Positions 1 to 64,000 of a stretch of DNA of 64,000 nt are shown one piece after another. Both the position numbers and the translations under genes were made by a program. This DNA is from a virus: positions 1 to 64,000 of IMG/VR virus record IMGVR_UViG_3300023118_000001; one strand, given 5' to 3'. How positions within the stretch are numbered: the first letter of the stretch is position 1; each line of letters opens with the position of its first letter. A model generated the notes under the pieces. The model searched no databases, was not told where the DNA came from, and was given only the letters and a program-made list of their open reading frames with translations.

Positions 1-210
1 TTGTTGAAAGTGGCTGAAACTGGCGATTTATATCAGGGTCTCAGCAGCAATCCATACTCCCCTCACAGCGATCCCTTATATCTCCCCCATACCCCCTCTA
101 TACCCCCTCTTCTTGTTAACTCTGTAAGAGTAAGAGATACAGCCGTTCGTCTGGAATCTCTTGACAACACTATTTTCTTGTTTCCCTTCGGTAAACGAGA
201 GCCAACACCT
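1..210. other. Left-end stretch without a supported gene
   Basis: I see no convincing gene here. It lies downstream of the leftward genes at 211-1240. The minus strand can encode a 14-residue peptide starting at 214 and overlapping the stop of the preceding gene, which is too short to claim. Two near-identical copies of ATACCCCCTCT lie side by side around 88-111. A TTGACA at 162-167 has no matching -10 box on the plus strand. Confidence 0.5.
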
Positions 211-402
211 TCATGGCTGCCCAGGGTTGTGGACTCGGGTGGCACCGCGCCGCGGGCAGGCCCTGTGCGCTGCCCGACGCTCCATGACGCCGCACAGCGC
301 CACTCCGGGCAGCACAAGGGCGCAAAACGCGCCACAGAGCGTCACAAGGGCTGCCAGCGGCACCGACAGCCCCATGCTCAGCAGAAACGCCATCAGACCC
401 AT
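211..402 (-). CDS. Small membrane protein, unknown function
   Basis: A 63-residue protein whose first 40 residues are almost entirely hydrophobic (about residues 2-40, enough for one long or two short membrane helices), followed by a basic, proline- and arginine-rich tail. The start is supported by a very strong ribosome site (AAGGAGG, 7 nt before the ATG), better than that of most genes around it. The gene overlaps the end of its upstream neighbour by 10 nt, so the two are probably translated together. No family was recognised. Small membrane proteins in phage early regions often act on host envelope functions or superinfection, but nothing here specifies that. Confidence 0.7.
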   Translation of the reverse strand: MGLMAFLLSMGLSVPLAALVTLCGAFCALVLPGVALCGVMERRAAHRACPRRGATRVHNPGQP

Positions 403-764
403 AAGTCGACCTCCTTGCTGAAGGGCGTGAAGTCAATCTCGCTGTCCTTCCACTGGTAGCCGCAGACGCCGGTTGCACGGCCACCTTGTTGCACCGCCTC
501 AGCCGGGGTGAAGCGCTGCCCCTCGATGGAATACACGAACTCGCAGTGATCCTTGATGATCGCCGTGAGGTAGGCGTCACGCAGACCTTCGGCGTAGGCA
601 TGGAGATTGGGGCGATCGCTGCTGATATAGCGGGTGACGTCCTCGGTGAACATGCGTTCGAAGTCGGCCCGTGCCAGGCGCAGCAGCTTGGTGATTTCGT
701 AGAGGGTCAGCACCGCGCTGCAAATGTGGGCGCGGCTGGTCAGCGCATCCTTGTTGCGGTTCAT
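393..764 (-). CDS. Hypothetical protein, 123 aa
   Basis: Unrecognised soluble protein of 123 residues, rich in charged and aromatic residues, with no clear motif. Start chosen at the ATG that overlaps the previous gene's stop (ATGA) and has GAGGAG seven bases upstream; a longer reading frame runs further upstream but overlaps the preceding gene. It is the middle member of a three-gene leftward cluster (761-1240, this gene, 211-402), all coupled by overlaps, so the three products are likely made together. Confidence 0.75.
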   Translation of the reverse strand: MNRNKDALTSRAHICSAVLTLYEITKLLRLARADFERMFTEDVTRYISSDRPNLHAYAEGLRDAYLTAIIKDHCEFVYSIEGQRFTPAEAVQQGGRATGVCGYQWKDSEIDFTPFSKEVDLWV

Positions 765-1240
765 GCCTGCGCTCCTCGAGTGAGACGGGACAGGGTTTGA
801 GTGAGGGCGCCTACCAGGCCGCTGGTGGCGTAGTTGTCCAGCTGCGGCAGTGGCACACCGGTCTGCTGCGCAATCCACTGCGGGAGCTGGCGCAGGGCGT
901 AGACGATGCCCGCGTCACCCTGCTCCTTGGCGTTTTGCAGGGCCATGTCCCACGCACCGGGGTTTTCGATCAGGTCGCTCATTTTCAGGCGGCGCACCGG
1001 CGTCTTGGCGGTGCTGCGCAGCGGGCGGAAGTTGTGGTGGGTTTCGCACCAGTCGCTGAGCTTGTTGACGGCCAACGCGGTGTGGATGGCACCGATGAAG
1101 GTGTGCACCGGGTGCTGACCGTTGAAGCGGTACACGCTGCAAGCGTAGATATTGGTCAGGCTGAGGGGCAGGTCGAGGTCGGCGGACAGGTCGACGTTTT
1201 GCGCTTTGATCGCGGCGGACAGGCGGCACATGATGGACAT
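761..1240 (-). CDS. Hypothetical protein, 159 aa
   Basis: Unrecognised 159-residue protein. No signal peptide or membrane segment. The start has AAGGAA eight bases upstream, inside a leader (AGCAATAAGGAATA) that is repeated almost exactly in front of the gene at 1755-2522, suggesting a shared translation-initiation design. It is the first gene after the terminator at 1379-1410, so it needs either its own promoter (the 1241-1378 gap contains two 14-bp direct repeats) or read-through of that terminator. Confidence 0.75.
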   Translation of the reverse strand: MSIMCRLSAAIKAQNVDLSADLDLPLSLTNIYACSVYRFNGQHPVHTFIGAIHTALAVNKLSDWCETHHNFRPLRSTAKTPVRRLKMSDLIENPGAWDMALQNAKEQGDAGIVYALRQLPQWIAQQTGVPLPQLDNYATSGLVGALTQTLSRLTRGAQA

Positions 1241-1263
1241 GGTGGGTATTCCTTATTGCTGAT

Positions 1264-1308
1264 TTATGGGAGAAATTCGTTGTGTAACAAATACTTATGG
1301 GAAAATTT
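1264..1308. repeat. Two 14-bp direct repeats, possible operator pair
   Basis: The motif TTATGGGARAAWTT occurs at 1264-1277 and 1295-1308, exactly 31 bp apart, about three helical turns, in the gap upstream of the leftward gene that starts at 1240. A weak minus-strand promoter-like pair (TTGTTA, CATAAA) lies in the same gap. The same-face spacing fits a pair of binding sites, but no regulator is identified. Confidence 0.4.
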
Positions 1309-1378
1309 CCGAAGTCTTTTCAGAGTTTGGAAGCTTTCCTATCGGTATTCGCTGACAGCGTAGACGGCGCGCGCGAAT

Positions 1379-1410
1379 AAAAAAGGCTCAGGCGTGGGGA
1401 CGCCTGAGCC
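1379..1410 (-). terminator. Rho-independent terminator (leftward)
   Basis: A perfect 11-bp stem (GGCTCAGGCGT at 1385-1395 with its complement at 1400-1410) closes a four-base loop; an A6 tract at 1379-1384 becomes U6 in the leftward transcript. It lies after the lipoprotein gene and before three more leftward genes. Confidence 0.88.
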
Positions 1411-1437
1411 AAGGGGCTCCAGTCTGCGGAGTGGGGG

Positions 1438-1701
1438 TTAGAAAATCAGGTTGGACCGCGTCGGGGCGCTGATTTGCACCGCGGCCGGCTGGACGTCGGC
1501 CATGGGCACCACTTCGCAAGTGGCTTGCCGGCCCATTAGCTGCAAGGCGTCGGCCATGGTCGCGCAATTCTCGATTTCGGCCATGGTCGCGCCGTCAAAG
1601 CGCTGCAACTCCGACCGTGAACACTGGTCGTGGGGAACAATGCCCGGCTGCACCGGGGCGGGAGAGCACGACAACACAAGCAAGAAAGCGGCAACGGCCA
1701 T
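1438..1701 (-). CDS. Putative small lipoprotein
   Basis: An 87-residue protein beginning with a short signal-like stretch (MAVAAFLLVLSC) where the VLSC resembles a lipobox with Cys at position 12, followed by a proline-rich spacer. The mature part has two further cysteines (about residues 27 and 46) and no recognised domain. The ATG is preceded by AAAGGA, eight bases away. Placed directly after the 255-aa gene and just before a strong terminator, it is the last gene of the first leftward unit. A phage lipoprotein in an early region could act in superinfection exclusion, but this is only a guess from its predicted location. Confidence 0.65.
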   Translation of the reverse strand: MAVAAFLLVLSCSPAPVQPGIVPHDQCSRSELQRFDGATMAEIENCATMADALQLMGRQATCEVVPMADVQPAAVQISAPTRSNLIF

Positions 1702-1754
1702 GGAAGAGATCCTTTTGTGTGTGGGGCGCTGGGCGCCCCGATTGAGGGTTAGGG

Positions 1755-2522
1755 TTAGGCCGCTTTGGCGACTTTGCCACCGGCACGCTTGTCGGCGCCT
1801 TTGTTGTTGCCGTTGCCGTTGGTGCCGACGCCAGCGCTTTGCAGGGCTTTGGCCACGTCGACCGATTCGCCTTTGTTGGCTTCGGCGCTGAATTGAGCGT
1901 CGAGGGCCATGTACAGGGCTTTGGCGTGGGCCAGCGCTGACCAAAGTTCTTCTTTGGTGCCGATGAAGCGGGAATCCTTGAGGCACTTGAGGGCCTTTTC
2001 GGCTTGGTTGGCGAACGCCTTGGCGGTCATTTTCGGCGCCTCCTCCTCGGTCTCCTCGGGAGCGGCCTTTTCAAGATTCTTGAATTCCGTGAAAGTCAAA
2101 GCGAAGTCACCGAAGGCGCTGTAGAACTTCGAACCAACTTGTTTAACCGTGTCGGATTCCTCAGTGGCGCCGACCGCTACAAAGTGAGTCGCCACAATCG
2201 ACTCTTTTTGCAACTTCACAAGGCCCATTTTGTGGGACTTTTTGTCCCAAACAAGGCGCGGAAAGTGGGCTTTAATGTAGCGGTAAAGTTCGGTGCCCAG
2301 TTTCGACAAGTCGCCGGACTTCAAAGTCATAACCGGCAGTTGGAACAAAGTGTCGATCCAGTTACGGTTGCCGTGTTGGGCCATTTGTATGGCGGCGGCA
2401 TTCGCCCAAACAGACAGGATTGTTTCATGTTTGGAAAAGGACTTCTTGTAGGCGGCAATCAAACGGGCGTCTACAGTGGTGCCTTGTACTGTGATGGTTT
2501 TGATTTCGATTTGCTTAGTCAT
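1755..2522 (-). CDS. Hypothetical early protein, 255 aa
   Basis: First gene behind the long leftward leader. 255 residues: a mixed N-terminal two-thirds, an acidic patch near residue 155 (EETEEEAP), then an alanine/lysine-rich segment and a Gly/Asn-rich basic tail. No catalytic motif or family recognised. The start is clear: ATG with AAGGAATAAGATC in front. An isolated promoter, an untranslated leader of several hundred bases and first position in the unit all suggest abundant or early expression. The flexible basic tail would suit nucleic-acid binding, which is inference only. Confidence 0.8.
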   Translation of the reverse strand: MTKQIEIKTITVQGTTVDARLIAAYKKSFSKHETILSVWANAAAIQMAQHGNRNWIDTLFQLPVMTLKSGDLSKLGTELYRYIKAHFPRLVWDKKSHKMGLVKLQKESIVATHFVAVGATEESDTVKQVGSKFYSAFGDFALTFTEFKNLEKAAPEETEEEAPKMTAKAFANQAEKALKCLKDSRFIGTKEELWSALAHAKALYMALDAQFSAEANKGESVDVAKALQSAGVGTNGNGNNKGADKRAGGKVAKAA

Positions 2523-2553
2523 GATCTTATTCCTTATTGCTAGTGGGTTATGG

Positions 2554-2581
2554 CAAGGGCCCTTGGTATTAAGGGCCCTTG
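2554..2581 (-). repeat. Inverted repeat of self-palindromic arms
   Basis: CAAGGGCCCTT and AAGGGCCCTTG flank a six-base loop. Each arm is itself a palindrome (AAGGGCCCTT), so the arms can pair with each other or act as two tandem protein sites. It lies 32-59 bases upstream of the ATG of the 255-aa gene and lacks a U tract, so it is not an ordinary terminator. Confidence 0.7.
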
Positions 2582-2644
2582 ATCTAGCACACTAGGGGTT
2601 AGTGGTAGGGGGTTGTTAATTCTAAATGCTTAGTTCTAATCATC

Positions 2645-2669
2645 GGGCCTAGCCATGTAGGGTAGGCCC
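2645..2669 (-). repeat. Leader hairpin GGGCCTA/TAGGCCC
   Basis: Seven-base inverted repeat with an 11-base loop, in the leftward leader. Confidence 0.5.
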
Positions 2670-2784
2670 TTGTAGTCATTCACTATCCGTTGTTTGTATG
2701 TCGGTGGCGTGGCGTATGTAGTATCAGTATAAGGATAAGCAGCCGTCGCCCCGTGCGTCTCGGTTAGTGTGTTGCGGTCAGGGA

Positions 2785-2796
2785 TGTTAAAGAGTG
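2785..2796 (-). promoter_or_regulatory. boxA-like antitermination site 2
   Basis: On the minus strand this reads CACTCTTTAACA, one base different from the other copy at 3087-3098 and from the bacterial rRNA boxA core GCTCTTTAACA, which is bound by NusB/S10. It lies about 260 bases before the first leftward gene. Confidence 0.6.
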
Positions 2797-2915
2797 GTAA
2801 CAATCTACAATGCATCACTAGGCTTTACCTGTATCTAACAACCCCGGTGGGGAGTGAACATGGCTCGATTCCGTTGATAAAGGTTAAACCGTATACAGGG
2901 CATCTGCTGTTTACC

Positions 2916-2941
2916 CTATCGGCCGTGTGGATATCCGATAG
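2916..2941 (-). repeat. Leader hairpin CTATCGG/CCGATAG
   Basis: Seven-base inverted repeat with a 12-base loop, between the two CCGTATACAG copies. Confidence 0.5.
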
Positions 2942-3023
2942 TGCCGTATACAGTATGGAAGTTAAGACTACGATCATATAGAAACCTGAGGCTGGTCAGG
3001 TTCTCGCAGGCAAGTCTTCCCCG

Positions 3024-3048
3024 TAACTCAAATTGCTTATTTGAGTTA
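3024..3048 (-). repeat. Leader hairpin TAACTCAAAT/ATTTGAGTTA
   Basis: Perfect 10-bp stem with a five-base loop, AT-rich, downstream of the first boxA on the leftward transcript. There is no U tract after it. It could be an RNA element or an operator. Confidence 0.65.
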
Positions 3049-3056
3049 TTGTTGTC

Positions 3057-3068
3057 GCGGGAATCCGC
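3057..3068 (-). repeat. Small tetraloop hairpin after boxA (boxB-like)
   Basis: GCGG and CCGC enclose a four-base loop, 18 bases downstream of the first boxA. The boxA-then-small-hairpin order is that of lambdoid nut sites, but the stem is only 4 bp and no N-like protein was recognised. Confidence 0.35.
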
Positions 3069-3086
3069 AAGTGTGACGCATTGAAT

Positions 3087-3098
3087 TGTTAAAGAGCG
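3087..3098 (-). promoter_or_regulatory. boxA-like antitermination site 1
   Basis: On the minus strand this reads CGCTCTTTAACA, identical over its 11-base core to the enterobacterial rRNA boxA. It lies about 80 bases after the predicted start of the leftward transcript, the position expected for an antitermination signal. Confidence 0.7.
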
Positions 3099-3171
3099 GG
3101 CAAGGCGCGGGCAAAGGACCGGCCTAGCGGTAGGGCCCGAGGGCCTTACCTGTGAAGCGATTCGTTGTTGC

Positions 3172-3201
3172 TTGGTACATGTCAAATACTAGAGATATAA
3201 G
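3172..3201 (+). promoter_or_regulatory. Candidate sigma70 promoter, rightward
   Basis: TTGGTA (3172-3177), 18-bp spacer, TATAAG (3196-3201). It interlocks with the opposing leftward promoter at 3186-3214, so RNA polymerase cannot occupy both. It would drive the rightward block beginning at 3454 after passing a hairpin with a T tract. Confidence 0.45.
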
Positions 3202-3214
3202 GACATAAGGTCAA
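3186..3214 (-). promoter_or_regulatory. Candidate sigma70 promoter, leftward
   Basis: On the minus strand: TTGACC (3214-3209), a 17-bp spacer, TAGTAT (3191-3186). Best promoter match upstream of the leftward genes; transcription would begin near 3178. Confidence 0.6.
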
Positions 3215-3255
3215 GCGGAAAAAGAAAGAAAAGTGAAAATAAATGAGGGCCGATG

Positions 3256-3335
3256 CCAGGCACCCCACCCCCATTTTCTAGCACGGGAGTGACGTGCCAC
3301 AGTGCCTGGGTCATCCCTAGGATTTTTTACTTTTT
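3256..3335 (+). terminator. Branched hairpin with T tract, possible leader attenuator
   Basis: CCAGGCAC (3256-3263) pairs with GTGCCTGG (3302-3309) and encloses an inner GCACG/CGTGC hairpin (3281-3297). A short imperfect stem and two T6 runs follow (to 3335). It sits between the rightward promoter and the first rightward gene, so it would stop or regulate early rightward transcription. Confidence 0.4.
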
Positions 3336-3453
3336 TCAAATTTCCCCCTATCCTCCACCCACCCCGGCACGCTAGCCCGCAAGTCCCCTGCCGAACCCCG
3401 CGACACCGACGGTGTCACACCCCACAACACCCACGACAGGGAAGCCCCTCACC

Positions 3454-4287
3454 ATGACCACCACCAAGAAACCCCCACTCAAGACCAAAACCAAAACCAA
3501 AGCCGCCCCCACCAAGGCACGCAAGCCCAAAGCCTCGCCGACAGTGACCGACGCCCCCAAGCCCACAGTCACCAAGTCCGCCCGTGCCTCAGCCCAACCC
3601 AAGGCCGCACCAGGTGCGATCCCCGTCGGCGGCACCGACACTCAGGTCCAGGCCCGCAACGCGACCGAGATCCAGGCCGACGGCATCAACACGCAGGAAC
3701 AGGCCCTCGCCCTCGGCAAGCACTTTCTGCCAGCCAACACGGACCGTCCGCTGTCCGAAGCCGAGGCCTACTCGCTCAAGCCTGAAGACGTCGACAACTC
3801 GACCCTGGCCCGCGTGACCGAGCGCTTCAACGGCGTGGAGATGACTGAGGTCCCGATCCCCAGCTCCGAAGCCCTCGGCGCCCAGCCTGCCGTCGTGTAC
3901 ACCGGTGAAGCCCCGGCCTTCGCTGCCCAGCCTCAGCCAGACCCGGCCCCCAAGACCCCGGCCCAGGACGCCTTCGGCACCGCCGCTGAGCAGCAGTCCA
4001 TTCCACCGGCCAAGCGCCGCGCTGCGGTCGGCCTGCACTTCGCCAACCGGATCACTCGGTTGAAGATGACACTGCACGGTGTGGAGCAGCTGCCCGGCGA
4101 CGAGTCCAACCCGTTGACCCGCTGCTCCTTCGGCGCCGTCTATTCGGCGGACGAGATGAACGAGGACAGCGTGTATGGCAAGGCCACCCCGTATGCCAAC
4201 CTGCAATACAACGTGCGCAGTGATCTGGCGGCCGGCATGGAGGTCGGCGCTGCGTATTACATTGACGTCCAGAAGGTGCCGAGTTAA
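3454..4287 (+). CDS. Hypothetical protein with histone H1-like basic N-terminus
   Basis: 277 residues. The first ~55 are almost only Lys, Thr, Pro and Ala (repeated KTK and PK/AK units), like histone H1-type or other DNA-binding tails; the middle (about 60-200) is acidic, Ala/Pro-rich and likely disordered; the C-terminal ~80 residues (from AAVGLHFANRITRLKMTLHG) look folded. Start at the ATG with AGGGAAG nine bases upstream. First gene of the rightward unit, closed by its own terminator at 4363-4400, so it may be produced separately from the virion genes. Function unknown; DNA binding is inferred from composition only. The run of CCC-ending codons in the tail differs from the rest of the window. 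Confidence 0.75.
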   Translation: MTTTKKPPLKTKTKTKAAPTKARKPKASPTVTDAPKPTVTKSARASAQPKAAPGAIPVGGTDTQVQARNATEIQADGINTQEQALALGKHFLPANTDRPLSEAEAYSLKPEDVDNSTLARVTERFNGVEMTEVPIPSSEALGAQPAVVYTGEAPAFAAQPQPDPAPKTPAQDAFGTAAEQQSIPPAKRRAAVGLHFANRITRLKMTLHGVEQLPGDESNPLTRCSFGAVYSADEMNEDSVYGKATPYANLQYNVRSDLAAGMEVGAAYYIDVQKVPS

Positions 4288-4362
4288 ATTTGGACCTCCT
4301 AAGGGTTGCACCGCTGCAAATCAGTCAGTCCCGACCATGAGTTCCTGACTGAGCAACACCCG

Positions 4363-4400
4363 AGACCTCCTGGGCCTAGTCCTCCCAGGAGGTCTTTTTT
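4363..4400 (+). terminator. Rho-independent terminator
   Basis: Perfect 12-bp stem (AGACCTCCTGGG at 4363-4374 with 4384-4395), nine-base loop and a T6 tract. A second inverted repeat, TCAGTCAG/CTGACTGA (4321-4352), lies just upstream. Ends the 3454-4287 transcript. Confidence 0.92.
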
Positions 4401-4433
4401 ATTGCCCACGTTTCCCTCAGAAGCTATGCTCCG

Positions 4434-4449
4434 CTCGCCAACTAGCGAG
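4434..4449. repeat. Interspersed 16-bp palindrome, copy 1
   Basis: CTCGCCAACTAGCGAG, 15/16 to the consensus CTCGCTAACTAGCGAG. Its end supplies the GAGG ribosome site of the small gene at 4460. Confidence 0.7.
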
Positions 4450-4459
4450 GAAAGTGCAG

Positions 4460-4612
4460 ATGAACGACCTTTTCGTAGGAGTTTGGATGATGCTAGACAC
4501 CCTGTGGGACTGGTCCGCCTCGCTCAATACCTTCCACTTCATTGCCTTCACCGCCTGCTACGCAGTCGGCCGGCGCCACGGTAAGGAAACTCCCCATGTC
4601 CAACCCAAATGA
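4460..4612 (+). CDS. Small membrane-anchored protein, 50 aa
   Basis: A 50-residue product with an aromatic N-terminal half (MNDLFVGVWMMLDTLWDW), a hydrophobic segment around residues 25-37 and a basic C-terminal end. The ATG has GAGGAAAG six bases upstream, part of the palindromic repeat. It overlaps the next gene by 17 nt in another frame, suggesting translational coupling. Unknown function; the overlap and good ribosome site are the main reasons to call it real. Confidence 0.6.
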   Translation: MNDLFVGVWMMLDTLWDWSASLNTFHFIAFTACYAVGRRHGKETPHVQPK

Positions 4613-5348
4613 CGCGCTGACATCCCTGAACTTCATCCCCGAATCCGAGCCAGGCAAGGGCGACGGTCAGGGCTGGCGACTGAAGAAGGACGGCACCGTC
4701 GAGATCTGCGGTGCGTTCGTCAAGGGCACGCGGTTCAGTTACCGCTGCGAGGCTGGTGAGCAGGGCCAGGTACAGATCACTCCGGAGACCTGCACCGCTG
4801 AGGTAAAACCGACCTACAAATGCCCGGGCAATATGGACTGGAGCATCCTCGACCTCGAATGGGTGGCTGACCTCGGGGTGTTGCAGACCAAGGGCTTCGA
4901 CGGTGTGAAGCCAGGCTTTCGCATGGGCACACTGGAGGTGAGCGAACCCACTGCGCGGGCACGCGAAGCTTCCGAGATCGCACACATCATGGGTACGACC
5001 GGCGCGATCCTTAAAGAGGCCGAGACCCGCGCAAAGGCCGACAGGGCTGCGGTATCCATGAGAATAGAGATGCCTGGTGGAACTGTGACGCTGGGTAACC
5101 TGGCAGGCAGCATGCTCGAGGAGTTCAGCAACGACACCGCAGCCCTGGTCGCCAACGCCACCCAAAGCCTCGAGCAGCTGATCAGCCACCACAACCGGAT
5201 GATCATCGAGATGGAGAAGATCGAGGGCGGTAGCATCGACTTGCTGATCATGGCCAGCCAGCAATTTCGCATGGGCGAGGCGCTGCTGCGGGAACTGTTG
5301 CGCAAAGTTGACACACAAGATGTTGACGACGGCCACAAACCTCGCTAA
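4596..5348 (+). CDS. Hypothetical protein, 250 aa
   Basis: Unrecognised. About residues 15-95 look beta-rich with a Cys-containing region (cysteines near 38, 51, 67 and 75), the remainder is helical (long amphipathic stretches with MEKIEGG and LLRELLRKV), suggesting an oligomerising C-terminal part. The start is the ATG preceded by AAGGAA seven bases away, rather than the in-frame upstream ATG. Its last 30 bases contain a promoter that probably drives the tRNA genes. Its isolation from the virion genes gives no clue to function. Confidence 0.75.
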   Translation: MSNPNDALTSLNFIPESEPGKGDGQGWRLKKDGTVEICGAFVKGTRFSYRCEAGEQGQVQITPETCTAEVKPTYKCPGNMDWSILDLEWVADLGVLQTKGFDGVKPGFRMGTLEVSEPTARAREASEIAHIMGTTGAILKEAETRAKADRAAVSMRIEMPGGTVTLGNLAGSMLEEFSNDTAALVANATQSLEQLISHHNRMIIEMEKIEGGSIDLLIMASQQFRMGEALLRELLRKVDTQDVDDGHKPR

Positions 5349-5351
5349 ATT
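5323..5351 (+). promoter_or_regulatory. Candidate promoter for the tRNA cluster
   Basis: TTGACG (5323-5328), 17-bp spacer, TAAATT (5346-5351), at the very end of the preceding gene and about 70 bp before tRNA-Gln. The -10 overlaps a degenerate copy of the interspersed palindrome. Confidence 0.5.
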
Positions 5352-5356
5352 GCGGG
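5341..5356. repeat. Interspersed 16-bp palindrome, degenerate copy
   Basis: CTCGCTAAATTGCGGG, 13/16 to the consensus; overlaps the -10 box of the tRNA promoter. Confidence 0.4.
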
Positions 5357-5418
5357 CTCTGACGCTCAAGGGTTTGCGGGTTGTGGGTTGACCAGTCCAA
5401 GGATGGACACCAAAGTTT

Positions 5419-5494
5419 GGGGGAGTCGTCAAGCGGTTAAGACCCGGGGTTTTGAACCCCGTATGCGTTGGTTCGATCCCAACCTCCCCTTCCA
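5419..5494 (+). tRNA. tRNA-Gln (anticodon UUG)
   Basis: A 76-nt cloverleaf: acceptor GGGGGAG with CTCCCCT (one G-U pair at the end), D arm GTC/GAC around AAGCGGTTAA, anticodon stem CGGGG/CCCCG with loop TTTTGAA (anticodon TTG), T arm GTTGG/CCAAC with loop TTCGATC, and an encoded CCA. It reads CAA and CAG. The discriminator base is T, whereas bacterial tRNA-Gln usually has G. Confidence 0.93.
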
Positions 5495-5578
5495 TAGTTC
5501 CAGGTTGAAAGCGCAAGCCAGTGCGAAAGGTTTCACCTAACCCCGGTAAGTCTGGCTCGGGGAACCTGGACCGAACAT

Positions 5579-5654
5579 AGCGAAGTAGCTCAGTTGGCAG
5601 AGTAATCCCTTCATACGGGACTGGTCGGTGGTTCGATTCCACTCTTCGCTACCA
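5579..5654 (+). tRNA. tRNA with CAU anticodon (Met or Ile2)
   Basis: A 76-nt cloverleaf: acceptor AGCGAAG/CTTCGCT, D arm GCTC/GAGT around AGTTGGCA, anticodon loop TTCATAC (CAT), T arm GGTGG/CCACT with loop TTCGATT, discriminator A, encoded CCA. One pair at the top of the anticodon stem (A-C) is mismatched. The A1-T72 acceptor pair argues neither clearly for initiator nor elongator Met. If the C34 is modified to lysidine it would read AUA (Ile2) instead. Confidence 0.9.
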
Positions 5655-5751
5655 AACACGCGCAGGCTGCTCCGTTTTCTTGCAAGTGCGGAGCGGTTAT
5701 GGAAGCCCGATAGGAAGTAGGCCTCGTAAGCCGAAATGTCGAATAGGCGCC

Positions 5752-5864
5752 AGGATGGCGGAAAAGCCCGGGGTCCAAAGGAAGCGTACCAAGTGCTGGG
5801 GATCAGGATGACGCGCAAGGGCTGATGGAACCGCGACGGAGTAGCTACCCGTCCGCCCCATCCT
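5752..5864 (+). ncRNA. Candidate structured RNA between tRNAs and terminator
   Basis: No reading frame fits. The ends form a perfect 7-bp closing stem (AGGATGG 5752-5758 with CCATCCT 5858-5864). Inside, CGG/CCG (5759-5761, 5831-5833), AGCCC/GGGCT (5765-5769, 5819-5823) and GACGG/CCGTC (5835-5839, 5849-5853) nest without conflict; the last has a GTAGCTAC loop. At 113 nt and lacking a T arm it is not a normal tRNA. It shares a transcript with two tRNAs and ends before a strong terminator. Not matched to a known RNA family by eye. Confidence 0.45.
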
Positions 5865-5899
5865 AAGTTGCGGGAATAAGCCTGATCACTGACACACTG

Positions 5900-5931
5900 A
5901 AAGCCCGGTCATAGTGCCCGGGCTTTCTTTT
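5900..5931 (+). terminator. Rho-independent terminator of the tRNA unit
   Basis: AAAGCCCGG (5900-5908) pairs with CCGGGCTTT (5918-5926), followed by CTTTT. Ends the tRNA/ncRNA transcript. Confidence 0.88.
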
Positions 5932-5941
5932 GTCCGCAAAC

Positions 5942-5957
5942 CCCGCTAACCTGCGAG
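5942..5957. repeat. Interspersed 16-bp palindrome, degenerate copy
   Basis: CCCGCTAACCTGCGAG, 13/16 to the consensus; just after the tRNA terminator and 120 bp before the HU-like gene. Confidence 0.45.
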
Positions 5958-6077
5958 TTATGTCGGCCCGTGACCCCGAGTACCTAATCCTCTATTGACC
6001 CACGGATAACGGCCACCAGGCTGTAACGGAGCAAGAAGCTCTCGCCGACGCCCAACTCAACGAACGGATTCCTTGCC

Positions 6078-6368
6078 ATGTCCCAGCCAACCGCCAACAT
6101 CCAGGACCTCATAGCCTTCGTCGCCGAGAACACCGGCTCGACCAAGGACGAGGCCAAGGTCTTCATCCATGCCACGCTGCATGGGATCAACCAACTGGTC
6201 AACGACCACAACAAGCTCACGCTGCGAGAGTTCGGCCGCTTCGAGCTGCGCTACCGCAAGGCGCGGATCAACAGCAAGCCGATCCAGGGCAAGCCGACGA
6301 CCATCCCGGCGCGAGAGCTGCTGCACTTCACGCCGAGCAAACTTCTGGCCAAAGAGGCGGACTACTGA
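6078..6368 (+). CDS. HU/IHF-family DNA-binding protein
   Basis: 96 residues, the normal size of HU/IHF subunits. The N-terminal helices (QDLIAFVAENTGSTKDEAKVFIHATLHGI) match the HU dimerisation region, then LREFGRFELRYRKAR (the conserved G-F turn) and a beta-arm region with a proline-containing tip (KPTTIPA) and the C-terminal F-x-PS-K-L. HU/IHF proteins bend DNA; in phages they act in packaging, replication or gene regulation. Placement two genes before the terminase suggests a packaging role, as IHF has at lambda cos. No strong ribosome site precedes the ATG. Its stop overlaps the next ATG. Confidence 0.88.
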   Translation: MSQPTANIQDLIAFVAENTGSTKDEAKVFIHATLHGINQLVNDHNKLTLREFGRFELRYRKARINSKPIQGKPTTIPARELLHFTPSKLLAKEADY

Positions 6369-6997
6369 TGGCTACGCGCAGAACTGTCAAGGATATGATG
6401 GACGATCCGAACTACGACGCCCGCACGCTGGAGCACGTCGGGAAAGGGCCAGGCGTGCCGATCGCCGATGACCACCCGACTAAGTACCCGCCGATGGCCA
6501 GCCCGATCCCGGTCACCAGCATGGCCACGCTCAAGTACGCCGATCGCCCGCTGTACGAGGGCATCCAGTCGCTGCTGGTGAACCTCAAGCACGACATGCT
6601 GCCTGAGAACATCCAGATGGAGATCATCGAAGCGATGTCGCCGTCGTCCAAGCGCGCCCTGGTGCAGCAGATGGCTGGGCTCGATGCCTCGGTGCTGGTG
6701 ACGTTCAAGGCTCAGCTCAAGCTGATCGACGCCGTCTGCACCCGGGTGATCAACCCCGACGGCACGCCGCGCCTGAACCACGGTCTGGACATCAGCGTGA
6801 AGGACGCGCTGAATATGTCGATGAAGGTGATCGGCATGCTGGTCAAGGACTTGCCCAAGGTGCTGACCCTGTCCCGCGTGCAGCGCCTGGAAGACAGTCT
6901 GCTGGAGGTCGTGCACTCGCTGCCCAAGGACAAACAGGACGAGGTGCTGCTGCTCCTCGAGGAATCGGAACGCAAGGCCGCGAGGGAAGGGAAATGA
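6368..6997 (+). CDS. Hypothetical protein, possible small terminase candidate
   Basis: 209 residues, mostly helical from about residue 60. The N-terminal 55 residues are polar and proline-rich. The C-terminus is highly charged (KDKQDEVLLLLEESERKAAREGK). It overlaps both neighbours by a few bases, so it is co-translated with the HU-like gene and the next gene, immediately before the large terminase. A small terminase (DNA recognition) is missing elsewhere, so this or the next gene probably fills that role, but I see no helix-turn-helix signature and cannot choose. Confidence 0.75.
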   Translation: MATRRTVKDMMDDPNYDARTLEHVGKGPGVPIADDHPTKYPPMASPIPVTSMATLKYADRPLYEGIQSLLVNLKHDMLPENIQMEIIEAMSPSSKRALVQQMAGLDASVLVTFKAQLKLIDAVCTRVINPDGTPRLNHGLDISVKDALNMSMKVIGMLVKDLPKVLTLSRVQRLEDSLLEVVHSLPKDKQDEVLLLLEESERKAAREGK

Positions 6998-7524
6998 GAT
7001 GGAATCCATTTGTGATGTACCGGGAACACGAGCAGCTGCAGACGACCTTCGACCAGGCTGTGAAGACCATCGAGGCGCTGTCTCGCCAGCTGCTGGCGCA
7101 CCAGACGTTGGTGGCGCGGGAGCTTCACACCCTGAAGTACGGCCGCCCTACCGCGCACTCTACCCTGGGGAACCCGCTCACCCCGGAGCAGGAAGAAATT
7201 GTCAAAGAGTTCAATGATAACAAGAGCTTACCTGAACAAATCCGACGTCATTTTGCACGCGGCGGGAAGTTTGAAAACCGGATAGCGGAGGGCCTGTTCG
7301 GCGAGGCAGGGTCGGATCACCAGACCCGCGCCATCGACCCTGCAGTATATGCGGCTGACCCTGAAGAGCCAGGCACCAAGGTCAACATCACGGTGCAGTT
7401 CGACGGCCAGACGCGGTCCGTGCAGGAGGTGTTCAGCGCCAGGGAGCGCAGCCAGTTTCTGGAAGACCAGTTCAAAGGCCTGGTGGCCGGCGCCGACGGC
7501 GTGGTAGTCAAACCCAAGGAGTAA
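6994..7524 (+). CDS. Hypothetical protein next to terminase
   Basis: 176 residues: helical N-terminal part (HEQLQTTFDQAVKTIEALSRQLLAHQTLVARE, coiled-coil-like), a polar middle and a C-terminal segment that looks beta-rich. It overlaps the preceding stop by four bases and ends seven bases before the terminase start. Position makes it the other candidate for the small terminase subunit or a packaging accessory. No family recognised. Confidence 0.75.
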   Translation: MRWNPFVMYREHEQLQTTFDQAVKTIEALSRQLLAHQTLVARELHTLKYGRPTAHSTLGNPLTPEQEEIVKEFNDNKSLPEQIRRHFARGGKFENRIAEGLFGEAGSDHQTRAIDPAVYAADPEEPGTKVNITVQFDGQTRSVQEVFSARERSQFLEDQFKGLVAGADGVVVKPKE

Positions 7525-7530
7525 ACCCTT

Positions 7531-9315
7531 TTGAGTGACCAAGGATCGGTGTCGTCGCGGTTCAGGATGCAGCTGAACCGCGAGGAGGGTATGAAGTCCC
7601 TCAGCAAGATCATCCTGCAGCACGGCTACGTCGAGGGTGAACCCTTCAGCTTCGACGACCACGAATTCCAGATCGACATCGTCGACGACACCGCGCAGCG
7701 CATCGACGTGCGCAAGTGCTCTCAGGTCGGGCTGACCGAGATGATGGCGCAGAAGACCCTGGCGATCATGGCGGTGCAGCGCAACATCCGTATCATGTTC
7801 AGCCAGCCGACCAAGGAGATGGCCACCAAGTTTTCCAAGGACCGGATCGACGGCGCCATCGAGCAGTCGGACTTCTACTCCAAGCTGGTGAAGGCCGGCT
7901 CCGATGCCGCTGGCATGAAGAAGCTGGGCCAGAACTACCTGTACATCATGGGCACCTACGGCGCCAACTCGGCGATCTCGGTCCCGGCCGAGATGATCAT
8001 CTCCGACGAAATCGACTTCTCCAACGACGGCGTGCTCGGCAAGCTGAACTCCCGTATCCGTCACGCCAAGACCGTGGACAGCAACGGCAACCGCGGCTAC
8101 CGCTACCGCTTCTCGACGCCGACGGTGGATGGCTTCGGCATCGACGTCGGCTTCAACGCCGGCGACCAGCGCTACTACATGTGCAAGTGCAAGCACTGCG
8201 CGACCTGGGTGTGCCCGGACTTCACCAGCGACCTGATCCTGCCTGGCTGGGACAAGCCGCTGATGGAGTTCAGCCGCGACAACCTGGACGACGAGCGCCT
8301 GGACATTAACGCGGCGTGGATCAAGTGCCCCAACTGTGCCAAGGATCTGTGGACCTCGCTGATCGACAAGGACCGTCGCCAGTGGGTGGCCAAGAAACCT
8401 GACAACTACGACCACAGCTACCAGGTGTACCCGTGGGACGTGCCCAAGTACAACACCCCGGCCGGCATCATCCGCCAGTTCGAGGGTTACCCGATCAAGG
8501 CTGACTTTTACAACTTCGTGGTGGGCCTGCCCTACTCCGATGCCGAGAACAGCTTCATCATCACCGACGAGCACCGCAAAAAGTATTGCGACATCGACCT
8601 CTGGATTTTCCAGACCATCATGCGCGACGTCACCACGATCGGCGGCATGGACATCGGCAAGACCTGCCACCTGACCGTCAAGGTCAAGGTGCAGGGCGGC
8701 TGGCACGTCATCTGGATGGAGAAGATCGTCAACGCCAAGAAGGACCCGGCGCTGCCCAAGGTCATCGCGCGGTTCGACTACTACCGCATGCGCAAGCTGT
8801 GCATCGACGCCGGTCCGGACATCACCCTGGTCAACGACCTGATCTCGGCGCGCGGCGGCGGCCGCATCCAGGCGGTGGTCTACACCAACGTGCCAGGCTT
8901 CATCCCGATCGCTCTGAAGAATGACGGCGACACCATCAACGCCGACCGGACCAAGACGCTGAGCCTGCTGCTGAGCCAGCACAACAACGGTGAGAACCAC
9001 TACCCGCACCGCGAGGAGCTGCGGATCGAGTTGTTCAAGCACCTGGGCACCACCAAGAAGATCCGCGAGCGCAACGCCCTCGGCGACGTGGTGGAGAAGT
9101 TCATCAAGACCGACAAGCAGGATCACTGGGTGCACTCGCTGAACTACTGCAACATCGCGGCCCTGGCCCTGGACGAGTTCGAGGACACCAGCGTGGTGGG
9201 TGTCCTGCCAGGCACGGCCTCGGTGAAAGTAGGCAGCACTGCCGAGGAGAGCCGCAGCGACGTCGAAGTGGGCAGCATGCTGAGCGGGATGTTCGGCTTC
9301 GCCAAACGTAGATAA
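7531..9315 (+). CDS. terL: Terminase large subunit (GpA-type)
   Basis: 594 residues, the usual length of GpA-type large terminases, the ATP-driven motor/nuclease that packages DNA. The P-loop position reads CSQVGLTE (residues 63-70), with Leu where the Walker A lysine usually stands; Walker B is MIISDE (155-160). A zinc-binding-like cluster follows (CKCKHC near 213 and CPNC near 262), typical of this family. The C-terminal nuclease part includes GGMDIGK and LCIDAGPD with acidic residues. The start is a TTG nine bases after AAGGAG; the next in-frame ATG at residue 13 is an alternative. It sits directly upstream of portal. Confidence 0.93.
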   Translation: MSDQGSVSSRFRMQLNREEGMKSLSKIILQHGYVEGEPFSFDDHEFQIDIVDDTAQRIDVRKCSQVGLTEMMAQKTLAIMAVQRNIRIMFSQPTKEMATKFSKDRIDGAIEQSDFYSKLVKAGSDAAGMKKLGQNYLYIMGTYGANSAISVPAEMIISDEIDFSNDGVLGKLNSRIRHAKTVDSNGNRGYRYRFSTPTVDGFGIDVGFNAGDQRYYMCKCKHCATWVCPDFTSDLILPGWDKPLMEFSRDNLDDERLDINAAWIKCPNCAKDLWTSLIDKDRRQWVAKKPDNYDHSYQVYPWDVPKYNTPAGIIRQFEGYPIKADFYNFVVGLPYSDAENSFIITDEHRKKYCDIDLWIFQTIMRDVTTIGGMDIGKTCHLTVKVKVQGGWHVIWMEKIVNAKKDPALPKVIARFDYYRMRKLCIDAGPDITLVNDLISARGGGRIQAVVYTNVPGFIPIALKNDGDTINADRTKTLSLLLSQHNNGENHYPHREELRIELFKHLGTTKKIRERNALGDVVEKFIKTDKQDHWVHSLNYCNIAALALDEFEDTSVVGVLPGTASVKVGSTAEESRSDVEVGSMLSGMFGFAKRR

Positions 9316-9331
9316 CCCGCTAGTTAGCGAG
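9316..9331. repeat. Interspersed 16-bp palindrome, copy 2
   Basis: CCCGCTAGTTAGCGAG, starting just after the terminase stop, in the opposite orientation to copy 1 (GTT centre). Confidence 0.7.
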
Positions 9332-9354
9332 GTATGTGGGATAACCTCATGTAC

Positions 9355-9370
9355 CTCGCGAACTGTCGAG
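9355..9370. repeat. Interspersed 16-bp palindrome, degenerate copy
   Basis: CTCGCGAACTGTCGAG, 13/16 to the consensus, in the same terminase-portal gap as copy 2. Confidence 0.4.
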
Positions 9371-9380
9371 AAAAGAACCC

Positions 9381-9410
9381 TTGTATTTCAGCCCGTTGGC
9401 CCACTAAACT
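9381..9410 (+). promoter_or_regulatory. Weak promoter candidate before portal
   Basis: TTGTAT (9381-9386), 18-bp spacer, TAAACT (9405-9410), in the 118-bp gap between terminase and portal that also holds two palindrome copies. Confidence 0.3.
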
Positions 9411-9439
9411 CGCGCCATCTCTAAGGAAGACGATTGCCC

Positions 9440-10903
9440 ATGGCTGGCACCAAGACACCAGGTAGCAAAGGATCGAGGTACGCGGCAGCGAGTACCCAGG
9501 TTATTTTGCCGACCCGAAATCTTGCGGGTAAGGCGCGAGCCAAACGCCCAGGCTCAGACCTGAAGAAAGGCGATGCCATCACCAACACGCTGAAAAAGTT
9601 CAACCTGAACGCTATCAGCAACGTCAGCTCCCGAACCGATGTCAACGAAATCATCCGCCTGCTGTGCCGTGAGAACGGCATGTTCAGCTCGGCGGCGAAC
9701 TCGATGGCGGCCATCTCGGTGGGTACTGGCTTCAGATTGGCCGGCTATGACGCAACGGGGGCCATGAGCACCGAAGTCATGTCCGTGGCCTACAGCATCA
9801 TGGATCGATTCTCGACGCTGCATGATTACAGCAAGGGATACAACGATAAGCCAGGGATGCAATCGCTGCTGTCGACGCTTCAAACGGATGTCATCACAAC
9901 AGGAGGTTGTGGTGTTGAACTGGTGCTGGACAAGGAGTTCGGCCCCGAGCGGCTGGTGCCGATCGGTTACTCGACTGTTGAATGGGAGGCGGATGGCCAG
10001 GGAGGGCGTTATCCAACACAGGACGGCGGCGACATTGAGCTGAACATCCCCACCGTCTTCGTATCCGAGCACAACCGCAACGCCGACGAGGCGTATGCCA
10101 CCAGCCTGCTGCGTCCGGGCCTGTCCCAGGTGATGAACTTCGAAGGCTTTATCGAAGACATGCACCGGGCCCTGAACCGCACCGGCCACAGCCGCCTGAT
10201 CGCGACCATCATCGCTGACAAGATCAAGGCTGCCGCCGACGACACCATCAAGCACGACCCCAAGAAAATGGGTGAGTTGTTCGACCTGGTGCGCCAGCAG
10301 GTGATCGAGGCGCTGTCCGGCCTTGAGCCTGAAGACGCCGTGGTGACCTTTGACAGCGTGACCTACACGGTCGAGGACACCGGTGGCAACAAGGCCGACT
10401 ACGCGCCGATGGTAGCTGTGCTGGCCAACATGCTGGGGGCTTCGCTCAAGACGCCGGCTTCGGTCAGCGGCATGCGCGCATCGGGTGGCCAAGGCCTGTC
10501 CAACGCCGAGACCCTGATCTACCTGCAGGTCGTGCAAGGCACGCGCTCGCCGGTGGAGGAAGCGATGTCCCGCGCCCTGACCCTGGCCTGCCGCCTGCAA
10601 GGCATCGACGGCTACGTCGCCTTCGAATTCAACCCAATCAACCTGCGTCCAGACATCGAGCTGGAAGCGTATTTCGGCACCCGCCAAAAGCGTGTGCTCG
10701 AGCTGCTGAGCTGGGGTGTGATCAACGAGGCCCACGCTTGCTGGGAACTCGGCATCCGCCCACAAGGCCTGTCAGCTGTTCTGGCCGGCACCAAGTTCTA
10801 CGCCAAGGATGCTTCTGACGCGACCGCTACCGATCGCACCACGTCGTCAGGCGCGGCACTCACCCCCGACACCCCGGCTCAGTCCGGCGGTGCCGACAAA
10901 TAA
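9440..10903 (+). CDS. Portal protein
   Basis: 487 residues, in the range for siphovirus portals, the dodecameric ring through which DNA enters the head. The order terminase-portal-protease-capsid and the portal-like central region (residues ~100-300, including TTGGCGVELVLDKEFGPERL and a long helix-rich crown region) support the call. The C-terminal 30 residues are Thr/Ser/Ala-rich and likely disordered. Start at the ATG ten bases after AAGGAAG; a TTG six bases earlier is in frame but too close to the ribosome site. Ends 10 bp before the protease gene. Confidence 0.85.
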   Translation: MAGTKTPGSKGSRYAAASTQVILPTRNLAGKARAKRPGSDLKKGDAITNTLKKFNLNAISNVSSRTDVNEIIRLLCRENGMFSSAANSMAAISVGTGFRLAGYDATGAMSTEVMSVAYSIMDRFSTLHDYSKGYNDKPGMQSLLSTLQTDVITTGGCGVELVLDKEFGPERLVPIGYSTVEWEADGQGGRYPTQDGGDIELNIPTVFVSEHNRNADEAYATSLLRPGLSQVMNFEGFIEDMHRALNRTGHSRLIATIIADKIKAAADDTIKHDPKKMGELFDLVRQQVIEALSGLEPEDAVVTFDSVTYTVEDTGGNKADYAPMVAVLANMLGASLKTPASVSGMRASGGQGLSNAETLIYLQVVQGTRSPVEEAMSRALTLACRLQGIDGYVAFEFNPINLRPDIELEAYFGTRQKRVLELLSWGVINEAHACWELGIRPQGLSAVLAGTKFYAKDASDATATDRTTSSGAALTPDTPAQSGGADK

Positions 10904-10913
10904 GGAGCCTGGC

Positions 10914-12401
10914 ATGGCAGTTGAAATTTGGCTGGGCACTGAAGCGGCCTTCAACAAGTTCTCCAGCTTTGAGATGAAGTACACGTTCGACAAGGACGCC
11001 TACTCCAACTCCCCATACGACGATGACCGCCAGGAACTCTGCCCAGTATTTGGTGTAGATATCAATCGTAAAGGTCTGTATCTGCTGGAGAAAGTGGGCG
11101 ATACTCCGGTCCTGAAGATTCATGGTTCGCTGGTCGCCTCCTACCGCCGCTACCACCGGTGGTTCGCCGGTGAAGTGACCAGCTACGAAGCGATCAATGA
11201 TGCCCTGGCGATCCTGGCTGAGACTGGCCACACCGACATTGTCATTGACCACAACAGCGGCGGTGGCGCGGTCAGCGGGCTGAACACGGTCACCGAGCAC
11301 ATGGAGCGCCTGCAGGGCGAGGGCATGAACATTCGTTCCCACACCGACAGCGCTTCGTTCTCGGCGAGCTACTGGATCATGTCCAGTGCCAACCAGGTGA
11401 CCGCCAGCAAGATGGCTGAGTTGGGCTCCATCGGGGTGATCGCGGTGGTTCGCACCTACGCCAACACCGAACAGACGATGGGCCTGAAGTTCACCGTACT
11501 GAAGGAAGGCGAGTTCAAGGCCGTGGGCAACCCCTACGAGGAACTGAGCGATGCCGACAAGAAGTACCTGCAGGAAAATCTGAAGGAGACCAACTCGTTC
11601 TTCCTCAGCCACATTTCCGCACAGCGCGGCCTTAGTCTTGACGACTACAAGGACTGGGCTGACGGCAAAACCTTTTTCGCTGCGAAGGCTGTGAAAAATG
11701 GGCTGGTCGACAGGATCGCAACCCTGAACGACCTTATTGATCGCGGCGCGTCCGCAACCACAACTGGCGACAGAAGGAAGTTTGAGATGAAGATCTCCGC
11801 TGAAAAAATCGCTCAGATCGAAGCGGGCGCGGCTCCAAAAGACGTGCTCACCAAGGCTGAGTTGGCTCACTACACCAAGCAGATGGCCGACCTGGAAGAG
11901 GCTGCCACCAAGGAAGCCGCTGCTCAGAAAGAGCTGGACGACGCCGAAGCTGAGAAGCTGGCCAAGGAAGCTGCTGACAAGGAAGCCGCTGACAAGCTCG
12001 ACAAGACTGAGCCAACCGTGCCAGGCACCACCGGCTTCGACGCCGCGGCGCTGACCTCGGCTTTCAAAGAAAATGGCAAGCTGGAAGCGAAGGTCGAAGA
12101 TCTGACTGAGCGCCTGGCCAAGGCCGAAACCGCGCTGGCTGAAGCCAAGTCTCAGACCGAAAGTCTGGTCGTGGTTGCACAGCGCGCGGTGAAAAACTTG
12201 CAGGTCGCCACCGGCAGCCCGCAGGTCGAGAAAAGCTCCCCGGTCGAAATCCTGGGGCAGTTCAACGACCTGCAGACCAAGCTGGCCGGCGTCTTCAAGA
12301 CCGAGCAGCAGTCCTCGTCCACTCCTACCAAGGAAGCGACGACCCCACTCTCGGTGGGCCTGCGTCAGAAAGTTTCCCAACTCAACACTCAGAAGCGCTA
12401 A
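10914..12401 (+). CDS. Head maturation protease (S49/SppA-type) fused to scaffold
   Basis: 495 residues. About residues 60-290 match the S49 (signal peptide peptidase A, ClpP-fold) proteases used by lambda-type phages: HNSGGGAVSG near the oxyanion site, a nucleophile-region serine in SFSASYW and the lysine-containing ASKMAELGSIGV segment. After residue ~290 the protein becomes a long Ala/Glu/Lys coiled coil with a Ser/Thr-rich linker and a basic C-terminal end (GLRQKVSQLNTQKR), as in capsid scaffolds. The protease would cleave scaffold and perhaps portal or capsid during head maturation. An internal start at 11787 probably yields free scaffold. Start at the ATG seven bases after AAGGAG. Confidence 0.88.
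   Translation: MAVEIWLGTEAAFNKFSSFEMKYTFDKDAYSNSPYDDDRQELCPVFGVDINRKGLYLLEKVGDTPVLKIHGSLVASYRRYHRWFAGEVTSYEAINDALAILAETGHTDIVIDHNSGGGAVSGLNTVTEHMERLQGEGMNIRSHTDSASFSASYWIMSSANQVTASKMAELGSIGVIAVVRTYANTEQTMGLKFTVLKEGEFKAVGNPYEELSDADKKYLQENLKETNSFFLSHISAQRGLSLDDYKDWADGKTFFAAKAVKNGLVDRIATLNDLIDRGASATTTGDRRKFEMKISAEKIAQIEAGAAPKDVLTKAELAHYTKQMADLEEAATKEAAAQKELDDAEAEKLAKEAADKEAADKLDKTEPTVPGTTGFDAAALTSAFKENGKLEAKVEDLTERLAKAETALAEAKSQTESLVVVAQRAVKNLQVATGSPQVEKSSPVEILGQFNDLQTKLAGVFKTEQQSSSTPTKEATTPLSVGLRQKVSQLNTQKR
11787..12401 (+). CDS. Nested scaffold protein (internal start)
   Basis: The ATG at codon 292 of the protease gene is in frame and preceded by AGAAGGAAG six bases upstream, a stronger ribosome site than many true starts in this window. 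It would produce a 204-residue protein consisting of exactly the coiled-coil scaffold part and not the protease. This matches the arrangement of lambda gpC/gpNu3, where scaffold is translated from inside the protease gene. Inference; the product itself is unproven. Confidence 0.65.
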   Translation: MKISAEKIAQIEAGAAPKDVLTKAELAHYTKQMADLEEAATKEAAAQKELDDAEAEKLAKEAADKEAADKLDKTEPTVPGTTGFDAAALTSAFKENGKLEAKVEDLTERLAKAETALAEAKSQTESLVVVAQRAVKNLQVATGSPQVEKSSPVEILGQFNDLQTKLAGVFKTEQQSSSTPTKEATTPLSVGLRQKVSQLNTQKR

Positions 12402-12413
12402 GGAGAATCAGTC

Positions 12414-12869
12414 ATGGCTGACTTTAAATTTGGAGTGCTCACTGTTCTGCCTGAGCGCCTGAACGTCATCACCTGCAAGCTGGGCTCGGCTGCAGGCCAG
12501 CTGTACACCGACAAGGACAAGGGCAAGCTGATGTCCCTCGGCACCGTGTCGAACTACGCTCTGGCCGCCGACGGCGACGAGATCGGGGGTTTCCTCGACA
12601 ACATCGACGGTGGCCCAACTGCCAACGGCTTCGTGGTCGGCGGTGTGGCTCGCCCTGATACCGGCTTCCGCGTTGAAGCGGTGGTCGCTGCAGGTTCCGC
12701 AGCCCTGGTCGTGAAGGACTTCGTGGTCGCTGGTGCACAAGCTGCACTGGGCACCAAGAGCCTGCCGGCTGTGAAGAAAGGCGTCCCAACCCTGCAGAAG
12801 TATCAGGTGATCCGCCTGTACGGCAACGGCACGGCGGGTACTACCGTCCTCTTGGAACGAGTGGCCTAA
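12414..12869 (+). CDS. Probable head decoration/stabilisation protein
   Basis: 151 residues, Gly/Ala/Val-rich and likely all-beta, lying exactly between the protease/scaffold and the capsid gene, where lambda has gpD and related phages have head-stabilising proteins. No motif identifies it beyond position and composition. A clear ribosome site (AAGGAGA) precedes the ATG. Confidence 0.65.
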   Translation: MADFKFGVLTVLPERLNVITCKLGSAAGQLYTDKDKGKLMSLGTVSNYALAADGDEIGGFLDNIDGGPTANGFVVGGVARPDTGFRVEAVVAAGSAALVVKDFVVAGAQAALGTKSLPAVKKGVPTLQKYQVIRLYGNGTAGTTVLLERVA

Positions 12870-12909
12870 CGGTCCACACGCCACTCCAACATTTCAAGGA
12901 ATCGAAACC

Positions 12910-14088
12910 ATGCAATGCAAACTGAAATACGTGGCCCTCGAGGCCGGCAAGCAAGTCGAGAAGGAGCTGGACGCTAACGTCGAGCTGTATGCTCAGGCCG
13001 CTGAAGCGGGCATGAACCTGCGTCAGTACCTGCGTACCGTCGCCTCCGACTTCGACGTCACCATGGGTGACCCGATCGACCAGATGATGACCAACGCCGG
13101 CATGATGGACGGTGAGCATCGCACCGGCCCTGCGCTGACCATGGCTCAAATGACCGGCATGACCCAAGCCGACGGCTTCCGCCGCCCGGACGGTTCCGAC
13201 GGTTCGCTCGGCGCTCGCCTGCTGTACCCGCAGATGATTCTGGAAACCATGAACGCCAACGTCCTGCGTGACGACGGCTCGGACATCCTGTCCATTTGGG
13301 AATCCTTCATCGCCACCAGCCGCAACCTGAACGGCCAAAAAGCCGAGCAGCCGATCATCGACACTTCGGCACCGGAAGGCAGCCGCAGCGGTCGCATGGT
13401 GCAGATGGCGTTGCCGGAAACCATGGTCTCCATCACCACTGGCCAAAAATCGTTCAAGATCCCAACCAACTCGATTGGTCTGATGATCGCCAACGAAGCG
13501 ATGGCTGCTACCACCATCGACCTGGTGCGTATCGTGATGGAAGCTCAGTCGCGCGGTGACAAGATCCGCCGCGTCGGTGAGCAGCTGAAGTCCATGGTCC
13601 TGGGTGATGCTGACCTGGACATGACTCCGCTGCCGATCCTCAAGGCTGGCGACTTCGACCCAACCATCACTGCTGACGGCGTGATCACCAAGCGTGCTTA
13701 CATCAAGTGGCTGTTCAGCATGCGCAAAACCGCCAACATCAGCCAAGTGCTGACCGACATCGACACCGCGCTGAACGTCGATGAAGGCCTGGCGCCGAAG
13801 AACGTTGGCCAGGACAACTCGAAGATCCTGACCCCGTGGGGCGGTCTGAACCTGGGTCTGACCCAGCCACAGATCACGCCGTTCGAGGCGGACATGTTCG
13901 GTGCCGGTCTGCTGGTCGGCTTCGACCCGCGCTACGCCATCCAACGCTTCGTGAACATCTCGGCTGCATACGATGCGATCGAAGAGTTCGTGATGCGCAA
14001 AGCGACCGGGTTCCGCGTCGACTATGGCGAGATGTCCACCCGTCTGTACGACGAGGCCTGGTCGGTTCTCAGCCTCGAAGCAGCCTAA
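12910..14088 (+). CDS. Major capsid protein
   Basis: 392 residues; length, position (after portal, protease and decoration genes) and a dedicated terminator immediately downstream mark it as the major capsid protein. The N-terminal ~110 residues are rich in Met, Gly and Asp and may be a flexible or delta-like arm; the later part has repeated beta/helix segments ending in SVLSLEAA. Ribosome site AAGGAATCGAAACC-ATG. The strong terminator behind it would let this gene be transcribed in excess of those that follow. Confidence 0.88.
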   Translation: MQCKLKYVALEAGKQVEKELDANVELYAQAAEAGMNLRQYLRTVASDFDVTMGDPIDQMMTNAGMMDGEHRTGPALTMAQMTGMTQADGFRRPDGSDGSLGARLLYPQMILETMNANVLRDDGSDILSIWESFIATSRNLNGQKAEQPIIDTSAPEGSRSGRMVQMALPETMVSITTGQKSFKIPTNSIGLMIANEAMAATTIDLVRIVMEAQSRGDKIRRVGEQLKSMVLGDADLDMTPLPILKAGDFDPTITADGVITKRAYIKWLFSMRKTANISQVLTDIDTALNVDEGLAPKNVGQDNSKILTPWGGLNLGLTQPQITPFEADMFGAGLLVGFDPRYAIQRFVNISAAYDAIEEFVMRKATGFRVDYGEMSTRLYDEAWSVLSLEAA

Positions 14089-14098
14089 GGGCTAATGG

Positions 14099-14126
14099 AA
14101 GGGCCGCTTCGGCGGCCCTTCTTTCT
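14099..14126 (+). terminator. Terminator after the capsid gene
   Basis: A nine-base perfect stem (AAGGGCCGC/GCGGCCCTT) capped by a TTCG tetraloop and followed by CTTTCT. Probably partial, lowering expression of the neck and tail genes relative to capsid. Confidence 0.9.
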
Positions 14127-14153
14127 ATCTAAAACTGCTGGAGAATCAAGATC

Positions 14154-14642
14154 ATGGCACTGAAAAAACCTGACGAACCTACCAAAGAAGCCACTGCTGA
14201 CGAAGCAAAGCGCGTGGAACAGGCCAAGGCCCTGGAAGCTCAGAAGCAACAAGAGCTGAAAGAGCAGCAAGAGAAGCAAGCTGAAGCCGACAAGGCCGAA
14301 GCTGATCGCCTTCAGAAGATCGAAGACGACAAAGCTGAGCAAGCTGCCAAGGACGAAGAGCAGCGCATGGCCAATGAATCGGCCCGCCAAGAGCTGGCCC
14401 GGCAGGAGTCCGACAAGGAAGCCACCTCGACTCGTGAGCGCCTCGCTCAGGAAGACGAAGTCGCGCGCCTGGCCGGCAAAAAGGTCAAAGAGCGCAAGCT
14501 GGTGGAAGTGGAAAGCCTCACCCACTCCGACCTGCGTCAGCCTTCGACTGGCACCTGGATCACCGGCAAAGGCACCGAGTACCTGCTCGATGACGGCTGG
14601 CTCTCGAACCAGATCGCTGCTCGCCTGCTGAAGTACGCGTAA
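14154..14642 (+). CDS. Coiled-coil protein downstream of capsid
   Basis: 162 residues. Residues ~5-115 are a charged, Gln/Glu/Lys/Ala-rich helix (QKQQELKEQQEKQAEADKAE...), probably a long coiled coil; the last ~50 residues (SLTHSDLRQP to the end) look like a small folded domain. Located between capsid and connector genes. It could be a head-associated or assembly factor; no family recognised. Confidence 0.75.
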   Translation: MALKKPDEPTKEATADEAKRVEQAKALEAQKQQELKEQQEKQAEADKAEADRLQKIEDDKAEQAAKDEEQRMANESARQELARQESDKEATSTRERLAQEDEVARLAGKKVKERKLVEVESLTHSDLRQPSTGTWITGKGTEYLLDDGWLSNQIAARLLKYA

Positions 14643-14652
14643 GGAGCTTGGC

Positions 14653-15135
14653 ATGTACTTTGACCTGACCAGCACCGAGCAGATCCTCGCCGTATTGACC
14701 GTGGATGACACGGACATCGACGCCGAAAAGATCGAAGCACAAGGGTTGGACGACGACCTCGGCGCCCAGCTCGACGCGGCTCTGCCTGGTGTTTGGGAAG
14801 GTCTTGCCGACGGCACAGGCCCGAAGGCGAGCGATGCTCGCCTGCGCAAGCTGAAGCTGGTGGCGAAGTATTTCTGCGCTGGGACCGTGGCCAGGATGGC
14901 GCAGGTGTTCGTCCTCAAGAAGGACACCGACGGTTCCAACGAGGGCCAGCGAAGCGACAAGGACGGTTGGCTGTGGATGTCCGACCGCCTGATGGAAACA
15001 GCCAACCAGCACCTGGCCGGTCTGCTGACCGACCTGGAGCTGGTGCCGGCTACCGCAATGCCGTACCAGATGTTCACCCGCGTGATCCCTGATCGCGACC
15101 CTGTCACCACCCCACGGGCGACGACCGCACAATGA
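14653..15135 (+). CDS. Head-tail connector (adaptor)-like protein
   Basis: 160 residues, helical. In the position of the adaptor that docks below the portal in siphoviruses (gp6/gp15-type), between capsid and head-completion genes. The sequence has the short-helix, Asp-rich profile of such proteins but no diagnostic motif. Overlaps the next gene by four bases (ATGA). Confidence 0.6.
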   Translation: MYFDLTSTEQILAVLTVDDTDIDAEKIEAQGLDDDLGAQLDAALPGVWEGLADGTGPKASDARLRKLKLVAKYFCAGTVARMAQVFVLKKDTDGSNEGQRSDKDGWLWMSDRLMETANQHLAGLLTDLELVPATAMPYQMFTRVIPDRDPVTTPRATTAQ

Positions 15136-16043
15136 AGCTGAAGAAGATCGCGGCGAAGAAATTCACCGAGAAGATGGAGGCCTGGAATCCGGTAACGGAG
15201 ACCTGGGTCCCCAACTCTTTTCTTGGGCGTATCGACTTGACCGACCGATTCTTGAGCAACTTCAACAAACCCACGCGGCGCCGGATGTTGTTCACCTCCG
15301 ACGACGTGGTGTTCCCGCCGAGCCTGACCATCCGGCACCCGGGTACGAAAGACATTTACCTGCTCGGCACCAAGCGCACCGATGCCCGCGACGGCAACCC
15401 GTATGTCGCGCTGACCATCCTGCAGCTGGTGACCGACCTGCCTGGCGGAACCTCCGGCCTGGCCACCATCACCCGCAAGGTCGTGCAAGGCCCGCCTGAG
15501 AACCCAGGCTGGCTGGTAGACACGGTCTTGGCCAAGAGCTACATCGACACCGAGTTCCTGAGCAGCACCGAGGAAGAGTCCACCTCGGACCTGCGGATCG
15601 AGCGCTACAACGCCTACCTGCCGCTGAACATCCAGCCACGGGAGTGGGACTTCATCACCCTGCACGGGACGAAGTACCGGGTGCTCGACACGTTCGCCGA
15701 CTCCGGGTTCTTCGGGCTGCGCATCGACCACGAAGGGGATTTTCGCAGCAACTTCGTCCTGCACGTCGCGGGCAAGCGCACCATGAACCCGGTGAGCAAT
15801 GAGTGGGAGCAGACGCCCACCCAGTACAACGTCACCGGCGTGATGGAGAAGGCTGTCGACGCGGCACTGTGGGCCACCGACACCAACACCTACCGCACCG
15901 TCTACTTCGAGCGCGATCACCTGCCGTTCGGCATCAGCCTGACAGGTAAGGATGTGTGGCTGGAGTTGAACGGCGTGAAGAAGCAGGTCAAGACCGCTGA
16001 GACCCAGGCGGGCAGCCGGCAGTACACGCTGAGGGTGGTCTGA
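15132..16043 (+). CDS. Neck protein, possible head closure
   Basis: 303 residues, mostly beta. Unrecognised in detail. It begins with a basic N-terminus (MKLKKIAAKKF) and contains two regions of similar flavour, around residues 170-205 and 240-303, that might be repeated beta domains. Its position between the adaptor-like gene and the tail-completion genes suggests a head-closure role. It overlaps the next ATG by one base. Confidence 0.6.
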   Translation: MKLKKIAAKKFTEKMEAWNPVTETWVPNSFLGRIDLTDRFLSNFNKPTRRRMLFTSDDVVFPPSLTIRHPGTKDIYLLGTKRTDARDGNPYVALTILQLVTDLPGGTSGLATITRKVVQGPPENPGWLVDTVLAKSYIDTEFLSSTEEESTSDLRIERYNAYLPLNIQPREWDFITLHGTKYRVLDTFADSGFFGLRIDHEGDFRSNFVLHVAGKRTMNPVSNEWEQTPTQYNVTGVMEKAVDAALWATDTNTYRTVYFERDHLPFGISLTGKDVWLELNGVKKQVKTAETQAGSRQYTLRVV

Positions 16044-16549
16044 TGGGTAAGTTCTCCAAGCTGGCCGACCAGGTGTCCATCGACATCGGCGCGCTGTTCA
16101 GCCGCTCGATCCGTCGCGCGCTGCTGGCCGGACTGGTCATCGCGGTGCAGACCACCAAACAGGATTCGTCCAACGCGGCAGCCCACTGGCTGCTGGCGGC
16201 GCGCGGCAGATCCCGGCCAGGCGCCAGAACATGGGGCAAGCTGCGGGACCTTCGCGGCACCAGCACCCGGGCCGCGGTCAACCCCGTCGGCAGCCGTCGC
16301 GACGGTGGCAAGAACGCTGCGCTGACTCAAAGGTTTGTCCGTGATCGCGAGCTGCGGGAAGTGGTTGAAAAGCTGGTCGCCGGCCGATCGCCGGAGACCG
16401 TGTTCTACTTTTACAACGCCGTCGAGCCAGGCACCGAGTATGGCGAGAACGCCAACATCGAGGAGGCAGGCGCTGCAGCGAGAGAAGAAGTGGTCCGTCA
16501 GTTCGAGAACGCCATGGCGACCGGCCAGGTAAGGAAGAAATACCGATGA
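16043..16549 (+). CDS. Neck/tail-completion protein
   Basis: 168 residues, basic, with a central Arg/Gly-rich stretch (RGRSRPGARTWGKLRDLRG) and helical ends. HK97 gp10-type neck proteins occur at this place, but the similarity is only positional. Overlaps the following gene by four bases. Confidence 0.55.
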   Translation: MGKFSKLADQVSIDIGALFSRSIRRALLAGLVIAVQTTKQDSSNAAAHWLLAARGRSRPGARTWGKLRDLRGTSTRAAVNPVGSRRDGGKNAALTQRFVRDRELREVVEKLVAGRSPETVFYFYNAVEPGTEYGENANIEEAGAAAREEVVRQFENAMATGQVRKKYR

Positions 16550-16998
16550 CCGACTTCATGCTGGGCTCGCTCACCGAACTCGACACACGCTTTCGTGACT
16601 GGCTGCGAACCAAAGTCACGCCTGACATGCTGTATGGATACGACTTTACCGAAGGGCTGGATGTCAGCGTCAACGACGCGGGAGTTCTGCTCGAGCAGAA
16701 CCAGGACTTCTGGCTGTTCGAGCTGAACATCGACAGCACTCGGCGTGCAGGCCCCTCTCAAGTGGCTCCGCGCCGCGTGACTGGCAGCCTGGACGTGTCG
16801 TTGTTTACCAAATCCCCTCGGGACAAGGTAAAGTACGGCCGCAAGGTAGACGTTGTGGCTGAGTGGTTCCAGGACCGGACAATCGACGGTATCCGGTTCC
16901 GCACATTCACACCCGTTCCGCCGACCCCGTTGCATGGCTTCACCGCCTACGGTGGTGTGACAAACATTGAGTTTGAAATTTACGTTCAAAGGAGCTGA
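16546..16998 (+). CDS. Tail terminator-like protein
   Basis: 150 residues, alpha/beta. Sits directly before the tail tube gene, the position of lambda gpU, and its C-terminal sequence (FRTFTPVPPTPLHGF...NIEFEIYV) resembles the strand-rich end of tail terminator proteins, which cap the tail tube. Call rests on position plus general resemblance. Confidence 0.6.
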   Translation: MTDFMLGSLTELDTRFRDWLRTKVTPDMLYGYDFTEGLDVSVNDAGVLLEQNQDFWLFELNIDSTRRAGPSQVAPRRVTGSLDVSLFTKSPRDKVKYGRKVDVVAEWFQDRTIDGIRFRTFTPVPPTPLHGFTAYGGVTNIEFEIYVQRS

Positions 16999-17003
16999 CG
17001 GCT

Positions 17004-18053
17004 ATGCCACAAGTAAAGAGCTTTAACGACTCGTCCTCGGTGGCATTGGCTTACGCCATCAGCCCTCTGGACCGCAAGTCTGACTTCGTTGGCGCCTCGC
17101 GCGTACCGATGAAGTTCATCCCCTTCACCACTGAAGGGTTCGCGATGCAGAAGGAATCCAAGTCCTCGACTGCGATTTCCGGCACTCGCCGTACCCAAGG
17201 TTCGAAGAACACCAAGGGCAGCGCCAACGGCTCGGTGACTGTCGAGTTCGGTGCGACCGACTGGGTGCAGGACCTGCTGCAGCTGATCCTCCTGAACACC
17301 TGGAAGAACGTCGACAACACCAACCCGGCGCTGGGCAAGTTCATCACCGATGGCGAGCTGAAGCAGTACATGGTGGTCGAGAAGACCGTCCGCCAGGGTG
17401 CGCTGTCGACTGACCGCCTGGACCACGAATGGTACTTCGGCACCATGATGAACGACGCCACCCTGAACTTCGGTGACGGCGAGCTGATTACGCTGGCGTG
17501 CAACACCATGTCGGCCAACGCTGACTACGGTAATGCGGTAGCCGGCGGCGACGGCCTGGGTGGTTCGGTGGCTATCTCCAAGACGGCGCCAGCCAACTAC
17601 GAGATCGCTGATAGCTCGAACAACCTGGGCAACATCGAGATCCGCGACGAAGACGACGAGCTGATGGAAGTCACCTGGTCCGACGCCTCGATGCAGATCC
17701 AGAACAACGTGCGCGAGCAGTCCGGCCTGGGTCACCAGTTCGCTGCGGGTATCGGTATCGGTAAAGTGGCAGTCACCTTCTCGGGTGAAATCTACTACTT
17801 CGACCAGACCATCCTGAAAACCCACATGGACAACAAGCGCGTCAGCCTGAAGACCACCATCTCCACCGCTGAAGGCACGTTCACCATCATCTGCCCGAAC
17901 CTGACCGCGCAGGCGCCGACCAACAACGCTGAAGGCGAAAACGCTGACTACAAGTCGGCCATGACCCTGACCGCTGAAGCCGGCACCGTCACCATCGGCA
18001 CCAACGTCGGTGTTCCTTGTGTGATTGCGATCACTTTCGTTCCAACCCCGTAA
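17004..18053 (+). CDS. Major tail (tube) protein
   Basis: 349 residues, beta-rich and Thr/Asn/Gly-rich, lying between the tail terminator-like gene and the frameshifted chaperone, the fixed position of the tube protein in siphoviruses. The length suggests the tube domain plus a C-terminal surface domain. Ribosome site AAAGGAG before the ATG. The intergenic gap after it holds one palindrome copy and a promoter-like sequence. Confidence 0.8.
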   Translation: MPQVKSFNDSSSVALAYAISPLDRKSDFVGASRVPMKFIPFTTEGFAMQKESKSSTAISGTRRTQGSKNTKGSANGSVTVEFGATDWVQDLLQLILLNTWKNVDNTNPALGKFITDGELKQYMVVEKTVRQGALSTDRLDHEWYFGTMMNDATLNFGDGELITLACNTMSANADYGNAVAGGDGLGGSVAISKTAPANYEIADSSNNLGNIEIRDEDDELMEVTWSDASMQIQNNVREQSGLGHQFAAGIGIGKVAVTFSGEIYYFDQTILKTHMDNKRVSLKTTISTAEGTFTIICPNLTAQAPTNNAEGENADYKSAMTLTAEAGTVTIGTNVGVPCVIAITFVPTP

Positions 18054-18096
18054 GCCTTGGGGTGGTGACTTGCGGCGTGGCTCTTGCTAGAGTAAC

Positions 18097-18112
18097 GCCG
18101 CTAGTTACCGAA
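18097..18112. repeat. Interspersed palindrome, degenerate copy
   Basis: GCCGCTAGTTACCGAA, 12/16 to the reverse-oriented consensus, in the gap between tail tube and chaperone genes. Confidence 0.35.
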
Positions 18113-18134
18113 CTTACCCCAAGGACGACCCAAA

Positions 18135-18575
18135 ATGCTGATCCTCTCTTCCATCGCAATCGACCCAAAACTTTCCTCCGGCGGTGTATGGGCTCCATAC
18201 ATGGGCGGTGAATTCCTGCTCGCTCGTAAAGGCCCTGCCTACAACGCGCGTGTGGGCGAGCTGTACACGCAGAACAAAGACGCCATTGACGCCAAAGACG
18301 ACAACGGCTTGATGACCACTGAAGCGGTCCTCAAGATGCAGGAAATCCACGTCATCGCCTTCTGCGAGCACGTCCTGCTCGACTGGAAAAACGTCGGCGA
18401 GAAAGAAACCGGCGAGATCAAGTACACGCCCGAGATCGGCATCAAGCTGCTGATGAATCCGATCTACGCTGAGCTGGCTGCCCACCTCGAAAATTACAGC
18501 GCCAACCACTACTACTACCGCGCCGCAGCCAACCTCGAAGTGGCCAAAGTGGTAAAGAGTTCTGCCGTTTCCTGA
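18135..18575 (+). CDS. Tail assembly chaperone, short form (G-like)
   Basis: 146 residues, directly upstream of the tape measure gene. As in lambda G and most long-tailed phages, an open frame in the -1 register (18473-18934) continues past its stop, so a programmed -1 frameshift should yield a longer fusion. The short form would coat the tape measure protein while the tail is assembled. Ribosome site is weak (AAGGACGACCCAAA-ATG). Confidence 0.85.
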   Translation: MLILSSIAIDPKLSSGGVWAPYMGGEFLLARKGPAYNARVGELYTQNKDAIDAKDDNGLMTTEAVLKMQEIHVIAFCEHVLLDWKNVGEKETGEIKYTPEIGIKLLMNPIYAELAAHLENYSANHYYYRAAANLEVAKVVKSSAVS

Positions 18576-18934
18576 TCAAGTACGGCGGCAAGGGGATCGC
18601 TGCATTCAAGGCGCTGGAAAAGAAGTTCGGGAAGAAGCATCCCAAGCTCGCTGAATACGTCGAACCCCTTCCCATACACCGATGGCTGGCCGACTCGTTC
18701 TTCCGCCTGCACCGCAGGCGGCAGTTCGGCCAGCACGGGTATCAGCCGCTGCCCTACCAGGAAATGGCTGACTTCGCAGAACGGATTCTCAAGCTGCACC
18801 CGGAGCAAGCTGACCTCTTCTACTTGACAATGGAGGAAACTGACAACGCCATCCTGTATGATCAGCACATCCAGTCGAAGGCAGAAGCTGAATCCCTGGA
18901 ACAGACGAAACCCAAGCCACGCAAAAGGAAATAG
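18473..18934 (+). CDS. Tail assembly chaperone, frameshift extension (T-like)
   Basis: This frame is -1 relative to the short chaperone and open from just after a stop at 18470-18472 to TAG at 18932-18934, three bases before the tape measure ATG. It has no start of its own. The part beyond the short form's stop is a basic, coding-like ~120 residues (KYGGKGIAAFKALEKKF... KPKPRKRK). The slip probably happens in the overlap; GGTAAAG at 18551-18557 contains an A_AAG slip motif, though it is not a perfect heptamer. Expected fusion about 265 residues. Confidence 0.75.
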   Translation, partial: AGCPPRKLQRQPLLLPRRSQPRSGQSGKEFCRFLIKYGGKGIAAFKALEKKFGKKHPKLAEYVEPLPIHRWLADSFFRLHRRRQFGQHGYQPLPYQEMADFAERILKLHPEQADLFYLTMEETDNAILYDQHIQSKAEAESLEQTKPKPRKRK

Positions 18935-18936
18935 CA

Positions 18937-21900
18937 ATGGCTCAGTTTGAAGTGGACTTCTCCGAATCGCTGAGCCAGTTGGCACAATTCCAGCTCCGTT
19001 TGACAGGCGCTGCCAGCGCCCTGGACGAACTGGAAAAAAGAGGGGGTAAGGCCACTTCAGCCTCGAAAAAACTGCTGGTCGACATGACCAAGCAGTACAA
19101 CGACCTCGAAGAAGCACTGGTCAAGGCCGGTGCCGACGCCGAGACCCTCGGCAACAAGATGAAGTTTGTTCGAGACAACGCCGTCAGGCTGATGTCCGGC
19201 ATGGCCGACGCCAACCTCAAAGCCACCGTGCAGGCTCAGGCGTACAACGGGGAACTGGCAGAGCTTGGGCGGCTGCTTAACGACACCAACTCGAAGAACA
19301 CCTACAGTGCCTGGCAGGCCAAGACCCTTCAGCTGACCAGCAAGCTGACAGCTGAGAACGGCTATCTGCGCGCAGCGATCGCTGCCACCGACACTGAGGT
19401 GGCCAAGTCCAACCTCAACCTGAAAACCAGCCTGGGCCACAAGCAGAACATGGCCACGGCGGACCAGCGCCTGCGACACACCGGGGACAACCTGGTGCTC
19501 ACGCTGGCGCAGATGTCCACCGAGCAGGGCAAGTCCAACGTGATGACGCAGGCGTACATCGCCAGCCGAAAGAGCCAGATCACGGAGGAGTTCCGCCTCG
19601 ACTCTCAGCTGCGCCAGCTGCAGAAGACGCTGGCAGGGCTCACCGGTGGGCAGCAGGAAGAGATCACCAAAATCCAGCAGCTGATTGCCGCCCGTAAATC
19701 GGAGATTACCGAGAGCGCGCGGGAAGACGCACAGCTGGTCAAGTTGCGCGCGACGTTGGTTAGCCTGGCAGGCGGCCGGCAGGAAGAAATCGCCAAGGTC
19801 AACGCGCAGATCTCGGCGCGCAAAAAGGCGATTGCCGAGTCCATCAGCGAGGTCAAGGTCGTCGACGAAATGACGGCGGCGATCAAGCGGGAGGAGGCTG
19901 CACTGGTACGGCTGCAGGCCCAGGCTCAGCTGGCTTCTACTTCGCACGGCCAGCGCGTAACTCAGCTGAAGACTCAAATCGCGGAACAGGATCGCCACAA
20001 CAAGCTCCTGGGTATGTCCACCAGCAGCCTGCTGGGGTTCGGTAACGCGCAGGCCAAAGTCAACCTGTCCCAAGAGTTGGGCAGTCAGTCGGCGGCCATG
20101 CTGCGCGCAGGACTGACCGGCTTGCACGCCAGCGTTGGCATGTACACCAGCGCCACGGTGCTGGCTGCCACGGCAACCTACGGGGTGTCTGCAGCGTTCC
20201 GTGACACCATCGTCACCGGCGCTGAGTTCTACGCCACGATGGCCCGCACCAAAGCCGTGATGTCCACAGGCGGCGACGGGGACACCTGGCTGACCAACGC
20301 TGCGCAGAGTTCCAAAGCGCTGGAGATGCAGGTCCGAGCCCTCGGCCAGACCACCGTGTTCACCGCGTCCGAAGTAGGCGACGGCCTGCAGCAACTGGGT
20401 ATGGCGGGTCTGTCTGCCAACGAGGCGCTGGTCGCCCTGAAGCCTTCCCTGCAGCTGGCCAACCTCGCCAACGTGTCCATGGCGCGGGCAGCTGACATCT
20501 CGACCAACGTCCTGATGACCTTCGGCATGGAGGCCAAGCAGCTGCAGAGCGTCGTGGACTTGATGGCCACCGCGGTCAACAACTCCAACGCCGACATCGA
20601 GCAGCTGGCCAACTCGCTGAGCTACGCGGGTCCGGCGGCCAAGACCGCCGGCTTCTCGATCCAGCAGACCACCGCCGCGATTGAGACCATGGCCAACTCG
20701 GGGATCAAGGGCTCGCGCTCTGGCTCCGCGCTGCGCCGCATGTTCACCAGCCTGCTGAACCCTACCAAGAAGGGTTCGGAGGTGATCCAGAAGTATGGCC
20801 TGGACATCCTCGATGCCGAGGGCAACACCCGGTCGCTGAGCAACATCATCAACCAAATGAGCAAGGCGTTTAAAGACCTTCCAGGGCCTGAGCGCCTGGC
20901 GGCGATCACCAACCTGGTGGGCGTGTATGCGTCCTCGGCGGTGACCGGCCTGATCGACAACACCAGCAAGTACAACGAGTTCGATAAGCAGAACCAGAAC
21001 GTGGCCGGCGCCGGCGATCGCATGGAGAAGATCATCTCCGACAACCTCAAGTTCGACTGGAAGGAGATGCTGTCCAGCCTTGAGGAAGTCCAGCTGCAGG
21101 CGTTCAGCCAGATGGACATGCGCCTGCGCGAGAGCGTGGCAGGGGTGTCCAAGTACATCCTGGAGATGATGGAGCCGTACAAGGAAGGGACGGACATCAC
21201 AGGCCTTGACCGCCTGATGGTGCAAGCCCAAACCACGGCTGAAGCCTTTGCCCGTGTGGTGGCCGGTATCGTCGCCTACAAGTTCGCCTCGGGCAACGTG
21301 TTCGCCGCCTTCTCCTCAGATGCCAAGGGCGCGTCGGAGCGGCTGACCCTGGTATCCAGCCGCCTGCAATCAACGTCGGCCAGCTACCAAATCATGGGCA
21401 TGGCCACCAGCGTGGCTCGAACCAACACCGAGATGTTGAACGCAACGCTGGGCCGCTCCGTGGGTGTCCTCGGGACCATGACTGCGGCAACGGCAAGTGC
21501 CGCAGCGGGCGCAGCGAAGCTGGCTGCAGGCCTGGGTATGGTTATGCGGGCGCTGGGCTGGGTAGGCCTGGTGTACGGCATCGGGTCGGCCATTTGGGAA
21601 GTGTTCAGCACCAAGACCGACGACGAGGTGATGAAGCACCGCGCAGAGGTTGATCAGGTCAAGAGCAGCTACGACAAGCTCAAGCAGTCCATTGAAGAGA
21701 CCGGCCTGGCGCGCCAGCGCGCTGCCCTCAAAGAGCAGATCAAGTCCGACCAGCTAGGCTCGGTGAACCTGGCTGATAAGATCAAAAGCACCTCGCAGAC
21801 CATCACCAACGGCCGCTCGGTTGGGGTCGCTGAGAAGGATCTGCAACCGCTGATTGACCGGCTGGCAGGGCTGCAAGCTTTGGTCAGCACTTACGACAAG

Positions 21901-24126
21901 AAGGTGATCGATTCCGAGGAATCGCTGGGCAAGCTCGGCGCCACAACCAACGACTATTCCAACGAGGCTGACTGGCAAGCCAAGCGGATCGAGAAGTTGG
22001 TGGGCCTGACCAACGACCTGACCATTGCCCAAGGCAAACTGGCAGCCAGCCAGAGCCGTAGCGGTCTCGGGTTCAATAACCTGAACCTGGAGAAAACCGT
22101 TGGCCGACTGACCCAGGAAAAGGCCCTGGCAGAACGCCAAGTGCAGCTCGGCACCGGGCAGTTGCTCAAGGTGCAGGGGAACGTCCGACCGTTCTCTGAA
22201 ACCATCAAGGCTCTGGAGGCTGATCAGCAGGCCAAGGTAAACAAGAAGACCTACGAGGCCACAACCTCCAACGCCCAGCAGCTCCTTGATATCGAGAACA
22301 AGATCACGGAGGCCAGGGTTCAGCAGGCTGCTCTGATCACCAAGGACGACAACGCGCGCTTGGCTGGCAGCACGGATGACCGTCCAGGCCTGCAGTTGGC
22401 CGAAGCATCGGTCGAGCACATTGCGGACCTGGAAAACAAGCGCCTGGTCTTGCAGAAGAAAATGACCGAAGAGCAGCAGGCTCTTACGGAAGCTCGCGAT
22501 GCCGCTGCCGCCGTGGAACGCAGCGATACCGAGAATATGCTGGCGTACCAAAAAGAGGCTGCATCGCTCGCTGAGCGTATCAGGGCGGCTGAAAACCCTG
22601 GTGAAGGCAAGGCGATGGACGTCAAGACCGTCACCGACCTGTACAAAGACCAGGCCCGAGTGCTGGGGCAGATCAAGTCGCTGGAGACCAAGGGCTCTAA
22701 GGCAGACAAGAAGGCTGCCAAAGCTGATGACCGTCAGGCGTCCGAGGACCTGCGCACCTACACTGCGCTGGCAAAGAAATTCGACGAGGTCACCTACTCG
22801 GAACTGGAACTGGCCAAAGGCAAGGAGGCCATGCACCGCCTGCGCCAGGGCGAAGTCATCGACGGCAAGATGGTCACCATCACCGCCGAGCAGGAAGCCA
22901 AGGCCATCGGTGAGCTGAACCTGGCGCACTACAACGCGGTGAAGGCACTGGACCTGAACCGTGTTGCGCTGGAAAAAGTGAAGGCCACCTACAACACCAG
23001 CCCGTTCCTGCAGGCTGCCCAGGATCTGGCGGTGCTGAACCGCAGCCTTGAGGCCGGCACCCTCAGCCTGGAAGAGTACAAGCGCATCACCGACGAGATG
23101 CAGCGCTCGCAGAAGGAGGGGATCAAATCCTCGCTCCCACAGGCAAACCTGCAGGTTGGGGAGGCATCGTCCTCGCCGTTCACCGACTGGGTGTCGACGG
23201 AGATCGAGCGCGCCAACGGCTTGAAGGATTACCAGAAAGCCCAGGACGCGCACACCTACGACACAGCCTCGGCAAACGCCGGCCTGGACGACGGGTTCAA
23301 CCGTCAGCTGGAAGAGCTGAACGCGCGCAACCTGCTTCAGCAAGGCGCTGAAGAGGAACACAACCGCAAGCTGCTGGAGATCAACAAGAAGTACGCAGCC
23401 GATAAAGAGGCGCTGATCAAAACCTCTGGTGATGCCCAGGCGGTGATCACGGCTGAGCAGGCCAAATACGCTGAGGCTATGGGGACCATGGCCCTGATGG
23501 CTGCCATGGGCTCCGTGTCCAACGTGCTGGGGATGTTTGCCAGTGCAGCGGACGGCGCCTCCAACGCGCAGAAGCTGGCGTTCGTGGCACAGAAAGCGAT
23601 CTCCGTTGCACAGATCATCATGTACACCGAGGTGGCTGCGGCTCAGGCGATGATGATGTCAGGTAACCCTATGGTGTTGGGCCTGCCGATGGCGACGTTC
23701 ATCCGCGCCACGGGCTACGCCAACGCCGCGCTTGTAGGTGCCATGGCGATCGGTCAGCTGGCTGGTAGTGGTGGCGGATCTTCTGGCGGCAGTGGTGGCG
23801 GCACGCAAATGTACGACACCGGCGGCTACATCCCGTATAACCGGACAGGTATCGTCGGCGAGTACGGTCCAGAGCTGGTATCTGGCCCGGCCCACGTCAC
23901 CAGTCGTGGTAACAGCGCGTCGAAGCTGGGCGGTGGCGACGGTGCCATGCAGGTTACCCTGGCACCGGTGATCCAGATCACGGTGGAAGGCGGCGGTGGC
24001 GGCTCGGAAGCTGACCAGAACAAACAGGCCAAACAGATCGCAGAGGCCTCGCGCGCGTCGGTGATGTCGGTACTGACCGAGCAGATGCGCCCTAACGGCG
24101 TCGTCTACAAATTCGTCAAGGGATAG
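18937..24126 (+). CDS. Tape measure protein
   Basis: 1729 residues, the longest gene here. Such proteins set tail length; by the usual ~1.5 Angstrom per residue this predicts a tail around 250 nm. The N-terminal ~380 residues are long coiled coils with internal repetition (two ~40-residue copies around LAGLTGGQQEEITKI and LVSLAGGRQEEIAKV, near 230-300). Residues ~385-700 match the TP901-type tape-measure core (GLQQLGMAGLSANEALVAL...). Hydrophobic stretches near 835-880 and 1510-1610 could cross a membrane during DNA ejection. The C-terminus is Gly/Ser-rich, then GIVGEYGPELV, typical of tape measures. Confidence 0.95.
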   Translation: MAQFEVDFSESLSQLAQFQLRLTGAASALDELEKRGGKATSASKKLLVDMTKQYNDLEEALVKAGADAETLGNKMKFVRDNAVRLMSGMADANLKATVQAQAYNGELAELGRLLNDTNSKNTYSAWQAKTLQLTSKLTAENGYLRAAIAATDTEVAKSNLNLKTSLGHKQNMATADQRLRHTGDNLVLTLAQMSTEQGKSNVMTQAYIASRKSQITEEFRLDSQLRQLQKTLAGLTGGQQEEITKIQQLIAARKSEITESAREDAQLVKLRATLVSLAGGRQEEIAKVNAQISARKKAIAESISEVKVVDEMTAAIKREEAALVRLQAQAQLASTSHGQRVTQLKTQIAEQDRHNKLLGMSTSSLLGFGNAQAKVNLSQELGSQSAAMLRAGLTGLHASVGMYTSATVLAATATYGVSAAFRDTIVTGAEFYATMARTKAVMSTGGDGDTWLTNAAQSSKALEMQVRALGQTTVFTASEVGDGLQQLGMAGLSANEALVALKPSLQLANLANVSMARAADISTNVLMTFGMEAKQLQSVVDLMATAVNNSNADIEQLANSLSYAGPAAKTAGFSIQQTTAAIETMANSGIKGSRSGSALRRMFTSLLNPTKKGSEVIQKYGLDILDAEGNTRSLSNIINQMSKAFKDLPGPERLAAITNLVGVYASSAVTGLIDNTSKYNEFDKQNQNVAGAGDRMEKIISDNLKFDWKEMLSSLEEVQLQAFSQMDMRLRESVAGVSKYILEMMEPYKEGTDITGLDRLMVQAQTTAEAFARVVAGIVAYKFASGNVFAAFSSDAKGASERLTLVSSRLQSTSASYQIMGMATSVARTNTEMLNATLGRSVGVLGTMTAATASAAAGAAKLAAGLGMVMRALGWVGLVYGIGSAIWEVFSTKTDDEVMKHRAEVDQVKSSYDKLKQSIEETGLARQRAALKEQIKSDQLGSVNLADKIKSTSQTITNGRSVGVAEKDLQPLIDRLAGLQALVSTYDKKVIDSEESLGKLGATTNDYSNEADWQAKRIEKLVGLTNDLTIAQGKLAASQSRSGLGFNNLNLEKTVGRLTQEKALAERQVQLGTGQLLKVQGNVRPFSETIKALEADQQAKVNKKTYEATTSNAQQLLDIENKITEARVQQAALITKDDNARLAGSTDDRPGLQLAEASVEHIADLENKRLVLQKKMTEEQQALTEARDAAAAVERSDTENMLAYQKEAASLAERIRAAENPGEGKAMDVKTVTDLYKDQARVLGQIKSLETKGSKADKKAAKADDRQASEDLRTYTALAKKFDEVTYSELELAKGKEAMHRLRQGEVIDGKMVTITAEQEAKAIGELNLAHYNAVKALDLNRVALEKVKATYNTSPFLQAAQDLAVLNRSLEAGTLSLEEYKRITDEMQRSQKEGIKSSLPQANLQVGEASSSPFTDWVSTEIERANGLKDYQKAQDAHTYDTASANAGLDDGFNRQLEELNARNLLQQGAEEEHNRKLLEINKKYAADKEALIKTSGDAQAVITAEQAKYAEAMGTMALMAAMGSVSNVLGMFASAADGASNAQKLAFVAQKAISVAQIIMYTEVAAAQAMMMSGNPMVLGLPMATFIRATGYANAALVGAMAIGQLAGSGGGSSGGSGGGTQMYDTGGYIPYNRTGIVGEYGPELVSGPAHVTSRGNSASKLGGGDGAMQVTLAPVIQITVEGGGGGSEADQNKQAKQIAEASRASVMSVLTEQMRPNGVVYKFVKG

Positions 24127-24134
24127 GTGAGTAA

Positions 24135-24482
24135 ATGGATGTTTTCCCAGCGATCGACAACCCTGACTACGGCCTAGAGGATACGCCTGAGGCGGATATC
24201 GACGAGGTCAAGATGGGCGACGGCTATGTGTTCCGGCGCCCCAAAGGGTTGAACTACCTGAAATACACCTGGCCGCTGAAGTGGAACACGCTTGAGGTGG
24301 CAGACGCCCGCGAGGTCTATGCCTGGCTGAAGGCGCGACTGAAGCTGGTCCCGTTCCACTGGACCCACCCCATCACCGGGGTGGTGTACCAGGTGACCTG
24401 CCAGGAAGTGAAGCTGACCTACAACGAGTTCAACGACGAGATCCTCACAGCCACGTTCGAGCAGGACTTCAACCCGGCGTAA
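24135..24482 (+). CDS. Minor tail protein, lambda M family
   Basis: 115 residues with the pattern of the lambda gpM (phage minor tail) family: an early YGLEDTPEADIDEVKMGDGY segment, the central W-P-L-K-W and a terminal F-E-Q-D-F. Lambda gpM is needed to build the tail tip. Followed by L, K, I and J homologues in the lambda order. Confidence 0.88.
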   Translation: MDVFPAIDNPDYGLEDTPEADIDEVKMGDGYVFRRPKGLNYLKYTWPLKWNTLEVADAREVYAWLKARLKLVPFHWTHPITGVVYQVTCQEVKLTYNEFNDEILTATFEQDFNPA

Positions 24483-24549
24483 CAGCAGTACCGGCCGGGC
24501 AGGGGCGCTGTTACTATGGCGCCAGATAAGCAAAGTAGACAGGGATGCC

Positions 24550-25251
24550 ATGACTCTTATCGCAACGGACATTCAGGGTCTGGTTCAGGACACGATTGTG
24601 ACCATGTTCCAGATCGACGCCAGCAAGGTGGGGGAGGGGCTACTGTGCTTTTCGCCCACCTCCAACAATGGCGTCCCGGTCAAGTTCGGCGGCATCACCT
24701 ACCCTGCCCTACCGATCACGGCCGACGGCTTCAAGTGGGTGGGCGACGGCACCCTGCCGCGCCCAACCCTGACGCTGGCTGCCAAGGACCTGATGTTCCT
24801 GTCGATGGTGGTCAACTCCGGCGACCTGGTGGGCTGCCCTGTCACCCGCATCCGCACCTACGCCAAGTACCTGGACGATGGTGCCTCGCCAAACCCGCAG
24901 GCGCTGTACCTCCCTGAAAACTTCGTGATCGAGCGCAAGTCTTCGCAGAAGCGCACGCTGCTGCAGTTCGAGCTGTCCGTGGCCATGGACCAGCAAGGCC
25001 TGATGATCCCGGCCAGGCAGGTGCTCCGGGACAGCTGCACTCACCGCTTCCGCTACTGGGCCAACAACCGCTGGAACTACACCGGCGTGACCTGCCCCTA
25101 CACCGGAAACGCGATGTTCGAGCCCAACGGCAACCCCACCACTGACCCGACCAAGGCCAAGTGCGGCAAGCGGTTGAGCGACTGCAAGAAACACTTCGGG
25201 GCGTACTCCACCCTCCCTTTCTATGGCTACCCTGGCGTCGGACGGATCTGA
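24550..25251 (+). CDS. Minor tail protein, lambda L family
   Basis: 233 residues. The C-terminal part has four well-spaced cysteines (DSCTHRFR, VTCPY, AKCGKRLSDC) as in lambda gpL, whose cysteines bind an iron-sulphur cluster and which caps the tail tip hub. The N-terminal ~150 residues are the beta-rich part of the family. ATG with AGGGA four bases upstream. The 67-bp gap before it is one of the few within the tail operon. Confidence 0.88.
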   Translation: MTLIATDIQGLVQDTIVTMFQIDASKVGEGLLCFSPTSNNGVPVKFGGITYPALPITADGFKWVGDGTLPRPTLTLAAKDLMFLSMVVNSGDLVGCPVTRIRTYAKYLDDGASPNPQALYLPENFVIERKSSQKRTLLQFELSVAMDQQGLMIPARQVLRDSCTHRFRYWANNRWNYTGVTCPYTGNAMFEPNGNPTTDPTKAKCGKRLSDCKKHFGAYSTLPFYGYPGVGRI

Positions 25252-25985
25252 TGTTTATCCAATATCTCGAGCAAATTCAGGAAGGCGCCATCGCAGCCTA
25301 CCCAAACGAAGCGGTCTGGTTCATCACCGAGGCCGGCTGCACGGAAGTGGAGAACATCCACGAGCACCCGGACAAATACTTCGCGGTGAAGGATAGCGAC
25401 CACCGCCGCGCTATGGCCGAAGGGCTGCTGGCAGTTGTCCACAGCCACCCGGACAACATCGCCGCGCCGTCCTCGCTGGACATGCAGGGGCAGATCAGCA
25501 CCAACGTGCCGTGGGGCATCATCGCCACTGACGGCACCGTGGCCCACGACCTGATCTGGTGGGGCAAAGGCGCGCCGAAGCACCCGCTGCTCGGCCGCCC
25601 GTTCCGGCATGGCGTGACGGATTGCTACTCTCTGATCAAGGATTACTACGAGATGGAACTGGGCATCGACCTGCCCGAGTTCCCGCGCGACTGGGAGTGG
25701 TGGAAGGAAGGCCAGCAGAACCTGTTCGAGCAAGGGTTCGAGAAGGCCGGGTTCGAGCGCATCGACGCCAGTGAAGCCAAGCCTGGCGATGTCTGGCTGG
25801 CGCGGCTCGGCGGTGAGATGGACGTGGCCAACCACGGCGGCGTGCTGCTACAGGACGAACTGATGATCCACCAGATCGGCGCCAAAGATCCGGTCGACTT
25901 CAGCCGGCTGTCCGCGCGCGAGCCGATCTACCGTTACATGCCCCACATCACACATTGGCTTCGGTACACAGGGAGTGTGAAATGA
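25251..25985 (+). CDS. Tail tip peptidase, lambda K type (JAMM + NlpC/P60)
   Basis: 244 residues in two domains. Residues ~1-110: JAB/MPN metalloprotease-like, with VVHSHPDNIAAPSSLD matching the HxHP...SxxD zinc motif. Residues ~115-244: NlpC/P60 cysteine peptidase, with GVTDCYSLI (nucleophile Cys near 125), a histidine in VANHGGV, and a following H near HQIG. Lambda gpK has the same two-domain form and may cut peptidoglycan or process tail proteins during infection. The ATG overlaps the previous stop. Confidence 0.9.
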   Translation: MFIQYLEQIQEGAIAAYPNEAVWFITEAGCTEVENIHEHPDKYFAVKDSDHRRAMAEGLLAVVHSHPDNIAAPSSLDMQGQISTNVPWGIIATDGTVAHDLIWWGKGAPKHPLLGRPFRHGVTDCYSLIKDYYEMELGIDLPEFPRDWEWWKEGQQNLFEQGFEKAGFERIDASEAKPGDVWLARLGGEMDVANHGGVLLQDELMIHQIGAKDPVDFSRLSAREPIYRYMPHITHWLRYTGSVK

Positions 25986-26578
25986 AAACACTGATGCTCT
26001 ATGGCAGCCTGAAAGAAAAATTCCCTGGCGAGTTCAAGATGGACGTCGCCACACCAGGTGAAGCGATCCGCGCGATGTGCATTCAGTTGCCAGGCTTCGA
26101 GGCTGAGATCAAGGCCGGCAACTGGCGCGTCGTGCGCGGCTCCCTGGAAGGCAACGACGAGGTCAGCGAGGAAGGCCTGCAGATGACGCTGGGTAACCAG
26201 AACGAGCTGCACCTGATCCCGGTCATCGAGGGCGCCAACAGTGGCGCGGGCATGATCATCGTCGGCATCGTGATGATCGTGGCTGCCTTCTTCACCGGTG
26301 GTACGTCGATCGCAGCGTGGGGCGCCATGTCGACCATGCTGGCCGGCGCCGGCCTGGGCATGGTGGTCGGCGGTATCATCGCCAGTACCACCAAGATCCC
26401 CGGCGCAGGAGCGAGCGCCAGCGGCAACGAGAGAGAGGCTGACAAAGCCTCGTTCCTGTTCGACGGCCCAACCAACCAATCGACCCAGGGCGTGGCTGTG
26501 CCGCGTGGCTACGGGCGCATGATGATCGGCAGCATCGTGATCAGCGCCGGTCTCTACGCGGAGCCGATGGCCGTATGA
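25982..26578 (+). CDS. Tail assembly protein, lambda I family
   Basis: 198 residues. N-terminal ubiquitin-like beta-grasp part (MKTLMLYGSLKEKFPGEF...), a long glycine-rich hydrophobic region around residues 85-135 (two membrane-helix-like segments) and a conserved C-terminus (VPRGYGRMMIGS). All are features of lambda gpI, found beside K and J. The start is the ATG overlapping K's stop region, not an upstream in-frame codon. Confidence 0.88.
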   Translation: MKTLMLYGSLKEKFPGEFKMDVATPGEAIRAMCIQLPGFEAEIKAGNWRVVRGSLEGNDEVSEEGLQMTLGNQNELHLIPVIEGANSGAGMIIVGIVMIVAAFFTGGTSIAAWGAMSTMLAGAGLGMVVGGIIASTTKIPGAGASASGNEREADKASFLFDGPTNQSTQGVAVPRGYGRMMIGSIVISAGLYAEPMAV

Positions 26579-29500
26579 CTATCGATCAGGGTAAACAGAT
26601 CCGCGCCGCGGGCAATCGCCATCCGCTGACCATTGAAGGCGAGTGGAAGGTGCACCCGCTGACATCCGCCATTGAGGGTGCCAAGGGCGCCTCCAAACCG
26701 CCTGCCCAGTACATCCCGGTGGAAGCCCCGCAGTCGCTGCGAAGCAAGGCGCGCGGGCGCATCCTCGACCTGCTGGCGCACGGCCCAATCGTGGGGCTGG
26801 TCAACGGGCTGCAGTCGGTATTCCTGGACAGCACGCCGCTGCAGAACCCTGACGGCACGTTCAACTTCAACGGCATCACCGTCCAGACCCGCGAGGGTTA
26901 CCCTGACCAGGCGTACATCCCCGGCTTCACCGCCGTGGAAAACACCATCGACATCTCGGCCGAGGTGAAATTCGCCACGCCGCTGGTGCGGTCGGTGACC
27001 AACAACGACGCCAACGCGGTGATCGTGACCCTGGCTGTACAGGGGCTGAGTGAGCAGAAAGCCAACGGCGATATGGCCGGTTACCAGGTTGGCTTTTACA
27101 TCGACGTGAAAAACTCCAGCGGTGCCTGGACGGTCACGGCGGGTGACACCATCGTCGGCAAAACCACCACCGCCTACCAACGCTCGGTGCGGGTGCCGCT
27201 CAATGGCGTTGGCCCGTTCGATATCCGTGTGCGCCGCGCGCAGCCGGAGTCCAGCTCGGCCAAGATCCAGGACGATCTGTTTTGGGCCATGATGACCGAG
27301 GTCATCGACGCTCGGCTGTCCTATCCGGACAGCGCTCTGGTGGCGCTGGACGCCGACTCGGAACTGTTCGGCTCCAAGATGCCGGCCCGCTCCTACGACG
27401 TGAAGCTCAGCATCATCCGCATCCCGAGCAACTACGACCCGATCAACCGCACCTACAGCGGGTTTTGGGACGGGCAGTTCAAGATGGCGTGGTCGGACAA
27501 CCCGGCCTGGTGCTTCTATGACCTGTCGACCCACCCGGTCATCGGCGCCAACAACCAGTCCGTGGACAAATGGTCGCTGTACCGCATCGCGCAGTATTGC
27601 GACGAAATGGTGCCCAACGGCTACGGCGGCTGGGAGCCACGGTTCACCTGCAACACGCTGTTCGCCAGCCGTGAAGAAGCCATCGTTGTCCTGAACACCC
27701 TGGCCAGTGTTTTCCGTGGCATGGTCTACTGGGGTTCGGACTCGGTCATGGCCGTGGCCGACATGCCAGGCGATGCGCTGAAGCTGGTCACCCCAGCCAA
27801 CGTCACCTCGGACGGGTTCGAGTACGTCGGCACCTCACTGCGCGAGCGTCACTCCGTAGCCGTGGTGATGTGGAACGACCCGAACGATGAATACAAGCAG
27901 GTCCCGGAGCTGTACGAGGACCCTGAAAGCATCCAGTTGTTCGGTTGGAGAGAGACCCAGGTCACCGCAGCGTGCTGCACCAGCCGAGGCCAGGCACGGC
28001 GTCTGGCCAAGTGGATTCTGTACTCGGAACGGATGGAGACGGAGATCGTTTCCTACACCGCGACAGCTGACCACGCTGACCTGCGCCCAGGCGACTACAT
28101 CAAGATCTCCGACCCGGACCGGGCCGGCGCGCGGTATGGCGGCCGGACACTCGATGGCACAGCCAAGGTCATCACCCTGGACAAGGCACCGAAGCCTGGC
28201 GAAGTGGTCGGGACCTGGTATCTGAACTGCGTCATGCCAAGCGGCGTGATCCAGACCCGCGAGGTGCAGGGTTTCAACGGCGACGTGTGCACCCTGAAGC
28301 AGGCGTTCCCGGAAGTGCCGATCAAGGGCGCCGTGTGGGTCTTGTCCAGCGCCTCGCTGGTGACGCCGATGTACCGGGTGACCTCGGTGGTCGAGCAGGA
28401 TGACGGGCTGACCTATCAGATCTCGGCGACCGAGCACAACCCGAACAAGTACAACTTCGTCGAGTTCGACCTGCAGCTGCCCGATACACCGGACAGCACC
28501 ATCCCGTCTGGCCCGCTGGCCGGCCCTACGCACATCACCGCGTCGTCGTTCAAGTACGTTGCCGGCGGCACTGAGCACCAGGGTCTGACCGTGAGCTGGA
28601 GAGGCGTGGACGACGTCCGCTGCAACGGTTACATCCTCGAGGCGCGCGACCCGAACGACGTCACCTTCCGCACCATCTACTCCGGCGCCGGCCTGAGCGT
28701 GGACGAGAAGGACATCGTCGACGGCGAGTGGATATTCCGCATCAAGGCCACGACCTCCACCGGACGGACCTCGGAGTGGGTGCAACTGACCGTCAACATC
28801 GCAGGCCTGCTGCTGCCCGCGCCGCCCGACAGCATCCAGGTCGACGTCACCACGTTCGAGATCTCGCTGCGCCCGCGCAGCATCTACCCGGGTGCGATGT
28901 ATGAGTTCTGGCGCAGTGATGTGCCGCTGACCATGAACATGGTGGAGTCGAACGCCAGGCGTATCGCCATCGGCACCGACCTGGTGGACGTGGGCCTGAA
29001 GCCGAAAACCACCTACTACTACTACGTGCGAGGCACCAACATCTACGGCGTCTCCCAGTTCGTTGGCGCGCAGGGCACCACCCTGTACAACTTCGAGGAC
29101 ATCCTGGCTGCGCTGGACGAGGAGATTCGCCGACCAGGTGGGCTGTTCGACGAGATGCTGCAGTCGGCCGCAGCCAACGTCGAGGGCGTGAAGAACGCGC
29201 TGGACGCGCTGAAGACCGACATCCGCATGCAGAAGATGCTGGAAACCATCCGGGATCTGTCGACCAAGGCGCAACTGGAAGGCACCGCAGCGCGCAACAT
29301 GGTCGAGGAGATCACCCGCCTGACCGAAGACGAAGCGCTGGTGGCGCGGATCACCACGCTGCAGGCTCAGGTCGACGACGACATCACAGCGTCCCTCGAG
29401 GAGATGCAGTTCGCCATGGCGGCGAACAACGAAGCGATCGCTGGCCAGATCCTGACGATCAAGACGCAGATCAACGACGACATCCTGGCTGCCATGCTGG

Positions 29501-30036
29501 TCGAGCAGACTGCTCGGGTCGACGGTGACGGCGCGCTGTCGCAGCGGATTGAAACCCTGTCGGCGTCGACCGAGGACGACATCGCCACGGTCAAGCAAGA
29601 GATCACCGCGCAGGCCAACTACACCGACGGCGCCGTCGCGCGCGCGGTCACCACCGCCACGGTCAACGGCAAGTCGGCTGTGTTCGGTATCCAGGTGGCG
29701 GACGGTGTTGCGGAGATCGGTGCGATCGCTGACCGGTTCTACGTCTACAACCCAGTCGGCGGCAGCTACACGCTGGCGTTCGCGGTAGTTGACGGGCGCA
29801 CGGTAATCCAGGACGCTCTGATCCGCGAAGCCTCCATCACCATGGCCAAGATCAGCCAGGCGCTGCAGTCCGACAACTACAAGCCGAACGAAATTGGCTG
29901 GCGTCTGACCAAGGCGGGGGTCTTCGAGATGAACGGCAACACACCAGGTGAGGGCAGCCTGGTGCAAACCAACCAGACCATCACCGTGACCGACGGCGCG
30001 GGCACACCGCGGGTCAAGCTAGGAAGGCTGAATTGA
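26575..30036 (+). CDS. Tail tip / host specificity protein, lambda J family
   Basis: 1153 residues, like lambda gpJ (1132). N-terminal hub region (DLLAHGPIVGLVNGLQSVFLD), a middle conserved phage_tail_3-type part (~300-550) and fibronectin type III-like modules around residues 640-840 (WRGVDDVRCNGYILEARDPND; YYYYVRGTNIYG). A helical stretch around 850-1030 follows, then a DUF1983-like tip (GVAEIGAIADRFYVY... ITMAKI). The end of the protein is the part most likely to touch the receptor. The last bases overlap the next gene. Confidence 0.92.
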   Translation: MTIDQGKQIRAAGNRHPLTIEGEWKVHPLTSAIEGAKGASKPPAQYIPVEAPQSLRSKARGRILDLLAHGPIVGLVNGLQSVFLDSTPLQNPDGTFNFNGITVQTREGYPDQAYIPGFTAVENTIDISAEVKFATPLVRSVTNNDANAVIVTLAVQGLSEQKANGDMAGYQVGFYIDVKNSSGAWTVTAGDTIVGKTTTAYQRSVRVPLNGVGPFDIRVRRAQPESSSAKIQDDLFWAMMTEVIDARLSYPDSALVALDADSELFGSKMPARSYDVKLSIIRIPSNYDPINRTYSGFWDGQFKMAWSDNPAWCFYDLSTHPVIGANNQSVDKWSLYRIAQYCDEMVPNGYGGWEPRFTCNTLFASREEAIVVLNTLASVFRGMVYWGSDSVMAVADMPGDALKLVTPANVTSDGFEYVGTSLRERHSVAVVMWNDPNDEYKQVPELYEDPESIQLFGWRETQVTAACCTSRGQARRLAKWILYSERMETEIVSYTATADHADLRPGDYIKISDPDRAGARYGGRTLDGTAKVITLDKAPKPGEVVGTWYLNCVMPSGVIQTREVQGFNGDVCTLKQAFPEVPIKGAVWVLSSASLVTPMYRVTSVVEQDDGLTYQISATEHNPNKYNFVEFDLQLPDTPDSTIPSGPLAGPTHITASSFKYVAGGTEHQGLTVSWRGVDDVRCNGYILEARDPNDVTFRTIYSGAGLSVDEKDIVDGEWIFRIKATTSTGRTSEWVQLTVNIAGLLLPAPPDSIQVDVTTFEISLRPRSIYPGAMYEFWRSDVPLTMNMVESNARRIAIGTDLVDVGLKPKTTYYYYVRGTNIYGVSQFVGAQGTTLYNFEDILAALDEEIRRPGGLFDEMLQSAAANVEGVKNALDALKTDIRMQKMLETIRDLSTKAQLEGTAARNMVEEITRLTEDEALVARITTLQAQVDDDITASLEEMQFAMAANNEAIAGQILTIKTQINDDILAAMLVEQTARVDGDGALSQRIETLSASTEDDIATVKQEITAQANYTDGAVARAVTTATVNGKSAVFGIQVADGVAEIGAIADRFYVYNPVGGSYTLAFAVVDGRTVIQDALIREASITMAKISQALQSDNYKPNEIGWRLTKAGVFEMNGNTPGEGSLVQTNQTITVTDGAGTPRVKLGRLN

Positions 30037-30398
30037 GCAACTGGGGACTGGAAATCAGGAACGGGCAAGGCTTCACAAGCCTTGACCCGGACACCTTCAC
30101 CGTGAAGCTGATCGAATCGGTGTGGGTGGGCTGGACCACCATCGACCAAAGTACCGTGATCGACATCCCCATCGAGACCACCTCGGTGGGTGGGGTGTTC
30201 GCTGTGATCACGATCTACAAGATGATGACAGCGGTGCTGAACCCTGACATGCAGATTTACTTCCAGTCCAACGCGCAGCACCCCCAGTGCCTTCCCGTCG
30301 TCGAGGTTTACCCGGGCATGGTCCGAGTGCGGGGTCAGCCAGTGCCAGGCTCCCGCGCTACCGGTATGATCGTGATCAACCTAATGAAATACCTCTAA
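30033..30398 (+). CDS. Small tail-tip accessory protein
   Basis: 121 residues, beta-rich, starting at TTG in the overlap with J. Small proteins of this type occur behind J in lambda-like tails and decorate or extend the tip. No motif recognised; sequence begins MSNWGLEIRNGQGFTSL. A single transmembrane-like stretch (VGGVFAVITIYKM) is weak. Confidence 0.7.
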   Translation: MSNWGLEIRNGQGFTSLDPDTFTVKLIESVWVGWTTIDQSTVIDIPIETTSVGGVFAVITIYKMMTAVLNPDMQIYFQSNAQHPQCLPVVEVYPGMVRVRGQPVPGSRATGMIVINLMKYL

Positions 30399-30406
30399 GG
30401 ACTACC

Positions 30407-31237
30407 ATGTCATACGGATTCTCGGTGCTGGGGAACAGCGGTCAGCTGGTGATCGACGAAGACTCGATGATCATGACCCAGGCATTCCGTGGCGACATCA
30501 TCGTCAGCCCTAACGGGCTGCTCGGGCCTCAGTACGCCTACGGTTACTGCCACGTCACCTACCCTCAGGTGGTCGCCACCGAGTACCCGCCGTTTGTGTT
30601 CGCTGTGCCGACGCCTGGCGTGGTGCCGTGTGGCCTGGGCACGTTCCTGCATCGCGGCGTGGAAGGGGCATGGACCGGGTTCACGGTGCTGGTGACCAAA
30701 CACATCTTCGCCCAAGACGGCTCAGCGATGTACGCAGGGTTCAACACTGGTTGGCAGTACCGGGTCGGCAGCTTCGGGCTGCCAGGTGACAACGGCTACG
30801 CCGACTACGGCCTGCGCATCATGAATGAGTGGAGCGACATCACTTACGACAGCGCCTGGCCCATCATCAAGTTCCGCGGGCTGATGTCGGCCTGGGTCCT
30901 GCAGGAGTTCACTCGCGGGTACGCGCTGAACAACTACTGGGGCGCTGCAGACGTGTCCGGCGACGAAGACTACGTTCTGGCCAAGGGCACGCATGCCTGG
31001 GGCTACCCTGACCTCACCCACGGGTTCATGCTCTCTGGCATGGGATCGGTGGCCACCACCGTCGACCGTGGATCTTGGGAGGCTCCGGTGAACGCGGTCG
31101 TCACCGTGGGCTTCCCCGACGGTAACCGAGGCAACCTATGGGCGGTTGCTTTCTTCGGCGCTGCACAACACCCTAGCGGTGATCTCAGCGCAATGCGAAA
31201 CTGGAACCTCCTGACGGCCGACTTCTCCGGCACGTAA
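30407..31237 (+). CDS. Tail fibre-associated protein, unknown
   Basis: 276 residues, Gly/Tyr/Trp-rich and predicted beta. The start SYGFSVLGNSGQLVIDEDS resembles the opening of the preceding gene (GLEIRNGQGFTSLDPD), so the two may share an N-terminal docking module. Ribosome site TAAGGACTACC-ATG. Likely part of the tail tip. Confidence 0.7.
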   Translation: MSYGFSVLGNSGQLVIDEDSMIMTQAFRGDIIVSPNGLLGPQYAYGYCHVTYPQVVATEYPPFVFAVPTPGVVPCGLGTFLHRGVEGAWTGFTVLVTKHIFAQDGSAMYAGFNTGWQYRVGSFGLPGDNGYADYGLRIMNEWSDITYDSAWPIIKFRGLMSAWVLQEFTRGYALNNYWGAADVSGDEDYVLAKGTHAWGYPDLTHGFMLSGMGSVATTVDRGSWEAPVNAVVTVGFPDGNRGNLWAVAFFGAAQHPSGDLSAMRNWNLLTADFSGT

Positions 31238-31259
31238 GCCAACCACAAGGATGCAGGTA

Positions 31260-31967
31260 ATGGCAGCAGCAGACAATTTCCCAGCGTTTAACGCAGCGGT
31301 GGCTGAGCTTACGCTCAAGGTCCAGGCGCTGATCACCGACGTCAGCGGTGCCCAGGCATCCCTCGGCCCTGAGGTGGCAGCAGCCCTGATCAAACTGGAA
31401 GCCGCGACCACGGCAGCCAACACCGCCGTGGCTGCCGCGACCACCGCGACCCAGGCCGCCGCCGCGCTGACCGCCCTCAAGGCTGAGTTCGACGCCGCCA
31501 TCATCACGGTCGAGGGATTGACCACCGACGTGGGCACGCTGAACGAGCAGGTCGGCGCAGCCATGGCGCTGATGACCACCACGCAGCTTGCGCTGCAGGC
31601 CGCGCTGGATGAAATCGAAGGCATCTCCGGCAACCTCGCCCAGGTGAAAAAGCTCAGCCTGGCAGCGGTCAGCCCGGCTGGCCACGCCTCGGCGGTGATC
31701 AACACCGCGCACAACGTCGGCAACGGCGGGCTGATGCTGCTCGGCGTCTACTGCACCACGTCCACCCCGCTGCAGATGTACGACGTGCTGATCAAGGTCG
31801 GCTCGACGATCCTGTACGAGGCGGCCGGCGTGCTGGGTGAACTGAAGGATACCTTCTCGCACTTCGCCATCGCCAGCGGCGTGATGGAAGTCACCCTGAC
31901 CAACCAGGGCAACGCAGCCGCCGTGCTGACCCCGACCGTCGTCTTCACGGAGCTGGCCCTCGTATGA
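31260..31967 (+). CDS. Helical connector + beta head, tail fibre component
   Basis: 235 residues: residues ~5-135 are Ala/Thr-rich helix heptads (a trimeric coiled-coil stalk), residues ~140-235 a small beta domain (SVVINTAHNVGNGGLMLLGV-like). The ATG at 31260 has AAGG and AGG upstream; an in-frame ATG nine bases earlier lies too near the ribosome site. It overlaps the large spike gene by four bases and could be its stalk or chaperone. Confidence 0.7.
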   Translation: MAAADNFPAFNAAVAELTLKVQALITDVSGAQASLGPEVAAALIKLEAATTAANTAVAAATTATQAAAALTALKAEFDAAIITVEGLTTDVGTLNEQVGAAMALMTTTQLALQAALDEIEGISGNLAQVKKLSLAAVSPAGHASAVINTAHNVGNGGLMLLGVYCTTSTPLQMYDVLIKVGSTILYEAAGVLGELKDTFSHFAIASGVMEVTLTNQGNAAAVLTPTVVFTELALV

Positions 31968-34900
31968 GCATCAACACCAACCAAAGCTCCAGCTACATCC
32001 ACCTGGCCACCGACATCGCCATCGAAGGGCAGAACTTCGACGAGGTTCGCGCGGAGTGGCGAGACATCCAGAACTTCAACCTGCAGAACACCTTCAACTA
32101 CGCCGGCTCCAATCAGACCGGCTCGTGGATTGTGGACGGTGGCGACGGCGCGGCACCGGCAGAGACCCGTGAGAAGCGGGCGTTCTGCACCACCGGCAAG
32201 GCCAGCATCACGTTCACCGGCACCAGTGTCGCGGTGCGTGCATCGCTGAACCCCGGCTGGGGCGTGGCGTACATCCTGATCGATGGGCAGCTGCCCTCCA
32301 CGATCCCGGGCCTGGCCAAGTTCAAGGACATCGTCAGCTCCAACGCCGATGACTTCAGCGCCTGGGGCAACGAGTTCCGCGACCAGGTGGTGGCCGACGG
32401 TCTGGCGCCTGGCACGCACACGCTGGACATCCTCTGCTACACCAACAGCCCGACGGAGTTCTTCATCTTCTCCGGGATCAAGGTCTACTCCTACGCCAAC
32501 AAAGACATCGACATCAAGGCGTTCTCGCTCAAGACCAGCGAGCGAGTGCAGCCCACCAAACTCAAGCTGTGGACCCAAGGCGTCTCGGCTGAGAACGTGG
32601 TACTGAATTTTGACGCCAAACTTCTGCACCCGACCACACAGACCTCGCTGGGTAACGTGCTGATCGGCGCGTTGAACGCCAACACAGCCTACGAGCTGTC
32701 GTTCGCCCCCAACCTGCTGGGCACGGAGCCATCGGGGATCATCACCCTGCCGATTGTGATGACAGCCAACGTGGGTGACCCGGACGGCACCAACGTCGGC
32801 GAGGTGGCGCTGGATCTGACCCACACCTCGGACCAGATCACCTACGTCAGCACCAACTGGTGGGAAGACCCAGCCACGCCGACCCTGGCGAGCATGCACG
32901 CGACTGCATCCAAGCAGGCCTGGCTGTCCTTCAACCACACCGGTGACCTGCTCAAGCTGCTGGGCTACGTGGACTTCGGCGCGGCCACGGTGCGCGTGCT
33001 GAAGGACGCTGTCGAGCGCAACCTGACCTCTTGGAACGTCGGCCAGACCGTGATCAACATCGCCTCCACTGTCGGCATCACTGTCGGCATGATGGCGATC
33101 GGTCGCGGCATTCCTGACAACGTCACAGTGACCGCGGTAACGCCGACCAGTGTGACATTGTCGGCGGCGGTGACCATCAAGGTCACCAACGGCGCCATCG
33201 CCTTCGGCACCGTGCACGGCGTCCTCGACATGAACGAGAACAACGAGGCGCTGCAGGGCACCATGCAGATGCGTCAGCTGGCTGGCTTTGGCGCAACCTA
33301 CAAAGGTCGCCTGGTGTTGCAGCCGACGGCGAACAAGACCTTCGGCGTGAACATGATCTACACCCGCCGGACCTACACCTACACCATCGTCACCGAGACG
33401 CTTAACGCCAAGTTCAGCATCTCCCAGGTCAACCACCTGCCGATCTCCGGCGTCAAGCTGGACGGCGGCAAGATCGCCTACATCGACCCGAACAAGAACG
33501 TCTACACGCCGCTGGCCAACCCGCCAATCGACAACCGCAACATCAGCGAGGTCAGCATCGAGTACCGGTTCCCGACGTTCCTGTGCTGCTACACAGCCGG
33601 CAACAAGGAGCTGTTCAAGCAGTACGACGTGGTGATCACCGACCCGATGGCGCTGAGCCGCAAGGAAGTGAAAGAGCTGCAGGACCTCGGCATCCAGGTG
33701 ATCAACTACGTGTCCTTCGGCGAAGAGGACGGCGTGCTGTCGAACATTTGGGACAACACCTCGGAACAGGGTCCGCACACTGGCGACGGCACAGGGCCTG
33801 GCGGTTACGCCGGCTACTACCTGAAGGGTGGCTACGACATGGGCGAGTTCTCGGAGTGCACCAACGACCGCCAGCGCTACGAAGGCGTGAAGGCGTGTGC
33901 CTTGAGCAACCCGAAGTATTACCAGGGCGTGGGGCGCTGCTCGAAGGCCTGTGGCAACGATTCGCGCACCGGGTACAGCGAGTACGAGACCGGGGGCAGC
34001 TGCGCCGCGGGCTTCACCAAGGACAACAACTGGATTCGTGACGCCTCCACAGCGTGCTCGAACAACGCCTGCCCGCAGTTCTCGCCGATGCACAGCGGCT
34101 GCACCCAGTACGTCCAGGCCGAAGGCGTGTGGGGTCAGGATTTCTCAATCCTCGATCACAACGCGCCGGACGAGAACGGGATTTGGGACTCCTTCTACGT
34201 CGACGCGGTGAAGCGCGGGCCTGGCAGCTGGTTCAATAGGCTGCAGGATTACTACCTGCCGCTGGTGTTCAACGAGCCGGTTCCCTACGACGAAGTCCTG
34301 ACCGTGGCTCAGCACCCGCTGACCGATGGCTCGCTGATCTACGGCATCCTGATGACCCACGCGCCGATCGATGATCATGAACCCTTCAGCGTGCAGCATG
34401 TGGCCAGCGGCAAGTTCCTGATCCCAGGCCAGCACTTCTCCTACGACCAGAAGATCGGCACCATCATCCTGGCGTTCAACAGCGGTGTGCTGGAGCCGGA
34501 AGCGCCGCCTAACCCTGCCGTCGGCGCGCAGTACCGCGTGAAGTATTCCAAGCGCGGCCTGGGCAGCGACGGGGTGTTCATGGACACCGTCGACACCGTG
34601 GACATCTACCCGCGCGAGGACTACCTGCAGGGGGCGGCTGACCTGATCAACGACCTCAAGCTGCTGTGGCCTGACCGCGCGTTCTGCTCCAACCGTGGGT
34701 TCACCATCTACGACCGCATGATCCACAGCTGCACCTGGATCATGACCGAGTCGGTGTTCAGCCATTACCACTTCGGCGAGGACTACTACAGCGAGGTCGA
34801 CGAGGCTGCGGCTGTGTGGAACGAAGAAGTGGCGGCGATGATTCAGGAGCTTCGCAAGAAGCACACCTTCGACGTGGTCTGCTTGAACTACGCGCCTAAC

Positions 34901-35077
34901 GGCCCTGAGGGCGATGCGCTTCGCGCGCGCGTGTACGAGAAGTGTCTGGAGCTGGGCTGGCTGCCCTGGCTGTCGACTATCCTGCTGAACGATCCGCTGC
35001 CCAACCGCCCATTCAATACCGGCAAGGGCTACATCCGGACCAACAACTGGAGGAAGATCAATGTCCGCAATCTATGA
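31964..35077 (+). CDS. Large tail spike with GH114-like glycosidase domain
   Basis: 1037 residues. The N-terminal ~530 residues are beta-rich (Ig-like repeats, including a VTVTAVTPTSVTLSAA module). From about 538 the sequence follows the GH114/TM1410 barrel pattern: YDVVITDP, LGIQVINYVSFGE (glutamate near 586) and DGVFMDTVDTVD (acidic near 868-878), then LNYAP. GH114 enzymes cleave alpha-1,4-galactosamine polymers; PelA of Pseudomonas has such a domain acting on Pel. An insertion of ~80 residues (~631-711) carries about ten cysteines. Likely function: capsule or biofilm depolymerase at the tail tip. The family match was made by eye. Confidence 0.7.
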   Translation: MSINTNQSSSYIHLATDIAIEGQNFDEVRAEWRDIQNFNLQNTFNYAGSNQTGSWIVDGGDGAAPAETREKRAFCTTGKASITFTGTSVAVRASLNPGWGVAYILIDGQLPSTIPGLAKFKDIVSSNADDFSAWGNEFRDQVVADGLAPGTHTLDILCYTNSPTEFFIFSGIKVYSYANKDIDIKAFSLKTSERVQPTKLKLWTQGVSAENVVLNFDAKLLHPTTQTSLGNVLIGALNANTAYELSFAPNLLGTEPSGIITLPIVMTANVGDPDGTNVGEVALDLTHTSDQITYVSTNWWEDPATPTLASMHATASKQAWLSFNHTGDLLKLLGYVDFGAATVRVLKDAVERNLTSWNVGQTVINIASTVGITVGMMAIGRGIPDNVTVTAVTPTSVTLSAAVTIKVTNGAIAFGTVHGVLDMNENNEALQGTMQMRQLAGFGATYKGRLVLQPTANKTFGVNMIYTRRTYTYTIVTETLNAKFSISQVNHLPISGVKLDGGKIAYIDPNKNVYTPLANPPIDNRNISEVSIEYRFPTFLCCYTAGNKELFKQYDVVITDPMALSRKEVKELQDLGIQVINYVSFGEEDGVLSNIWDNTSEQGPHTGDGTGPGGYAGYYLKGGYDMGEFSECTNDRQRYEGVKACALSNPKYYQGVGRCSKACGNDSRTGYSEYETGGSCAAGFTKDNNWIRDASTACSNNACPQFSPMHSGCTQYVQAEGVWGQDFSILDHNAPDENGIWDSFYVDAVKRGPGSWFNRLQDYYLPLVFNEPVPYDEVLTVAQHPLTDGSLIYGILMTHAPIDDHEPFSVQHVASGKFLIPGQHFSYDQKIGTIILAFNSGVLEPEAPPNPAVGAQYRVKYSKRGLGSDGVFMDTVDTVDIYPREDYLQGAADLINDLKLLWPDRAFCSNRGFTIYDRMIHSCTWIMTESVFSHYHFGEDYYSEVDEAAAVWNEEVAAMIQELRKKHTFDVVCLNYAPNGPEGDALRARVYEKCLELGWLPWLSTILLNDPLPNRPFNTGKGYIRTNNWRKINVRNL

Positions 35078-35351
35078 TTTCAGCAACCCGTTCCTGCGGA
35101 ACATGCCGATGGTGGCGATCGTGCGCGCGACCAGCAAGAAGAATGGCGAGGTGACCACCACGCCGGACACCCAGTGCCGACGGATCTTTTTCAGGGTCAG
35201 TAATAACCGGGTGTTCCCGGCGCCGGCCGGGCAGCAGGAGATCATGCACGAGGGTAAGGCGATGGATGCGTTCTACGGCTTCGATAACCTCCGGGAGTTC
35301 AACCCGGAGGAGATCAACGCCTCACACGACGCCAACCCTAAGCCTCGGTAG
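35061..35351 (+). CDS. Small hypothetical protein after the spike
   Basis: 96 residues, overlapping the spike gene by 17 bases, with a ribosome site (GGAGGAAGATCA-ATG). It is the last gene of the tail block; its 3' end overlaps the opposing dUTPase gene by 14 bases. Unknown function; contains a short basic beta-rich segment (RRIFFRVSNNRVFPAPAG) and may be a spike-associated protein. Confidence 0.7.
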   Translation: MSAIYDFSNPFLRNMPMVAIVRATSKKNGEVTTTPDTQCRRIFFRVSNNRVFPAPAGQQEIMHEGKAMDAFYGFDNLREFNPEEINASHDANPKPR

Positions 35352-35775
35352 GCGCGGGCGGTGCGTGCTCAGCAGTGGCAGTGGCGATGTCAATGAAGCG
35401 CGCACCGTGGACCTGAGTCAGGATGCCGTCGGCGATGATATCGCCGTGCTTGATTTGTACGATTGATTTGCCTTCATTCATCAGTTCGATTGTGACTTCC
35501 CCGTCAAAGGCGCTGTCCAACAAACCGACCCGGGTGCCGTGGTGGTTCATGCTGGACAGATCCTGCGCGCGGCGAGGATAAATCTCGATGATCCAGCTGT
35601 TCGGGACCAGGACTTTAAGTCCGGTGCGGAACAGTGCTTTGCCGCCTGGGCCAATGAATTCGCCTTCGGGGTTTTCTACCAGGGCAGAGAATTGAAAGAA
35701 CGCTGCACCGCCCGTGTTGTTGATCGGGAGAGTTGCATCGGGGTGGAGTTTCTCGGTTTGCATTGCCACAATCAT
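35338..35775 (-). CDS. dut: dUTPase
   Basis: 145 residues, the normal size for trimeric dUTPase, which converts dUTP to dUMP plus pyrophosphate, keeping uracil out of DNA and feeding ThyX. The motifs are visible though divergent: PRRAQDLSSM (motif I), the central GTRVGLLDSAFDGEV (motif III with catalytic Asp) and KHGDIIADGIL (motif IV-like). The start chosen has AAGGA nine bases upstream; a longer frame exists but lacks a site. It is the only minus-strand gene inside the plus-strand block and tail-to-tail overlaps the preceding gene. Confidence 0.88.
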   Translation of the reverse strand: MIVAMQTEKLHPDATLPINNTGGAAFFQFSALVENPEGEFIGPGGKALFRTGLKVLVPNSWIIEIYPRRAQDLSSMNHHGTRVGLLDSAFDGEVTIELMNEGKSIVQIKHGDIIADGILTQVHGARFIDIATATAEHAPPAPTEA

Positions 35776-35805
35776 GCGGGGTAGTCCTTGCAGATGGAAA
35801 ACGCA

Positions 35806-35834
35806 ATGATGGCGTGGACTGCAGCGTGACACAA
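35806..35834 (-). promoter_or_regulatory. Weak promoter candidate for dUTPase
   Basis: On the minus strand TTGTGT, 17-bp spacer, CATCAT, about 30 bp before the dUTPase start. Weak match. Confidence 0.3.
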
Positions 35835-35860
35835 GACCGACCGGCCTGTGCCGCCTTATG

Positions 35861-35889
35861 TTGTTATAGGGGTGGCAAACAGCTATCCT
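35861..35889 (+). promoter_or_regulatory. Candidate promoter of the lysis unit
   Basis: TTGTTA (35861-35866), 17-bp spacer, TATCCT (35884-35889), 30 bp before the first holin-like gene. GTTATAGGG is repeated at 35863-35871 and 35899-35907, flanking the -10, which could be operator half-sites. Confidence 0.5.
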
Positions 35890-35919
35890 GCGTCACACGT
35901 TATAGGGAAATAGCCGCTG

Positions 35920-36315
35920 ATGATTACTGATCCAGCTTCGAATACAGGGTGGCTGACGGTCTGCTTCGTCTACGCATGGTCAGTAATGGAGCAGCTGCAC
36001 CCTGGATCGGCCATGGGAGCTTCCTTCGGCTGCGTATTTTTCGTCCTCCTGCCAGACCCCGTAGTTACCTCCTTCGTTTCAAAACTTCTTCGCAAAATCG
36101 GACTCACAGTTGTGTCCTGGGGGTTCGGCTACGCTGTGGGGATTGCATTCTCGAACAGCAGCTCGATGCTGGCAGCGATTATTGGAGCTGCGGTCGCCTC
36201 TGGTGTTCTAGGCGCCATCAACCTGATGGTCAAGAACGACGGCGATTTGCCGCAGTGGATGTCTTCACTGATTAACGCAATCCTACGGTTAAAGCGAGGC
36301 GGCGATGAACAATGA
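35920..36315 (+). CDS. Holin-like membrane protein
   Basis: 131 residues with three or four hydrophobic segments (about 9-24, 33-50, 61-78, 84-106) and a charged C-terminal end. First of two small membrane proteins directly before the endolysin, so likely a holin that opens the inner membrane. The ATG has only a weak, distant AGGG ribosome site. It overlaps the next gene by 11 bases. Confidence 0.75.
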   Translation: MITDPASNTGWLTVCFVYAWSVMEQLHPGSAMGASFGCVFFVLLPDPVVTSFVSKLLRKIGLTVVSWGFGYAVGIAFSNSSSMLAAIIGAAVASGVLGAINLMVKNDGDLPQWMSSLINAILRLKRGGDEQ

Positions 36316-36622
36316 TCCCACCTACGGGGAAGTGCTACTGAGCATTCGTATTGTGTTTCACATGATCACGTTCTTTTCGGTCATCTGTTACAGCAGCGAA
36401 TCACGCACACGATGGTTCTCCAGTATGTTGGCGTTCTGCCTGGCGGGTTCCTCGCTGGCACTGGCCACACAGTCCTACACCAAGTTCTCCACCATGGCGC
36501 CCAACTCAGAAGTCTGGCTGGTGATCTTCGTCGGAGTGGTCACGATCCTTGTTGTCGCTAACGGCGGCAACGTCGCAAAAGTCCTACACAACACTCGAAA
36601 GAGGCTACCCTATGGACGCTAA
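36305..36622 (+). CDS. Second small membrane protein (holin/antiholin)
   Basis: 105 residues, with three hydrophobic segments (about 10-27, 38-54, 68-86) and a basic C-terminus (NTRKRLPYGR). Between the first membrane protein and the endolysin; one of the two probably makes the hole and the other times or inhibits it. Overlaps the endolysin start by 11 bases. Confidence 0.75.
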   Translation: MNNDPTYGEVLLSIRIVFHMITFFSVICYSSESRTRWFSSMLAFCLAGSSLALATQSYTKFSTMAPNSEVWLVIFVGVVTILVVANGGNVAKVLHNTRKRLPYGR

Positions 36623-37154
36623 GACGCTGGCTGCAGCCGTGGGCATTTCCCTGTCCCGGGCCCAACGGTGGGAAGGACCCATCAACGAAGCGCTGAAGTT
36701 CGCTGACATCACCCTAACCAGATCTATAGCTTCGTTTCTGGCGCAGACCGGGCACGAGAGCAATAGCTTTGAATGGCTCAAAGAGTTCGGCAACGACAAG
36801 TACCTCAGCCGGTATGACACCGGCGCGCTGGCCAAGCGCCTGGGCAACACGCCCGAAGCGGACGGCGACGGGCAGCTGTACGCCGGCCGTGGCCTGATCC
36901 AGATCACCGGCAAGTACAACTACCAGCAGCTGAGCCAGGCACTGTTCGGAGACGACCGCCTGCTCAAGCACCCCGAGATCCTCGAGGAGTTGAAGTACGC
37001 TGCGCTGTCGGCGGCCTGGTACTGGAAGAAGAACAAGCTGAACAGCCTGTCCAACGACATCCTGGCGCAGACCAAGGCAATCAACGGTGGGCTGACCGGC
37101 ATTGAGGATCGCAAGATCCGCATGAGCCGCGCGCTCAAGGCGCTGGGTGCGTGA
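36612..37154 (+). CDS. Endolysin, GH19 chitinase-like lysozyme
   Basis: 180 residues. QTGHESNSF (catalytic-type Glu 49), the GRGLIQITGKYNY block at 92-104 and AINGGL match the GH19-type phage lysins that cut peptidoglycan glycan chains. No signal peptide or separate wall-binding domain, so it relies on the holin. The start is the ATG with AGAGG upstream, inside the holin gene end. The gene ends overlapping the spanin start (TGATG). Confidence 0.9.
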   Translation: MDAKTLAAAVGISLSRAQRWEGPINEALKFADITLTRSIASFLAQTGHESNSFEWLKEFGNDKYLSRYDTGALAKRLGNTPEADGDGQLYAGRGLIQITGKYNYQQLSQALFGDDRLLKHPEILEELKYAALSAAWYWKKNKLNSLSNDILAQTKAINGGLTGIEDRKIRMSRALKALGA

Positions 37155-37687
37155 TGTTCGACCTGAAGATCCTGATCATTGCCGTCGGCGCCGCCCTTTT
37201 GGGCGGCGCTGGCGTTGGAGGGTGGGTGGCTTGGGAGATGCGCGACACCCAGGCCAATCTGCAGCTGCTCGATCTGCGCAAGACCTACGACGACGCCACA
37301 GCGGCGGCGCAGCGGGAATCGCACCAGGTGGAGATGAAGCTGCAGGATCAAATCAACGAGCTGGGGAAGAAGACCGGTGAAGAGCAGAACCAGATTGATC
37401 ACAACGTCGCTGCTGCTGGTGACAGCACTGGCGGGCTGCTGCAGGCAGCAGCCAAGCGTTTCAGTGCCACCGCCTGTGATCCCGGAGTTGCCCGCCGTGG
37501 CCAGGCAGCAACCTCGGCCGCCTATCTGTATTCCCAGTTGCTTGGAGAATCTCAGCTCCTGGCAAAAGGCCTGGCAGAAGAAGCTGACAGAGCCCGAAGT
37601 GCAGGTGCCTCTTGCGAAGTAGCCTATGATTTGGTGCGTAAGGGATTGAAGGATCTTGCGAAGGGGCCGGCCGTAACCGGTGGGTGA
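37154..37687 (+). CDS. Rz: Inner-membrane spanin (Rz-like)
   Basis: 177 residues with an N-terminal transmembrane helix (about 6-26), then a long helical periplasmic part with a Gln/Glu/Lys-rich coiled coil and two cysteines near 112 and 156. Topology, length and an outer spanin fully nested in another frame (37377-37622) identify it as the i-spanin that, with Rz1, fuses the inner and outer membranes at lysis. No strong ribosome site, consistent with coupling to the endolysin stop. Confidence 0.85.
   Translation: MFDLKILIIAVGAALLGGAGVGGWVAWEMRDTQANLQLLDLRKTYDDATAAAQRESHQVEMKLQDQINELGKKTGEEQNQIDHNVAAAGDSTGGLLQAAAKRFSATACDPGVARRGQAATSAAYLYSQLLGESQLLAKGLAEEADRARSAGASCEVAYDLVRKGLKDLAKGPAVTGG
37377..37622 (+). 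CDS. Rz1: Outer-membrane spanin lipoprotein (Rz1-like)
   Basis: 81 residues starting at GTG, entirely inside Rz in the +1 frame. A basic start, hydrophobic core and the lipobox LAGC (Cys 21) predict an outer-membrane lipoprotein; the mature part is proline-rich (PPPVIPELP), as in Rz1. Embedded Rz/Rz1 pairs are the classic two-component spanin. Confidence 0.88.
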   Translation: MKSRTRLITTSLLLVTALAGCCRQQPSVSVPPPVIPELPAVARQQPRPPICIPSCLENLSSWQKAWQKKLTEPEVQVPLAK

Positions 37688-37747
37688 AGGTAGATTACAG
37701 TGGTATATTGCGCTCATATCAAGTAGCAGGACTCACAGGGAGTGTGT

Positions 37748-38068
37748 ATGCAAATCAATCGCGGCGACTCGTTCATGCTCCCGCTGCAGGTTTTCGTCGA
37801 CAATGCAGCGCAAGACTGCACCAACTGGCAGGTCTTCGCCTCCTACGGCACGGACGTCAAACGCCTGGGTGACTTCGAGATCGTCTGGCAGGATCGCACG
37901 GTCGGCTCGTTCTTCCTCAGCGCTGAGACTGATACCTGGCCCCTCGGCAACATGAGCTTTGACATCACCTACGTCACCGACGTCGGCCAGGAGATCACCA
38001 CGCAGCGTGTGAAGTTCGAAGTGCTGCGCCGCCTGACTCCGGTGCCACTGCCGAGCAACGCGCCATGA
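37748..38068 (+). CDS. Small beta-rich virion-associated protein
   Basis: 106 residues, predicted beta-sandwich (MQINRGDSFMLPLQVFVD...). First of five small genes after the lysis cassette. Start at the ATG five bases after AGGGAG. Overlaps the following gene. Similar small proteins begin fibre or baseplate-protein clusters in other phages; no family confirmed. Confidence 0.7.
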   Translation: MQINRGDSFMLPLQVFVDNAAQDCTNWQVFASYGTDVKRLGDFEIVWQDRTVGSFFLSAETDTWPLGNMSFDITYVTDVGQEITTQRVKFEVLRRLTPVPLPSNAP

Positions 38069-38361
38069 TCGTCGCGACCCACACGCCGATCGGCGTCATC
38101 ACCACCGAGATCACCGTCACCGATTCTCAAATCCTGATCGTGACCACCGAAGGTGTGTCCACGGCGAGCATGCCCGCGTTCAAGGTAGAGACCCGAGAAG
38201 CGGCGCTGCGTGGGCCACGCGGTCCCAGCGCCGTGGAGGCGCAGATCAGCGCTGACCCTGACAACCGTCTGAAGCCAGGTAGTGACGGCGGGCTGTACGT
38301 CGCCGACAACCTAGACCCCAACCCGCTTGACCACTACCTATTAGAACGAGGGATCATCTAA
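38065..38361 (+). CDS. Small fibre connector-like protein
   Basis: 98 residues, with an N-terminal beta part, a short collagen-like GPRGP (near 50) and a segment SADPDNRLKPGSDGGLYV that recurs in phage tail-fibre connector regions. Overlaps both neighbours by a few bases. Likely a fibre attachment piece. Confidence 0.7.
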   Translation: MIVATHTPIGVITTEITVTDSQILIVTTEGVSTASMPAFKVETREAALRGPRGPSAVEAQISADPDNRLKPGSDGGLYVADNLDPNPLDHYLLERGII

Positions 38362-38855
38362 TGTCTTTGGAAACCAAACTGGTAGCGTTTGCTGCCGCCA
38401 ACGGCGCTGACATCAAGCTGCTGAACTCCCGCATCGGTGCGCTGGCCAACCTGCCAACCACCGCCAAAGACAACGTGGTCAACGCGATCGTCGAGTTGTA
38501 CGGCCTGCTGGGTTCAGCGGGTGCGGTGATCGACGATGGCGCGGGCGACGGTGCGACCTCGGTCACCTGGTCGGCGAACAAGATCTACGACATGATCGAA
38601 GCGGCCAAGGCCGCCGTGAAGTCGGACATCCTCGGCGGTGCCAGCGCAGCCTTCGACACGCTGAAGGAACTGCAGGACCTGATCACCGGCGACGAGAGCA
38701 TCGTCTCCGCGCTGATCACCAAGGTCGGCGAGAAGGTCAGCTTCGCTGAAGCCCAGGCGCTGACCACAGCGCAGAAGCTGCAGGCCTGCACCAACATCGG
38801 CATTGGCAACCCGGAAGTGGACCTGGTGGCTGCGTACAACGCTGCCAAGGCCTAA
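38361..38855 (+). CDS. Putative tail fibre protein
   Basis: 164 residues, Ala-rich helices with the repeating hydrophobic pattern of phage fibre shafts; similar in opening to the next gene (both begin with a helix ending ANGADIK / AAGADVK), so the pair probably arose by duplication. Ribosome and start overlap the previous stop. No C-terminal receptor domain. Confidence 0.7.
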   Translation: MSLETKLVAFAAANGADIKLLNSRIGALANLPTTAKDNVVNAIVELYGLLGSAGAVIDDGAGDGATSVTWSANKIYDMIEAAKAAVKSDILGGASAAFDTLKELQDLITGDESIVSALITKVGEKVSFAEAQALTTAQKLQACTNIGIGNPEVDLVAAYNAAKA

Positions 38856-38858
38856 GTC

Positions 38859-39368
38859 GTGAGCCTGGCCAGCAGAGTCCTGGAGTACGTCCAGGCCGCG
38901 GGCGCTGACGTCAAATCCCTGATCAGCGGGCTGGCTGACAAAGTCGACAAAGTCGCAGGGAAGGGGCTCAGCGCCAACGACTACACCACGACCGAGAAGG
39001 ACAAGCTCGCGGCCTTGATGCCGGCCGGCCGTGAGAAACTGGTGGTCATCGCGGCTGCCACAGGCACGGTGACGCTGAACCTGGCGCTGTCGAACAACTT
39101 CGAACTGACGCTGACCGGCAACACCACCATCGCGCTGTCCAACATCCCGACCATTCCAGCCGGCGAGGTGTACTGGTTCACGGTGCGGGTGATCTCGGGC
39201 GGGACCAAGTACACGCTGGCCTGGGCAACCACGCCGCTGGTGCTGACCTGGCTGAACACCACGGCCGGCGCACCAGGTGACAGTGCTTTGGCAGGCAAGG
39301 TAGTGGAGTTCCTGATGTCGACCAGCAACGGCACCACTGGCTACGCGCGTAAGGCGTCGGGCAATTGA
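38859..39368 (+). CDS. Putative tail fibre protein, paralogous N-terminus
   Basis: 169 residues, start at GTG. The N-terminal ~25 residues (MSLASRVLEYVQAAGADVKSL) parallel the previous gene. The remainder is a Thr/Gly-rich beta domain with YWFTVRVISGGTKYTLAWATT, like fibre head domains. Overlaps the next gene by four bases. Confidence 0.7.
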   Translation: MSLASRVLEYVQAAGADVKSLISGLADKVDKVAGKGLSANDYTTTEKDKLAALMPAGREKLVVIAAATGTVTLNLALSNNFELTLTGNTTIALSNIPTIPAGEVYWFTVRVISGGTKYTLAWATTPLVLTWLNTTAGAPGDSALAGKVVEFLMSTSNGTTGYARKASGN

Positions 39369-40006
39369 GTTTCGCCATGGCGCTGTTCGGGTGCGTGCCA
39401 CCGTCAGGCGGACCCGCTGTGGGCGATTCCTTCGGCGGTGGCATCTTCATTGGCAAGCTCACGATCAACGGGCTGATCTACAACATCATCGCGGCGCCGA
39501 AGGCTACAGGGCAGCCGTCCGTGGTGGGCCTCTACAAGAACACTCCGGAAGTCTTCACCGGTGCAACGTCGACCAACGACGGGCTGCTGATCCGCGACAA
39601 CATGATTGCGGCCGGCATCGAGAAGTTCCCGATGCAGCAGTGGTGCAACGCGCTGACCATCGGAGGGAAGACCGACTGGGTGCTGCCTCCAAAGGACTGG
39701 ATGGAACTGGCCTACCGCGTGGCCAAGCCAACCACAGCCACCAACGTGACCACGTCAGGGCGTAACACAAGCAGCATCCCTCCTACGACGGTCAACTACA
39801 CAACGACCAACCCTGCACAGACACCTGTGACTGCGCTGAGGTCGGGCGGGGCTCAATCTTTCAGCAGTGATTATTATGCGTGCGCAACCGCTGGCACCAC
39901 TGCAGGCACATACCTGCTGAAGCGGATGACAACTGGCGCTGATTATTCCGAAGCTTACGAATACGATCACATCTACCGGGCGTTCCGGTGTGAACTCGCA
40001 GCGTAG
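39365..40006 (+). CDS. DUF1566/Lcl-like receptor-binding fibre protein
   Basis: 213 residues. AVGDSFGGGIFIGKL at ~19-33, DWVLPPKDWMELAYR near 100-114 and YEYDHIYRAFRCELA at the end follow the DUF1566 (Lcl C-terminal) C-type-lectin-like pattern, often the carbohydrate-binding tip of a phage fibre. The start is TTG at 39365; ATG at 39377 is an alternative. It is the last plus-strand gene before the convergent junction. A Thr/Asn-rich stretch (~118-150) is the likely variable loop. Confidence 0.7.
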   Translation: MSFAMALFGCVPPSGGPAVGDSFGGGIFIGKLTINGLIYNIIAAPKATGQPSVVGLYKNTPEVFTGATSTNDGLLIRDNMIAAGIEKFPMQQWCNALTIGGKTDWVLPPKDWMELAYRVAKPTTATNVTTSGRNTSSIPPTTVNYTTTNPAQTPVTALRSGGAQSFSSDYYACATAGTTAGTYLLKRMTTGADYSEAYEYDHIYRAFRCELAA

Positions 40007-40014
40007 TAGGGGAA

Positions 40015-40036
40015 GAGGGCAGCGATCGCTGCCCTC
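40015..40036. terminator. Palindrome at the convergent junction, likely two-way terminator
   Basis: A 22-base perfect palindrome, GAGGGCAGCGA followed by its complement, between the last rightward gene and the last leftward gene. It lacks T tracts, so termination is inferred from position. The core GCAGCGATCGCTGC recurs at 46187-46206. Confidence 0.5.
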
Positions 40037-40043
40037 GGTGTTG

Positions 40044-40769
40044 CTAGGCGTGGGTCCAGTAGAACTGACCTTTCAGCCTCATGCCTTCCGGCGTGACGTA
40101 CTCCATGATGCCGTCGCGATCGCGCAAGTGTTGGGTACGCTGCGCCTTGACCACGATGTCTTCGTCGCAAACGGCGTCACCGGTGAAGCGGGTGCCGGCC
40201 GGGATCTTGATCAGCAGTGGGCTCTCCACCGGAGGCAGCGGGCTGCTTGGCGGGTTCCAGTGAGTCTCCTCGCCGGCGCCGTTCATCACTACCCTCACAC
40301 CGACTGACGTGGGCTCAGCAAGCTCCTCGATGAAGGCCAACTCAAGCACGCCGTCCTCAAGAATTCTGAACCGGCCTGTCGAGCAGCTCAGCGTCTTCGC
40401 AGCGTACCCGACGGCGCCATAGCTGTTGCGGGGTATACGAGCATAGCCAAAAGGCCTGCCAGGCTCCATGTCCTTGTTGGGGATGCCGGTGAAAACGATG
40501 TCGGGATAGACCACCCGCGCTGCGTAGTCCACGCCCTGCGAGATCAGGCGTTCAGAGCCTTCTTCGATCATCCGCAGTGCAACAACCTGAACCGCCTCGC
40601 ACACCAAAGGCTCCTTGCCGAACTTCTTCAGCTGCTCCAGCACATGGGTAACGCTGCGCTGCGAGGAGAGGTGCAACAACTCCTCCCGTAGCTGTTCCAG
40701 GTTCAACACCAGATAAGAGAGCGCTGTCAGGCGCTCCCGTTCCTGCTCCAGCGCATTGAAATCCATCAT
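40044..40769 (-). CDS. Hypothetical protein, 241 aa
   Basis: Unrecognised. Helical N-terminal ~90 residues with leucine heptads (LSYLVLNLEQLREELLHL), then a mixed part including a proline-rich stretch (NPPSSPLPPVESPLL, near 170). GGAGG seven bases before the ATG. It is the last gene of the minus-strand block. Confidence 0.75.
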   Translation of the reverse strand: MMDFNALEQERERLTALSYLVLNLEQLREELLHLSSQRSVTHVLEQLKKFGKEPLVCEAVQVVALRMIEEGSERLISQGVDYAARVVYPDIVFTGIPNKDMEPGRPFGYARIPRNSYGAVGYAAKTLSCSTGRFRILEDGVLELAFIEELAEPTSVGVRVVMNGAGEETHWNPPSSPLPPVESPLLIKIPAGTRFTGDAVCDEDIVVKAQRTQHLRDRDGIMEYVTPEGMRLKGQFYWTHA

Positions 40770-40984
40770 GCGTCATCCTCCAGCATTGCCAACACTTCAA
40801 ACTCGACCTCGACGCCCTCGGCATGCTCCACCTTAAGCTCGCCGATGCCGCCAGGCATGGTGAAAACGTAACCGCCATCCGTGATCTTGCCCTTCACCTC
40901 GCGGCTGTGACCGCCAGGGGTGGTGAAGATGACAGTGGCACCGTCATTCCCTTTCCCGAGCTTTTCCAAGCTGATTTTCCACAT
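40766..40984 (-). CDS. Hypothetical protein, 72 aa
   Basis: 72 residues, beta-rich (MWKISLEKLGKGNDGATVIFTTPGGHSRE). Starts at the ATG with GAGGA six bases upstream rather than at a further upstream codon. Overlaps the next gene. Unknown. Confidence 0.65.
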   Translation of the reverse strand: MWKISLEKLGKGNDGATVIFTTPGGHSREVKGKITDGGYVFTMPGGIGELKVEHAEGVEVEFEVLAMLEDDA

Positions 40985-40986
40985 GT

Positions 40987-41451
40987 TCAGTCCTCGCATT
41001 TTACGTGGTAGATGGTTTCGTTGCGGTCGCGGTAGGCCTTGGCCTGTGCGGACAGCTCGGCCTGGATTTCGCTGCGCGTCTTGACCGAGCCGTCAGCGTT
41101 GGTGTTGAACGGGTTCAGCGTTTGCATGAACTCCTTCGTCCGGGTGCACTTATTGCCGCACTTTCCACACGGCGCCGTGGTCTTGTGGGTCAGCTTGACC
41201 ACTTCAAAGGTGTGTCGAGTGGTACGCATAAGTCTCTCCGCATGACAGATTGAAACTGAGGACATCTGGCTGTGCTCGATGTACAGCTGCCCGTCACCAG
41301 GCACATCGACCGCTACAGGCTCATCGGCGTAGCGCCGGATCATCCCCTTCCAGACCACCTCACCACCGTCATCGGTGGTGAACGTGATCTCGGTCGGGGC
41401 GATCAGTTGGCCACACTGAAAGTGGGCCTGGGAGATCACGAGCTTGTGCAT
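40987..41451 (-). CDS. Hypothetical protein with cysteine cluster, 154 aa
   Basis: 154 residues. A beta-rich first half (~1-75) and a second half with CGKCGNKC (near 94-101) plus a late HVKC (near 148), spaced as for a zinc-binding site. It ends three bases before the 72-aa gene and begins just after the SbcC-like gene's stop. Function unknown; DNA binding is possible from the zinc site. Confidence 0.7.
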   Translation of the reverse strand: MHKLVISQAHFQCGQLIAPTEITFTTDDGGEVVWKGMIRRYADEPVAVDVPGDGQLYIEHSQMSSVSICHAERLMRTTRHTFEVVKLTHKTTAPCGKCGNKCTRTKEFMQTLNPFNTNADGSVKTRSEIQAELSAQAKAYRDRNETIYHVKCED

Positions 41452-41452
41452 A

Positions 41453-43717
41453 TCAGTCCCCCACGTTCACAATGTTTTCCGCCAGAGCCTGGTCGGTCTC
41501 GCGGTGAGTGATCAGCAGCACCTGCTTGGCACTGCCGGCGATCATCGCAGCCAGGGAGGCTGCGTTGTGCTCACGGCACGACTCAGTCGGCTCGTCGAAG
41601 CTGAGCAAGCTGTCCTTGCCGTACAGCGCCCGGGCCAGGCCCACACGCAGCGAGACGCCGATCATGGCCTTCTGCGCACCCGAAGCCGAAGCCGTGGGAG
41701 CGAGCACGCCGTCCTCCTCGTAGAAGAAGTCGCCCTCGTCGTTGGTCACCTTGGTGATGGTGTCCTTCGACGCGGTGCGCACCAGGCGGGTGGCCACGCC
41801 CATGATGGTGTCCCACACTTCCTTCAGGTACTGCTGGCGGCGATCGCGCAGGAACTGCACCAGGCGGGCGTACTTCTTGGCCAGCTTGGTGAACTCCAGG
41901 GCCTTGACCGCCTTCTCTTTGTGGCTGTCGCACTTGGCTTCAGCTGCAGCGACCAACTGGGTGTGCATGCGGACTTCGGACTTGGCCTCGCTGATGGCGA
42001 AGGTCAGGGCCTGCTTGCGGGTGTTGAACGTGGTCAGCGCGTCCTGATAGTCCGCCTCAGCCTTCACCGCTGCAGCCAGTTCATCGTCGGTCGGCGGCTC
42101 AGGCATGGCCTCCAGCTCGTCGTTGAGCAGCTGCAGAGTGACCTCGTTCTCCAGCAGCGCCTTCTCAGCCTTGGCCAGGGCTTCCTTGTCGGTGTTGAAC
42201 ACCGAGTTGGCTTCGTTGATACCCTTGAGCTTGGCGTTCAGGTCAGCGTAGGCCTCACGGCTGGAGGCCAGTTCTGCAGTGGCTTCGTCAAGCTCCTTCT
42301 GGATCACTTCAGCGCTGCGCAGCGCTGCCAGGGCGGTAGTGTTGGCCTTGTGACCTTCGAGGGCCTTGTCCAGCGCGGCGGCTGCAGCGTTGTAGGCTGC
42401 GTGTTTTTCGACGCGGCTCTTCAGGTCGGCCTTCACGTTGTTTATCGAGGCCTGATAGTCAGCGGCGGACTTCTTGCAGGTCTCCCAGTAGACGCGCGCC
42501 TCCTCAGCTTCTGCAGCCAGCTTAGCAGGGTCGTGCTCCTCCTTGGCTCGGTTGCAAGTAGGGCACACAGCGCCGTCAGCCAGCTTCAGCAGGTTGTCGT
42601 AGGCGCCCTTGGCTTTGCCGACGGCTTCCTGACGGGTAGCGAGTTCCACCTCAGCTGCCGGAATATCGATGTTCATCTTGTCGATGACAAATTGGTTGCT
42701 ATCTTCGTTGAACTCGACCCAGTCAGCGTTGAATTCCACCTGCCGGGTGTCCAGCACCAGATCCGACTCGTCGGTGTCCTGCTGCACAGCCCTGCGGTGC
42801 GAAGCCTCGTCCTGCAGGTTCTTTTCCTTGACCGCCAGCTCGCCGCCAGCAGTTTTGGACTGCTGCAATTTAGCCTGCAGCGCTGCAGCGTCCTGCAGTT
42901 CACGACCTTCGAGCCGGGCCTGGGCCTCGGTGACGCGCTCCTGCATGTTTTTGACCTGAACCTCGGCCACGCCAATCTTGTTGGACAGGGTGTCGACGTC
43001 GCGGATCGCCTGACGCATCGCTTCGGACGACGCCGGCTTGGCCAGGCTGAACTCGCCGTGTGTCACCAGGTCGGACTCAGCGACTTCAACCGCAGTGGTG
43101 GCTAGCTTCAGGGCTTCCTGGGCGCTGTCACGCTCGGCGGCTGCGGCGGCGATGTCTTCTTCCGCCACGGTGTTGGCATCGGCGTGGCTGTTGTTCAGTG
43201 TGGCCTGGCGCTGGGCCTCGGCCTGCACCTTGTCGATCAGGTCGACGCCGGCGAACTCTTCGACCTTGCGGTTCAGCGCTGCAGCGCCGAAGTCCAGGAT
43301 GCCGGCCGAGGAGCCCTGCTTTGATTGCACGAACAGGTTCCAGTCCTTGGCCTTCAGGCCGAGCAGCGACTCGATCTCGGCGGTGACCGGCGTGCTGCCG
43401 TTGGCCACGATGGTGTCTGCCTGGCCTTCCACCATGCGCAGCAGCTTGGCAGTGGTGCCGGTGCGGGTGACATGGTAGGTGCCGCAAGGCAGTTGGAAGG
43501 TCAGCTCGATGCTGAACTTGGTCTGGCCCCAGGTGGGGATGTTTTCTTTCTTGCCAGGCACGACGGTGACGCCGAACAGGGCAGCTTCGATGGCTTGCAG
43601 GGTGGTCGATTTACCGCGGGCGTTGTCGCCCGCAATCACGTTCAGGCCTTTGGTGAACAGGCAGCTGAAGTTGCCCAACTTCTTGAAGTTGGTAGTGACG
43701 AGTTTTAACAGACGCAT
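41453..43717 (-). CDS. sbcC: SbcC/Rad50-like ATPase
   Basis: 754 residues, ABC-type recombination ATPase. Walker A GDNARGKST near 33-41, coiled coil, the zinc-hook CPTC near 330, a second coiled coil, signature SGAQKAMIG near 690 and Walker B LLSFDEPTES near 715. SbcCD trims hairpins and broken ends; phage versions (T4 gp46/47, T5 D12/D13) feed recombination-dependent replication and degrade host DNA. Start has AGGAGG seven bases upstream. Shorter than E. coli SbcC (1048), close to T4 gp46. Partner SbcD is at 45072-46172, with four small genes between. Confidence 0.92.
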   Translation of the reverse strand: MRLLKLVTTNFKKLGNFSCLFTKGLNVIAGDNARGKSTTLQAIEAALFGVTVVPGKKENIPTWGQTKFSIELTFQLPCGTYHVTRTGTTAKLLRMVEGQADTIVANGSTPVTAEIESLLGLKAKDWNLFVQSKQGSSAGILDFGAAALNRKVEEFAGVDLIDKVQAEAQRQATLNNSHADANTVAEEDIAAAAAERDSAQEALKLATTAVEVAESDLVTHGEFSLAKPASSEAMRQAIRDVDTLSNKIGVAEVQVKNMQERVTEAQARLEGRELQDAAALQAKLQQSKTAGGELAVKEKNLQDEASHRRAVQQDTDESDLVLDTRQVEFNADWVEFNEDSNQFVIDKMNIDIPAAEVELATRQEAVGKAKGAYDNLLKLADGAVCPTCNRAKEEHDPAKLAAEAEEARVYWETCKKSAADYQASINNVKADLKSRVEKHAAYNAAAAALDKALEGHKANTTALAALRSAEVIQKELDEATAELASSREAYADLNAKLKGINEANSVFNTDKEALAKAEKALLENEVTLQLLNDELEAMPEPPTDDELAAAVKAEADYQDALTTFNTRKQALTFAISEAKSEVRMHTQLVAAAEAKCDSHKEKAVKALEFTKLAKKYARLVQFLRDRRQQYLKEVWDTIMGVATRLVRTASKDTITKVTNDEGDFFYEEDGVLAPTASASGAQKAMIGVSLRVGLARALYGKDSLLSFDEPTESCREHNAASLAAMIAGSAKQVLLITHRETDQALAENIVNVGD

Positions 43718-43738
43718 GGCGCCTCCTATATGGGATAA

Positions 43739-43754
43739 GTCGCTAGTTAGCGAG
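43739..43754. repeat. Interspersed 16-bp palindrome, copy 3
   Basis: GTCGCTAGTTAGCGAG (minus strand CTCGCTAACTAGCGAC), containing the stop codon of the 43747-44001 gene, 22 bp before the SbcC-like ATG. Confidence 0.7.
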
Positions 43755-44001
43755 AGTACACGTTGCGGATGGCTACAGCCAGCGGGCTGATGTTCAGGTT
43801 GATTGGCCGGGGGTTGGGATCGCGCTGAGCCTCCAGCGCCTCCCGCAGCCAGTTCATGCTTTGCTCGCTCTTGCCGCACTGGCTGAAGTTGCGAGCGACG
43901 ACGCTGTACCGGTCCGATGGCGTGCTTTCACGGATCAGCCGACCCACCGCAAAGGGCGCGGCGCGCCCTTCGATGAAAGCCTGCATGCTGTACGGGTTCA
44001 C
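43747..44001 (-). CDS. Hypothetical protein, 84 aa
   Basis: 84 residues, GTG start overlapping the previous stop (GTGA). Has Arg/Asn-rich patches and no motif. Its stop lies inside a palindrome copy. Unknown. Confidence 0.65.
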   Translation of the reverse strand: MNPYSMQAFIEGRAAPFAVGRLIRESTPSDRYSVVARNFSQCGKSEQSMNWLREALEAQRDPNPRPINLNISPLAVAIRNVYSR

Positions 44002-44594
44002 AGCGCTTCCACCGCAGCCATGTACTCCCCGAAGTCTTCACTCTGGTGGTGGGAGTAGGCCAGCTTCTTGATGAAGGCCTTATGGATCGCAGCGTCGGCA
44101 GCCTGCGCCACCTCGGCGGCCACTTCCACGCCCTGAGCAAGCTCCGGCAGGTCGATGTCGACCAGCATGGCAGCTGCCTTCACGTCGAACAGCTCGCGGA
44201 TCAGCGCCTCTCGGTTGGTCTCCATGCTGTGGCCATACGGGCTGCAGCTGTCGAAGCCGTGGCGCTTGATTTTCATTATCGACTGGATCACCTCAGCGCA
44301 CTCCTCAGCGAGGATGTCCAGTCGCTCGGCCTGGGCCGGGGTCAGCTCGTTGAAGTGGGCGTCAGCCAGCTGACCAATCCACGGCGCCGGCTCCTCGCTT
44401 TGTGGGCGAAGGAACAGTTCCGCCTTGCCGGCCGCACGCTCAAGGCGCTCGATGTCACCCTCGGGCAGTAAACCTTTTGAGGTCAGTTCGTCCACCTCTG
44501 CCACCAGATCCTCGAGTATGTCCGCCACCGCGTTGGTGGCGCCGGGGATGCCCTGCGCGATGTTGCAGTAACCGTTGAATCGGAAATTGTTCAT
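43998..44594 (-). CDS. MazG-like nucleotide pyrophosphohydrolase domain protein
   Basis: 198 residues. Around 98-160, ILAEECAEVIQSIMKIKRHGF...REALIRELFDVKAAAMLV shows the MazG/phosphoribosyl-ATP-type E-x-x-E ... E-L-x-D helices that hold magnesium. MazG enzymes hydrolyse NTPs/dNTPs to monophosphates. N-terminal ~90 residues have an additional acidic helical part. Overlaps both neighbours, in the SbcCD cluster. One of two MazG-like genes here (the other at 55174-55782). Confidence 0.75.
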   Translation of the reverse strand: MNNFRFNGYCNIAQGIPGATNAVADILEDLVAEVDELTSKGLLPEGDIERLERAAGKAELFLRPQSEEPAPWIGQLADAHFNELTPAQAERLDILAEECAEVIQSIMKIKRHGFDSCSPYGHSMETNREALIRELFDVKAAAMLVDIDLPELAQGVEVAAEVAQAADAAIHKAFIKKLAYSHHQSEDFGEYMAAVEAL

Positions 44595-44929
44595 CCGGCG
44601 TACCCCTGGTCAGCGTTGTAGATGTAGGACGGCTGCTCGAAGATGTTCAGCACGCCTTCGTGGACGGTGTGGGTTTCGGCCGGACCAAAGTTGCAGCTGT
44701 CGGTGCGGATGGCGTAGTTGATCTGGCAGCCGGCGATGGTCATGTTGCCGCACTCGACGTACCAGTTGGTGGAGTGAGCGTTGGTCTTCAGGCCCAGCGT
44801 CTCCGTGGCGTCCATGACCGAGTTGACGGTGCCGAACACAGCCTTGTACTGCCGACCGTCCGGCGCGGTGAACCAGTTGTGGGTGGTGATCAGGGCTGTC
44901 TTACCGATTTGCAGGTTTTTAGGCGTCAT
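44591..44929 (-). CDS. Hypothetical protein, 112 aa
   Basis: 112 residues, beta-rich, with four cysteines and several Asn/Tyr residues. It overlaps the next gene by four bases and the zinc-finger-like gene's stop. No family recognised. Confidence 0.7.
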   Translation of the reverse strand: MTPKNLQIGKTALITTHNWFTAPDGRQYKAVFGTVNSVMDATETLGLKTNAHSTNWYVECGNMTIAGCQINYAIRTDSCNFGPAETHTVHEGVLNIFEQPSYIYNADQGYAG

Positions 44930-45060
44930 GCGGACTTCCTTTTAAAGTAATTAGGGCATTCAGGCTGGTAGCAGCCTCGCGATAGTGACCAGAAGGTTCG
45001 GCGCCGGGTCCCGCTCCCGCAGAGTGGACACGGGCTGCCGCAGCCTGTTCCCACACGCAT
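44926..45060 (-). CDS. 44-residue putative zinc-finger protein
   Basis: A very short gene: MRVGTGCGSPCPLCGSGTRR at the start, then CYQPECPNYFKRKSA at the end. CPLC (11-14) and C-x4-C (30-35) make a four-cysteine zinc-ribbon-like unit, with the basic residues between and after it expected of a nucleic-acid binder. The stop overlaps the next start (ATGA), which supports coupling. No good ribosome site; it begins 12 bases after the SbcD-like gene. Confidence 0.6.
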   Translation of the reverse strand: MRVGTGCGSPCPLCGSGTRRRTFWSLSRGCYQPECPNYFKRKSA

Positions 45061-45071
45061 CAGCGGAGGCT

Positions 45072-46172
45072 TCAAGCTTCCACCTTCGCCACCAACTGGT
45101 TGAACAGCGGCAGCAGGTCACTGCCGGCCAGGTCCTTCGAGATACGCGTCTGCAGATCCTCGACGATCACGCCTTCGATGTCGGTGTCGACATCCTGCAG
45201 CGAGTCCTTGATGTCGACCTTGTTGCGCACGGCGAACAGGTCGTTACAGTTCTGCAGCTCGCCGGATGCTTGTGTATCCCCCGGTGCATCGCAGGCCTGG
45301 TAGTTGCCAGCCTTCCAGATCTCGCGGATGAACTCGCTGACCTCCACCGCGTTGGCCACGCTGTCGGTGCCGGTGACGTCAACGAACTGGACGCCTGTGA
45401 GATCCGGGATGTCGCTGCCCAGCTTGATCTCGCGGTAGCGGTCAGCCTCGGACCACACGCACTCCTTGGTCAGGGTCGCGGTCTCCAGCTCCAGGTGGTA
45501 GATGAACTTGTCACCGATGTCGTGGAAGCTGGTCGGGTGAGTGTTGCCCAGGACCACGACCTGGCCGCCGAGGTCAGTGGAACCGTTGTGCTCGTGGCCG
45601 ATGAAGATGAAGTCGAACGCTGCGATCAGTTCCTGGGCCAGTTCACGGCGCAGGTTCAGCGTGTTGTCCTCGGTGGCCAGGTTAAAATCGTAGTTGCAGT
45701 GCAGGAACAGGTAGCTGGCCAGGCCGTCGCGGTTCTCAGCGGCGTGCGCTGCAGCTTCCCGCATGGCCACCTCGAAGACTTCCTGCGAGGCGTGGTGCGG
45801 CACGAAGTACATCGACTCGAAGTTGTCGAAGAACGGATCGGTCAGGTTCGGCGTGGCAATGATCGGCAGACCTTGCTGCTTGAGCAGGCGCAGCGTGGAC
45901 AACGTGCCCTCGCGGTTGGTCTCGTCATGGTTGCCAGCCAAAACCCATTGGCACTTCTCGGCCACGTCGAAGGCCTGGCCGATGATGACCTCGCTGTTGG
46001 TCGACTTGTCCAGCAAGTCGCCGACGCAGACCTTGGGGAAGTCACCGGTGTTGACGATGGCCATGGCCTGCCAGTAAAGCTCTTGCTGCAGCTTGGCAGA
46101 TGATTCGCGAGTGGTGTGTGCTTGCCGCGCCGTCCCCAGGTGGGGGTCGGTGAAGATGGTGATGTTTTTCAT
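45072..46172 (-). CDS. sbcD: SbcD/Mre11-like nuclease
   Basis: 366 residues with the metallophosphoesterase motifs in order: TDPHLG (near 7-12), GDLLDKS (near 51-57), AGNHDE (near 80-85), a histidine in FLHCN and GHEHN (near 190). It forms the nuclease half of SbcCD with the ATPase at 41453-43717. ATG with GAGGA six bases upstream. The zinc-finger gene follows directly. Confidence 0.92.
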   Translation of the reverse strand: MKNITIFTDPHLGTARQAHTTRESSAKLQQELYWQAMAIVNTGDFPKVCVGDLLDKSTNSEVIIGQAFDVAEKCQWVLAGNHDETNREGTLSTLRLLKQQGLPIIATPNLTDPFFDNFESMYFVPHHASQEVFEVAMREAAAHAAENRDGLASYLFLHCNYDFNLATEDNTLNLRRELAQELIAAFDFIFIGHEHNGSTDLGGQVVVLGNTHPTSFHDIGDKFIYHLELETATLTKECVWSEADRYREIKLGSDIPDLTGVQFVDVTGTDSVANAVEVSEFIREIWKAGNYQACDAPGDTQASGELQNCNDLFAVRNKVDIKDSLQDVDTDIEGVIVEDLQTRISKDLAGSDLLPLFNQLVAKVEA

Positions 46173-46186
46173 GCGCAGTCCTCGGT

Positions 46187-46206
46187 GGGGCAGCGATCGC
46201 TGCCCC
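46187..46206. repeat. GCGATCGC-centred palindrome
   Basis: GGGGCAGCGATCGCTGCCCC, a perfect 20-bp palindrome just upstream of the SbcD-like ribosome site and downstream of the small membrane protein gene. It shares its 16-bp core with the junction palindrome at 40015-40036. Confidence 0.7.
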
Positions 46207-46214
46207 GGTGGAGA

Positions 46215-46334
46215 TCAGAAAAGGTTCTTGACGAATTTCATCAGCGAGTAAATCAGGGTCAGAGCCCCATACGCGCTGACGATGCCCAACACGACGCCGA
46301 ATGCCAGGTTCATGCCTTTGAGGATGTCTTTCAT
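46215..46334 (-). CDS. Small membrane protein, 39 aa
   Basis: 39 residues, one hydrophobic helix (about 11-31: AFGVVLGIVSAYGALTLIYSL) flanked by lysines at both ends. The ATG overlaps the ligase stop (TGATG), so it is translated after the ligase. Unknown function. Confidence 0.6.
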   Translation of the reverse strand: MKDILKGMNLAFGVVLGIVSAYGALTLIYSLMKFVKNLF

Positions 46335-47482
46335 CACAGTGGCTCGTACCAGCACTTGGCTGTGGCGATGTTGGGGATGCCGTCCGGCGTGAAGCCGAAG
46401 TGGGCGATGGTCAGCATGCGGTCCATGTTCTCGCCGCGCACCAGGGCTTCCCACTCGGCGTGCTTCTCAGCTGCATTGCCGTGGGCGGTGGCCTTGGCAG
46501 TCTTGATGCCAGCTGGCGTATCAACTTCGTAGATGAACTTCGGCACCTGGTAGGTGACGCCCTTCACTACCTGCTGCTCAGCCAGTTCCCAGGCCACGAC
46601 CTTCACTTCGAAGTCGGTGAAGTCCTTCACCTTGACGCAGTGCTTGGTGCGCTTGCCGTCGCGGTAGCCTGCACGGCCCCAGCGCAGGATGCTGCCCTCG
46701 TAGCCTTCAGCGACCCACTTGCGGTGCAGGACCATGGCTTCGGCCATGCTGCGAACCCGCACGGTCTCGACCAGCTGGATGCGGATGTCGAGGTTGGTGG
46801 TGTTGGCGAAGGCTTGCTCGACAGCCGCGAATCGCTCCTCGAACGGCTTGTCGCTGACCGAGTCGTAGATGCAGTAGGTCAGCTGCAGCGAGTCTTCGCG
46901 CGGCTTGGTGATCAGGCTGCCGATAGCCTGCAGGGTCATGCCGTGGACGTACAGCTCACCGTCAAGGTGCAGGTCAGCGAACGCCGCCTGCGCATCCAGG
47001 GCGTCCTGAATGTGCTGGACGTTGTGGGCCTTACCGCCGCGGCTGTAGATGAACCCCTCTTTCAGGCAGCGGTGACCGTCGAACTTACGCTGCAGGAAGG
47101 CGGTGTCCCAGTCGACCTCGTCCATGTTTACGTCTTGCATCTTCTCAGCCAGTTGCGGCTTCTTCTTTCCCAGGCCGTTGGTGACTGGCGCCGCCGCGTC
47201 GGCGATGTCTTCGACGTATCCGCCGAGGATTTGCTTCTTCCAGCGGGACTCGGCTTCAGCGATGGCCTGCTGAAAGTCGGAGGTCTCGTTGGCCTTGCCT
47301 TTGTTCTTACCTTTGACCGAGGCGATCTTCTCAGTTACAGCCCCTCCTTCTGACTTGGCGAAGGTGATAACCAGCCGGGCACTGTCATCTTCCAAGCCTT
47401 GGGCATCTACCTGCCACCAGCCAATGGTCTTGCCGAGGTTTTTGTACAAGCGTTTGGTGGAGAGGAGTACGTTGTTGGTCAT
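46334..47482 (-). CDS. ATP-dependent DNA ligase
   Basis: 382 residues. Motif I FLQRKFDGHRC (lysine near 133), a glutamate in DGELYVHG (motif III), EGSILRWG (IV) and KVKDF (V) are clear. The first ~110 residues are an unrecognised extra domain. It seals nicks at replication and repair sites. AAGGA before the ATG, immediately after the palindrome copy in the gap at 47483-47514. Confidence 0.92.
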   Translation of the reverse strand: MTNNVLLSTKRLYKNLGKTIGWWQVDAQGLEDDSARLVITFAKSEGGAVTEKIASVKGKNKGKANETSDFQQAIAEAESRWKKQILGGYVEDIADAAAPVTNGLGKKKPQLAEKMQDVNMDEVDWDTAFLQRKFDGHRCLKEGFIYSRGGKAHNVQHIQDALDAQAAFADLHLDGELYVHGMTLQAIGSLITKPREDSLQLTYCIYDSVSDKPFEERFAAVEQAFANTTNLDIRIQLVETVRVRSMAEAMVLHRKWVAEGYEGSILRWGRAGYRDGKRTKHCVKVKDFTDFEVKVVAWELAEQQVVKGVTYQVPKFIYEVDTPAGIKTAKATAHGNAAEKHAEWEALVRGENMDRMLTIAHFGFTPDGIPNIATAKCWYEPL

Positions 47483-47507
47483 GGATCAGTCCTTATAAAG
47501 TGAAACC

Positions 47508-47523
47508 CCGCTAGTTAGCGGGA
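47508..47523. repeat. Interspersed 16-bp palindrome, copy 4
   Basis: CCCGCTAGTTAGCGGG, containing the stop of the PD-(D/E)XK gene, 25 bp before the ligase ATG. Same arrangement as copy 3. Confidence 0.7.
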
Positions 47524-48036
47524 TTTGTTCAGTGTATCCGCATAAGTTGGGATGCGGAAGTAGTCCACCAGGTAATCAACCACGCGCTGATGCTGCAGCC
47601 TGTTGATCACCCCGACGCTGGGCCAGGTGGCGAGGAGAAACTGCTTGTCGATCCGGCTGTTGTCGTGAATTGCCATGCCGTCCCACAACTGGATAACCCC
47701 CAGCTGCGCATCCCAAAACAGGATGTAGTAGGGGATGCCCAGCAGGGCCCGGAACCGGCCGATGGCGCCGCGCTGCGATGGCCGCACGGCGTCCTTGGGC
47801 ATTGAGTGATGCTTCTCGCTGGCCTTGACCTCGAGGAAGCACAGCCGCTGCCCTTCATGCAGGTTCTGGCATTGAGCCGGCAAGCCCAGCAGGTAATCGC
47901 TGGGCTGCTCGGCGACGATGGAGCCGGCGGCACCGGTGTCGGTCAGGCGGTGGTAGCTGACAAGCCGCTGCGTGAACAGCAGCTTGAACACCTGCACCAT
48001 CTCCTTCTCGAACACCTTGCCGATGCTCGCCGCCAT
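47515..48036 (-). CDS. PD-(D/E)XK nuclease, RecU-like
   Basis: 173 residues. An acidic GKVFEKE near 6-12, an aspartate in QPSDYLLGL (near 46) and CFLEVKASE (near 66) make the E...D...ExK pattern of PD-(D/E)XK nucleases, followed by a helix QRGAIGRFRALLGIPYYILFW like Holliday-junction resolvases of the RecU type. Sits between dNMP kinase and ligase; overlaps the kinase stop. It could resolve recombination intermediates or restrict DNA; resolvase is inferred from the overall pattern. Confidence 0.7.
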   Translation of the reverse strand: MAASIGKVFEKEMVQVFKLLFTQRLVSYHRLTDTGAAGSIVAEQPSDYLLGLPAQCQNLHEGQRLCFLEVKASEKHHSMPKDAVRPSQRGAIGRFRALLGIPYYILFWDAQLGVIQLWDGMAIHDNSRIDKQFLLATWPSVGVINRLQHQRVVDYLVDYFRIPTYADTLNKSR

Positions 48037-48668
48037 CAGTGACCTTCCAGCTCGGACACCAGATCCATCAGCTTCATGTCGAAGTCGTACAGCGACCCGT
48101 CATTGACGATGGTGTGGGTGACGAAGTGGCGGCTGATACCCCGCTCGCTTTCGTGGTTAACGATGCCCACATTGGCCACCGCTGCCTTCAGCTTTTCAGT
48201 CACCGTGCTGTGCTCCAGAGGTCTCACGATCTCCAGGATGACACCGCCGTGGATCTGCAGGTACTCAGCCTCGCTGTCGAAGCGGACGTCGCTGAGGACC
48301 ATCCCCTTGATCAGATCCTCGCCGTTCACCTTCAGGTTAGAGAACCTGCTAGAGTCAGCCTCGAACGGGCATCCAGCTTCGACCCACTTGCGCTTCTTCT
48401 CCACCAGGTTGACCCACACCTGGGGGTTCATCAGCTCGCGACCCCACTCAGTGCCGAGGGTTTGCATCATCACCCGGTACGACTTGCAGGTTTCAGGGCA
48501 GATGCCCGAGCGATCGCCTTCGTGGAAGTGGTCGCCGAAGACCGACTTCAGCATGGTCTTCAGCGGTTCCGCGAAAGCGTATTTGTACAGGTCCATATGC
48601 CTGGCCAGATAGGCAGCTGCGTGGTCTTTACCGGACCTGGCCAGTCCGGTCACGCCGATCAGCTTCAT
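48036..48668 (-). CDS. Deoxynucleoside monophosphate kinase
   Basis: 210 residues. P-loop GLARSGKDHAAAYL at 8-21, then a segment TMLKSVFGDHFHEGDRS, as in phage dNMP kinases (T4 gp1/T5 type), which phosphorylate dNMPs so that nucleotides from host DNA can be reused. ATG overlaps the preceding gene's stop. Confidence 0.85.
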   Translation of the reverse strand: MKLIGVTGLARSGKDHAAAYLARHMDLYKYAFAEPLKTMLKSVFGDHFHEGDRSGICPETCKSYRVMMQTLGTEWGRELMNPQVWVNLVEKKRKWVEAGCPFEADSSRFSNLKVNGEDLIKGMVLSDVRFDSEAEYLQIHGGVILEIVRPLEHSTVTEKLKAAVANVGIVNHESERGISRHFVTHTIVNDGSLYDFDMKLMDLVSELEGH

Positions 48669-49411
48669 ATCGCCTGCGCCAAGCGGAGGCACAGCGCTTC
48701 ACGAAGCTCGGCCGAGAACTCCATGTCGCACTTGTCGCTAAGCAGCCATTTGCAGTAATCCTGCTTCAGGTTTTTCACCTTGCTGCCCTTCTCCTTGCCG
48801 AAGCCGATCTTCATTTCAAGGGTGCCGTCGTCACCCTTCATCCAGACCATCAGCTCGTCGAGGCTGTCGACCTTGGCCCAGCCGAACAGCGGCTTGATGC
48901 ACTTGAGGGTGGCGTCGACGTCGACCGAGGCGTCGTGAGCGCCATTCATGGGCTCGCCCATGATGTGCTCATAGAACGCGGTCAGCTTGGCGCTGGGCCA
49001 CTTGTGTTCGGTCTTCAGCTTACGGGCTGCCTTCATCAGGTCAATCGACTTCGGCGCGCGGAAACCTACCCGGGCAGCGATGCGGTTGTCGAAGGTGGCG
49101 CTGTTGTAGCCGATGACCGCGTCCAGGTTCATCTCGTTGACCGTGGCCATCTGCTCGGCCAGGTACGGTTCCCACGGCTTTTCATCCAGCAGGTCATGGG
49201 CGTAGTAGCCATGGACCTTGGAGGCCTCGGGGTGAATCTCCATACCAGGGTTCAGCAGCGTGAGGTCCTGGTCGTGGATGTCGTAGCTGCCATCCTGTTG
49301 CAGGGTCACGATCCACAGGGCTGACTGCAGAACGCCGCAACTGCCAGCGTCCACCCCGGTGGTTTCATAGTCGTGAGCCAGCGCTCTGACACTTTGTCCA
49401 TTGAAGCTCAT
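48665..49411 (-). CDS. DEDD 3'-5' exonuclease (ExoI-like)
   Basis: 248 residues. The DEDDh motifs are present: HDYETTG (near 12-18), AVIGYNSATFDNRI (near 90-103) and GAHDASVDVDA (near 160-170) with the His and final Asp. The sequence and length resemble the catalytic part of exonuclease I (SbcB). Likely removes ssDNA tails or proofreads. The gene starts at ATG 49411 with AAGGAAT upstream. Confidence 0.85.
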   Translation of the reverse strand: MSFNGQSVRALAHDYETTGVDAGSCGVLQSALWIVTLQQDGSYDIHDQDLTLLNPGMEIHPEASKVHGYYAHDLLDEKPWEPYLAEQMATVNEMNLDAVIGYNSATFDNRIAARVGFRAPKSIDLMKAARKLKTEHKWPSAKLTAFYEHIMGEPMNGAHDASVDVDATLKCIKPLFGWAKVDSLDELMVWMKGDDGTLEMKIGFGKEKGSKVKNLKQDYCKWLLSDKCDMEFSAELREALCLRLAQAI

Positions 49412-49414
49412 GGG

Positions 49415-49768
49415 TTATTCCTTACCGGTTGAGAAAAATTGTTTGTGAATGGCCGGCCAGCGGCGCCGGAACATCTCGACGCGGCGGGCCATCAGGCTTT
49501 CGTTGTGCTTGGCGTCCCGCAGCTGTTTACGCAGTTCCTCAAGTTCGTCTTCCAACTCCTTGACGTAGCTGTCGTTGTAGCTGCGATCCTCACAGCGTAA
49601 ATCCGCCGAGGTGCCGACGAAGAAAGGCTCGCCAGGCCGTTTGATCCCCATCGGGATCGCCTTGCCTGGCTCGATGGTGTTGACGGGGCCCTGGATGGGC
49701 GGATCAGGGAGGCTGCTGACAGCCTCCTTGAATTTCTCCCACCAGTCGTTAATCGGCGACGACTTCAA
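49415..49768 (-). CDS. Hypothetical protein, 117 aa
   Basis: 117 residues, start at TTG preceded by GAGGAGG six bases upstream, inside the end of the polymerase gene in another frame. It has a helical acidic coil (SYVKELEDELEELRKQLRDAKHN, near 67-89) and a basic tail. Unknown; its overlap makes it dependent on translation of the polymerase gene. Confidence 0.65.
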   Translation of the reverse strand: MKSSPINDWWEKFKEAVSSLPDPPIQGPVNTIEPGKAIPMGIKRPGEPFFVGTSADLRCEDRSYNDSYVKELEDELEELRKQLRDAKHNESLMARRVEMFRRRWPAIHKQFFSTGKE

Positions 49769-52700
49769 ACTCCACCTCCTCTTCCCCGTCTTCATCCATC
49801 TCGACATAACCCGCCTTGCGGATCGGATCGAACGGCTGCAGAAGGTCAACTTCCCAAATGCTGCGGGCTTCCTCAATGGAGCGAGCAACGAAGGCCTCGA
49901 CGTTTTCACGGCTGATGTTACGACCCAGCTCGTGCACTCTACCCCAGTCCGGCCCAATGGAGAACTCCGGTACTTGGCGGACTTTGTGCCCTGGCGGGGT
50001 CGACTCTTCCATGAAGCGGCCGACCTCTTGGCAGTAGTCGTACACGTCGTCCTTGTGAACCCAGGCCACCACTTCGTCGTAGATCGGAGCAAAGAACACC
50101 ATGTTCAGTCTGTCCATGATGCCGCTCTCGGCGATCCGGGTCAGCACGATGCGCAACATCTGCGCTGCAGTGCCCTGGATCGTCGCGTTGGTGCCCTGGC
50201 GGTGCTGACGGGCGACCTTGCCGCTGTCCTCGCTGAAGATGTCGTTGGTGGCGTGACGCTTGGTCCCGAAGGCTGTCAGCGTGAAGCCGTTCTTGGTCAT
50301 GAATTCGCCGGTCTCGGCCTGCCACGGACGAATCCGGGTGTACAGGTCGAAGGTGCCATCGAGCAGCTTCTTGGCTTCTTCCACCGGCACGATCAGGTTG
50401 CGAGACAGCGTGCCAGCGCCAGCGCCGTAGGCCATACCGAAGTTTACGGTCTTGGCCTTGCCGCGGATGGCGACGGTGATCTTGTTCAGCTTGTGGTCCG
50501 GGTCATCCTTGGCCTCGACGAAGTCCTCATAGGACATTTTCGCGATGCCGGAGCCTGTCATGCTGTGCAAGTCTTTCTCGTTGGCCGGGTCGTAGACCGA
50601 CATCATCACCGGATCGTTGGCGAGGTTCGCCATCAGCCGGATCTCTTGCCCGTTGAAGTCGATCGCCACGCAGACGTGGTCCGGGGTTGGCGGAATGAAG
50701 ATGGTCCGCATGACCTTGCCTTCGCCGCGCTTGGCCACCTGCAGGATGTTCATCGAGCTGCCAGTTGGCCGGGTGGTGTCGGTGCCTGCGTCGGTGATGA
50801 TCGGGTGGACCTTGCCGTCGCGGTGACGCCACATCGGGTACTTGACGTGGTACAGGCTGCAGCGGGTGTTGGCCGACTTCACTCGACGAAGGATGGTCAG
50901 CGCATCACGCTGCCAGCAGTCCTCTAGGACGTCGTTCGCCAGCGCCGTGAGGATAGCCTGCTCGTCGGTAGACGGGCCTGCTTCCTTGATGCCGACGGCC
51001 ATCCGGCCCTTACCCACCTGCTTGCCGCGCAGCTTGACCGGGATACCGATCTTGCAATACAGCAGGTGCTGCATCTGCACCGGGCTGCCGACGTTCAGCG
51101 GGTCGCCAAACGCCACGATGCTCGGCTTGATGCCGGCCGTGCGCTGCACCAGGTTGCCGAACTGCTCGTACAGCATCTCGGCCATGTCCACCTTCTTCCA
51201 GTCCAGGTCGTCCTGTGAAGCCTCGGCCTTCTTGCGCAGATCGGTGATCTTCATCGCGCCGCCGGTGACCGCCGAAGACATGAGCTTGACGAATTCACGC
51301 TGTGCATCATTGAGCGGCCATTCATCCTCGAAGCCCGCGCAGCCCGCCTCGTAGTACCACTCGCTGATCGCCTTCTGTGTCAGCTTCTCCAGAGGCGGCA
51401 GGCCCAGGGCTTCGATAGCCGGTGCCAGCTGCTTCTCGGTGAAAGCGAACGACGGCATGACCATCTCTTCTCGGTACGGGGTGTATTGGCAGGCTGCTTC
51501 CAGCTTCTTGCGCCACTCAGCGACCTTGGTGCCGGCCACTTCGGTGTCGCCGTCGGCCTTCTTCTTCGCCGAGCGGAAGATGTAATCCTTCTCGGCGTCG
51601 ATCAGCGTCTTGCAGCCCGCGGTGATGTTGCCGGTGACGTTCTTCTCCAGGATGGCGCGAAGCTCCAGCATGCCCTCCTCGATGGTCTTCAGGTCCTGGG
51701 CATGAATGCGCTTCTGCGCGGCCCAGTTCATGTCGACGCCGGCCACGTAGGCCCGCTGCAGCACCTCGGTAGGCTTCACAGCCCACCGCTGGTAGAAGTC
51801 CCACTGCCCGTCCAGCTTGAGCATCAGCTTCAGCAGGTCGTGCAGGTGACCGGTCACCAGGCTGTCGTCGGTGCCGTAGGTGAAGACTTCGTCAGCCGAC
51901 AGCTCACACATCATGCTGACGCCTTGGCCGTCGTTACCGGCTGCCAGGGTGTCCTGGAACGATGTCTGCTCATACGCCAGGTAGTTCAGGGAGATCGCCT
52001 TGAGGCCTGCCTCCATGTTCTCGTCGTAGAAGCGCTGCATCATCCGGGTGTCCTGGATGTCGGTCAGCCAGGTGTTCAGGTTGGTCTGCGTGACCACGCC
52101 TTCGAACAAAGCGTTGTGCGCCACCCGCTGGGTGTGCTTGCCGGCGAACTCAAGGATCTCCAGCACCACTGCCTTGTCCACGTTGTGCGAGTCGCGGTGA
52201 TCTACCGGGATGTAGATCACGTTTTCCAGGTGGCGGCCGAACTGGAACGAAGCGCCGGCCAGCTCCTGGCTGAGCATGTCGACGAAGGGGCCGGACTTGG
52301 CGATACGGAAATCGCGGATCGGGTCCTTGTCGGAGGATTCATAGTCGAACGCGGTGAGGTCGCCGGCCTTGATCTCGGCGAAGATCGCCTCCTTCATGTC
52401 TTCCCAATTGGTGGCGTCGACAATCATCGGCACCGGCATCAGGTGGCTGTACTCAGCGTCCCACATATCCTCGCAGCCGACTTCCTTCAGGCACTCGTAC
52501 AGCAGCGCCGGGTTCGGTACGCGCTTGTGGACCTTGGGCTTGACCAGCTTGCGCAGCCGTGGCTTCCAGCACAGTTCAGGCTTCAGGTTGGCCAGGCGCC
52601 AGCCCATCCGCCAGTCGCTGAACGCGTTGCGCAGCTTGATCAGATTCTTGTCGCCGGACGCTTCGATGGATTCGTCCAGCAGGTCAGTGTTACCGGTGTT

Positions 52701-53408
52701 GACTATCGCAGCCAGCTCGTCCAGGCCGTCGATGCCGACCGCCGCTGCCAGCTTGTGGATGGCTGCCGGGCCCATGCCCTTGACGCCGGAGTAGTTGTCC
52801 GAGCTGTCGCCGATGATCGACTTGATGAAGCTGGTCAGCCGGTAGGGCAAGCCTGCCAGGTCGTGACCTTCAGGGTAGACGCCGTCTTCGCCGCGCGGGG
52901 CGTAGTGGGCCACGCCCTTGATATGGACGATGGTGTCTTCGTCCACCAGCACCAGCATGTCTTCGTCGACGGTGTGGATGTCCTTCGGACCCTTGACCAT
53001 CTGGCAGATCCAGCCCATCAGGTCATCCGCTTCGACGCCGTCCACGAACATCTGTGTGGCGCCGATCGCGGAGAAAAACTTCTTCGCCCAAATCATCAGC
53101 TCTTTGTACTGAGCGATCTCGATAGGGCTTTTGTTCTTGTCGTCCTTGGACGCCTGGCCTTTGTACTCAGGGTAAATGCCCAGGCGGTAGGCCTTGCCAG
53201 CATCGTGGGCGACCAGCATTTCACGGGGAGAACCCCCACCCTCAAGGATGGGGCGAATGTAGCGGGTCAGAAAGTCCGCTGCACCGGCCTGCCAATCGGC
53301 AAACCGGCGATCGAGCTTCGCACAGTGCAGCGACTTGTCGCTGACACCGTAGTAGGCGTGCTTTACGCACGCCCTGAAGTCGATGATCTGAAGGGGTTGA
53401 TCGGCCAT
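49749..53408 (-). CDS. polA: DNA polymerase I with fused 5' nuclease
   Basis: 1219 residues, about 290 longer than E. coli Pol I. Residues ~1-300: 5' nuclease (FEN), with DGVEADDLMGW and GDSSDNYSGVKGMGPA. Residues ~345-530: 3'-5' exonuclease, with FDYESSD, AHNALFEG (glutamate in place of the usual aspartate) and YGTDDS. Residues ~600-1219: polymerase, motif A VAIDFNGQEIRL (near 913-924), motif B GKAKTVNFGMAYG (near 978-990) and motif C PIYDEVVAWV (tyrosine replaces the usual HDE histidine). AGGAG six bases before the ATG. The main replicative enzyme. Confidence 0.95.
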   Translation of the reverse strand: MADQPLQIIDFRACVKHAYYGVSDKSLHCAKLDRRFADWQAGAADFLTRYIRPILEGGGSPREMLVAHDAGKAYRLGIYPEYKGQASKDDKNKSPIEIAQYKELMIWAKKFFSAIGATQMFVDGVEADDLMGWICQMVKGPKDIHTVDEDMLVLVDEDTIVHIKGVAHYAPRGEDGVYPEGHDLAGLPYRLTSFIKSIIGDSSDNYSGVKGMGPAAIHKLAAAVGIDGLDELAAIVNTGNTDLLDESIEASGDKNLIKLRNAFSDWRMGWRLANLKPELCWKPRLRKLVKPKVHKRVPNPALLYECLKEVGCEDMWDAEYSHLMPVPMIVDATNWEDMKEAIFAEIKAGDLTAFDYESSDKDPIRDFRIAKSGPFVDMLSQELAGASFQFGRHLENVIYIPVDHRDSHNVDKAVVLEILEFAGKHTQRVAHNALFEGVVTQTNLNTWLTDIQDTRMMQRFYDENMEAGLKAISLNYLAYEQTSFQDTLAAGNDGQGVSMMCELSADEVFTYGTDDSLVTGHLHDLLKLMLKLDGQWDFYQRWAVKPTEVLQRAYVAGVDMNWAAQKRIHAQDLKTIEEGMLELRAILEKNVTGNITAGCKTLIDAEKDYIFRSAKKKADGDTEVAGTKVAEWRKKLEAACQYTPYREEMVMPSFAFTEKQLAPAIEALGLPPLEKLTQKAISEWYYEAGCAGFEDEWPLNDAQREFVKLMSSAVTGGAMKITDLRKKAEASQDDLDWKKVDMAEMLYEQFGNLVQRTAGIKPSIVAFGDPLNVGSPVQMQHLLYCKIGIPVKLRGKQVGKGRMAVGIKEAGPSTDEQAILTALANDVLEDCWQRDALTILRRVKSANTRCSLYHVKYPMWRHRDGKVHPIITDAGTDTTRPTGSSMNILQVAKRGEGKVMRTIFIPPTPDHVCVAIDFNGQEIRLMANLANDPVMMSVYDPANEKDLHSMTGSGIAKMSYEDFVEAKDDPDHKLNKITVAIRGKAKTVNFGMAYGAGAGTLSRNLIVPVEEAKKLLDGTFDLYTRIRPWQAETGEFMTKNGFTLTAFGTKRHATNDIFSEDSGKVARQHRQGTNATIQGTAAQMLRIVLTRIAESGIMDRLNMVFFAPIYDEVVAWVHKDDVYDYCQEVGRFMEESTPPGHKVRQVPEFSIGPDWGRVHELGRNISRENVEAFVARSIEEARSIWEVDLLQPFDPIRKAGYVEMDEDGEEEVEFEVVAD

Positions 53409-53411
53409 TTA

Positions 53412-53687
53412 TTACTCCTGAATGTGGAGGGCGTGAACCACAATGCCCCCGCCGTGGAGGAGCACCGTGCCAAGGTTTTGGTAATACTTGTCAGCCTCCA
53501 GCTCCTCGCCGGTGACTGCGACGTAGATGTGCTCTTCGACCACCGCTTTGGTGTCGTCGACCTGGGTCCACAGCTGCAGGGGCTTGGCCTGTCCAGGCTG
53601 GTGTGCGACCTGGTAGTTGAATATCCCGCCAGGAACATGGATCACGTTCATGCCGACGTCCAGGCCGTACTTGAGCATTGCTTTCAT
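53412..53687 (-). CDS. Small hypothetical protein, 91 aa (DUF7352-like)
   Basis: 91 residues, beta-rich, with VNIH-type opening (MKAMLKYGLDVGMNVIHVPGG) and a final VVHALHIQE. Resembles small accessory proteins found beside phage polymerases, provisionally DUF7352-like. Three bases from the polymerase gene. Confidence 0.7.
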   Translation of the reverse strand: MKAMLKYGLDVGMNVIHVPGGIFNYQVAHQPGQAKPLQLWTQVDDTKAVVEEHIYVAVTGEELEADKYYQNLGTVLLHGGGIVVHALHIQE

Positions 53688-53689
53688 GG

Positions 53690-54292
53690 TTAAACCTCCG
53701 GGTAGCGTTCAAAGACCAGCTGCAGGCACTGGGCCTGGTAGCGGGCATCTTCCAAGGCATCGTGCAGCGTGCCCCGTTCCAACGGGAATTCGACCCCGCG
53801 TTTCTCAGCGAAGTCCACCATCGTGCGCTGATCACGGACATGATTGTAGCGGTAGGGCAGCGCGATGCCTTCGCGCTTGAACCCTTCTTCCAGCCACACG
53901 CTGTCACGGTCACCGCGCACCCACAGTTCACCAGTGAAGTTCGAGGTGCGGCCGATTACCTTGGTGTCAGCCTGCAGCCACTGCCAGAAGGCTCGCAGCG
54001 CGTTACCCAGGTTCAGCCCGCCACGACCTTCCAGCGCTCCCTCGCGGGCCACCTGGCCTTGTTCCAGCCACCAGTAGAAGGTGTCAGCGTCGATTGGCGC
54101 CTGGCCTTTGAGGTCGATGGTGACGTGGAACTCATGGCTGATGCTGTTGATCTTTTCATCGTTCATGATCATGCAGGAGTCGGTGGGTTTGAAACGCACC
54201 GCGCCGATCGCGATGATCGGCGAGTTGGGTCCCATCCCGGCGGTCTCAAGGTCGACCGAGACGGGGAGTTCAGCTAGGTTTTCGAAGTACAT
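53690..54292 (-). CDS. DEDD exonuclease (RNase T/Rv2179c-like)
   Basis: 200 residues. SVDLETAGMGPNSPIIAIGAV near the start carries the D-x-E of DEDD exonucleases; FTGELWVRGDRDSVWLEEG supplies the middle aspartate and TLHDALEDARYQAQ the H-x4-D end. The arrangement fits the 3'-5' exoribonuclease/RNase-H-fold group used by phages. Start at ATG 54292 or GTG 54298, both inside the ThyX stop region. Confidence 0.82.
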   Translation of the reverse strand: MYFENLAELPVSVDLETAGMGPNSPIIAIGAVRFKPTDSCMIMNDEKINSISHEFHVTIDLKGQAPIDADTFYWWLEQGQVAREGALEGRGGLNLGNALRAFWQWLQADTKVIGRTSNFTGELWVRGDRDSVWLEEGFKREGIALPYRYNHVRDQRTMVDFAEKRGVEFPLERGTLHDALEDARYQAQCLQLVFERYPEV

Positions 54293-54294
54293 GA

Positions 54295-54984
54295 TCACAC
54301 CGCCGTGAGTGCTTTCCAGCTGTAAGGGAACAGGCGTTCCATGATGGGGCCGATGCCGGTGAACAGGTCATTGACCTCGCCTTGGGCATGGCTGTCGGTG
54401 CGCTTGATCCAGGCCTGGGCGTAAGCATAGAGGCTGCCGGTCCAGTACCAGTTCACTTCGCAGCCCTGTGGGAGAACGAAGCGGGCCTGCTCTGGCGCCA
54501 CGCCGTTTTCTACCATCCGCTCGTAAAAACTGATCATGCCTTCACAGGCCCGGATGTAGTCCTCTCGGATCAGATCGCTGCTAGGGTGAGGGCCGGCGCT
54601 GCCCTGCTTGACCTTGTCGCCATCCGGTGCCTGGCGGAACACATCCGGCACGAACAGCACCGGCCGGCCACTGATGTAGCGGCGGCTCTCTTCGTTCTCG
54701 ACGAAGCCGACCTTGTGCTTGAAGCACTGGGTGCGGATCGGCACCGGCGCCGACATGCGCAGGGTGATCGAGGTGTGAGCGAAGGGGGTCCAGTGTTCGT
54801 GGGAGGCCAGGTACTGGATCAGTGCCTCGTGGCTGCGTACCTTCTGGCCAGTAGCCTTTTCGTGCTGCTCAGCTTCTGCCCGGGTAATGAAGTGGGAGAC
54901 TTCAACGTCGTTGGCGAAACTGACTTTGGCAGCCTTCACCACCGACAGGTCGTTGCCCATATGGTCTACGTACAGTGCGTGCAT
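54295..54984 (-). CDS. thyX: Flavin-dependent thymidylate synthase (ThyX)
   Basis: 229 residues. Makes dTMP from dUMP using FAD and methylene-folate. The substrate/flavin motif reads CFKHKVGFVENEESRRYIS (near 95-113), where RHR is replaced by KHK and one residue is inserted, while the N-E-x-S-x-R-Y end is preserved; the preceding HTSITLRMSAPVPIRTQ fits the family. Good ribosome site (AAGGAG). It works with the dUTPase to supply dTTP. Confidence 0.88.
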   Translation of the reverse strand: MHALYVDHMGNDLSVVKAAKVSFANDVEVSHFITRAEAEQHEKATGQKVRSHEALIQYLASHEHWTPFAHTSITLRMSAPVPIRTQCFKHKVGFVENEESRRYISGRPVLFVPDVFRQAPDGDKVKQGSAGPHPSSDLIREDYIRACEGMISFYERMVENGVAPEQARFVLPQGCEVNWYWTGSLYAYAQAWIKRTDSHAQGEVNDLFTGIGPIMERLFPYSWKALTAV

Positions 54985-54999
54985 CGTGTTGCTCCTTGA

Positions 55000-55024
55000 A
55001 TAAAGAACCCCGCCTATGGCGGGG
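55000..55024 (-). terminator. Rho-independent terminator (leftward)
   Basis: CCCCGCC/GGCGGGG stem with a TAT loop; downstream on the minus strand comes TTCTTTATT. Ends the MazG/small-membrane unit before ThyX. Confidence 0.75.
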
Positions 55025-55042
55025 CACGGTGGCGCGGGGGTG

Positions 55043-55174
55043 TTACTCAGCAGGCCAGGCGCTGAACACCAACGTCAGAACGATGGCGACGTACATGGCC
55101 CACACCTGCTGGGTGTAGACGGAGTAGAGAAGGGATATGGACGCCAGCACTGCTGCGACCTTGATCACCTTCAT
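55043..55174 (-). CDS. Small membrane protein, 43 aa
   Basis: 43 residues: MKVIKVAAVLASISLLYSVY, a short polar turn, then a second hydrophobic stretch (WAMYVAIVLTLVFSAW), so probably a two-helix hairpin. The ATG shares a base with the MazG-like stop (TAATG), indicating coupled translation. Unknown. Confidence 0.65.
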   Translation of the reverse strand: MKVIKVAAVLASISLLYSVYTQQVWAMYVAIVLTLVFSAWPAE

Positions 55175-55782
55175 TACTGGCCAGCAGGCTTGTCAGCGCG
55201 TTCCTGAGCAGCCTTGTCGCTGTAGCCGTTCTTGTAACGCTTGCCCAGCAGCTTGACCTTGTTGGCCAGCAGGGCTTCTTCCATGTGGGTTTCGATGCCG
55301 TTCAGCAGGCCCACGATGTAGAAGGTGGCATCGCCCGCTTCTTCGCGGATGTTCTCGCCGTCCAGCTGACCGCCGAGGATGTGCTTGACCACCGCTTCCA
55401 ACATTTCGGCAGCTTCCCCTGCCAGGCCGATCGCCATGTGCAGCATGTGCAACTTGTCAGCATCGAGTTCGTCGAAGGCCTGGGCCAAGCCCTGGCTGCT
55501 TGGCAGCCGAGCGTAGACCACGTCCGGCACCGCCGAGGCAGGCTTGTTGTAGACGACCTGCTTCTTCAGCGCGTCCAGCTCGTTGCCCTTGTCGATGATC
55601 TTGCAGCTCAGCTGCAGGATGTGCAGGAAGCCGGAGAACTTCAGGGTTTCCTTGATGGCTTCACCCGGCTTGGCCAGGTTGGTGACCATCTGATCGAACG
55701 GGGTGTTGACGATGACCTCGCGGTGATCTGGTTCGAACTCGAGTAGCATCGGGGAATTCAGGTCGTTGTTAGGGAAGGTCAT
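55174..55782 (-). CDS. MazG-like NTP pyrophosphohydrolase
   Basis: 202 residues. GLAGEAAEMLEAVVKHIL (near 120-137) and EEAGDATFYIVGLLNG (near 148-163) are the paired E-x-x-E and E-x-x-D helices of MazG-type enzymes. The N-terminal ~110 residues are an additional helical part, so it is not a minimal MazG. May remove noncanonical or excess nucleotides, or lower (p)ppGpp levels as some phage MazG proteins are proposed to do. Ribosome AAGGAC. Confidence 0.82.
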   Translation of the reverse strand: MTFPNNDLNSPMLLEFEPDHREVIVNTPFDQMVTNLAKPGEAIKETLKFSGFLHILQLSCKIIDKGNELDALKKQVVYNKPASAVPDVVYARLPSSQGLAQAFDELDADKLHMLHMAIGLAGEAAEMLEAVVKHILGGQLDGENIREEAGDATFYIVGLLNGIETHMEEALLANKVKLLGKRYKNGYSDKAAQERADKPAGQ

Positions 55783-55807
55783 GGGTAGTCCTTAGGAAAT
55801 TTTGGGA

Positions 55808-55839
55808 ATAAAAAGCCCGGCAAGTTTCCCGGCCGGGCT
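55808..55839 (-). terminator. Rho-independent terminator (leftward)
   Basis: AGCCCGG (55814-55820) with CCGGGCT (55833-55839); the minus-strand transcript continues into TTTTTATT. Ends the 55858-56775 gene's transcript. Confidence 0.8.
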
Positions 55840-55857
55840 CACTGGCAGGCTGCGGTG

Positions 55858-56775
55858 TTACTCAGCCGCTGCCATAGCGTTTTGGTCACCGATGGCGGTG
55901 AAGTTCCAAGGGCGGAACGCCTTGTCACCAGTGCCAACTTTCTTGCCCACGGTGCAGCGGATAACCAGATCAGCCGGATCGCACTTGAACTTGCGCAGAC
56001 CAACAACCATGGCACCCGACAGACGCGCCTTCGAAGCCGGCGGAATGGACAGGGAAACAACGTGGTCGTTGTATTCGTCGTCGCGGTTCTTCAGCTGAGA
56101 CATGGCTTCGATGTATTCCTTGATGTCCAGAGGTTCATCAGGAGTGCCGTAGCCATCTTCCAGCCACTTGTCCAAGGTTTCCTTGGAGCTGGTCTCGTCG
56201 GTGAAGAACGAGCCATCTTTGTGGTAGCTGTAGAACATCTCAGCCCCTTCACCAGCGTACTGGCGAACCACGTAGATGTTGCGGGTGTTCAGCACCACCA
56301 GGTCAAGGCTTTCGCCCAGCGAGATTTCTTCACTGCCCAGCTGGAACTTGGCTTCGTGCAGCTTTAGGCGGTCGAACGACATGCCGGTGACGGTCAGGCC
56401 TTCGTAGCCTTGGGCAGCCATGTCCTGGGTGAACTTCTCGGAAGCCGAGGCGTGACGCTCAGCGTTGGTCACAACGCCAGTGTTTTCAGACTTGACAGCC
56501 ACTTCCTTGGCTTCTGGTTTCGCTTCAGGCTTGGCTTCGGTCTTGGCCTCGGCCTCGACTTCTGGCTCGACTTCAGGTTTGGCGTCTTCCTTCTCAGGCT
56601 TGACGTCGTTAACCAGTTCGCCCTGGGCCGGGGCATCGTCCTTGACGTCGTTGCTGGTATCCGGGGTAACTTCGGCGGCTGCCTTGGTTTCCACGTCCTT
56701 GACGGTTTCTTTTACCGCGTCGGCCGCTTTGGTTTCGGCGGTGTCTACAGGTGCTGCTGCGCGTTTAAGAGCCAT
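55858..56775 (-). CDS. Hypothetical acidic protein with its own promoter and terminator
   Basis: 305 residues. Residues ~1-110 are nearly all Ala, Glu, Lys, Val, Thr and Asp in repeated KPE/KTE units, likely disordered; residues ~115-305 form a folded domain (EGLTVTGMSFDRLKLHEAKFQLG...). The unit is isolated by a near-consensus promoter (56877-56906) and a terminator (55808-55839), so it is probably made in large amounts. Position among replication genes suggests a DNA-related or structural role such as a single-strand binding protein, but no OB-fold motif is seen. Start at 56775; an ATG at 56781 is also possible. Confidence 0.72.
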   Translation of the reverse strand: MALKRAAAPVDTAETKAADAVKETVKDVETKAAAEVTPDTSNDVKDDAPAQGELVNDVKPEKEDAKPEVEPEVEAEAKTEAKPEAKPEAKEVAVKSENTGVVTNAERHASASEKFTQDMAAQGYEGLTVTGMSFDRLKLHEAKFQLGSEEISLGESLDLVVLNTRNIYVVRQYAGEGAEMFYSYHKDGSFFTDETSSKETLDKWLEDGYGTPDEPLDIKEYIEAMSQLKNRDDEYNDHVVSLSIPPASKARLSGAMVVGLRKFKCDPADLVIRCTVGKKVGTGDKAFRPWNFTAIGDQNAMAAAE

Positions 56776-56810
56776 GATCATTATCTCTGTCAGTGTGGGG
56801 TATCAGTATG

Positions 56811-56840
56811 GTTTCAGTATCAGCTTCATCTTCATCTTCA
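56811..56840 (-). repeat. GATGAA triplet repeats in a leader
   Basis: The minus strand reads GATGAAGATGAAGATGAAG, three tandem GATGAA units, in the leader of the 55858-56775 gene, followed by a short run of ATACTGA-type repeats. Confidence 0.6.
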
Positions 56841-56855
56841 TCGGCAACTAGCGAG
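56840..56855. repeat. Interspersed 16-bp palindrome, degenerate copy
   Basis: ATCGGCAACTAGCGAG, 13/16 to the consensus, about 20-40 bases downstream of the promoter -10 for the 55858-56775 gene. Two more GCTAG cores (near 56863 and 56891) lie close by. Confidence 0.5.
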
Positions 56856-56876
56856 GAATCCACTAGCGCAGGCTGA

Positions 56877-56906
56877 TTTATACAGAGCCTGCTAGCCCTC
56901 TGTCAA
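56877..56906 (-). promoter_or_regulatory. Strong sigma70-type promoter (leftward)
   Basis: On the minus strand: TTGACA (56906-56901), an 18-bp spacer, TATAAA (56882-56877). The -35 is perfect and the -10 is five of six. It lies at the 3' end of the helicase gene and drives the acidic-protein gene. Confidence 0.75.
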
Positions 56907-58636
56907 CCGAGCAGTTCGAAGAGCAGATCGTGCTTGTCCTTGATCGCTCGGTTATTGCTTTCTTCATTGGCCAACAGCGCCTTGAAGTTCTTATCCGACA
57001 GCGTGCCCCTCACTCGCATGAAGTACACGTTGACGATGTTCTGCTGCCCTTTACGGTCAGCCCTGGCGATGGCCTGCTTGGCAGCCTTCGGTGAGGTCGG
57101 GCATTCGTAAAAGATAATGTAGCCTGCCACCTGCAGGTTCAGCCCGGCGCCGCCGGACACCCATTGGATGACAATGGTGTCGCATTCATCGTCGTACAGG
57201 AACTTGTCGATCTGTGCCTGGCGATCCGGGATGCCGCCGTAGACGATCGCCACCTTGCGGTGAGCGAACTGCATGGCGAGCCCTTCAATGGCCTGGCGGT
57301 AGAACGCAAAGATGATCAGCTTGCGCTTGGGGCCCGGGTTGATGGAAGCCACCAGATCCCCGGTGGCCCTGGCCAGCTCGTCGCACTCCGTGAGGGTGGG
57401 GTCGAACTTGCTCGGGCAGCTTATCAGCTGCAGGGCCAGGTGGCGCAGCGCTGAAGAGTTGTCCGGCGCCAGCACCAGGTCACCCAGCACGGCGAAGCGG
57501 TCGTTGATCACCTGCCGGTACAGCTTCAGGTGGCGACCGGACAGCTTGACCGGCACCTCGCTGATGATTGGCTCCGGCATGCTGATAACGTCGCGCTTCT
57601 GCACCCGGTGGGCGTTCTTCCACAGCGACTCGTAGATCTTCTCGGTGTCGAAGTAGCCCACGATCTGCTTGATCTTCTTCGACTTCCCGTTGGGCAGCGG
57701 GATGCTGAACTCTTCCTGCTCACAGTGCTGCCGGATGAACGAGGCTTTGTTCAGGTAGGCGTCAGGGTTGATCAGCCGGATCAGGCCGTAGGCGTTGTGC
57801 AGCTTGGTGGGGATGGGGGTGCCGGTGAGGATGTACAGGGCGATGTCACCCTTCATCCGCATCGACATCTCGGCCACCGACTCCGACAGGATTGACTCCA
57901 TCCCACACAGCGCGTCACCCTCGTCGAAGAACAGGACGTTGTAGCCCTGCTCCTTGAGCAACAGCTGCTTGGGGTTCTTCGCCTTGCCGGCCTTGTTGAT
58001 CTGCCGGCCGTCGCGGGTGTAGGGCTGAGCATCCGGCCAGCGCGGGTCGCCCTTCTTGCGGCCGGGCTTATCAGGCTCGCCATTCTCACCAGGGATATCA
58101 GGCTCGTCCGCCTCCAGATGAAAGCTGGTTGCGAACTCTAATTCGTTACCTAAGTTGTTGGTATCCCTGATTTTCCAGTGATTATTCCCGATCTTTTTCA
58201 TCGGGTGTTTGTCGTTGTACAGGCGGTAGATGTCGTAGGACAGGACCAAGATGTCTGGCCAGCCCTCGACGTCCCACACCTGCTCCTTTTTCTTCTTCTG
58301 CGTGGCGGTACAGTCCAGGTGGTCGATCTTCAGCCGCTTCCCGATGCCGGGGAAGAACAGTTCGAACTCGGCCATGAACTGCGGGATCAAGCCAGGCAGC
58401 GTGGTGAAGACGACACGGTTGCCCATGGCAGCCATGAAGATGGCGTGGACCTGAGCGGGGTACGTCTTGCCTGCCCCGGGCTCAGAAAAATCCCCGTAAC
58501 GATCGTTCCAGGGATATTTTTTGATCATGTCGAGTTGATGATTCATCGGCCAGAACGGCAAGGGGATCTGGCTGAACCAGTCGGGGTGGTTGCCCACCCC
58601 GACTGCGACCATCAAGTCATGGAGACTTGACTGCAT
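56903..58636 (-). CDS. SF2 helicase (SNF2/DEAD-like)
   Basis: 577 residues. Motif I SEPGAGKTYPAQ (near 51-62), motif II FFDEGDAL (DEGD, near 252-259), motif III LTGTPI (near 283-288) and a C-terminal motif VI-like ARADRKGQQNIVNVYF (near 535-550) define an SF2 ATPase of the SNF2/RapA branch. Likely unwinds or remodels replication structures or displaces proteins. Start overlaps the next gene's stop (TGATG). A ~50-residue Pro/Asp-rich insertion lies between motifs I and II (EADEPDIPGENGEPDKPG). Confidence 0.85.
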   Translation of the reverse strand: MQSSLHDLMVAVGVGNHPDWFSQIPLPFWPMNHQLDMIKKYPWNDRYGDFSEPGAGKTYPAQVHAIFMAAMGNRVVFTTLPGLIPQFMAEFELFFPGIGKRLKIDHLDCTATQKKKKEQVWDVEGWPDILVLSYDIYRLYNDKHPMKKIGNNHWKIRDTNNLGNELEFATSFHLEADEPDIPGENGEPDKPGRKKGDPRWPDAQPYTRDGRQINKAGKAKNPKQLLLKEQGYNVLFFDEGDALCGMESILSESVAEMSMRMKGDIALYILTGTPIPTKLHNAYGLIRLINPDAYLNKASFIRQHCEQEEFSIPLPNGKSKKIKQIVGYFDTEKIYESLWKNAHRVQKRDVISMPEPIISEVPVKLSGRHLKLYRQVINDRFAVLGDLVLAPDNSSALRHLALQLISCPSKFDPTLTECDELARATGDLVASINPGPKRKLIIFAFYRQAIEGLAMQFAHRKVAIVYGGIPDRQAQIDKFLYDDECDTIVIQWVSGGAGLNLQVAGYIIFYECPTSPKAAKQAIARADRKGQQNIVNVYFMRVRGTLSDKNFKALLANEESNNRAIKDKHDLLFELLG

Positions 58637-58863
58637 CAGGTGACCCTCTGCGCTCGGCTGCGCTGAATCTTTTCATGGTCATCCCGGCAATCCACGTCGC
58701 AGAAGCGAAGCTGATCAGCCAGGGGTTCGTGACAGTTGTGGCAGTGGCCGATGTAGGCCAGCTGCACCAGTGGTTTCTTTCGTGCCTGGCGTAGCTGCTC
58801 CTGCAGAATGATCTCCTGCTCCAGCACCGCCCGGTCGACCGGGTCTGCGATATTTTCCATCAT
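58636..58863 (-). CDS. Small zinc-ribbon protein, 75 aa
   Basis: 75 residues. A charged helix (VDRAVLEQEIILQEQLRQAR) and then HCHNCHEPLADQLRFCDVDC, a C-x2-C ... C-x3-C zinc ribbon, ending in a basic tail. Similar to TraR/DksA-like or DUF2116-type small zinc proteins. Between helicase and primase-helicase; may bind DNA or RNA polymerase. Overlaps both neighbours. Confidence 0.72.
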   Translation of the reverse strand: MMENIADPVDRAVLEQEIILQEQLRQARKKPLVQLAYIGHCHNCHEPLADQLRFCDVDCRDDHEKIQRSRAQRVT

Positions 58864-61751
58864 GCCGTTGCGGCCTCCGTTTCGCGTTTGAAGTTGTTCA
58901 TCGTGGTGCCCTTGTCCGTAAGCTTCTTGGCGTTGATGACGTACACCTCGACCTCCGGGTTCTCCGGGTGCTGCTCTATGCGGTCGAAGTAGACCTCACC
59001 CTCAAGCAGCTGGCTGAGTTGCTGGAACTGGCGGATGACGGGCATCTCGCCGATGCTTTTGGAGTAAGCGTGGTAGCGCGGCAGGCAGGACTGCAACACC
59101 AGGTACAGCGAGTCGCCCTGACGCCAGTAATGCTTGCCTGGCAGCAGACGCATGCGCTCCTCGAAGGTCTCGTCGGCCAGGGTATTCATCGCCCCCAGCA
59201 CGCGGTCCACTTCCGAGGCCGACTTGCCACGCTCGACTTCAGTGACGCGGCCGCCCAGGTAGGTGATCAGTTCACGCTCAAGGCGCTGCACTTCCTCCAC
59301 GCCACCCACTTTGAACTCTTCCATGGTGTGGATCAGCATGTGCAGCCCGGTCAGGCAGCACTGCATGCCCCAACGTGGTCGGTCTTCCATGCCCTTGTGG
59401 ATCAGGTCCGACTTGCTGTGCAGGATCTTCAGCAGCGCGGTAGGGGAGGTCCCCAGTGCCACGGTCACCAGCGCCCGGGCCATCCGGGTGTAGGCTGAGC
59501 GGTTCTGCACCGCGGTACGGTAGCTGTCGCGGTAGTGCTGGTTCAGCAGCGACTTGGCTTGCAGGCGAATTTCCACCGAACGGCTGCGCAGGGCAGGCGA
59601 GGTGGCCGACTGCTCACTGGTGTAAACGAGAGGGGCCGAGACCCGGTCCTCGCTCACGGTCAGCTCACGGTCGCTGCCGATCTTGCCACGCTGGATAGGT
59701 GCGTGGCTCCAGGCCGCCTTGAGGATGCCCAGGATCTGTCCGTAGCGGTTGTTGCCCAGCTGGATCGGGTTCACTTCTTCGATCAGCCGGGGCACCGTGG
59801 TGCTGCTGCTCACATACTTGGTCAGCGGGAACAGCGTGCCGACCTCCACGTTCTGCAGCTCGGCCTTGGTGTAGTCGATGCCGTTGATGTTCGCCATCAG
59901 CATGGCCAGGCAGGACTTGCCTGCACCAGCGTTGCCGTAGATGTTCATCAGGGGGAACTGAGGCTCTTCGAACTGGATGTGCTCACGGAAGTGGCACGAG
60001 ACGAACCAGCCCAGCATCATCGCTACCTGCACCGGCTCATTGACGTTGCACAGCGCTCGCATGGCGATCGCCAGCTGCTCGTCATCCGGTAGGGGGTTAC
60101 TTGCGTTGATCAACGCAGGCGACTGCCGCGCATTGCCGTCGAAGCGGTACGGGCTGCGATTACCCAGGTTGGTAATGGCGTTGCCTGCCTCGACGTAGTG
60201 CGCAATCGTGCCCTTGTCACCACGCTCCAGCACAATGCCGCAGACGTTTGCACGAATCATTTTGTCCAACTCCTTATCTTCGGCCTTGTCCCTTGAGAAC
60301 TTCAGCAGGGCCACAAGCAATTTTTGGATCTCGCCGTCACCGGCAAAGACTGCAGCGTCCCGGCCCTTGACGGCCGAGATCAGGTCACGCTTGGAACTCC
60401 ACGACCGCTCCGGCAGGGAGATTTCCACCACCTCGGAGCTGCCGTCGACGATCAATCTGCCGACCAACTCCTTGCGCTCGGTGTTACGCCAGCTGGTGTG
60501 CCCCTTGTCATTGGTATAGGGCTCCAACTCAAACACTTCCAGCTTGGGCCAGAAAGTAAAGTTGGTGAGCTGCCGGCTGCTGTCCTCCCCCACCAGGTAA
60601 TAGCCGCTGGCATCCCAGCGAATACGCACTGCGGAGTTGAACTGGTCGACCGTCTCCTGGGTAGTCTCGCCGCTGGCCACGTCTGCACGGCAGATGGGGC
60701 ACTGGCGGCAAGGGCTGCCGATGGTGGCGATCAGCGCGCCGGGGGCGAACTTGATGGAGCCACTGAAGGTGCGGTGCAGCTGACCCTGGACGTGCTTGAG
60801 GCGTTCGGTTTCGGAAGGACGGCTGCTCGACTCGACGTTCTTTACGAACGGGCGAACCAGCAACTCCATGTACTCCTTCTCCTCCGACTTGTCGTAGCGC
60901 GCAGCGATGTAAGCAGCCAGCTGCATGGCAGCCTGGTTCCAGTTCGAGTTGCCCGAGTCACCGTCGGTGATCAGCTTCTCGATGCAGCCAGGGATGCCTT
61001 CCCATTCCCGCATGGCTTCGCGAGGCACCACGCAGGCTGCACTCATGGCCTTGACCTTGCGGCCGGCGGCAACTTTGGCAGCCTTGAGCAGCTGCTCAGC
61101 CTTGGCGAAGCTGATGTTCTTGCCAGGCTGCGGGGTGGCCAGCACAGGGCGAGGCGCAGCCACGATGGCGTGGTACTCCTCGCTGTCCATGTCAGCCAAC
61201 TCGTTCGGCGTGGTGCCGACCTTGTAGGTGCCGCTGCCTGGGCGGGGAACGCCTTCGCAACGCCACATACGGCCACGGCCGCAGGAGTAAACCGACTCGT
61301 CCAGGCTGCACGGCGATTCCAAGCCGGCGCCCTTGAGGACGGTCAGCATGATCTCGCGGTAGATCATCGGCAGGAACTTCGTCGGCTTTTTAACGCCAAA
61401 CACCTGAGCCGGGATCGTGATGTGTACACCCTTGCCGCCTGACAGCCAGCAGTGGATGAATTCAGCGGGGATGTCCAGCTTGTTCATCAGGTAATCGATC
61501 ACCGCGTTGACGTCGGCCAGTACGTGGTCTATGTCGTCAGCGTCGTCGAAGTCAAAGTACATCGGCCCCATGTACAGCACGGTTTCGACGGCGTTCATGC
61601 CGTTTTCCGTGACGTCTTCGGGGTTTTGGTCAACCATCAGGACAGTCTTGAACGCAGGAGGACCCGGGAGATCAGCTTTCTGCAGCTGCTCCTCTGTATA
61701 CATCCGCCATGGTTCCTTCTTGTCCGGTCTGAACTGAAGGAAATGATACAT
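58860..61751 (-). CDS. Archaeo-eukaryotic-type primase fused to helicase
   Basis: 963 residues. N-terminal AEP-type catalytic centre: YFDFDD (near 65-70, metal-binding aspartates) and SGGKGVHI (104-111). A cysteine cluster PCRQCPIC lies near 345-355. A P-loop ATPase/helicase part follows with GNAGAGKSCLAM near 605. This combination is the primase-helicase used by many phages instead of a DnaG-type primase. ATG with AAGGA upstream. Primes and opens DNA for the Pol I. Confidence 0.9.
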   Translation of the reverse strand: MYHFLQFRPDKKEPWRMYTEEQLQKADLPGPPAFKTVLMVDQNPEDVTENGMNAVETVLYMGPMYFDFDDADDIDHVLADVNAVIDYLMNKLDIPAEFIHCWLSGGKGVHITIPAQVFGVKKPTKFLPMIYREIMLTVLKGAGLESPCSLDESVYSCGRGRMWRCEGVPRPGSGTYKVGTTPNELADMDSEEYHAIVAAPRPVLATPQPGKNISFAKAEQLLKAAKVAAGRKVKAMSAACVVPREAMREWEGIPGCIEKLITDGDSGNSNWNQAAMQLAAYIAARYDKSEEKEYMELLVRPFVKNVESSSRPSETERLKHVQGQLHRTFSGSIKFAPGALIATIGSPCRQCPICRADVASGETTQETVDQFNSAVRIRWDASGYYLVGEDSSRQLTNFTFWPKLEVFELEPYTNDKGHTSWRNTERKELVGRLIVDGSSEVVEISLPERSWSSKRDLISAVKGRDAAVFAGDGEIQKLLVALLKFSRDKAEDKELDKMIRANVCGIVLERGDKGTIAHYVEAGNAITNLGNRSPYRFDGNARQSPALINASNPLPDDEQLAIAMRALCNVNEPVQVAMMLGWFVSCHFREHIQFEEPQFPLMNIYGNAGAGKSCLAMLMANINGIDYTKAELQNVEVGTLFPLTKYVSSSTTVPRLIEEVNPIQLGNNRYGQILGILKAAWSHAPIQRGKIGSDRELTVSEDRVSAPLVYTSEQSATSPALRSRSVEIRLQAKSLLNQHYRDSYRTAVQNRSAYTRMARALVTVALGTSPTALLKILHSKSDLIHKGMEDRPRWGMQCCLTGLHMLIHTMEEFKVGGVEEVQRLERELITYLGGRVTEVERGKSASEVDRVLGAMNTLADETFEERMRLLPGKHYWRQGDSLYLVLQSCLPRYHAYSKSIGEMPVIRQFQQLSQLLEGEVYFDRIEQHPENPEVEVYVINAKKLTDKGTTMNNFKRETEAATA

Positions 61752-61754
61752 GGC

Positions 61755-62001
61755 TTAATCCTTGGTCATGGCTGCCTGAGTGAGTCGTTTGACCAGGGTA
61801 CGGCCGTCCTTATTGAAGGCGCTGAAGTCCTCGAGGTTGACCAGGCCACGGCGGGCCAGGGCGTCCTTGAACAGGGTGATGTTGTAGACCGGGTCCATCT
61901 CAACGGCGCCCCCAATTTCCAGCGCGTTGTAGAGTTCAGCCAATTTTCCGTAGTCGATTGAGGTCCTCGGCGAGCGACCTTCTTCTGGAACGACTTTCAT
62001 G
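61755..62001 (-). CDS. Hypothetical protein, 81 aa
   Basis: 81 residues starting at the ATG with AGGAG six bases upstream (a longer frame from TTG at 62030 overlaps the helicase gene). Helical, with a charged C-terminus. Lies three bases from the primase-helicase and may be a partner. Confidence 0.68.
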
Positions 62002-62026
62002 TGCGGCTCCTGTGGCTGGGTGTAGT

Positions 62027-63355
62027 TCAAGCCTTGAAACCCAGCTTGTTGATGATCAATTCTTCGCGTGGCCGGCTAAACGCCACGTACAAAAGCCGCT
62101 GCCGTTCACTGCGCAGAGGGTTCTCCAGCAGATCTTTGACATCGACCATGACGCGTTTGAATGTGCTGCCCTGGCTGCGATGGACCGTGATGCAGTAGCA
62201 ATACTTCAGGTCGGCAAACAGGTCCTTGAACTGGTGAAGCTGCTTCCACACCCAGCTGGCGTTGCCACCCTTCTCCTTAATCCCTAGGGCTTTCTCGGTC
62301 AGCTTGTTGGTGTGTTGACGATAGCGCTCAAACTCGTCTTCGTGAAGGACGTGGGCAAAAACTTGAGCGACGTCAGCATACACAGGATGCAGGGTCAGCA
62401 GCCACGTCTTCCACTTGGTGCTGCTGTTCTCGTCGAACATGTAACTTTCCGACACCGCAGCTACGATGGACTCCTCGTCCGTCGCCAGCACGGTCTCGCC
62501 TTCCTTCTGGATCGGGCTGCCCAGCACCAGGCGCTCACCGACTTCGAAGCGTTTGGCCTCGCTGCCGTATATTTTGGCGCGAATGGCGTTGTTGATATCG
62601 TTGACCCGGTAGTTGCGCCAAGCCAGGACCCGGACGTCTTCCAGGTCTGTGGTCAGATCGAACTGCTCGACCACCGCCTTGAGGAAATCACCGGGGCGCA
62701 GCAGCGTCACGTTGTGCTCAGGCTTGAAGTCGAAGTTGTAGGTGGTGTTGTTCTTGATCGCCTCACGCAGTGGGTGGGTGATCTGCAGGATGCCGTTGGG
62801 CGTCCCGTCAGGGTTGTTCTGCTGGCGCTCGACCTGGGTCAGCTCAGCGGTGGGGAACAGGGTGAAGGCCAGCGACTGCTTCTCCTTCACCGGCGGCAGC
62901 TGCATGTTGTCGCCCATCAGGAGGCAGAACACCTTGGCGTTCTCCATCTCGGGGATCATGTAGTTGAACAGGAACACCTCACCCAGCATGGAGGCTTCGT
63001 CGCAGACCACCATGTCGTAGTCGCCGACGACGCTTTCACGCACCTGGGCGGCGTACTTCTTCTCGTCGGTGGGCATCAGCGACAGGCCGAGGGCGCTGTG
63101 AGCGGTGCGAAAGCCCATCTTGTCCATGTTCAGGCCGTAAGCCCGGGCAGCCTTCTCCAGCTGCTTGACGGCCTTGTTGGTCGGCGCCATGAACAGAACT
63201 TTCTGCTCGTCTTCGATCATCAGTTTGGCGATCTCCATCACGGAGAACGTCTTGCCGGTGCCGCCTTCACCGATGATGGTGTAGCCTGGCGCACCCTCTT
63301 CGTAGGCGTCCAGTGCGCCGTTCACGGCAATGGTCTGGCCAGTGTTTAGTCCCAT
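62027..63355 (-). CDS. SF1 helicase (Dda/RecD2-like)
   Basis: 442 residues. Walker A GEGGTGKTFS (near 30-39), Walker B VVCDEAS (near 115), GDNMQLPPV (motif III, near 149-157), TVHRSQGSTF (motif V, near 393) and LLYVAFSRPREEL (motif VI, near 423) match phage Dda and RecD-type SF1 helicases. Such helicases restart forks and displace proteins. The start at 63355 has AAGG eight bases upstream; a GTG nine bases earlier is in frame. Confidence 0.9.
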   Translation of the reverse strand: MGLNTGQTIAVNGALDAYEEGAPGYTIIGEGGTGKTFSVMEIAKLMIEDEQKVLFMAPTNKAVKQLEKAARAYGLNMDKMGFRTAHSALGLSLMPTDEKKYAAQVRESVVGDYDMVVCDEASMLGEVFLFNYMIPEMENAKVFCLLMGDNMQLPPVKEKQSLAFTLFPTAELTQVERQQNNPDGTPNGILQITHPLREAIKNNTTYNFDFKPEHNVTLLRPGDFLKAVVEQFDLTTDLEDVRVLAWRNYRVNDINNAIRAKIYGSEAKRFEVGERLVLGSPIQKEGETVLATDEESIVAAVSESYMFDENSSTKWKTWLLTLHPVYADVAQVFAHVLHEDEFERYRQHTNKLTEKALGIKEKGGNASWVWKQLHQFKDLFADLKYCYCITVHRSQGSTFKRVMVDVKDLLENPLRSERQRLLYVAFSRPREELIINKLGFKA

Positions 63356-63388
63356 GGTTGTCACCTTATATGCTTATATGCTTATAGG

Positions 63389-63423
63389 ATGGGCACGATA
63401 AAGAACCGTGCCCATTTGGTCAA
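63389..63423 (-). promoter_or_regulatory. Promoter candidate with overlapping inverted repeat
   Basis: Minus strand TTGACC (63423-63418), 17-bp spacer, TATCGT (63400-63395). An inverted repeat ATGGGCACG/CGTGCCCAT (63389-63415, nine-base loop) covers the -10 and spacer, so it looks like an operator or a hairpin. Three TTATATGC-like units (63366-63387) lie between it and the helicase start. Confidence 0.4.
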
Positions 63424-63746
63424 TGCTTGCGGGAAAAAATATCCACTACGGTAGTGCTTGACGGGGGCCGCATTGGCATGCCAAGCCGAGGGAACTCTCG
63501 AATGTGCAGGCACAGTCCAAATCGGTGCACCAGCTCCTCCTTTGGTAGCTTCTCGGCGAACAGCTTGCTGAACGCGATGTAGCCTTCACGCAACTGGTCG
63601 ACGGTGAACGACTCGATGCCCTCAGGTGTGAGGTACACCTCCAGCACCGCGAGGTAGGCTTCGATCAGCGTTCGCTGAGCATTGATGTCCCCCGTGTCAC
63701 CACGGTCGCGGCCTAACATCAGCAGCTGGGTTTTTAGTTTTTCCAC
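63420..63746 (-). CDS. Hypothetical protein, 108 aa
   Basis: 108 residues, start at GTG with AAGGAG five bases upstream. Helical, with no motif; the C-terminal end carries a basic HSFRKH-type patch. Unknown. Confidence 0.65.
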   Translation of the reverse strand: MEKLKTQLLMLGRDRGDTGDINAQRTLIEAYLAVLEVYLTPEGIESFTVDQLREGYIAFSKLFAEKLPKEELVHRFGLCLHIREFPRLGMPMRPPSSTTVVDIFSRKH

Positions 63747-63782
63747 GGTAGCTCCTTCAGGGCCTAGGGCCGGTGTTTCGGG

Positions 63783-63998
63783 TTAGTTCGGGATGCCGGT
63801 CAGCAGCATTTCTTTGGCGCGGTTCACCAGCGCTGGGTCTGCCACCTGCTTGGTGTTGCGGACCTTCTTGGTAAATTCCTGCGGCAGGAACTGCACGGCT
63901 TCAGGGAACTGGTCTTCCAGCTGCTTCAGCGTGCGCACCGAGGTGAGGATGGTGGTCAGGTCGTCGAACATATCACCGCCGGCCTTGATCACGTCCAT
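63783..63998 (-). CDS. Hypothetical protein, possibly cut by the window edge
   Basis: At least 71 residues, ending TAA at 63783. The ATG at 63998 may be the start or an internal methionine, because the region upstream lies outside the window. Helical; no family recognised. Confidence 0.5.
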   Translation of the reverse strand: MDVIKAGGDMFDDLTTILTSVRTLKQLEDQFPEAVQFLPQEFTKKVRNTKQVADPALVNRAKEMLLTGIPN

Positions 63999-64000
63999 GA

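Follow-up and report, generated by a model that had tools for sequence, protein, structure and literature searches.

A conserved phage leader RNA with two boxA elements that may recruit the host Nus complex

The RNA element boxA is bound by NusB/S10. In the leaders and spacers of ribosomal RNA (rrn) operons it works with the NusA/B/E/G-SuhB-S4 set, and complexes with NusA, NusG and SuhB suppress Rho and, in vitro, partly reduce intrinsic termination (PMC6614801). A 567-bp noncoding 5' UTR leads to Rho termination in E. coli, and placing an rrn boxA upstream gives partial relief (PMC4807359); the boxA in the leader of CRISPR arrays raises the transcript about 10-fold (PMC7862264). A counter-precedent is the E. 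coli suhB gene, where boxA and Nus factors promote Rho termination instead of preventing it (PMC5725501). Phages are known to use boxA mainly within N-dependent nut sites (PMC5725501), and the put RNA needs no dedicated protein factor for its action on polymerase (PMC9378689).

The phage leader described here resembles each of these systems in part. With rrn leaders and spacers it shares the boxA sequence, a long untranslated structured RNA that opens with a hairpin and then boxA, the presence of two boxA copies in one transcript and a promoter with an UP-like tract; it differs in that rRNA is lacking, a protein gene follows and the second box is without the first G of the consensus. As in lambda (pL-nutL-N-tL1), boxA is followed by a small hairpin, structured RNA precedes the first gene and a terminator follows that gene, whereas here no N is recognised, the hairpin does not form in some relatives, the leader is about 660 nt long and there are two boxes. 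The CRISPR-array (PMC7862264 and references therein) and suhB (PMC5725501) elements are likewise examples of host boxA in untranslated leader RNA outside rRNA, but they belong to cellular loci, have one boxA and no comparable structured leader. The put RNA of HK022 is also a hairpin-bearing early phage leader for which no phage protein is known, but it measures about 70 nt and acts by itself on polymerase, whereas boxA dominates the conservation of the present leader. Finally, GOLLD and ROOL are conserved structured phage RNAs of hundreds of nucleotides, often near tRNA genes; unlike these, the leader has no Rfam match, lies directly upstream of a gene and carries boxA. No description of a double-boxA phage leader was found in the open literature searched.

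The stretch analysed (the window, 64 kb) is the start of an 87-kb virus record, whose kin are the Pseudomonas phages PMBT3 and Lana, with UAntarctica further off. The host is probably a Pseudomonas-type bacterium; the relatives include several metagenomic contigs, and hosts are known for the cultured phages only (Pseudomonas). Given that 127 bases are identical at both record ends (window 1-127, record 87280-87406), the genome is probably complete, with a unique length of about 87,279 and ends that are either circularly assembled or terminally redundant. Rightward genes (terminase, structural) extend from about 3.4 to 39 kb; the leftward set, which comprises replication and small early genes (assigned partly by comparison), begins at 2.5 kb and continues past the record end down to about 40 kb. 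The leader forms the beginning of this leftward direction. After gene 1, gene 2 and their terminator follow a few more genes, a gap of about 0.9 kb (window 1-170 and record 86935-87406) and the main early block. The gap holds purine/G-rich GGGGGTATA-type repeats, present also in PMBT3 and Lana and more loosely in UAntarctica, and is a candidate replication origin.

The coordinates of the features are collected in Table 1. On the leftward strand, the initial annotation had placed two boxA elements, a small hairpin 18 bases after the first, the start of the first gene and a strong terminator, and had called the leader unusually long; all of these were found where claimed, and the leader was indeed long. 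The leftward promoter is preceded by an UP-like T/A-rich tract (3215-3245), and its sequence suggests a transcription start near 3180. Further upstream, between the divergent promoters, the conserved inverted repeat is likely a regulator site (candidate operator). A terminator-like hairpin on the plus strand (3305-3321), kept with its A/T tract in relatives, lies just upstream of the rightward genes; it could stop antisense transcription or belong to the promoter region.

Table 1. Position (in the window) and strand of features in and around the leader.
Feature	Position	Strand	Remarks
Inverted repeat TGGCACG-N7-CGTGCTA	3279..3299	.	conserved; alignment of relatives, motif scan
Sigma70-like promoter	3186..3214	-	-35 TTGACC, 17 nt, -10 TAGTAT; conserved in alignments
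Untranslated structured leader RNA	2523..3180	-	about 655-660 nt; homologous in 11 phages
Hairpin P1	3129..3150	-	upstream of boxA1 (boxB position in rrn leaders); segment alifold z -2.9
boxA1 CGCTCTTTAACA	3087..3098	-	context CCCGCTCTTTAACAATT; invariant 11/11; rank 1 of 12-mers; mostly unpaired
Small hairpin P2 GCGG-ATTC-CCGC	3057..3068	-	18 nt after boxA1
Covarying hairpin P3 AACTCAAAT/ATTTGAGTT	3025..3047	-	hand-picked arms, 9 sequences
Conserved element ACGGGGAAGACTTGCC	3009..3024	-	near-fixed distance to boxA1, 71-78 nt
Hairpin P4 AACCTGA/TCAGGTT	2983..3002	-	alignment, arms test
Hairpin P5	2916..2941	-	conserved loop ATATnCACACGG; segment alifold z -15.9
Hairpin region P7	2821..2866	-	conserved CUCAC...GUUAGA; segment z -2.95
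boxA2 CACTCTTTAACA	2785..2796	-	rank 2 of 12-mers
Poorly structured segment after boxA2	2700..2784	-	mean single-sequence folding z about +0.7
Hairpin P9	2645..2669	-	stem variable in sequence, present in all
Two-part hairpin P10	2540..2595	-	directly before ribosome-binding site
Ribosome-binding site AATAAGGAAT	2529..2538	-	conserved
Gene 1	1755..2522	-	255 aa; homologue after leader in all 11 phages, plus L044, L046
Gene 2	1438..1701	-	small, 87 aa; from sequence, start inferred
Strong intrinsic terminator	1379..1410	-	after gene 1/2
First gene behind terminator	761..1240	-	159 aa

Ten further phages carry a homologous leader, namely PMBT3, Lana, UAntarctica and seven from IMG/VR. Over the resulting 11 leaders (L010 and L011 being taken as copies of L009) the mean pairwise identity is 57% (45-83%). 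In IMG/VR, a protein search with gene 1 as a single sequence gave no match, and one with the alignment of gene 1 succeeded. No match was obtained for leader or gene 1 in genome contigs and plasmids, nor for an L046 query against phages. Some candidates were set aside: L018 and L020, whose 5'-end pattern matched by chance, and L045 and L074, where the match is on the wrong side of the terminase gene and was put down to chance. L062 and L070 were left out of the count, having imperfect boxA-like sites in long intergenic regions.

The two boxes stand out by conservation: boxA1 is the first and boxA2 the second most conserved 12-mer of the 11 leaders, and both keep these ranks in an unanchored alignment (9 sequences). 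The boxA2 core CTCTTTAACA is kept in 9/11 leaders; those of PMBT3 and L036 differ from it by a single base. A loose 12-mer search of the window by itself is unremarkable (4 matches at <=2 mismatches against 2.4 by chance); it is the conservation across 11 homologous leaders that takes the boxes beyond chance, a single-genome count being insufficient. The pattern GYTCTTTAANA, which is the published gamma-proteobacterial boxA consensus (PMC5725501) and not the rrn boxA of the host itself, has a single match in the 87-kb genome, namely boxA1; boxA2 departs from it at the first base. Across these genomes the core CTCTTTAANA hardly occurs outside the leader, where its reversed form, used as a control, is equally rare (0-1 per genome). 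In local folding boxA1 is mostly single-stranded (mean about 0.74 against 0.50 for the leader). It lies about 80 nt from the 5' end of the RNA, with boxA2 about 300 nt further on.

Three more distant phages also carry boxA1 in a leftward leader, always upstream of the terminase gene and in the opposite orientation: L044 (terminase 68% identical), L046 (52%) and L090 (31%, with a leader of only about 200 nt). L046 has TTTAAAAA in boxA1 and a similar site, ACTTTAAAAA, about 300 nt on, and the second box of L044 is degenerate only. Since it is kept in these phages, boxA1 outlasts most of the leader. The presence of two boxA copies in every close relative examined argues that the leader probably borrows host machinery. 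That the boxes are its best-conserved part also bears on a put-like element, which the initial annotation had raised and we do not favour: an RNA that works on polymerase directly, independently of Nus factors, and resembles boxA only incidentally would fit the serial hairpins close to the 5' end, but put itself comprises about 70 nt with two stem-loops (PMC9378689), and we regard this as highly improbable.

The leader as a whole is an untranslated and strongly structured RNA: its longest ORFs are inconsistent between phages, and the fold of the minus-strand sequence is far stronger than that of shuffled controls (z -6.4). Rfam gave no credible match at the gathering or a permissive threshold. 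As no rRNA family matched either, the RNA cannot be called an rrn leader, even if it may function in the same way. No conservation was seen for Crc/Hfq-type CA motifs (AANAANAA).

Comparison of the homologues shows that not only the boxes but also the stems are conserved; a lack of such conservation would have refuted the proposal of the initial annotation, which thus survives. Covariation is found too. The best-supported stem is P10, with 94% of cells paired (slid controls 20-37%) and a compensatory change in 12/17 pairs. P3, P4, P5 and P9 show compensatory changes as well; here the support rests on hand-chosen arms because MAFFT fails to align P3 in every row, and is weaker given that the choice of arms favours pairing. 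Against column shuffles, alifold gave z -15.9 for the P4/P5 segment, z -10.6 for P9/P10 and weaker values (about -2.9) for P1 and P7; segments just after boxA1 or boxA2 were no better than shuffles, and segments S1 and S4 were without alifold signal. On the boxA1 module RNAalifold returned invariant pairs only.

Taken together, the best explanation (with a probability of roughly 0.55) is an early phage leader that recruits the host Nus complex in the manner of rrn operons. We favour this recruitment because the rrn complex suppresses Rho and the 567-bp UTR reporter is a close analogue of the leader. Transcription from the host-type promoter would yield an untranslated RNA of about 660 nt, on which boxA1 and boxA2 would be bound by host NusB/S10; these, with NusA, NusG and probably SuhB, would remain attached to the polymerase, as happens on ribosomal RNA and on CRISPR leaders. 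So modified, the enzyme would resist Rho over the long leader, in which C exceeds G, and so deliver gene 1 and gene 2, while the loop between boxA and polymerase may aid folding of the leader and delay translation of gene 1. Judged from the sequence, Nus factors probably bind here, and an anti-Rho role is somewhat favoured by our analysis; an effect on gene 1 translation is less likely. The base composition (C 28% against G 20%) is no more than suggestive of Rho sites. Points against the Nus/anti-Rho reading are the departure of boxA2 from the published consensus, the opposite effect of boxA and Nus factors in suhB, and the extensive conserved structure, which exceeds the needs of an anti-Rho tether.

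A rival reading is that of a functional large RNA, either rRNA-like or a sponge for Nus factors, where boxA would serve to make or fold the RNA or to titrate NusB/S10/SuhB and gene 1 would be cargo. The many covarying stems, the lack of an Rfam match, the strong terminator closing the unit and the two boxes in an untranslated RNA (rrn operons being alike) are in line with this, as is the finding, cited in PMC4807359, that NutL RNA at high level titrates Nus factors and lowers rRNA expression. However, one and the same gene comes first after the leader in every case, and the last hairpin of the leader abuts the ribosome-binding site, as is typical of a cis leader, and L090 carries its boxA in a far shorter leader; we hold a functional RNA to be improbable. 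Also improbable is a class of large structured phage RNAs that imitate the way an rRNA operon begins (UP-like promoter, then hairpin-boxA-structured RNA-boxA-structured RNA) and are built on, or titrate, the host rRNA transcription complex in early infection.

The position of P10 next to the ribosome-binding site, together with the suhB precedent (PMC5725501), could also be taken to mean that the boxes repress, the Nus factors blocking translation of gene 1 or promoting Rho termination for feedback control. Given that the start codon is 565 nt away from boxA1 and 263 nt from boxA2, neither of which overlaps the ribosome-binding site, and that expression would be expected of an early gene, such repression seems most unlikely.

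Downstream of the leader, a strong intrinsic terminator is found at the same place after gene 1/2, 1.1-1.5 kb past the start of gene 1, in 10/10 phages with enough sequence to show it (the window among them); in L046 one lies at 0.73 kb. Strong sense terminators number just two in the 50.8-kb leftward unit of this genome, the other being far downstream. The T tract of the terminator after gene 1/2 is followed at once by CGCGCG (1368-1375) in 10/10 phages, with CGCGCGCG in eight. For the model of the gene 1 product a weak BFVD similarity (E 0.002-0.1) was seen to uncharacterised podophage proteins, e.g. of PPA-ABTNL and ICP2.

The lambda scheme would assign this terminator a role in regulation: boxA1 and P2 together would act as a nut-like site at which a phage protein (possibly gene 1) modifies polymerase, allowing read-through at 1379-1410 into the genes behind. 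The conserved order of promoter, boxA/hairpin leader, first gene, terminator and same-strand genes resembles pL-nutL-N-tL1, and in lambda, too, there is structured RNA between NutL and N, with Nus-dependent repression of N (PMC5725501). P2 lies 16-19 nt past boxA1 in 11/11 leaders with an invariant GCGGA, though its loop is variable and it folds in 9/11, failing to form in the other two. Between the terminator and the next gene the window shows no consensus sigma70 promoter, which would fit read-through, but five phages share a conserved AAATTTTCCCATAAGTA-like motif past the terminator that might be a promoter of its own. Moreover, gene 1 is a poor candidate for N: its 255-aa product has only 6 Arg, appears folded in the AF2 model (pLDDT 74) and has neither a family match nor, for the model, a PDB fold match. 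Among the genes examined no N-like protein was recognised, the same outcome as in the initial annotation, and we think a lambda-like system improbable as well.

What remains of the antitermination originally proposed is the conserved boxA and stems and a predicted, likely dependence on host Nus factors; the purpose assigned to it, read-through of 1379-1410, is not supported, as a strong conserved terminator fits the ordinary end of a unit as well as a regulated one. It is mainly Rho on which complexes of the rrn type act, and transcription of rrn operons stops at intrinsic terminators that are strong. Read-through of the 1379-1410 terminator is rather unlikely.

A conserved double-boxA leader in non-lambdoid phages of about 85 kb in which no N is recognised would mean that a phage directly uses the rRNA-type Nus complex of its host. 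The leader offers a new structured RNA family and a natural test of the role of boxA on a transcript other than rRNA, and phage takeover may through it be linked to the synthesis of host rRNA.
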